From a virus, in the IMG/VR virus record IMGVR_UViG_3300037606_000285, positions 1 to 20,583 of that record: a DNA stretch of 20,583 nucleotides; one strand, written 5' to 3'. The notes below the pieces were generated by a model. The model had not been told where the DNA came from. It was given only the letters and a program-made list of their open reading frames with translations, and searched no databases. This document shows, one piece after another, positions 1 through 20,583 of this stretch. The stretch's first letter is position 1. Every line of letters begins with the position of its first letter. The position numbers were made by a program, and so were the translations under genes.

Positions 1-265
1 TCGTGAGAGCAGTGGCGATGACATTGACCGCGCCAACGGAGCCTGTAGCCGCTACGCCAGTGACCGCGGAGGTGATCCTCAATTGGACCGCGACATCGCC
101 AACGGAGCCTGTGGCAGGTATGTTGACCCCGCCTTGGTTCCAAGGGCTCTCGCCCCAGCCCCCGAAGCCCCAGCCGCTGAGGGGGACAACCACGGAGACA
201 GACGCCCCTGCGGGGGCTCCGTCGTCGCCAAGCGAAGCGGAGGCAAGAGGGCCGAAACCTAGCAT
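1..265 (-). CDS. Partial Gly-rich virion or tail protein, cut by left window edge
   Basis: The first 88 residues are visible and the reading frame stays open to the left edge. It begins MLGFGPLASASLGDDGAPAG, then has a Gly/Trp-rich stretch (GWGFGGWGESPWNQGG, about residues 36-51), then two copies of an ATGSVGxV motif about 26 residues apart. The ATG at 263-265 follows a GGAGGG Shine-Dalgarno, and the stop of the preceding gene lies 18 bases upstream. The start and the Gly/Trp and ATGxVG pattern resemble tail-region proteins I know from environmental phages; that is memory of the family, not a search. The motif VGSVGAVTV also ends the protein at 3500-3823. The function is most likely structural, but the C-terminus is missing. 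Confidence 0.7.
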   Translation of the reverse strand, partial: MLGFGPLASASLGDDGAPAGASVSVVVPLSGWGFGGWGESPWNQGGVNIPATGSVGDVAVQLRITSAVTGVAATGSVGAVNVIATALT

Positions 266-283
266 CTCCTACTGCCCTCCTTC

Positions 284-637
284 TTAGGCTTCCGAAGTAA
301 TTTGTGCTACACGCTCCGCAAATTGCGCTTGCGTAATCTCGCCCAACTGGCGGCTAATTAACAGGGGGAGACATTGGCGACCAATCCGCTCTTGTCTCTC
401 CCCCTCTGCTATCGCGTCAGCCTCGATCTGTACTAACCTTAACGCTTCCACCTGTGCCGAAATTTCCTCGTCAGTCGGTGGTGGTGGTGGAGGGCGCTTA
501 ACCCATTCCCCCATAACCAGCATCAAGACGGATGCTTGATCGGCTGTCATACCTTCTGGCAGCGGGTCATAACCGTCCTGCGGTTTAGGTATGATGTGGA
601 AGGGGATGCCTTCGGGGGTAAACTTTGCATAGGGCAT
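284..637 (-). CDS. Small hypothetical protein after tail-fibre gene
   Basis: This 117-residue protein starts at the ATG one base past the TAA of the fibre gene, reading MPYAKFTPEG. A longer start at 664 would overlap the fibre gene by 26 bases and is less likely. A run of six prolines (about residues 49-54) separates an N-terminal half from an acidic helical region rich in Glu, Ala and Gln. No catalytic motif, signal peptide or membrane segment is visible. Its place directly behind the fibre gene would suit a fibre chaperone or accessory protein, but the sequence does not resemble a known tail-fibre assembly family clearly enough to say so. Function unknown. Confidence 0.7.
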   Translation of the reverse strand: MPYAKFTPEGIPFHIIPKPQDGYDPLPEGMTADQASVLMLVMGEWVKRPPPPPPTDEEISAQVEALRLVQIEADAIAEGERQERIGRQCLPLLISRQLGEITQAQFAERVAQITSEA

Positions 638-638
638 G

Positions 639-1883
639 TTAAAAGTCCGTTTCAATATAAGCACTGGCCACGTCCAACGCGACAGCTAAGGCTGTCGCGT
701 TGTTCGTGCGGTAGCCCCACGGCCCTATAAGCGTTGTGGAGTTGGGAACTGCCGTGCTGGGTGTGCCTGACAGAGTGCCAGTTGCCACTGTTCCGTTGCT
801 TAGGCGCGTGACCTCGTACTGAATGGTCTGTGCGTCGGGAGAGGCAAACAAAGCCAATTCGTACATTTCAACAGAGCCGTGCGTTAGGGGGAAGTTGGCC
901 CCTAGATTAATAGGTGTCTGCGCAGCCGAGCCGCCGTAAAAGATTTTCAGGTTTGTATCTGCAGCGCCATGCCCAACCCCTACGCACGTCGTGAGTGTGC
1001 TAGGCTCGACGTTTGCTGGTGTTACTACCGTGTTCATCCCCATAAACATTCTGGCACCGGACACCGCTACCGCGTCACTAATCCCAAAGCGAATGATGTA
1101 GGTAAAGCCGCCAACCCCAGCGCCATTGCCAACCGTAAATTGCGCTACGTTCACTCGCCAGTTCCCAATTGCTGCTGCTGTGGCGGCTGTCCGATACCCG
1201 ATGCGGCGGAACCGTGCAAACTGATTGGTTGTCGCAACAGACCGTGTTAGCGGCGTGAACCCTGTGGTCGTCGGCGGTGTAAAGCCAAAAGGTCCCGGAG
1301 CGAGCGTGGTATTGCCCTGCGGGTTCCAATAGCCCACCTTGTTTCGTGCCATAAGAGGCTGCAACGTGCTGTCCAAGCCTGAAGGCCCTGCAAAAGCCGC
1401 ATAGCCCCGGCCCGCAATAGTACGCCCAAAGATAGAAACGGTGCCAGCGGCAGGCGTGGTAAGCGTTGCATCGGATGGCATGTTGATAAGGCCAGTGTCC
1501 GAGATTGTCACCGTGCTGCCTTGGATTAGCTTCCCCGTTGTCGTGTTGTAACGTGCGACAGCGTGGTCAACCGCCGATGCAGGTCCCTGGACAATGTCCA
1601 GTGCCGTCGCGCTGACAAACACGACAGCCGCGCCCGTGAGGTTCAGGAGCGACCCCGTGCTGCTTTCTATCAAGGTTCGGCTCAAGGTGGTCCCAGACGC
1701 AGTGTACGTGCCGGTGCCAATCTCGAAAGCCGTGCCGTCTTCGATCACGTAGCGGACAACATTAGCATTCACCACACCAGCGGCAGCAAAAGTCTGCTGC
1801 CCCGAGACGGCTGACCCTAGCGTGATCGTGCCGGTTCCTGTCGTGGCCGTGGTCATCTTCGCGCGGTTGACAAACACTACCAT
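639..1883 (-). CDS. Tail fibre / receptor-binding-like virion protein
   Basis: This 414-residue protein starts MVVFVNRAKMTTATTGTGT and continues with repeated beta-type stretches rich in Thr, Gly, Ala and Ser. The N-terminal part (about residues 1-95), including RYVIEDGTAFEIGTGTY, matches a recurrent N-terminal module of phage tail and fibre proteins; this is recalled family knowledge. The C-terminal 200 residues (starting around YWNPQGNTTLAPG) form a separate domain with aromatic and beta-rich segments, as expected for a receptor-binding tip. No Shine-Dalgarno is obvious at the chosen ATG, so expression may depend on coupling to the gene ending four bases upstream. It probably sits at the outer tail and contacts the host surface. 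It could instead be a baseplate or minor head protein. Confidence 0.7.
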   Translation of the reverse strand: MVVFVNRAKMTTATTGTGTITLGSAVSGQQTFAAAGVVNANVVRYVIEDGTAFEIGTGTYTASGTTLSRTLIESSTGSLLNLTGAAVVFVSATALDIVQGPASAVDHAVARYNTTTGKLIQGSTVTISDTGLINMPSDATLTTPAAGTVSIFGRTIAGRGYAAFAGPSGLDSTLQPLMARNKVGYWNPQGNTTLAPGPFGFTPPTTTGFTPLTRSVATTNQFARFRRIGYRTAATAAAIGNWRVNVAQFTVGNGAGVGGFTYIIRFGISDAVAVSGARMFMGMNTVVTPANVEPSTLTTCVGVGHGAADTNLKIFYGGSAAQTPINLGANFPLTHGSVEMYELALFASPDAQTIQYEVTRLSNGTVATGTLSGTPSTAVPNSTTLIGPWGYRTNNATALAVALDVASAYIETDF

Positions 1884-1886
1884 GGC

Positions 1887-2333
1887 TTAGGCAATGCGAA
1901 TGATGGCGCTCGTCGAGTCTGCTGTCGGGAACACGATCGTAAAGTCTCCCACAGTGGACGTGCGATCACTCCCAAAATCCAGCACAACCACGACTGGGTT
2001 GGTGTACGTGTGGGCCGGGGTCGTGTTGTAGATAAGAGCCCCGCGCGCCGTGATGGTCGCCGAGGTGAACGTCAGGTCAGCAAAGTCAGTGAACGCCGTG
2101 GTGCCTGTCGACGTCGGGTTTACCCGGGTCAGGGTGCCGCCGCCTGCGGCGTAGGAACCAGAAGCCCCTACCTCGTTGGTTACTGTGTACGCAGTGGTCG
2201 CCGCTGTGAACGACGCTGTGTTGGTGTACATGGCCAGCTTAAACGTGTCCCCGCCCGCGTTGCGGAAGTCGTGCACGCCTTCAAGGATCTGGTCCTTAAA
2301 GCTGGTAGCCATGGAGTTGCCGGTAAATGCCAT
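1887..2333 (-). CDS. Conserved phage virion structural protein
   Basis: This 148-residue protein begins MAFTGNSMATSFKDQILEG. The start at 2331-2333 is one base past the stop of the upstream gene and has an AGGAGA Shine-Dalgarno about eight bases before it; the longer frame starting at 2393 would overlap that gene by 59 bases. Its pattern, SFKxxILEGxHxF, then TFKLAMYTNTAS, then ARGALIYNTTP and VVVLDFGSDRT, is one I recall from small beta-rich proteins of many tailed phages, generally found among tail or connector genes. The ending ADSTSAIIRIA is also typical. The exact role is not known; a minor tail or fibre-anchoring part is the likeliest reading. Confidence 0.75.
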   Translation of the reverse strand: MAFTGNSMATSFKDQILEGVHDFRNAGGDTFKLAMYTNTASFTAATTAYTVTNEVGASGSYAAGGGTLTRVNPTSTGTTAFTDFADLTFTSATITARGALIYNTTPAHTYTNPVVVVLDFGSDRTSTVGDFTIVFPTADSTSAIIRIA

Positions 2334-2334
2334 T

Positions 2335-2619
2335 TCAAAGTCTCCTGATAAGGTCTGCGAGTTCTGGATGCCCAGCATCCTTGAGCGCAGCATACACGGT
2401 TGTGCGATCCGACGCGATAGCTTCTTTCAAGTAGCGCGCCACCACACAGCTAACCTGTAGCTTATAGGCACGGGCTTGGTCCCGGATCTCCGGTGGCGCC
2501 GTGCTCGCGACGGACACAATCTTGTCTGCGCAGCGCGCTGCGAGCTCTTCAGGGGTAAACCCCCGACCCGATGTTGTGTGCACCATCACCATAGGCGCGG
2601 CCATAATTCCTGCGTTCAT
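2335..2619 (-). CDS. Conserved small phage protein, function unknown
   Basis: This 94-residue protein overlaps the upstream adaptor gene by four bases (ATGA), which suggests translational coupling. It reads MNAGIMAAPMVMVHTTSGRG, then GFTPEELAARCADKIVSV, then a helical C-terminal half ending AGHPELADLIRRL. I recall similar 90-100-residue proteins next to adaptor genes in environmental phages, with the same GFTPEE and LIRRL landmarks, but not their function. No membrane segment or zinc motif is present; its two Cys are far apart. It probably acts at the neck or tail, by context only. Confidence 0.7.
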   Translation of the reverse strand: MNAGIMAAPMVMVHTTSGRGFTPEELAARCADKIVSVASTAPPEIRDQARAYKLQVSCVVARYLKEAIASDRTTVYAALKDAGHPELADLIRRL

Positions 2620-3263
2620 TCGACCCTCATATCCCCATCGCGGTAGCTGTCACGCTTGCTCCGCACATCAATGATCCCCAGCTGGGCAAGTGCCTCGTCG
2701 TATCGGCCCTTGTAGACGGCCAGCATATCCGCGTCGCCCTTCATGAAGGTGTACGCCTCAATCAGCGAACCATATAGCAGCGCCGGGGCCGCGTTCTCCC
2801 CGAGCCATGAAGTACCTGCATCCACGATGGAGGCAGGATCATAGTAATACTGCAGTTCGACTTGGTAATCCGCGTCGGGTGTTGGCCCTATCAGGAAATA
2901 CCCCGAGGGGGACGCTGCGTTGTCCCCCACGTACTGAGCGTAGTACTTTGGCTTACCCGTCACAGCCGGGTCGGGGTAAGCCTCACGCATGAAGTTCATG
3001 TCTTTGTCGAGCAGATAGGTGTACGCTCCGTTGGCCGCGATCACAGCCACAGAAAATGCGGATAGGAAGTCCGTAGGGCGCGCAAGATAGCGGTTGCCCG
3101 TAGATACCGTCCCCAAGGAATTGGTACGGAACTCTGGGATGAGGACCGACCGCTGGATGCGGTTTTCCGCCTGCCGGACAAACGTAGGGATGCTCGAAAC
3201 GAAAGTCGCTTCGAGGTTTTCCGTGTAATCCTTGATCGCTTGCACCAGCTCTGCATACGTCAT
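2616..3263 (-). CDS. Head-tail adaptor protein (SU10-type family, probable)
   Basis: This 215-residue protein begins MTYAELVQAIKDYTEN, with the pattern TFVSSIPTFVRQAENRIQRSV following at about residues 20-40. It then has a beta-rich middle (YFLIGPTPDADYQVELQYYYDP) and a C-terminal helix (LYGSLIEAYTFMKGDADMLAVYKGRYDEAL). I recognise this layout as the adaptor family that sits under the portal in phages with SU10-like heads. Such proteins form a ring between the portal and the tail. The ATG lies three bases past the preceding stop with only a weak ribosome site. Confidence is good for the family and moderate for the exact ring position. Confidence 0.75.
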   Translation of the reverse strand: MTYAELVQAIKDYTENLEATFVSSIPTFVRQAENRIQRSVLIPEFRTNSLGTVSTGNRYLARPTDFLSAFSVAVIAANGAYTYLLDKDMNFMREAYPDPAVTGKPKYYAQYVGDNAASPSGYFLIGPTPDADYQVELQYYYDPASIVDAGTSWLGENAAPALLYGSLIEAYTFMKGDADMLAVYKGRYDEALAQLGIIDVRSKRDSYRDGDMRVE

Positions 3264-3266
3264 GGC

Positions 3267-3500
3267 TTAACCGCTCTTGCCGAACTTGCCGCCCTTGGTG
3301 GCCGCGCCCATCCCGCGGACAGTGCCGCCCTTGGCGTAGCCAGTGGGGCCCGGGGGTTGCGAATTGCGCAGTGCCCGCTTGAGCGTCTCCGTGTTGGCCT
3401 TGTCCTCCACGATAGCGTCGATCTTCTTCTGATCGCGAGGCTTGGGCCGCGTCTTCAGGCCATCTTTGCGGGGGTCGGCTTTGGGGCGTGGAGATTTCAT
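3267..3500 (-). CDS. Small basic Gly/Lys-rich protein
   Basis: This 77-residue protein is strongly basic. Its N-terminal two thirds is Lys/Arg/Asp-rich (MKSPRPKADPRKDG), and its tail is a Gly/Lys segment, YAKGGTVRGMGAATKGGKFG. The start codon shares one base with the stop of the previous gene (TGATG), so translation is probably coupled. The same KGG and RGxGAA flavour appears in the small protein at 5695-5880, so several tiny proteins in this genome share a tail type. Such proteins are common in environmental phages and could bind DNA or be packaged in the particle, but that is a guess. No enzyme motif is visible. Confidence 0.65.
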   Translation of the reverse strand: MKSPRPKADPRKDGLKTRPKPRDQKKIDAIVEDKANTETLKRALRNSQPPGPTGYAKGGTVRGMGAATKGGKFGKSG

Positions 3501-3823
3501 CAGGAGGCATCCTCAATGTTGACTGTTACGGCTCCAACTGAGCCTACCATATATTGTGCGGGGTTTCCTACGGGATTCCAGCCCCACAGCGCGTTTGCTG
3601 CGGCCTGTGCTGTGTCAGGGCGCGGGTCAAAGAGCGACTGCGGGTCGTTCACCTTGAGACGCCCTACAAAATTCTGCGGGTGGTCTGGGTCTACAACGTC
3701 GCGGCCAACCCTGAAACCAGTTTGCTGGCCATCACGGACCTCATACACAAGGTCTTTCAGGGGGTATCGGAACCCTGTCCGGTCGCAGAACCCAAACGCT
3801 TTGCTCGCGCGTGCATATGTCAT
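3500..3823 (-). CDS. Conserved phage head/tail-cluster protein
   Basis: This 107-residue protein begins MTYARASKAFGFCDRTGFRY. The CDRTGFRYPLKDLV motif (about residues 13-26) and a following DPDHPQNFVGR and DPRPDT are landmarks I recall from a small family in many environmental tailed phages. Related proteins often carry a CxxC zinc knuckle at this point; here only one Cys remains, so a zinc site is unlikely. The C-terminus ends with VGSVGAVTVNIEDAS, which resembles the ATGSVG repeats of the protein at the left edge. Its ATG overlaps the stop of the upstream gene as TGATG. The role is unknown but probably virion-related by position. Confidence 0.7.
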   Translation of the reverse strand: MTYARASKAFGFCDRTGFRYPLKDLVYEVRDGQQTGFRVGRDVVDPDHPQNFVGRLKVNDPQSLFDPRPDTAQAAANALWGWNPVGNPAQYMVGSVGAVTVNIEDAS

Positions 3824-4488
3824 CAGTACCCCCGTGGGCCAGTGGGCACCAGCCTGACAGAAGCGCGCTCCCGATCCTCGCCCGCTGCGCGATCAAACTG
3901 CGCCTCGTACTCTGCTTGGAGCCGGGGGATACGCCCTTCCGCCTGCGGCCGCTTGCCCGCGATGTAATAGGCGAGGCCCGCCACGAGGGCGGGCACAAAG
4001 CGGGGCGGGATGGACGTGACTTCGCCGCCGATCCCGCCAGACAAGCCCTCGATGTATTTGAGCCGGTAATAGACAAGGGTGTAGGTCTGCGTACTGTCTG
4101 GCACGGGCCAGAGCGTCACCGTCGTACCAGTGGCTCCACGGCTCACATAGATCTGGGTGGGACGCGCGATCATCGCCTTGTTGGACTGCTGGGCGTAGGT
4201 AGACACGCTGATCCGCTCCAAGAACGTATCTTGCTGCCCGGTACGCAGCTGGTGCTCGATCAGGTCTATCGTGTCCACAGGCATCTCGTATGACGCAGTG
4301 CCCGCAGTGAGGGGGATCGTGCCCGCCTCGATGGTAAAAAGGTTCAGGCCCCGGTTGGCCCACTCCAGCGACAGCAGGTTCAGGCTACGGCGGATTGTCT
4401 TCAGGTCATACCCTGAACGCATCTCAAGGCCCGCCCGCTCGTAGGCTTCCTCAAAGAGTTCCGACAGGTCTGGTACGATGGCGGCCAT
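3823..4488 (-). CDS. Neck / tail connector-like structural protein
   Basis: This 221-residue protein starts MAAIVPDLSELFEEAYERAG and includes RRSLNLLSLEWANRGLNLFTIE at about residues 33-54. It continues with a beta segment ending in VTLWPVPDSTQTYTLVYYRL at about residues 124-143, and a helix ending ARPTQIYVSRG before it. This pattern is shared by a broad family in tailed phages whose members sit in the neck or tail tube; the exact ring is not certain. The start has an AGGGA ribosome site. The gene lies between a small basic protein and the CDRTGFRY protein, all one operon, with a one-base overlap at its end. Confidence 0.7.
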   Translation of the reverse strand: MAAIVPDLSELFEEAYERAGLEMRSGYDLKTIRRSLNLLSLEWANRGLNLFTIEAGTIPLTAGTASYEMPVDTIDLIEHQLRTGQQDTFLERISVSTYAQQSNKAMIARPTQIYVSRGATGTTVTLWPVPDSTQTYTLVYYRLKYIEGLSGGIGGEVTSIPPRFVPALVAGLAYYIAGKRPQAEGRIPRLQAEYEAQFDRAAGEDRERASVRLVPTGPRGY

Positions 4489-4490
4489 GG

Positions 4491-4739
4491 TCAGTCCCTA
4501 AACTTCGCGGTCTTCTTCGCGATCTTCTTCGGTTGCGCCACGAACTGCTTGCCTTTGGCAGTGCCCGCCCGCTTCGCCTTTGAGGTGGCACTATACTCTG
4601 CATCGGACAAGGATTCACGCGCCTTCTTCGGCAGGTATCTCTCGCCGCTGGCTTTGGCACCTTGCGTTGAGGGTCTGCCGCTCTTGGTTCCCCAAGACTC
4701 ACTCCCCCAACGCTTCAGGCTTTTCTGCGGCTTCTTCAC
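4491..4739 (-). CDS. Lys-rich protein, DUF5872-like
   Basis: This 82-residue protein begins with a GTG codon: MKKPQKSLKRWGSESWGTKSG. The stretch WGTKSGRPSTQGAKASGERYLP and the ending KQFVAQPKKIAKKTAKFRD match a family that I recall as DUF5872, found in phages and in some giant viruses; the DUF number is from memory. About a quarter of the residues are Lys or Arg. No good Shine-Dalgarno precedes the GTG, so it may be translated by coupling to the gene ending four bases upstream. Its function is unknown; DNA binding or packaging inside the particle would suit the charge. Confidence 0.7.
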   Translation of the reverse strand: MKKPQKSLKRWGSESWGTKSGRPSTQGAKASGERYLPKKARESLSDAEYSATSKAKRAGTAKGKQFVAQPKKIAKKTAKFRD

Positions 4740-4743
4740 AGCA

Positions 4744-4896
4744 CTACTTTTTCTTGACCGCGCCGCCGCGCTTCATGGCTTTGGCTTTTTTGACATCGCC
4801 GCCTTTTTTCATAGGCATCGGCATCGGCGCCGGGGTCATGCCGCCGCGCATCATCTTCGTGGTGCCGCCGCGTTTCATGGCTTTAGGTTTCATCAT
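4744..4896 (-). CDS. Tiny Met/Lys/Gly-rich protein
   Basis: This 50-residue protein reads MMKPKAMKRGGTTKMMRGG and then a MTPAPMPMPMKKGGDVKKAK segment. It is almost entirely Met, Lys, Gly and Pro with no acidic stretch beyond one Asp. The ATG at 4894-4896 has a GGAGA ribosome site seven bases upstream; a second ATG directly follows and could also be used. A longer start at 4959 would overlap the previous gene far more. It overlaps that gene by 14 bases. It belongs to the cluster of very small basic proteins at 4491-6550. Function unknown. Confidence 0.6.
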   Translation of the reverse strand: MMKPKAMKRGGTTKMMRGGMTPAPMPMPMKKGGDVKKAKAMKRGGAVKKK

Positions 4897-5404
4897 TGGA
4901 CAATCTCCGTTTGCGATTGGCGACGAGAGCTTCATACTCGTCAGGGGGGTACACCTCATAATATCCTAATTGCGCCAACCTGTCACTAGCAGCAACAACG
5001 GTGCGCAGATCTTGGATAAACAGCATGCAGTAGGGCTCGTCTACGGCGCTCGCCCATGTGTTGTCGGTTAGGAAATCGAGTTCGGCGTCCCCTGCGTCGT
5101 AGTCAGGGTGGAACTCCATACAATGCAGTGCGGGGAACTCTTGGTGCATCTGGAGGGCAAACTCGTGCAGGGCGCTCCGATCCGGCAGGGTGTACGAGGC
5201 CACAACGATCAGGTCTTTGCCTGAGCTAGAGAACGCGGCGCACTGCTTGCGACTCTCGTGGAGAATGTCGGGGGCCTCGACAACAAGGACTTTGCCATCT
5301 TTCCATGCTCGCTTTGCAAAGGGGCAGGCGGGCATCCCGCTGAGATGGGGGTTCGGCACCTCCAAGACCTCTTGCGACCAGCTCCGCAGGTCTGCCTCAA
5401 TCAC
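4883..5404 (-). CDS. Conserved phage protein with NPHLxGMPxCPFA motif
   Basis: I place the start at GTG 5404, giving 173 residues. This start leaves an eight-base overlap with the previous gene and has a G-rich ribosome site, while the longer frame from 5509 would cover most of that gene with unnatural Arg/Gly/Pro sequence. The protein begins VIEADLRSWSQEVLEVPNPH, followed by LSGMPACPFAKRAWKDGKV. I recall this motif from a conserved family of unknown function in environmental phages. The remainder is a mixed alpha/beta domain (VVASYTLPDRSALHEFALQM and YCMLFIQDLRTVVAASDRLA). It is the only enzyme-sized protein in the small-protein cluster. Its reaction is unknown. Confidence 0.65.
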   Translation of the reverse strand: MIEADLRSWSQEVLEVPNPHLSGMPACPFAKRAWKDGKVLVVEAPDILHESRKQCAAFSSSGKDLIVVASYTLPDRSALHEFALQMHQEFPALHCMEFHPDYDAGDAELDFLTDNTWASAVDEPYCMLFIQDLRTVVAASDRLAQLGYYEVYPPDEYEALVANRKRRLSNDET

Positions 5405-5585
5405 GGTAGCCCCCGCCGGAGGCCTTGTACTGCTTGGCAAGCATCTGGGCCTTCCTCGCGCTCCATTGCCCCGGCGAGCCGCCTTTGCCCCCCGCCTTGA
5501 TCGTGCCAAACAAGCGTTTTCGCATGCTGGGTTTGGTGTAGTTCCCAGCCTCGTTGACCTTGGATTTTGCGGGGGTCTTGGCCAT
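5397..5585 (-). CDS. Small basic conserved protein (GQWSARKAQMLAKQYK)
   Basis: This 62-residue protein reads MAKTPAKSKVNEAGNYTKPS and ends with GQWSARKAQMLAKQYKASGG. I recognise NYTKPxMRKRLF and GGSPGQWSARKAQMLAK as landmarks of a small family widespread in environmental phages, again with no known function. The ATG at 5583-5585 shares one base with the preceding stop (TGATG). It has a net positive charge and an amphipathic C-terminal helix. It overlaps the next gene by eight bases. A role in the virion or in host DNA handling is possible but not shown. Confidence 0.7.
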   Translation of the reverse strand: MAKTPAKSKVNEAGNYTKPSMRKRLFGTIKAGGKGGSPGQWSARKAQMLAKQYKASGGGYRD

Positions 5586-5698
5586 CACTTGGCCTTTTTC
5601 TTCGCAGGCTTCTTCGCCTTTTTCTTCTCGATCATCGCGAGGAAGCGGTCCTTGTTGGACATCTTGCTCTCGTCGTCCTTCTTGGTGGGTTTCTTCAT
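5585..5698 (-). CDS. 37-residue Lys-rich microprotein
   Basis: This very short gene encodes MKKPTKKDDESKMSNKDRFL, then AMIEKKKAKKPAKKKAK. Almost half of the residues are Lys. The gene fits exactly between its neighbours: its ATG overlaps the upstream stop by ATGA, and its own stop shares a base with the next ATG (TGATG). This precise tiling is the main evidence that it is real. The Lys/Ala/Pro C-terminus looks like a histone-H1-type tail, which suggests nucleic-acid binding. The function is unknown and the length alone gives little to compare. Confidence 0.6.
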   Translation of the reverse strand: MKKPTKKDDESKMSNKDRFLAMIEKKKAKKPAKKKAK

Positions 5699-5880
5699 TT
5701 CATCGCCCCTCTGGTCTTGCCCTTGATGCAGGCCCCGTCGCCGCGGGCCTTGCCGCCCTTGGCCATTTTCTTGACCTTACCGCCGTCCTTCATGGGGGCG
5801 ACAGGCATCATCGGTTGGGCGCTAGGCATCGCCATCTGGTTGCCCGTCATCTGGCTGCCCATCATCGCACGATTCATCAT
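5695..5880 (-). CDS. 61-residue Met/Lys/Gly-rich protein
   Basis: The protein begins MMNRAMMGSQMTGNQMAMPS, then has a Met/Pro-rich middle (AQPMMPVAPM) and a basic Gly/Lys tail (KDGGKVKKMAKGGKARGDGA). The ATG at 5878-5880 lies seven bases after a clear GGAGG. Ten of the residues are Met, which is extreme. The tail resembles the RGMGAATKGG end of the protein at 3267-3500 and the KRGG ends at 4744-4896, so these may have a common origin or role. It overlaps the next gene by four bases (ATGA). Function unknown. Confidence 0.65.
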   Translation of the reverse strand: MMNRAMMGSQMTGNQMAMPSAQPMMPVAPMKDGGKVKKMAKGGKARGDGACIKGKTRGAMK

Positions 5881-5894
5881 CGGGTATCCTCCAT

Positions 5895-6149
5895 CTAACA
5901 CTTCCAAGCCCTTAAACTTTTATTCACCCGGCTGTTCGGGTCAGCAGCCGTCTTCTTCGAGGTCAGCTTCTTCTTTAACCCCGTCATTCTGGCACAGAAG
6001 CTCTTCTTGCGGGAGCCCCCTTCTGGCTGGGGGGCCTTCAACCCCGGCTTCCCGGGATTGGCCTTGTTGTAGGATGCCCGCCCCTTGGCGTTTAACCCGC
6101 CTTTGGCGCTCTTGCCTTCTTTGCGGGTCCACGCCGGGGACTTAGCCAT
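5895..6149 (-). CDS. Small basic protein with KGGLNAKGRASYN motif (DUF6321-like)
   Basis: This 84-residue protein reads MAKSPAWTRKEGKSAKGGLN and continues AKGRASYNKANPGKPGLKAP, then has GGSRKKSFCARMTGLKKKL. I recall the KGGLNAKGRxSYN and RRKSFCARM landmarks from a widespread small family in phages and giant viruses, possibly DUF6321; the number is from memory. It has two Cys (one in SFCARM, one at the very C-terminus). Its start codon shares a base with the preceding stop (TGATG). Function is unknown. It is one of the most recognisable proteins of the cluster. Confidence 0.75.
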   Translation of the reverse strand: MAKSPAWTRKEGKSAKGGLNAKGRASYNKANPGKPGLKAPQPEGGSRKKSFCARMTGLKKKLTSKKTAADPNSRVNKSLRAWKC

Positions 6150-6421
6150 CAGGCGTAATAGATTGTTGCAGCGGAGATATTGGTCGCTACAGACACGAAC
6201 GGGTCGGCCGCAGAGAGGATACCCTCGTCGGGGATGTTTGCGATGTGCGTGGAGCTCGCAACAAAATCCAAGTCCAGAAGGACTTCGCCCCCGCTGCCAC
6301 TTGTGATCGTCAGGCGGCCTGCGGTGCCTGTGGTCGTCACGTGGACCTGACGAAGACGGGCCCGCCCGATGACGAGCGCGCCAGTGCCAGTGACACGCTT
6401 CATCTTGATGTCTGAGGACAT
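6149..6421 (-). CDS. Small beta-rich virion protein
   Basis: This 90-residue protein starts MSSDIKMKRVTGTGALVIGR and includes ARLRQVHVTTTGTAGRLTIT, then a segment with IPDEGILSAADPFVSVATN. Alternating hydrophobic residues and Thr/Gly/Ser turns suggest a small beta-sandwich. I recall a family with the same TTGTAGRL and IPDEGI landmarks in phage structural clusters, with no firm role. The ATG is preceded by GGAG at seven bases. It sits between a 41-residue gene and the KGGLN protein. A decoration or minor tail part is a reasonable guess. Confidence 0.7.
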   Translation of the reverse strand: MSSDIKMKRVTGTGALVIGRARLRQVHVTTTGTAGRLTITSGSGGEVLLDLDFVASSTHIANIPDEGILSAADPFVSVATNISAATIYYA

Positions 6422-6424
6422 GAC

Positions 6425-6550
6425 TTACTCCTTGGCTTTCTTGGAAGCCTTCTTGGGGGCGGGCTTCGGGGCCTCAGCAGGAGCCGGGGTTGCCCCCCGG
6501 GCCTCCAGTTCCTCAGCGGACGGAGCCGCCCAAACAATAGCTTTTTTCAT
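6425..6550 (-). CDS. 41-residue Ala/Lys/Pro-rich microprotein
   Basis: The gene encodes MKKAIVWAAPSAEELEARGA and then TPAPAEAPKPAPKKASKKAK with a final Glu. The front half is a possible short helix; the back half is an Ala/Pro/Lys tail like that of a histone-H1-type linker. The ATG at 6548-6550 has a weak AAGGA ribosome site. Placement is the main support: 11 bases separate it from the gene above, and three bases separate its stop from the next ATG. Function unknown. Confidence 0.6.
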   Translation of the reverse strand: MKKAIVWAAPSAEELEARGATPAPAEAPKPAPKKASKKAKE

Positions 6551-6561
6551 GGGAGCCGTCC

Positions 6562-6798
6562 TTATGCTGCTGCGATGGTTGCGCCGGTATCAGAGCGCTT
6601 CCAGTTTGTGCCGTCAGAGAAGGCGAGGATTGCTGCACCAGCAGCGCCGTTGGACACATAGATGAGCGTGCCTGCACCAGCGGTGGCTGCGGAGGGCGCG
6701 GAGGCCACAGTGTACGTGGGGAGCTTGATAGCCCCAATAACGTCAGCGACCAATCCATTGGTCGAAATGACGGGGCCCGAAAATGTCGTAGTACCCAT
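6562..6798 (-). CDS. Small virion protein (ending AFSDGTNWKRSDTGA)
   Basis: This 78-residue protein starts MGTTTFSGPVISTNGLVADV. Its second half, TAGAGTLIYVSNGAAGAAIL followed by AFSDGTNWKRSDTGA, is a signature I recall from many environmental phage virion proteins, where it ends longer proteins that have collagen-like or beta repeats in front. Here the front part is short, so this may be a reduced form. The ATG follows GGAG by six bases. It is the first gene after the endonuclease terminator, and I see no strong promoter in 6799-6877; transcription may reach it by read-through. Confidence 0.7.
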   Translation of the reverse strand: MGTTTFSGPVISTNGLVADVIGAIKLPTYTVASAPSAATAGAGTLIYVSNGAAGAAILAFSDGTNWKRSDTGATIAAA

Positions 6799-6877
6799 GA
6801 TGATCTCCTGTCTGGGTTAGGTCAGCGGCACAATGCACGCTGTCAGGGATAGCCCGAAGGATACACTACCTCTTGAC

Positions 6878-6906
6878 AAAAGAAAAGGCCCGCTTCGGTG
6901 GGCCTT
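6878..6906 (-). terminator. Rho-independent terminator after endonuclease gene
   Basis: Read on the minus strand this is a stem AAGGCCC / GGGCCTT around an internal CGAA loop, followed by TTTTCTTTT. It begins only a few bases past the endonuclease stop codon. It is nearly the same as the terminator at 8513-8542 (33 of 39 bases over 6876-6914 against 8513-8551). Confidence 0.85.
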
Positions 6907-6912
6907 CTGTAG

Positions 6913-8448
6913 TCACGGCCTTTGCCACACCCATCTTTTCTTGCCGCAATCGAAGATCCGCCGCGCACCCATGAGGTAGGTCATCTCCCCCTCAGTTCGC
7001 TTGTCTGTGGCGGGGTCGAACCGCTCTAGGCTCCCATGGTCTTTTAGCCGGGTCGGCAAGACTCGCCGCTGGTAGTGGGGTTTCGGGCGTAGCCCGAGCT
7101 TGGGGCTCCAGACCTGATAGTCAGCAACAACGTCGGCTTCCTTCTCGAAGCCCAGCTGGGCGTACATGCCCCCGCCAAACAGCCTGTTGTCCGAGAACGA
7201 CTTGACCTCGCTTGGGTCATGCTCCTTCACGAACGCTTTGAACAACCGGCTGGCCGCCCCTGCCACTGCAAGGCGTGTTGCGCACCGGCTCAAGGTCCAT
7301 TGGCGCACCTTTGCCCCCGCACCCCGGTCGTTGTTCCCGAAGGAGAACCTCATGCAGGCGACGAGCTTGCCCTTGTGATACAGGCCATAGTGGTCCCCGT
7401 AACCCCCGCCGCCTTGCGGGTGGAATTTCTCATAGAACTCCCGGGACTCCTGCACTGTAGGTTTGCGTAGCTCGCACTTGCGGGCCATTAGCTTGCCCCG
7501 GGTCTTCCCAACGGCGTTGCGCAGCATCCGCTTGATCGTGGCCGTCCGTTCTGCCCACTCTGTCTCGTAGAGCGTGATGAGGCGGATGCCCTTGGCCTCG
7601 CACAAACGGTGCTTCTCGGCATGGCGCAGCTTGTTCTTGCGCTCGTCGTCCTTGTCGCCGTGGCTGTGCCAGTACATCCCGCAGAACTCGACCGCGAGGC
7701 TATGCTCAGGCAGGTAGATGTCCAGCTCCTTGGGCCCGATCAGCGTGCGGTCGCGGCGGACAACTGTTGTGAACTGGGAAAGGTAGGCCGCCACAGCATC
7801 TTCTGGGGCTGATTTCTGCCCGCAACTAGGGCACCCCTGCCCTGCTAGGTGGTGGTACACGGCCTGCTCGAAAGCCCCGTGTTTGCCGCACAGGATAGTC
7901 ACCTTGTTGCGCCCGGTGGTGTACCCATGCTGGGAGTAATCATACAGGTCCCCGTGAACCTCTCGGGCCCGCTCTGGGAATAGGGCCTGAAACTTTTTCT
8001 TCTTGGTGGCCGCTGCGTTTCTGTGGGACTGGGGGGTCGGCCCCTTCCTGCGGTCCCCGCATGCACGGCACCCTTGCTTGCCATGCACCAGCTTAAGGGG
8101 TCGCACTTCGAAGTCCCCATGCTCTGGGCAGGTGACCACGACTTTCTCCACCATGGTGAGGTAACGCGTTTTTGAGTAGTCATATTTTCCCGGATGAACC
8201 AATTCCGCCCGCCTAAGAAACTCTTCTGGGTCCATCCGCACTGTTAAAGTTCGCTGGGCGGCCCCGCAGGAAGGGCACCCCGCGCCATCTTTGCGAAACT
8301 GTGCTGAGTATTGTTGGAACGTTCCGTGTGTAGGGCACACAATACCTGTCATAGGCACCAACGCGCCTTTATAGGTGGCGTTGCTAAAATCGTACCTCTC
8401 CAGTATTTGCGGGGGGAACAGGGCAAGTGTTTGCTCAAGGGTTTTCAT
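6913..8448 (-). CDS. Probable Vsr-like homing endonuclease with zinc modules
   Basis: This 511-residue protein begins MKTLEQTLALFPPQ. Three zinc modules come first, each pairing CPxHG or CxKHG with CPSC or CxAC: C38/H41/C58/C61, C107/H110/C127/C130 and C187/H190/C206/C209. These resemble the repeats known as DUF723. A nuclease domain follows at about residues 213-310, with ELDIYLP (E241, D243), AVEFCGMYWHSH (E254, H261) and LYETEW (E295, E297). This fits the Vsr-like EDxHD family of phage homing endonucleases. The C-terminal 200 residues are the usual associated domain (FHPQGGGGYGDHYGLYHKGK, FSDNRLFGGG). It would cut DNA at a target in related phages so the gene is copied in. It has its own promoter and terminator and interrupts the structural operon after the capsid gene. 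Confidence 0.85.
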   Translation of the reverse strand: MKTLEQTLALFPPQILERYDFSNATYKGALVPMTGIVCPTHGTFQQYSAQFRKDGAGCPSCGAAQRTLTVRMDPEEFLRRAELVHPGKYDYSKTRYLTMVEKVVVTCPEHGDFEVRPLKLVHGKQGCRACGDRRKGPTPQSHRNAAATKKKKFQALFPERAREVHGDLYDYSQHGYTTGRNKVTILCGKHGAFEQAVYHHLAGQGCPSCGQKSAPEDAVAAYLSQFTTVVRRDRTLIGPKELDIYLPEHSLAVEFCGMYWHSHGDKDDERKNKLRHAEKHRLCEAKGIRLITLYETEWAERTATIKRMLRNAVGKTRGKLMARKCELRKPTVQESREFYEKFHPQGGGGYGDHYGLYHKGKLVACMRFSFGNNDRGAGAKVRQWTLSRCATRLAVAGAASRLFKAFVKEHDPSEVKSFSDNRLFGGGMYAQLGFEKEADVVADYQVWSPKLGLRPKPHYQRRVLPTRLKDHGSLERFDPATDKRTEGEMTYLMGARRIFDCGKKRWVWQRP

Positions 8449-8455
8449 AGGCCGG

Positions 8456-8490
8456 GTTACCTCTTATAGCGGGTGTTCCCTCTTATAGCG
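8456..8490. repeat. Tandem 16-bp repeat in endonuclease leader
   Basis: Two copies of GTTxCCTCTTATAGCG (plus strand) lie at 8456-8471 and 8475-8490, a 19-base period. The upstream copy supplies the -10 box of the endonuclease promoter; the downstream copy lies between the predicted transcription start and the ATG. It may be a protein-binding site or the result of slippage. Confidence 0.75.
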
Positions 8491-8511
8491 TTAGTTACTA
8501 CTTGCAGTCAA
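8482..8511 (-). promoter_or_regulatory. Sigma70-type promoter for endonuclease gene
   Basis: On the minus strand TTGACT (8506-8511) is followed after 18 bases by TATAAG (8482-8487). It lies between the capsid terminator and the endonuclease ATG at 8448, which gives a leader of about 27 bases. Confidence 0.65.
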
Positions 8512-8512
8512 C

Positions 8513-8542
8513 ACAAAAGAAAAGGCCCGCCGAAGCGGGCCT
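8513..8542 (-). terminator. Rho-independent terminator after major capsid gene
   Basis: On the minus strand AGGCCCGC / GCGGGCCT form a perfect eight-base stem around TTCG, followed by TTTTCTTTT. It lies about 29 bases past the capsid stop and would end the head transcript. Confidence 0.88.
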
Positions 8543-8557
8543 CCTGTAGTCTAAGTG

Positions 8558-8575
8558 CTTGATATTGCTATCAAG
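8558..8575 (-). other. Perfect hairpin spanning the capsid stop codon
   Basis: CTTGATA and TATCAAG form a seven-base stem around a four-base loop, and the stop codon (8571-8573) is inside it. It has no T-tract, so it is not itself a terminator. It could protect the mRNA 3' end together with the following terminator. Confidence 0.55.
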
Positions 8576-9476
8576 CTCCTGCGGAGCCGTAGATGCCCAA
8601 GGGATCGCTCACCCCGAAGCTGTAACGTTCTCTGCTTTTGTAACGCACGTTTCCTGAGTCGAAATCGCCGTCCATCGCAGTGGTCATCGCCGCCCGAACA
8701 AAGTGCTTCATCCCGTTGGGCACATCAGTGGTCAAGAACCATGCATCTGCGTCAGTCAGATAATGGTTGACACGGTAGCCTTCAGGGATCGAGCCGTTCG
8801 TCTTCAGCGCGTTCAGATCGTTATCGGCGGTGCCAACACGCAAATCGGTCTGCAGCAGACGAGTTGCAACGAACATGAGGCCCGGCGGGATAATCAGCTT
8901 GCGTGGCATCGCAGCGATCAGCAGGCCACGCTCATCCACGTACCCCGCAATGTCGATCACAGCTTGCTCAAGAGCCGTCTCGTTCAAGTCAACAGCAACA
9001 GAAGGCCGGTTGCCATTAACCACGCCCGACACAGTCGGGTGAGCCGCCGAGAACAAGGTAACCCCATCGCCCGAATTGAACGAGGTGAAGCCCGTATTCA
9101 GCAGCGACGCCGCCTTGACCTGCTTGGTATACGCCATGGCACGAGCGAGCGCCTTGGTGTACCGGCTGGACAAGGAGTCATACAGGTTGTCTTCCATCGC
9201 TTCTTCAGTGATGGCGAAACCCATAGCCACGGTCTCATGGACGTAACGTGCGGTGTAGGACTCTTGCGCGTTATCGTAGGACAGTGCGCCCCCCTCGGTC
9301 TTGATGGGAGCAGCGCCGAAGCCCGACAGCTTCAGTTCTTCTTCAAACGACCGCTCGGATGTCTCGGTCTCATAGATCTCCGAATGCTCGTCCTCGTACT
9401 TCTTGTACTCCAGACCAAACAGAGCGTTCAATCCGGGAAGAAGCTCTTTGAGGGCCTGTGCGCGCGAAATTGCCAT
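8571..9476 (-). CDS. Major capsid protein, HK97-type fold
   Basis: This 301-residue protein begins MAISRAQALKELLPGLNALF. The following acidic stretch EYKKYEDEHSEIYETETSER and the SDPLGIYGSAGA C-terminus are typical of the head-protein family with the HK97 fold. The mid-region KLIIPPGLMFVATRLLQTDL and the loop TADNDLNALKT fit the peripheral domain. Support also comes from position: it follows terminase, portal and scaffold, a strong AAGGAGGG ribosome site precedes it, and a strong terminator follows it. It forms the icosahedral shell. No protease gene is seen nearby, and the scaffold is separate, so the shell is probably not matured by an adjacent protease. Confidence in the role is high and in sub-family moderate. 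Confidence 0.88.
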   Translation of the reverse strand: MAISRAQALKELLPGLNALFGLEYKKYEDEHSEIYETETSERSFEEELKLSGFGAAPIKTEGGALSYDNAQESYTARYVHETVAMGFAITEEAMEDNLYDSLSSRYTKALARAMAYTKQVKAASLLNTGFTSFNSGDGVTLFSAAHPTVSGVVNGNRPSVAVDLNETALEQAVIDIAGYVDERGLLIAAMPRKLIIPPGLMFVATRLLQTDLRVGTADNDLNALKTNGSIPEGYRVNHYLTDADAWFLTTDVPNGMKHFVRAAMTTAMDGDFDSGNVRYKSRERYSFGVSDPLGIYGSAGA

Positions 9477-9489
9477 GGTTTAGCCCTCC

Positions 9490-10110
9490 TTAAAGGCCAA
9501 CAGCATTGGTCATGCTGTGGTAGCCGAGGTTGAACTTGACCAGAACATCTGGAAAAGCGTCGGTCAGCGGGGATACCGCGGACACAATTCGGAACGCCGC
9601 GGTCGTGGTGACCGTGGTGGATTCCAGCGCCGAGGTGGACACGCCCGTCACCACATTGCCAGTCGAAGTGGACTGGGCCGCAGCGAAGAAGGTGTTGGCC
9701 CCGATGTCCGACTGATCGGCAACGCCGTCCAGCTGAACTTGGAACAGGACATTCGGATCATCGACGACAAGCGCCTTGATCGTAGTGCCCGCAGGTGCAG
9801 CATAACCCGACGGGTATGACTGCGAGAAGATCAGCTGCCCTTGTGCATTGATAAACTCGCAACCCATGAAGACGCCCAGCGAACCTGTGAGGGTCCCGCC
9901 GGTCGGCAACGCGTTGGTGGTGGCGTTGGCGCCAGTTGCGGTAGACAAAGCGAGGAAGCCGTCCGCGCCAATGTGCACGACTTGCCCTACATACAGGTTC
10001 GTCGCTTCACCAGCGGGGTCGATCAGGTACTGGGACATAGCCCCAGCATAAGCCATGCCATCAGCGCGTTTTACGGGCTTCAGGCCATAGGGAGAGGCAG
10101 TAAGTGCCAT
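9490..10110 (-). CDS. Candidate capsid decoration protein
   Basis: This 206-residue protein starts MALTASPYGLKPVKRADGMA, has YLIDPAGEATNLYVGQVVHI next, and is then rich in Thr, Ala, Gly and Val. The start xASPYGxxPVxxxDG is a landmark I recall from proteins encoded just ahead of the major capsid gene in many tailed phages, often called head decoration or coat proteins. The middle segment KALVVDDPNVLFQVQLDGV also fits that family. The ATG has a GGAGG ribosome site, and the gene stops 13 bases before the capsid start. It probably binds the outer shell and stabilises it, though it could be a minor capsid part. Confidence 0.72.
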   Translation of the reverse strand: MALTASPYGLKPVKRADGMAYAGAMSQYLIDPAGEATNLYVGQVVHIGADGFLALSTATGANATTNALPTGGTLTGSLGVFMGCEFINAQGQLIFSQSYPSGYAAPAGTTIKALVVDDPNVLFQVQLDGVADQSDIGANTFFAAAQSTSTGNVVTGVSTSALESTTVTTTAAFRIVSAVSPLTDAFPDVLVKFNLGYHSMTNAVGL

Positions 10111-10145
10111 TTCTCATCCTCCAGAATCGTGTCGAGGAGGCAAGG

Positions 10146-10592
10146 TTAGCCCTTGCCAAACGAAGTGCGGGACGAACGCTCCGGCGTGAGCACGGGCATC
10201 CGTGAGTCGGACTCCTTCATGTAGTTCCGGTCAACGGCATCCATCTGGGCTTGCGCCTGCTGGGCCTGACCGACAACACGTCGGGCCGCCTGTTTGTCGG
10301 GGATGCTGCAGAGCAACAGGCCACCAACCTCAATGTTGTCCGGGAACCGAGAGTCCACGTCAGACATGATCTTCAGCTCGAGGTACTCAGCAGCTTTGAC
10401 AGGGACGTAGCCTTCACGAAAACGACGCGAGACGTTCGCCATATCAGCGTTACCGAGGGACGAGGTGCGAACCCAACGATAATGGAGACCATCACGTGGT
10501 TCGGGGGTGGGGAGCATAGACTGGCGTTTCCACGGTGTGTCGTGGGCTTCGGCCTCACGAGTCTCAGACTCTCTGGGGGTACGATCAGCCAT
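10146..10592 (-). CDS. Conserved phage head-cluster protein
   Basis: This 148-residue protein starts MADRTPRESETREAEAHDTP and includes DGLHYRWVRTSSLGNADMAN and VSRRFREGYVPVKAAEYLEL. The sequence IMSDVDSRFPDNIEVGGLLL and the ending MKESDSRMPVLTPERSS are landmarks I recall from proteins encoded between scaffold and capsid genes in environmental phages. Its role in the head is not established. It overlaps the scaffold gene by eight bases and has an AAGGAGA ribosome site inside that gene. The conserved position suggests involvement in head assembly. Confidence 0.72.
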   Translation of the reverse strand: MADRTPRESETREAEAHDTPWKRQSMLPTPEPRDGLHYRWVRTSSLGNADMANVSRRFREGYVPVKAAEYLELKIMSDVDSRFPDNIEVGGLLLCSIPDKQAARRVVGQAQQAQAQMDAVDRNYMKESDSRMPVLTPERSSRTSFGKG

Positions 10593-11487
10593 TCTTCATC
10601 TCCTTGATAATCTGCGCCGCGTACTGTTCTACCGTCAACCCGAGCTTCTTGGCGAGAGAAACCTGCGTCGCTGTCAACGTAACCTTGCGGGGTGTTGCCG
10701 CGGTACTTCTACCGCCGGGGGCCACCACGGAGCCCGGTTGCTTCCGGGGTGTTGACTCCCCACTGGTCGCAAACTTGTCTGGAAACCGCTGTCTCATAGC
10801 GGTGTCTATCTCAGTATAGTACGCTTCACTGTCTGGCGCAACACCTTCGCGCACTGCACGCTCGTGGATGCCGAACGCAAGAGCCGTCATCTCCGCGTCC
10901 TTGCCAAACCAATCGTTTGTCGTGGCCCAAGATTCTGCACGGGGCGACGGCTTTGGCACTGACGGACGCTGCGGGGCGGGAGCCGGGGTGGCTGCCTGCT
11001 GTGGCTGAGGTGGCCGGTACGACGCGAGCCGTCCTTCTTCGCCCTTGATGTCAGCGAGCTCGGCACTTGCCGACACGAACGCATCAGAGTCCCCAGCCTC
11101 ATAGGCGGCTTTCATCTTGGCCTTCACCTGCTCCAGTTGGGACTTTACCCGGCCCTGAGCCTGCGAAACGAAGGCCGCGTCGCCATCAGATAGGCGCTTG
11201 CGATACCCAGTGATTTCTTCTTGCTGGCGCTGGGCGTAGGAAACAGCCTCATCCCGCAGCCGGGTGGACTCGTCCGCGCGGCGGCGCTCCTCATGGAACT
11301 CGTACTTGAGCTTGCTGATGCGCTTCTTCACGCCATCAGAATACTGCTCCAGATCATCATCTTCCGGGATTTCTGGTGCGGCGCCTTCCGGGCGGCGTGG
11401 CCGGCCCTTGTCATCAGCGGGCGTATCATCGACAATTTCGATCTCGAAGTCGTCGTCTTCAGCGGGCTTTTTGGCTTTCTCGTTCAT
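10585..11487 (-). CDS. Head scaffolding protein
   Basis: This 300-residue protein has the classical scaffold layout. An acidic N-terminus (EDDDFEIEIVDD, DDDLEQYSDG, to about residue 52) leads into a long coiled coil rich in Arg, Glu, Gln and Lys to about residue 155. A Pro/Ala/Gln-rich linker (YRPPQPQQAATPAPAPQRPS) and a C-terminal helical basic tail (LTATQVSLAKKLGLTVEQYA) follow. Such proteins assemble the procapsid shell and then leave. Its ATG overlaps the preceding GroES-like gene by four bases (ATGA), and its own end overlaps the next gene by eight. Position just upstream of capsid genes and downstream of the portal supports this assignment. The likely alternative is another coiled-coil internal head protein. 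Confidence 0.82.
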   Translation of the reverse strand: MNEKAKKPAEDDDFEIEIVDDTPADDKGRPRRPEGAAPEIPEDDDLEQYSDGVKKRISKLKYEFHEERRRADESTRLRDEAVSYAQRQQEEITGYRKRLSDGDAAFVSQAQGRVKSQLEQVKAKMKAAYEAGDSDAFVSASAELADIKGEEGRLASYRPPQPQQAATPAPAPQRPSVPKPSPRAESWATTNDWFGKDAEMTALAFGIHERAVREGVAPDSEAYYTEIDTAMRQRFPDKFATSGESTPRKQPGSVVAPGGRSTAATPRKVTLTATQVSLAKKLGLTVEQYAAQIIKEMKNG

Positions 11488-11855
11488 GCGCGGCTGTACC
11501 CCCGTGGGTCTTCGACAACTGCTTCCACAGTGTCATCATTGATGATTCGGAACTCGTCCCCGTGCACTCTGAAGCGCGTGCCAGAATACGAACGGAAGAT
11601 GATGAAGTCGCCTTCCTTGCACCATGGGCCGCCGGGGAATTTGGCCGTGTCTCCGTAGGCATCGGAGCCTATCCTGAGAACGTAGCCGATGATGGAGGCA
11701 GTTTCTTCTGCGTCCCGACGCTCATCGGGCAGGTGTACCCCGCCCTCGGTCGTCTTGTTCAGCTTGGGAACCGCAATCAAGAGCTTGTAGCCCTTGGGTT
11801 CCGGGAGTTTGGCGCGCAACTCCTCGTCAATTTTGACGCCGGTTGGTGTAAACAT
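11484..11855 (-). CDS. GroES-like co-chaperonin encoded by the phage
   Basis: This 123-residue protein contains a recognisable Cpn10 domain. PKGYKLLIAVPKLNKTTEGG (about residues 20-39) leads to the mobile loop and GGVHLPDE, then IIGYVLRIGSDA, and the C-terminal strand set CKEGDFIIFRSYSGTRFRVH plus GDEFRIINDDTVEAVVED. Cellular GroES has about 95-100 residues with GD..LF..Y.G.....G.E..I....I.AV.. in the same order; this protein carries about 20 extra N-terminal residues. It would partner the host GroEL to help fold the capsid protein, as gp31 of phage T4 does. Its location directly before scaffold and capsid genes supports that. A likely promoter precedes it, and GGAGAG is the ribosome site. 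Confidence 0.85.
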   Translation of the reverse strand: MFTPTGVKIDEELRAKLPEPKGYKLLIAVPKLNKTTEGGVHLPDERRDAEETASIIGYVLRIGSDAYGDTAKFPGGPWCKEGDFIIFRSYSGTRFRVHGDEFRIINDDTVEAVVEDPRGYSRA

Positions 11856-11921
11856 GGTCTCTCCGCAGCGTTTAAGGTACGCCGTTACCTAGCGCGGGCT
11901 GGTCCCACGGTATGGGGTCAT

Positions 11922-11950
11922 ATGATAGCGAGGAGCAGTTTATTCTTCAA
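11922..11950 (-). promoter_or_regulatory. Likely promoter for co-chaperonin and head genes
   Basis: On the minus strand TTGAAG (11945-11950) is followed after 17 bases by TATCAT (11922-11927). The -35 box overlaps the end of the gene at 11940-12122. The resulting transcript would begin about 60 bases before the GroES-like gene, allowing extra expression of co-chaperonin, scaffold and capsid. Confidence 0.5.
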
Positions 11951-12122
11951 GCTGCTTCTTTTCGATGTCGGCAATCTCCCCCAACACCATATCTAGGGTC
12001 TGGATAGCCCCTACTGCTTTGGAATAGGCGTTGAAGTCTGCTGCGCCACCCAGCGCCAGATGGTCCGCGAGGTCTTGGCGCTGGGTGGCAAGTGTCCGCC
12101 GGAGGCGTTCCAGATGTTCCAT
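11940..12122 (-). CDS. 60-residue coiled-coil protein
   Basis: This protein reads MEHLERLRRTLATQRQDLAD and ends with MVLGEIADIEKKQLEE. It is helical throughout, apart from a short turn (GGAADFNAYSK), with regular Leu spacing, so a coiled coil is likely. Its ATG shares one base with the portal stop codon (TGATG). Small helical proteins of this type often follow portal genes in environmental phages; no function is known to me. A role as a portal or scaffold partner is possible by position only. Confidence 0.68.
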   Translation of the reverse strand: MEHLERLRRTLATQRQDLADHLALGGAADFNAYSKAVGAIQTLDMVLGEIADIEKKQLEE

Positions 12123-14569
12123 CAGGTTTTCCCTCTATTACCTGCGAGCTGCTTGGCGATGTCGATCCCCATAGCGAGCCCCTTGGCTTTGTCTTCCCGC
12201 GTCGCGTTGGTGGCATCCTCTGCAACACGCACTCCGAGCCGGGCGCCTTCCCGCTTGTCCTCGGCCGCGATACGCTCGCGCTGGATAGCAGAGGCGTCCA
12301 CCGCCTTCATCGCGTCGAGCTCGAGTCGCTTGGTCTTGAGCTCCGCGTCAAGCCTGATGTCCATCTCCTCGAGCTCCAACTCCTTCAGCTGGATCTGGGT
12401 GAGCGGGTCCTTGGCCTGCTGCTCGGCCTGCTGCTGTGCAGCCTCGGCCTGATTCTTCTGCAACAGTTTACCCGCCGCCGCAGCCACGAGCCTTGACAGC
12501 TCCAGCTCGACATCCTCGGGCATGGGCTCGTCCTCTGCGGGCAGCGGCACGCCAAGCTGCGCTTCCAGCGACTTGCGATACGCCAGAGCCACGTGCTCCG
12601 TGATGTGAGCCGCCATGGCGTTCTGGATCGCTGACGCGAACGGAGACTGACCCACGATCTGCAAGAGCTTGGGGTCCTGCGCCGCGGCCATGTGGACCGC
12701 GATGTGTGCCTCGTGGTCCTGATACAGGAACGCCTTCACAGGCTCTTGCTTCAGGATGGCCATGTTCTCGGCCACCGGGTCCTTGGGCTTCAGCTCGCTT
12801 GGCAGCTTGATGATCTCCGCCGCGTCTTGGATGCCCAGCACCTCAAGCATCTGCCGGTGGAGCTTGCCCATATCGTACAGCTGCGGAGCCTGTGTAGAGA
12901 GCTGCAGTGCAGCCTGATACTGCATGATGCGCTGCGCTGTGGTGGCCGCGTTGGGGTCCGATACCGGGATAATGTCTACCCCCGTCCCAAAGTCTTCCGC
13001 CCGGTCAAAATCATCATCTTCAAAGTAATCATATTTGCTGGACATGAAGTCCCGAATGACCCGAGCGAGCAAGCGGAGCTCCTGCTTCATCGCGGCATGC
13101 AGCCTGTGCTGGATGCCCGACATCACCTTCATGTTGCGCTCGAGGAGGGCCAGCGTGGTCCCCACCGGTGCCTGTGCGCTCATATCGCTGACCTGCAGGT
13201 CTGCCATGGAGCTGATCCGTCGGCCTTCCTGCACTACGTTCCCGAGCAGTTGGTACAAGACAGCGCTGGGCTCCTTGTAGGGCATGGGGAACAGCGAGTC
13301 GCGGAGCGATCCGCCCACGATGTCCACGTCCCGCCATTCGCCCGGCTTCAGGGGGCTATTGTCCCCCTTGATGCGCAACGATCTTGACTTCAAACCCGCA
13401 GGCAGGTTGGACAGAGTGCCAGCGTCGATCAGCTGACGAAGGATTGAGGTGGCGGACTTCGTGAGGCCGCCCACCAGATGCGTGAGACCCGTGCCATAAA
13501 ACCCCATACCCGGCAGGTACGGGTAGTGGGCGAAGTGCTGCCGCTTGGTCAGCGTCTCGTCGTCCTCGTACCAGTTGCGGTAGATGGCCAGAATTTTAAG
13601 CGAGGTGAGGTCGATGGTAACAACGTAAGGGCGGTCGATCGCTTCGGGGTCGTCAAACGGCTCTGGGAGGGAGATGTCCACATGCATCTCGAGCAGGGTG
13701 TGCCGCTCCTCCTGCTCCGTTGGGACATCAACGCCCGTGATCTTGGCGTATGCCTCCTCGATGTCGGTGGTCTCCCGCGTGGGCTCCGCGAGCTCCTCGT
13801 CAATATAGAGCCCCGCCACCTGCAGCTTGCGCACTTCGTTGGGGGTCCGCTTCATCACATGGGTATAGCGAGGGCAATCCTCCAGCCCAGACGCGCCGTA
13901 GGACACAACGAAGTCCTCGGCCTGCACGAACACGGCCCGCGCCCGCTTGGTGGTGGGGTCGAAGTAGATTTTCTTGAACGCAGAGCCCGCCAGCGGGAGC
14001 TTGAACAACATCTGCTCAGTCTCTTCCCGATACCCGGGCATGCGCTCGGTGATCTGGTAGTTAAGCTCCTGCTCAACGCGCTGGGCCCGCTCGACCTTCT
14101 CCCGGGTGGACTTGCCCATGATCTTGGTCTTTGCTGGGCCGCCAGAGGGCATCATCTCGCCCATAGCCTGCGCTTGGAACCGCACCACAGCCTCGGCCAG
14201 CATGGGGTGGAACACGCCTGACGCGCCGTCCCACGGCTCCATGCGGTCCTCGATCCGCATCCCAAGCAGCTCAAGGCCCTTGATGTAAGACTCAGCCCAG
14301 TCCTTGCGGCTGCGGCGGTCCATCTCAAAGCCCTCAACCAGATCAGTGGCGAGCGCCGTCAGCTCGCCCTCTTCGATGAACTCCGCAAGGTTGGCGTCGT
14401 GCTCCATGGCGGCGGGGTCAGCCTCAACCTCGTCACCAAACTCTACTGTGACGCTACCATCTTCGCCCTCGGTTGTGACCGACAGGGGGTCAAGCACCTC
14501 GACCTCTATCTCAGGAAGGTCGCCTTGCGCCAGAAAGTCTGACGGCTGCATCGGCTTCTCAATCGCCAT
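12122..14569 (-). CDS. Portal protein (P22/SU10-type)
   Basis: This 815-residue protein is the largest in the window. After an acidic leader it has DRRSRKDWAESYIKGLELLG (about residues 84-103), MEPWDGASGVFHPMLAEAVV (about 111-130) and AQAMGEMMPSGGPAKTKIMG; I recall these as landmarks of the large portal family of P22- and SU10-like phages. The crown and stem region carries FGTGVDIIPVSDPNAATTAQ, and the C-terminal 120 residues form an Ala/Gln/Glu/Lys-rich coiled coil (NQAEAAQQQAEQQAKDPLTQ). The portal forms the twelve-subunit ring through which DNA is packaged and ejected. An AGAGGT ribosome site precedes the ATG. Its C-terminal coil probably points into the head, as the barrel of P22 does; that part is inference. 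Confidence 0.88.
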   Translation of the reverse strand: MAIEKPMQPSDFLAQGDLPEIEVEVLDPLSVTTEGEDGSVTVEFGDEVEADPAAMEHDANLAEFIEEGELTALATDLVEGFEMDRRSRKDWAESYIKGLELLGMRIEDRMEPWDGASGVFHPMLAEAVVRFQAQAMGEMMPSGGPAKTKIMGKSTREKVERAQRVEQELNYQITERMPGYREETEQMLFKLPLAGSAFKKIYFDPTTKRARAVFVQAEDFVVSYGASGLEDCPRYTHVMKRTPNEVRKLQVAGLYIDEELAEPTRETTDIEEAYAKITGVDVPTEQEERHTLLEMHVDISLPEPFDDPEAIDRPYVVTIDLTSLKILAIYRNWYEDDETLTKRQHFAHYPYLPGMGFYGTGLTHLVGGLTKSATSILRQLIDAGTLSNLPAGLKSRSLRIKGDNSPLKPGEWRDVDIVGGSLRDSLFPMPYKEPSAVLYQLLGNVVQEGRRISSMADLQVSDMSAQAPVGTTLALLERNMKVMSGIQHRLHAAMKQELRLLARVIRDFMSSKYDYFEDDDFDRAEDFGTGVDIIPVSDPNAATTAQRIMQYQAALQLSTQAPQLYDMGKLHRQMLEVLGIQDAAEIIKLPSELKPKDPVAENMAILKQEPVKAFLYQDHEAHIAVHMAAAQDPKLLQIVGQSPFASAIQNAMAAHITEHVALAYRKSLEAQLGVPLPAEDEPMPEDVELELSRLVAAAAGKLLQKNQAEAAQQQAEQQAKDPLTQIQLKELELEEMDIRLDAELKTKRLELDAMKAVDASAIQRERIAAEDKREGARLGVRVAEDATNATREDKAKGLAMGIDIAKQLAGNRGKT

Positions 14570-14587
14570 ATTTCTTACCTCTGGTGC

Positions 14588-15049
14588 TCAATAAATGCCG
14601 TTGAAGCGATTGTCAGACCCCTCGCGGTAGCCTCCTGACCGGCCCCCGGGCTCCCGGTAATCGCTGTTGTCACTGGCCCGTGACTGGTTGTCCATCACCT
14701 GCTGCTGAGTAAGCCCTGATATGCCAGACCCTTTTCCCGCCAAGCCGCCGCCTTTGCCCTGCCCCTGCCCCGCCAGCGCGAGTGCCGCCCGGTCCCGTGT
14801 GGCAGCCTGTGCCGCGGCCAAGGCGTCAAAGTTCGGAGTGTTGATGTTGATCTGCATGCCGGGCGGGGCCGCCGGCGGGGCCGCCATCAGCTCTGGAGAT
14901 GGCTGCACTCTGTTCAGGAGCTGTGCCCCGAACATCTGCTGCGCGCCGGGGAGCAACTGCGGGAGACCCATGCCTTGTGGTATGCCTTGCGGTGCCGCCT
15001 GTGGCATGCCTTGTGGGGGTGGCATCCCCCCGCCTGTTGAAAACTCCAT
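14588..15049 (-). CDS. Pro/Gly/Gln-rich hypothetical protein
   Basis: This 153-residue protein starts MEFSTGGGMPPPQGMPQAAP. The first 45 residues are nearly all Pro, Gly, Gln, Met and Leu and are likely disordered. A more ordered middle follows (QININTPNFDALAAAQAATR) and then Gly/Ser/Arg-rich low-complexity sequence to the end. The ATG is preceded by GGAGAGGTAAG. It lies between two packaging genes, 18 bases ahead of the portal. I do not recognise it. Its composition would suit a flexible linker or internal head protein, but no function can be assigned. Confidence 0.65.
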   Translation of the reverse strand: MEFSTGGGMPPPQGMPQAAPQGIPQGMGLPQLLPGAQQMFGAQLLNRVQPSPELMAAPPAAPPGMQININTPNFDALAAAQAATRDRAALALAGQGQGKGGGLAGKGSGISGLTQQQVMDNQSRASDNSDYREPGGRSGGYREGSDNRFNGIY

Positions 15050-15111
15050 GGCTTACCTCTCCAGCGTGTGTGTTGGCCGCACTATAGCAGCAAAATGCCC
15101 TTGGGTGGAAG

Positions 15112-15324
15112 TCACTTGCTGGGGCCTTCATCGAAGGGTGCGAACGCGTACCGGCGCTCGAGGTTCTTGAGGCTGGCGTTGAGCATGTCGATCTCGGCTT
15201 TGACGAAGTGGGGCAGCTTGCGGTGCGCGGTGTGAGCCCCACTCTGGAGCAGTTGCCGCCGCCGTTTCCGCATCTTCGTGTATTCTTCCTGCATCTCAAT
15301 AGTAGGCTGCACGTTTTGGGACAT
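15112..15324 (-). CDS. Small basic helical protein downstream of terL
   Basis: This 70-residue protein reads MSQNVQPTIEMQEEYTKMRK and continues RRRQLLQSGAHTAHRKLPHF. The first ATG overlaps the large terminase by 29 bases and has GAGG seven bases upstream; a second ATG (residue 11) lacks a comparable site. It is basic (KMRKRRR) and helical with a C-terminal segment LNASLKNLERRYAFAPFDEG. It sits between the terminase and the Pro-rich protein, so it may help packaging, but that is only positional. Function unknown. Confidence 0.62.
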   Translation of the reverse strand: MSQNVQPTIEMQEEYTKMRKRRRQLLQSGAHTAHRKLPHFVKAEIDMLNASLKNLERRYAFAPFDEGPSK

Positions 15325-16840
15325 ATTCGGCCTCGTTCTCTTCCTCGTCTGTGGGCAAGCGGATGAACCCGCCCTGTCGGAACCTTGTCAGGGCCAGAAC
15401 AGTTGCGTCCGCGAGATCGTCGTGGCTGCCAACCGGGAAACTCGCGATCTCCTCCACCAGCTCCTCGGCCCAACGGGTCGTCGGCACCCAGACGATACCT
15501 GCCAGCACAATGTCTGCCACAGCCTGCATCCGGGCGTACTTGTTACCCGACCCGCGGTGGGGGGTAAACTCCTGCAGCATCATGCCTGTGCGCCGCAGTT
15601 CTTGAAACAGTGCCACCCCGGAGCTCTTTTTCTCCACGATGAACGCATCTGGCTCCCACTTGTGGTACATCTCCGTGGCCAGCGCCCTCAGTTCGGGGTA
15701 TTCGACCCGGCGCCGCACAGCGTCGAGCAATATCAGGTTGTTCGTGCGCTCTTCCTCATGGAAAAACACGCCCCACGCGGTAATCGCGGTATAGTCGGCC
15801 CGCTCTTTTTGCTCCGCAGCAGCGTCGAGCGTCATGATGACGTAGTCCACCTCAGGGGGCTCTGTTTCCGTCCATATCCGCCACCACTCTCGTTTGATGA
15901 GCGCTGAACCTTCTGCCGTCGGGTCCTGCTGGTACTGGGCGTTCCACTGGAACGTAGGCATTGAGGCCTTTGTGCGGTGCAAGGCTGGCAGATCGAAGAA
16001 CGCGGGCCACAGGGCCTTCTCCTTGAACGTCTTATCGGGCTGCTCGATCTCCATGATGGCTGGAAACTCAACCACCTCATACTGGTCGGCGTCCTCGTTC
16101 TGGGTCATGTCGCGCACAACACGCCCCGTCAGGTCGTCGAGGTGCCAGCGTGTCTGCACGAGAGCCACGCAGCCCCCGGGCATGAGGCGCGTCCGCGCGC
16201 CGAAGGTGAACCACTGATATGCCTTGTCGAACACCTCAAAGTTACCTGCCAGCACGTCTTGCTCGGAGTGAGGGTCGTCGATGATGAGCATGTCCGCGCC
16301 CCGCCCGGCAAGGCTGGAGCCCACACCCGTGGCGTAATACTCAGACCCGTGGTTCGTGCTCCACCGCCCGGCGGACTTGGAGTCCTGTGCGAGGGTGATC
16401 CCTGCAAATATCTCCTGATACCGTGTGTCGTTCATCAGGTTCCGCACCTTGCGGCCGAAGTCCACAGCCAGATCGGAGGTGTGCGACACCATCATAACCT
16501 TCTTGCCGGGGTTACGCCCGATATACCACGCGGGGTAGTATATAGAGACAAGCTGGCTCTTGCCGTGCCGCGGCGGCATGTTGACCGCCACCCGATCCTT
16601 GGCCCCGTTGTCCAACGCCATCAGCTGGTCCGCGAGGATGCGGTGGTGTCGGCCCACCTTGTAGTCAGGCTGCATGTATTTACAGAACGCAATCAGGTCG
16701 TCATAGGCTCCCTGCCGCGCGGAGCGCTCCTGCAGGTCCGAGAGCATGTCCTCCACCTCCGCCGCCTCGTCGCTCGTCAGCTGGTCAATGTTTGCCAGCA
16801 GTGCCCGCAGCTCGGCCTCAGTGAACCCAACATCACTCAT
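15296..16840 (-). CDS. terL: Terminase large subunit (ATPase and nuclease)
   Basis: This 514-residue protein drives DNA into the head and cuts it. The ATPase has Walker A PPRHGKS (residues 89-95), Walker B MLIIDDPHS (184-192, acidic D188/D189) and a coupling motif ALVQTRWH (226-233). The C-terminal RNase-H-like nuclease shows the expected acidic residues: D339 in MTLDAAAEQ, E403 in IVEKKSSG and D474/D475 in GSHDDLADA. Length and motif order match typical large terminases. Its ATG overlaps the previous gene by eight bases with the context GATGAGTGATGT, which recurs at the gene above. It acts as a pentamer on the portal together with the small subunit. All catalytic residues are present, so it should be active. 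Confidence 0.95.
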   Translation of the reverse strand: MSDVGFTEAELRALLANIDQLTSDEAAEVEDMLSDLQERSARQGAYDDLIAFCKYMQPDYKVGRHHRILADQLMALDNGAKDRVAVNMPPRHGKSQLVSIYYPAWYIGRNPGKKVMMVSHTSDLAVDFGRKVRNLMNDTRYQEIFAGITLAQDSKSAGRWSTNHGSEYYATGVGSSLAGRGADMLIIDDPHSEQDVLAGNFEVFDKAYQWFTFGARTRLMPGGCVALVQTRWHLDDLTGRVVRDMTQNEDADQYEVVEFPAIMEIEQPDKTFKEKALWPAFFDLPALHRTKASMPTFQWNAQYQQDPTAEGSALIKREWWRIWTETEPPEVDYVIMTLDAAAEQKERADYTAITAWGVFFHEEERTNNLILLDAVRRRVEYPELRALATEMYHKWEPDAFIVEKKSSGVALFQELRRTGMMLQEFTPHRGSGNKYARMQAVADIVLAGIVWVPTTRWAEELVEEIASFPVGSHDDLADATVLALTRFRQGGFIRLPTDEEENEAEYVPKRAAYY

Positions 16841-17246
16841 CTACGGCGTCTTCCGTGATTAGTCCCGCAGCGTCCTTCATCCGCTCCTGCAACCACTGCA
16901 CGCCCTCGTTGGTGTCCACATCGGTCCATGTGTGGAGCTGGCCTGAGTCCCGGATGATGATGATTCCCGCCACATCCTCCTCGTTTGCGAAGCGCGTCAT
17001 CCGCCGCCGGGCGAACTCAGGCGACCCGTTGCCCGTGATGTGTGTTACAGGGGTATTCCCTCCCCATACCAAGCCCGGTGATGGTGGCACGAACCAGCCT
17101 CCTGCGGCTGAGACAGCAGTGTCATTCCCGCACGCACTGCACGTGGTACGGCCTCCGTCAAGCAGTGCGAAGCTGCAGCAGCCACAGCCGCACACCCATA
17201 TGGTATCAGGCACAACTTTCGAGGGGAACGGGACCACATCACTCAT
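16833..17246 (-). CDS. Zinc-ribbon protein between terminase genes
   Basis: This 137-residue protein reads MSDVVPFPSKVVPDTIWVCG. A cysteine cluster C-x-C-x-C-C, then CSAC 16 residues later, makes a zinc ribbon at about residues 19-40. The C-terminal half ends with a compact alpha/beta segment (VAGIIIIRDSGQLHTWTDVD). I chose the ATG at 17244-17246 because it has a proper distance from AGGAGG and because its context GATGAGTGATGT repeats that of the terL start; an ATG three bases earlier is possible. It overlaps the small terminase gene by eight bases. The position suggests a packaging-related or regulatory role. Not a known named family to me. Confidence 0.68.
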   Translation of the reverse strand: MSDVVPFPSKVVPDTIWVCGCGCCSFALLDGGRTTCSACGNDTAVSAAGGWFVPPSPGLVWGGNTPVTHITGNGSPEFARRRMTRFANEEDVAGIIIIRDSGQLHTWTDVDTNEGVQWLQERMKDAAGLITEDAVDE

Positions 17247-17808
17247 CATCGTCCTCCTCTGCTTCGGGCTCCTCGTCAGCAAACTCCGCGTCCTGCACCA
17301 GCAGCAGCTTCTCTAGCTTGGCGCGCAGGCGGTCCTTCACGTCGTCCACGGTCTGGTGAGTGACGACGACCTCGCGCTTCTCGTTGAACAAGCCCACGTC
17401 GCCGATCTTGCCCAACAGTTCCAAGGCACGGATGCGAACCCGGGGGTCCGGGTTCTCCGTCTCGATCACCAGCTTGTTGGTAACGAGGTTCCGCACCTGC
17501 TCGGCTTCCTGCACGACCCTGTGCCCAAACTCCTCAAGGATAGACTCTGTCAGCAGCAGGGCAGCAGGAGTCTGTTTCAGCAGCCCGAGAGACGCAGCTT
17601 TCGTCATCAGCTCGCCCGGGGCCTGTGCCGCCGTTCGCGTGATCCCCGCCGCATAGTCCAAGTCTGCATCTGTGGGAGCGAAGGAAAGCCCCGCCTCAGC
17701 GAGTAGCCGGGCCGTGGCCGCAGCAGCCTTCAATGTCGGCACGAACCGATCAAACTCGTCGTTGTCTGGCATGTCTATGTTCACCTCGGGCGACAGGTAT
17801 ATGGTCAT
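17239..17808 (-). CDS. terS: Probable terminase small subunit
   Basis: This 189-residue protein is the first gene of the leftward operon, immediately before the zinc-ribbon and terL genes. It reads MTIYLSPEVNIDMPDNDEFD and has helical segments (VPTLKAAAATARLLAEAG; PAALLLTESILEEFGHRVVQ). It then has PDPRVRIRALELLGKIGDVG and NEKREVVVTHQTVDDVKDRL, and an acidic tail (EEPEAEEDDDE). The RALELLGK...LF motif followed by a coiled segment occurs in small terminase subunits of related phages. It would recognise viral DNA and guide the large subunit. The start at 17806-17808 follows GGAGG; the longer frame from 17829 is less likely. Its ribosome site lies in a hairpin. Confidence 0.75.
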   Translation of the reverse strand: MTIYLSPEVNIDMPDNDEFDRFVPTLKAAAATARLLAEAGLSFAPTDADLDYAAGITRTAAQAPGELMTKAASLGLLKQTPAALLLTESILEEFGHRVVQEAEQVRNLVTNKLVIETENPDPRVRIRALELLGKIGDVGLFNEKREVVVTHQTVDDVKDRLRAKLEKLLLVQDAEFADEEPEAEEDDDE

Positions 17809-17824
17809 CAGGAGCGCCTCCTGA
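17808..17824 (-). promoter_or_regulatory. Hairpin covering the terS ribosome site
   Basis: On the minus strand TCAGGAG and CTCCTGA form a perfect seven-base stem around GCG. The stem includes the AGGAG Shine-Dalgarno and ends on the A of the start codon. Folding would hide the site, so translation of terS may be lowered or controlled by a binding protein. Confidence 0.55.
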
Positions 17825-17862
17825 CACAATATAGCCCCCCTTGATAGAAAAGGGGAGTCCCT

Positions 17863-17927
17863 AAATAAATAGGGGTGGGGGGTGTTTTGTTGGCAGGGTG
17901 AGGGCGGGAAAAATAAATGGGGGTGGG
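17863..17927. repeat. 48-bp-period repeat in G-rich late leader
   Basis: AAATAAATRGGGGTGGG occurs at 17863-17879 and again at 17911-17927. Seven G-tracts of three or more lie between 17872 and 17927. The G-rich strand is the template strand of the late transcript, so the RNA leader is C-rich here. Confidence 0.75.
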
Positions 17928-17956
17928 AGTATAATTTATATTGGGGGCAAAGTCAA
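17928..17956 (-). promoter_or_regulatory. Strong late promoter for packaging/head operon
   Basis: On the minus strand TTGACT (17951-17956) and TATACT (17928-17933) are 17 bases apart, close to the sigma70 consensus. The transcript would start near 17921 and have a leader of about 110 bases before terS. No phage-type RNA polymerase promoter is needed to explain late expression, so host sigma70 polymerase probably transcribes this operon. Confidence 0.75.
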
Positions 17957-18124
17957 CTTGGTATTTATGCTGCAACGCAGCAAAACTCAGAATGGTTCGT
18001 CTGGAATAGTAATATATAGCCGCGCCGCCGCCACCCTCCAATACCGGGCCTGCCCCCTAGGTGGGGTCGCGCCGTCCAGCCCCACAAAACAGCCCCATTG
18101 GCTTAGCCCTCAAGCCTAAGTCTA

Positions 18125-18186
18125 TTGTTATTGGGGCAAACCTATCCTATAAGTAAGTTGTGGACAGGGAAAGCCTGCCATATAAC
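18125..18186 (+). promoter_or_regulatory. Two tandem rightward promoter candidates
   Basis: TTGTTA-N17-TATAAG (18125-18130 and 18148-18153) and TTGTGG-N17-TATAAC (18158-18163 and 18181-18186) both point toward the gene at 18210. The first gives a leader of about 50 bases. The second, closer one leaves roughly 17 bases. Confidence 0.5.
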
Positions 18187-18209
18187 CTTAACAGAAAGTA
18201 AACTACACA

Positions 18210-18980
18210 ATGACAAATGAATCAAACACACCCCGCCCTAATCTGGACCTGATCCTGTCCACTATTCCGTTGGCAATCCGCGCCATGAACAAGGAAGCAA
18301 CTGCCAGTGTAATGGCCACAACCGCAGCGATGGCCGTGTATGACGCGGCTGTGGCCACGTTTGGTTCGGCGCGTTGCCTTACCGCCACGTCACAGAATAA
18401 GGAGGCAAGCGTAGAAGAAAAGAACGCCTATATCATCTTGAAAGAGGCGGCTGTTGTCGAAGTATGGGGAAAGGCATTTGCCAGCAAGGTGGACAATGGC
18501 AAAGGCGCAAAAGATATGATTGGCGCGCCCAAGAAAGGGATGGCAAGCAATACCCGGTTTTACTGGCAGCAACAAAAGGGAAAGGTATTTGGCCGTATCA
18601 CGGACCGGATTGCTAGGGCGATCGCCCAAGCCAAAGCGGACAATGCGGCGCCGAATAGCCTGCGTGCTATTGATGCAATGTGTGCCCCAAACCGCAAAGC
18701 GCCAATTGATAAGCGCGCTATTGATGCAATGGGTGCGCCAATGAAGGCAATGGCAACTGCGCTGGCCGCCACCAATGGCAAGGGGGAACAAATCCCCCCG
18801 CACGTTGACGCGCCTGCTTACTTGCGCCTTTGCGAGCTTGCCTTGCTTGCCTTGTCGCCCGTTAAGGAAAAGCAAAACTTGGCGCGCCTGTGCCTTGCCG
18901 CCTATGACGCGGCTTTGGCGATTGATATCAAGGCGGCCAAGCCCAAGCGGGTTCAACGTCCGCTTGTATCTGCTAAGTAA
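18210..18980 (+). CDS. Ala/Lys-rich protein of unknown function, only plus-strand gene
   Basis: This 256-residue protein reads MTNESNTPRPNLDLILSTIP and is strongly Ala- and Lys-rich with mostly helical sequence (TASVMATTAAMAVYDAAVAT; NKEASVEEKNAYIILKEAAV). A central part has RFYWQQQKGKVFGRITDRIA. A duplicated motif RAIDAMxAP occurs at about residues 151-159 and 172-180. It carries few Cys and no visible enzyme motif. Upstream are two promoter candidates and a weak ribosome site; downstream are two strong terminators in the same direction. These signals support a real gene over the overlapping minus-strand frame. Because it diverges from the late operon it may be an early gene. I do not recognise it. 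Confidence 0.72.
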   Translation: MTNESNTPRPNLDLILSTIPLAIRAMNKEATASVMATTAAMAVYDAAVATFGSARCLTATSQNKEASVEEKNAYIILKEAAVVEVWGKAFASKVDNGKGAKDMIGAPKKGMASNTRFYWQQQKGKVFGRITDRIARAIAQAKADNAAPNSLRAIDAMCAPNRKAPIDKRAIDAMGAPMKAMATALAATNGKGEQIPPHVDAPAYLRLCELALLALSPVKEKQNLARLCLAAYDAALAIDIKAAKPKRVQRPLVSAK

Positions 18981-18988
18981 ACTATATC

Positions 18989-19019
18989 GCCCCCGCGCCG
19001 CAAGGTTCGGGGGCTTTTT
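18989..19019 (+). terminator. Rho-independent terminator 1 (tandem pair)
   Basis: GCCCCCG (18989-18995) pairs with CGGGGGC (19008-19014), followed by TTTTT. It sits nine bases after the plus-strand gene's stop codon. Confidence 0.88.
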
Positions 19020-19033
19020 CATGTCCGCCGTCC

Positions 19034-19065
19034 GCCCCCGCGCCGCAAGGTTCGGGGGCTTTTTT
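19034..19065 (+). terminator. Rho-independent terminator 2, copy of terminator 1
   Basis: The same hairpin, including the loop CGCCGCAAGGTT, recurs 45 bases downstream with TTTTTT after it. The copies match over 32 bases, so this is a recent tandem duplication. Two terminators in a row insulate the rightward gene from the convergent array beyond. Confidence 0.88.
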
Positions 19066-19079
19066 GTGCTTTCCTTTCG

Positions 19080-19109
19080 GAAACCAGTTCTCCAGCAGCG
19101 ACGGGACTT
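19080..19109. repeat. 30-bp direct repeat, copy 1
   Basis: Begins GAAACCAGTTCTCCAGCAGC and runs into the palindrome at 19106-19126. It is identical over 30 bases to copy 2 (19133-19162). On the minus strand it is followed by AAAGGA, the ribosome site seen ahead of the paralog gene, but no gene remains there. Confidence 0.9.
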
Positions 19110-19126
19110 AGTCGGGGGGACTAAGT
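19106..19126. repeat. CTTAGTC palindrome 1 (loop GGGGG)
   Basis: ACTTAGTC and GACTAAGT form a perfect eight-base inverted repeat around five G. Same stem as at 19182, 19558 and 20522; only the loop changes. Confidence 0.92.
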
Positions 19127-19132
19127 GGGCCA

Positions 19133-19162
19133 GAAACCAGTTCTCCAGCAGCGACGGGACTT
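19133..19162. repeat. 30-bp direct repeat, copy 2
   Basis: Exact copy of 19080-19109. It is not joined to a palindrome on its right; 19 bases separate it from the one at 19182. Confidence 0.9.
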
Positions 19163-19181
19163 GCCCACCAGTCCAGCCCGG

Positions 19182-19202
19182 ACTTAGTCCCCCCGACTAA
19201 GT
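19182..19202. repeat. CTTAGTC palindrome 2 (loop CCCCC), at gene end
   Basis: ACTTAGTC-CCCCC-GACTAAGT. The TAG stop codon of the gene at 19197 lies in the right arm. The loop is the complement of palindrome 1. Confidence 0.92.
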
Positions 19203-19511
19203 CTCACTGACGTAAGCCATCTTCAGACCGTACTCGTTGGACCAGCGCCGCGTAGTCGCCAGAGTCTTGCGCAGGTCCTTACGCAGGTTCTCGATGTGGC
19301 AGATAGGCGACACGGTCTTGAGCGCCGTGCGGCATGTGGCGCACACAGGAGCAAGTGGGGCAAGTGGGCGAGCGGGGTCTACCACCGCCTTGTAGCCAAT
19401 AGGCTCGAGGAACAGTGCGCGCCCTGACAGTGGGCCTTTCCCACAGCAGTAGCAGCTTTTGCCGTACCTGCGCTGCGCAAGCCCGCGTTCGATGTCTCTT
19501 TTGTTAGCCAT
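19197..19511 (-). CDS. Cys4 zinc-binding protein, paralog B
   Basis: This 104-residue protein begins MANKRDIERGLAQRRYGKSC. Cys20-x2-Cys23 (SCYCCGKGP) and Cys57-x2-Cys60 (VCATC) form a likely zinc site, with GPLSGRALFLEPIGY between. It is a clear paralog of the protein at 19559-19873: both have RDxxRxxA, a Gly-x-x-Cys-x2-Cys, GPLxxRxLFxxPxGY and a second CxxC. Paralog B has nine extra residues between the pairs. The layout recalls the first half of HNH nucleases, but no HNH His/Asn core is visible. The ATG at 19509-19511 has AAAGGA seven bases upstream. Its stop codon lies inside the palindrome. Function unknown; a DNA-binding or regulatory role is a guess. Confidence 0.75.
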   Translation of the reverse strand: MANKRDIERGLAQRRYGKSCYCCGKGPLSGRALFLEPIGYKAVVDPARPLAPLAPVCATCRTALKTVSPICHIENLRKDLRKTLATTRRWSNEYGLKMAYVSET

Positions 19512-19530
19512 GATGTGTCCTTTCAAGACG

Positions 19531-19560
19531 GAAGCCAGTTCTCCAACAGCGACGGGACTT
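19531..19560. repeat. 30-bp direct repeat, copy 3 (variant)
   Basis: Differs from copies 1 and 2 at two bases (GAAGCCAG... and ...CCAACAGC). It lies between the two paralog genes, in the leader of the downstream one, and runs into the palindrome at 19558. Confidence 0.88.
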
Positions 19561-19576
19561 AGTCCTCGTGACTAAG
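19558..19576. repeat. CTTAGTC palindrome 3 (loop CTCGT), at gene end
   Basis: CTTAGTC-CTCGT-GACTAAG. It contains the TAA stop of the gene at 19559. On the minus strand the palindrome is read as Leu-Ser-x-x-Asp-stop. Confidence 0.9.
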
Positions 19577-19873
19577 GTGGAGCGGGACTTCGGATACGGC
19601 CTCTATGCGGTAGCCTCCAGCGGTGGCGTGCTCACGGGTTGCTTTGATTACGGCGTTGGCGTGCTTGCGGAGCTGCTTTACGAGGGCCACCTCCGATCCG
19701 CCACCTTCAAAGTGATCGCGGCAGCTTTTGCACAATGGCACGTCCATGCCACGATACCCGAGGGGCATGATGAACAAACCGCGCCGTTGCAGCGGCCCTG
19801 TCGTGCAAAAGAAGCAATTCCGACCAAAATTGCTGACCGCCTGCGCTCGGTCTAGGTCACGGTCTGTAGCCAT
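19559..19873 (-). CDS. Cys4 zinc-binding protein, paralog A
   Basis: This protein also has 104 residues: MATDRDLDRAQAVSNFGRNC, then FFCTTGPLQRRGLFIMPLGY, then a second pair in PLCKSC. Cys20/Cys23 and Cys48/Cys51 form the likely zinc site. A basic helical region follows (LVKQLRKHANAVIKATREHA), which could bind nucleic acid. A strong AAAGGAGG ribosome site precedes the ATG, and a TTGACA box lies about 75 bases upstream. It is the first gene left of the repeat-rich region at 19874-20583 and the paralog of the next gene. I know no named family for the pair. A half-HNH, a transcription regulator or an anti-host protein are all possible. Confidence 0.75.
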   Translation of the reverse strand: MATDRDLDRAQAVSNFGRNCFFCTTGPLQRRGLFIMPLGYRGMDVPLCKSCRDHFEGGGSEVALVKQLRKHANAVIKATREHATAGGYRIEAVSEVPLHLSHED

Positions 19874-19925
19874 TTTAGGCCTCCTTTACAGTGTTCTGGA
19901 TTTGGCGGATTTTCTCCGTCTGCTT

Positions 19926-19955
19926 TGTATGCCACGCTATTCGTAATAGTGTCAA
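19926..19955 (-). promoter_or_regulatory. Candidate promoter for the Cys4 paralog genes
   Basis: On the minus strand a perfect TTGACA (19950-19955) is followed after 18 bases by a weak CATACA. A small inverted repeat, CTATT-ACG-AATAG, lies in the spacer where a repressor could block it. Confidence 0.4.
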
Positions 19956-20034
19956 CATAAATTATTATTATGTGGGGTGAGTATCCTTGGCTTACATATT
20001 TGATAGAGTTTCCCAGAACACCCCGATTCGTTAT

Positions 20035-20104
20035 ATATCAATGACTTAGCAATTTCGCCAGTTTACAATGTTCCGACCCAATGTTCCTGCTAAGTCATTG
20101 ATAT
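20035..20104. repeat. 17-bp perfect inverted repeat around two CAATGTTCC motifs
   Basis: ATATCAATGACTTAGCA (20035-20051) is repeated in inverse at 20088-20104. The 36-base space between holds two CAATGTTCC copies 13 bases apart. The arms include GACTTAGC, similar to half of the CTTAGTC palindromes. Confidence 0.9.
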
Positions 20105-20247
20105 TGCAGTAATGTTGCAATGTTCCGCGTTTTGAAGGGTAGAGGGGGATTTAGAAAACGCGATTCTGGCAAAAGCGGTCCGTTTTACCAATGTTCCGTG
20201 CACAACACAAAAAAATGTAGCTGAGTACCCTTCAAGCAGGAACATTG
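20066..20247. repeat. CAATGTTCC iteron-like motifs
   Basis: Exact copies start at 20066, 20079, 20118 and 20189, and one inverted copy lies at 20239-20247. Spacings of 13 and 39 between the first three are multiples of 13. Looser copies on the other strand (AAGRACATTAC at 20287-20297 and 20307-20317) extend the array. Two of the exact copies are part of a larger inverted repeat: 20118-20141 and 20226-20247 share CAATGTTCC and TTGAAGGGTA. Confidence 0.85.
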
Positions 20248-20268
20248 TTACATTCCCGCAAGACATTG

Positions 20269-20288
20269 TTATATATATATATTTTTAA
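20269..20288. other. 20-bp pure A/T tract, possible DNA-unwinding element
   Basis: A run of 20 A/T bases, mostly alternating TA, follows directly after the CAATGTTCC motifs. An A/T tract next to iterons is the usual plan of a replication origin; this role is inferred. Confidence 0.5.
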
Positions 20289-20428
20289 GAACATTACTAA
20301 GACAATAAGGACATTACCCATATACCACCCCTTACAACCATATGCTACCATATACCGACCCCATCCGAAACCGCCAAAAAACCCTCAGCAGATACATGCA
20401 TAAACCACCATACACCACCAAACTTTAG

Positions 20429-20516
20429 GACACAGGGTAGCAGTTCTGTTCCCATACCACCATATACGTCTAAACCAACAGACACAGCATAGCAGTTCTG
20501 TTTTCATACCATCCAT
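20429..20516. repeat. 36-bp imperfect direct repeat, 52-bp period
   Basis: GACACAG..TAGCAGTTCTGTT..CATACCA.CCAT occurs at 20429-20464 and 20481-20516. The period is not a multiple of three and no frame runs through both copies, so it is not a protein repeat. Confidence 0.85.
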
Positions 20517-20521
20517 TGCCA

Positions 20522-20540
20522 CTTAGTCCCGACGACTAAG
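20522..20540. repeat. CTTAGTC palindrome 4 (loop CCGAC)
   Basis: CTTAGTC-CCGAC-GACTAAG, about 950 bases from palindrome 3 yet with the same stem and loop length. The 30-bp repeat is absent here. Confidence 0.9.
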
Positions 20541-20582
20541 CCCCCCACAAACCTCACACTCCCCAACACTGCCCACCGATGC
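20523..20582 (-). CDS. Possible 3' end of a minus-strand gene with CxxC, cut by right edge
   Basis: An open frame enters from the right edge and reads ASVGSVGECEVCGGLSRRD before TAA at 20523-20525. It contains CEVC and ends LSRRD, reading the palindrome in the same frame as paralog A, which ends LSHED. Only 19 residues are visible, so this is tentative; chance is not excluded. Confidence 0.3.
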   Translation of the reverse strand, partial: ASVGSVGECEVCGGLSRRD

Positions 20583-20583
20583 C

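Follow-up and report, generated by a model that had tools for sequence, protein, structure and literature searches.

Repeated hairpins at early-gene borders in a group of related phages, and a duplicated Cys4 gene beside them

The 20,583-nucleotide stretch of viral DNA analyzed here (IMG/VR record IMGVR_UViG_3300037606_000285; hereafter the window) carries a palindrome, CTTAGTC-N5-GACTAAG, of a kind that recurs at the borders of early genes, with arms that are constant within one phage and that change from phage to phage at orthologous junctions. In our judgment the chances are about even that this palindrome is a phage-specific repeated hairpin element that marks early-gene borders and is read by a sequence-specific factor encoded by the phage. 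Two genes for small proteins with paired CxxC motifs (Cys4 proteins) end within copies of it; this local arrangement is an ordinary tandem duplication next to a phage-wide element, and the wider hairpin pattern, rather than the local duplication, is the interesting part.

Hairpin families in the window and its relatives

The window contains four exact copies of the palindrome; allowing up to three mismatches gives five matches versus 0.38 expected, and at least five were reached in 0 of 100 shuffles. The 64.3-kb contig G001, whose terminase is identical to that of the window (100% at the amino acid level) and whose DNA is 97-98% identical on either side of the Cys4 locus, holds 16 exact copies, all within 47.0-60.1 kb, most of them lying after the stop codon of one gene and before the start of the following one. 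The typical layout in G001 is a stop codon, CTTAGTC-N5-GACTAAG, about 23 nt that include a Shine-Dalgarno (SD) sequence, and ATG. Among the exact copies the arms are invariant and the five-base center is variable; additional copies in G001 and G003 are altered, some of them symmetrically (e.g., CTTAGGC/GCCTAAG). The palindrome of the window is also that of G002 (14.7 kb), G003 (62 kb), and G004 (5.4 kb).

The comparison was extended to G006 (52.5 kb; terminase 76%), to further, more distant contigs (terminase 65-68%), and to Planktothrix phage Pag-Yong1, the cultured relative whose capsid is most similar (capsid 75%, terminase 40%). Scanning for any 7-bp perfect hairpin that recurs in one genome identified GCTAGGA-N4 (eight copies, G006), GATAAGT-N4 (five, G007), GTTAGTG-N3/4 (ten, G009), TTTAGGG-N4 (five, G011), AGTATGG-N4 (three, G010), and CGGTTCA-N3 (seven exact copies, Pag-Yong1); shuffled sequences gave at most one copy. 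Under relaxed matching, Pag-Yong1 has 37 hairpin sites versus 0.15 expected. Of the 36 terminase-relative loci that are 9 kb or longer, 20 have a hairpin family with three or more copies, compared with 0 of 165 shuffles; in the loci lacking a family, the early ATPase/VWA genes are missing from the fetched stretch. Each of the 22 related sequences that contain these early genes has a hairpin family of its own, in most cases with arms of entirely different sequence; because some of the 22 overlap, they represent fewer independent phages. The stretches compared from the more distant HTVC023P, HTVC027P, DSL-LC04, and CRP-902 contained neither a hairpin family nor the early ATPase/VWA genes. Among 19 loci taken as unrelated controls, a family turned up only in L051, which in fact belongs to the related phages (terminase 66%); another control locus, L058, derives from a near-copy of G003.

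The position of the hairpins is conserved along with their presence. The phage's own hairpin lies upstream of the orthologous start in 14 of 17 cases for the ATPase gene, 10 of 17 for VWA, and 15 of 20 for DUF3150 (Pfam names), mostly at a distance of 12-30 nt, and the arms at these orthologs are completely different among many phages. It is thus the position that is conserved, with the sequence turning over in concert. Among 137 hairpins from 23 sources, 80 are followed by an SD and a start codon within 50 nt, and the upstream stop codon falls mostly between -9 and +6 nt relative to the first base of the hairpin. By inspection, one arm contains a stop codon in 13 of the 15 arm families, so genes that end inside the palindrome are to be expected. 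Some copies cluster in divergent regions with no gene start just downstream.

The palindrome is not an intrinsic terminator, because no T run follows it: on the coding strand the bases 3' of it are of the tccaaccaa/tcccgtcgc type. Palindromes were likewise absent from the terminator-like sites found in a terminator scan. The two inverted repeats at 18988-19066 do have T runs; from their sequence we read them as intrinsic terminators of the facing gene at 18210-18980, and they illustrate the form that terminators take here. The RNA folds of the leaders in the window were unremarkable (z-scores of -0.4 to -1.2), and the best Rfam match, to a microRNA model (E 0.023), was far below the gathering score and was discarded.

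Several other elements were seen in the same regions. A palindrome lies inside a VWA-like coding sequence in G001 (49882-49900), in G003 (26088-26106; locus L052), and in L051, and the G003 copy (CTTGGTC/GACCAAG) is kept via synonymous, mutually compensating changes. Phages with other arms have no palindrome there, so the copy inside the gene may be a coincidence. Short open reading frames (ORFs) of about 30-81 aa that begin MIW[TGAS]FLRPLVWSKSRYG and continue in Gly-Asp/Tyr/Asn repeats number nine in G001, seven in G003, and six in G004 (L143 about 7000-15000, corresponding to G001 47-55 kb; L052; L056); many end directly at a palindrome, and scanning viral contigs at the DNA level turned them up in these close relatives only. 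The window segment 20035-20270, which is AT-rich, 97% conserved, and separates divergent gene blocks, has recurring motifs (AATGTTCC/GGAACATT) along with a perfect inverted repeat of 17 bp, ATATCAATGACTTAGCA; its sequence is iteron-like and possibly a replication origin. Repeats resembling AATGTTCC are also present in G010, and repeats of the TCATACC type in G006. The DNA polymerase region of G001 (39344-42177, minus strand; L143, L146) appears split, with an extra ORF between the parts, possibly by an intron or intein insertion. Pag-Yong1, MinM2, and Pra-JY27 (OL906435, OQ594354, PP438419) are all 65,014 bp long and name three different cyanobacterial hosts; given the 69% G+C of Pag-Yong1, a heterotroph living in the cultures may be the actual host.

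The duplicated Cys4 gene and its leader

The features of the locus are listed in Table 1. The two proteins are 30% identical (50% positives; BLASTP E 1e-18), and the CxxC pairs are invariant in an alignment of the Cys4 homologs. These homologs are under purifying selection (dN/dS of 0.13-0.45), and the ORFs are therefore real genes. Along the coding (minus) strand, the first gene is followed by a palindrome, a 30-mer, and an SD sequence; then come the second gene with its palindrome, a short insert, and a 30-mer; and last a palindrome, a 30-mer, and an SD-like AAAGGA with no gene behind it.

Table 1 Positions of the Cys4 genes, palindromes, 30-mers, and neighboring repeats in the window.
Feature	Position	Strand	Basis or context
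Cys4 gene A	19559-19873	(-)	104 aa; C20-x2-C23, C48-x2-C51; ORF list, homologs
Gene A SD AAAGGAGG	19880-19887		
Gene A stop TAA	19559-19561		Within palindrome 19558-19576
Palindrome CTTAGTC-CTCGT-GACTAAG	19558-19576		Gene A end
30-mer copy 1	19531-19560	(-)	Leader between palindrome and gene B SD; alignment
Gene B SD AAAGGA	19518-19523		
Gene B start ATG	19509-19511		
Cys4 gene B	19197-19511	(-)	104 aa; paralog of gene A
Gene B stop TAG	19197-19199		Within palindrome 19183-19201
Palindrome CTTAGTC-CCCCC-GACTAAG	19183-19201		Gene B end; RNA fold
30-mer copy 2	19133-19162	(-)	After gene B palindrome, separated by short insert
Palindrome CTTAGTC-GGGGG-GACTAAG	19107-19125		Start of orphan unit; RNA fold
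30-mer copy 3 (orphan)	19080-19109	(-)	Then SD-like AAAGGA 19072-19077, no gene
Two GC-rich inverted repeats with T runs (32-bp direct repeat)	18988-19066	(+)	By inspection
Fourth palindrome	20522-20540		No 30-mer; conserved divergent intergenic region; identical in G001

The original prediction had described head-to-tail paralogs, each with its stop codon inside the palindrome, and a 30-bp repeat after or near the palindromes, the whole forming a repeated unit. The ORFs, BLASTP, and the palindrome positions bear out the gene pair; the 30-bp repeat is present in three copies of 93-100% identity, with none expected by chance; and duplication of the unit is supported. The description was thus correct as far as it went, having omitted the palindrome at 20522, the gene-less last 30-mer, and the terminators. 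The 30-mer is the leader, that is, the 5' untranslated region, of a Cys4 gene, and is situated between the palindrome and the SD sequence. The orphan copy at 19080 is likely a relic of a third unit and, having no gene, marks the tandem duplication. We read the duplication of gene, leader, and palindrome as older than the split of the G003 and G001 lineages. In G001 and G002 (L143/L145, L008) a 33-bp GC-rich, hairpin-like insert, CGGGACTTCGGAACCCCGCGGCTTTGGCCGGGG, separates the 30-mer from the palindrome; G002 has a related insert in tandem, the window has none, and a repeated CGGGACTT lies on the flanks.

Cys4 homologs occur as two genes each in G001 and G003, as one complete gene and one cut by the contig end in G002, and as a single gene in G006 and L051. 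A profile search found none in G007, G009, G010, G011, or Pag-Yong1, and a scan of genome contigs for further relatives found none. Apparent matches in L005 and L006 were chance tblastn hits inside an unrelated 732-aa ORF, and those in Erwinia phages, within a 2.8-kb coding sequence named terminase in one record, were also judged to be chance. In all five sources the homologs adjoin their own genome's palindrome, together with a leader having a (GA)GAACTGG core. In G006 the stop of the gene falls within the palindrome peculiar to that phage (GC-TAG-GA), and GAGAACTGGTCTC leaders lie both before and after it. In L051 the locus is syntenic, with early genes on one side and terminase genes on the other, and a palindrome and a GAGAACTGGCCTC motif come after the gene. 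Between the window and G001, identity is 98% and 97% on the flanks and 74-84% across about 17.96-19.89 kb; hypervariability of the Cys4 genes was considered and dropped, since G001 and G002 are about 90% identical throughout and mosaic block replacement accounts for the divergence.

The L051 gene encodes an intact 100-aa protein with a clear HNH domain (PF01844, E 7.8e-14); the protein shares 45% identity with the G001 homolog over 42 aa. PF01844 was matched by L051 only: the window proteins gave no HNH match at E up to 1, and the homologs gave none at E up to 10, and no other Pfam family matched the Cys4 proteins. The residues invariant among the homologs (numbered in A2: M1, R9, G17, C20, C23, G26, P27, L28, L33, C48, and C51) include no His, Asp, or Asn of an HNH catalytic motif. 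An AlphaFold (AF2) model built from eight sequences (pLDDT 78.5) gave mostly HNH and endonuclease VII proteins as its top Foldseek matches in the BFVD viral library, with a modest best E of 4.1e-3, and equally modest structure matches (VIA; Z 5-6, below 6) to DotN, Cap5, Cas9-HNH, ZRANB3, and T4 endonuclease VII. A PDB sequence search with A2 returned noise only, and an hhalign comparison of the Cys4 profile with an HNH set was left out as circular, since the set contained Cys4 sequences.

The Cys4 proteins resemble the HNH/T4 endonuclease VII fold (PF01844, PF02945) in the placement of the CxxC pairs, which is that of the L051 HNH domain, in the order helix, β-hairpin, helix, and in the structural matches just given; they differ from it in lacking conserved catalytic His/Asp/Asn residues and a Pfam match. 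They look like a degenerate HNH/endonuclease VII zinc fold without conserved catalytic residues. They are probably a zinc-stabilized, catalytically dead HNH derivative, the HNH link being weak, and a nucleic-acid-binding accessory role would fit. The earlier remark that no named family was known for the proteins is refined accordingly. We found no evidence for the suggestion that they form a small defence or counter-defence pair. Elsewhere in the window, a 511-aa HNH/homing-type endonuclease gene (6913-8448, minus strand; phrog_559, E 1.7e-93) adjoins the capsid gene.

What may act on the hairpins

The identity of the arms within one phage points to sequence recognition, and their full replacement between phages points to a phage-encoded partner. 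We infer that the arms are the recognition sequence of such a factor and that element and factor change together. Most likely the hairpin would lie just upstream of the ribosome-binding site and act on the polycistronic early transcript, with the factor controlling processing or translation gene by gene. A broader proposal, which we hold tentatively and consider less likely than not, is a clade-wide private punctuation in which the hairpins are rewritten in concert, positions are kept, and a co-evolving phage-encoded reader lets each phage tell its own early genes or transcripts from those of relatives and host. Homogeneous arms could instead result from recent copying or gene conversion.

An RNA hairpin is placed slightly ahead of a DNA dyad, and operator-like action on DNA is almost as likely. 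Spacing to the start codons, freely varying loops in many families, and the coexistence of N3 and N4 loops on the same arms in G009 and L073 favor RNA; the variation of the spacer by 3-4 nt on the same arms in G009 and L073, and the preferred spacing to start codons and stops within operons, count against sites for a putative phage-specific dimeric regulator of early operon transcription, of the operator or stoperator type. Such sites are a real but lesser possibility, with arms that are uniform in any one phage but exchanged from one phage to another, as expected for a co-evolving protein, clusters of copies in divergent regions, and a most frequent loop that is self-complementary (AATT or CGCG) in five of the 11 N4 families. 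Pag-Yong1 also speaks for DNA: several of its 37 sites lie inside coding sequences, and the better-conserved arm (24 right, 8 left) follows genome polarity rather than the direction of the gene. Wobble pairs in imperfect copies favored neither RNA nor DNA. Hairpin promoters of the N4 type were set aside when no polymerase core was seen among the subset of proteins scanned; the largest G001 protein matches only positions 300-630 of the 3406 of the vRNAP profile (E 1.7e-5).

Two further explanations are improbable to different degrees. A palindrome of the REPIN/MITE type, mobile or selfish and spreading by self-copying into the gaps between genes, would bring along the stop codons found in most arm families, which genes then use, and loops are indeed partly homogenized within a genome and additional short inserts occur in intergenic regions. 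Against this, which we regard as improbable, orthologous junctions retain a hairpin despite complete change of the arms and would need in-place replacement, no transposase was seen, and spacing to starts is non-random. Very improbable is the proposal of the original prediction that the Cys4 proteins themselves bind the palindrome, as autoregulators of a unit expanding as a module. The association of homologs with their own palindrome and leader and a plausible nucleic-acid-binding fold in the model speak for it; most palindrome copies serve other genes, 13 of 16 in G001 lying elsewhere, and hairpin families exist in relatives with no profile-detectable Cys4 homolog, so a dedicated binder is not supported. 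Neither the palindrome nor the 30-mer is specific to the two Cys4 genes: a genome-wide search showed that the palindrome does recur across the phage, mostly beside unrelated early genes.

For the preferred reading, a hairpin read by a phage-encoded factor, the rewriting between phages at orthologous genes brings a search for the co-evolving reader within reach, and Pag-Yong1, being in culture, could permit experiments. If a reader exists, the system would amount to a code by which phage transcripts or DNA are recognized as self.

Comparison with known systems

In phage T7, RNase III hairpins lie between the stop of one early gene and the start of the next. The present hairpins share this placement and differ in that those of T7 are longer and are not identical copies; for canonical RNase III, a stem of 7-10 bp is short. 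Stoperators of cluster A mycobacteriophages are comparable as numerous sites spread across a phage genome; they are described as asymmetric sites to which an immunity repressor binds as a monomer (PMC9283540), unlike the perfect dyad here.

Our literature search on repeated phage hairpins found only one paper, on the SAS/ESAS elements of cluster K mycobacteriophages (Pope et al. 2011, PMC3203893), which occur in many copies in the non-structural half of the genome just upstream of start codons. The ESAS are inverted repeats with a variable spacer whose consensus differs between subclusters, that are kept by orthologous genes, and whose function was unknown to their describers in 2011 (PMC3203893). 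The present hairpins are likewise repeated inverted repeats before the starts of non-structural genes with a consensus that varies by subgroup. They differ in having perfect arms of 7-10 bp and spacers of 3-5 nt (ESAS have 17-bp imperfect repeats and mostly 4-13 bp spacers), in arms that differ far more between relatives, and in overlapping the upstream stop codon; the 13-bp GGGATAGGAGCCC at the start belongs to cluster K, and no such 13-mer was seen in the leaders read here. The ESAS of cluster K are thus the closest known system, and the present element, similar in most traits, is not a member because arm length and the 13-mer differ: it is an ESAS-like phenomenon with short, exact arms that are completely rewritten in each phage at orthologous genes.
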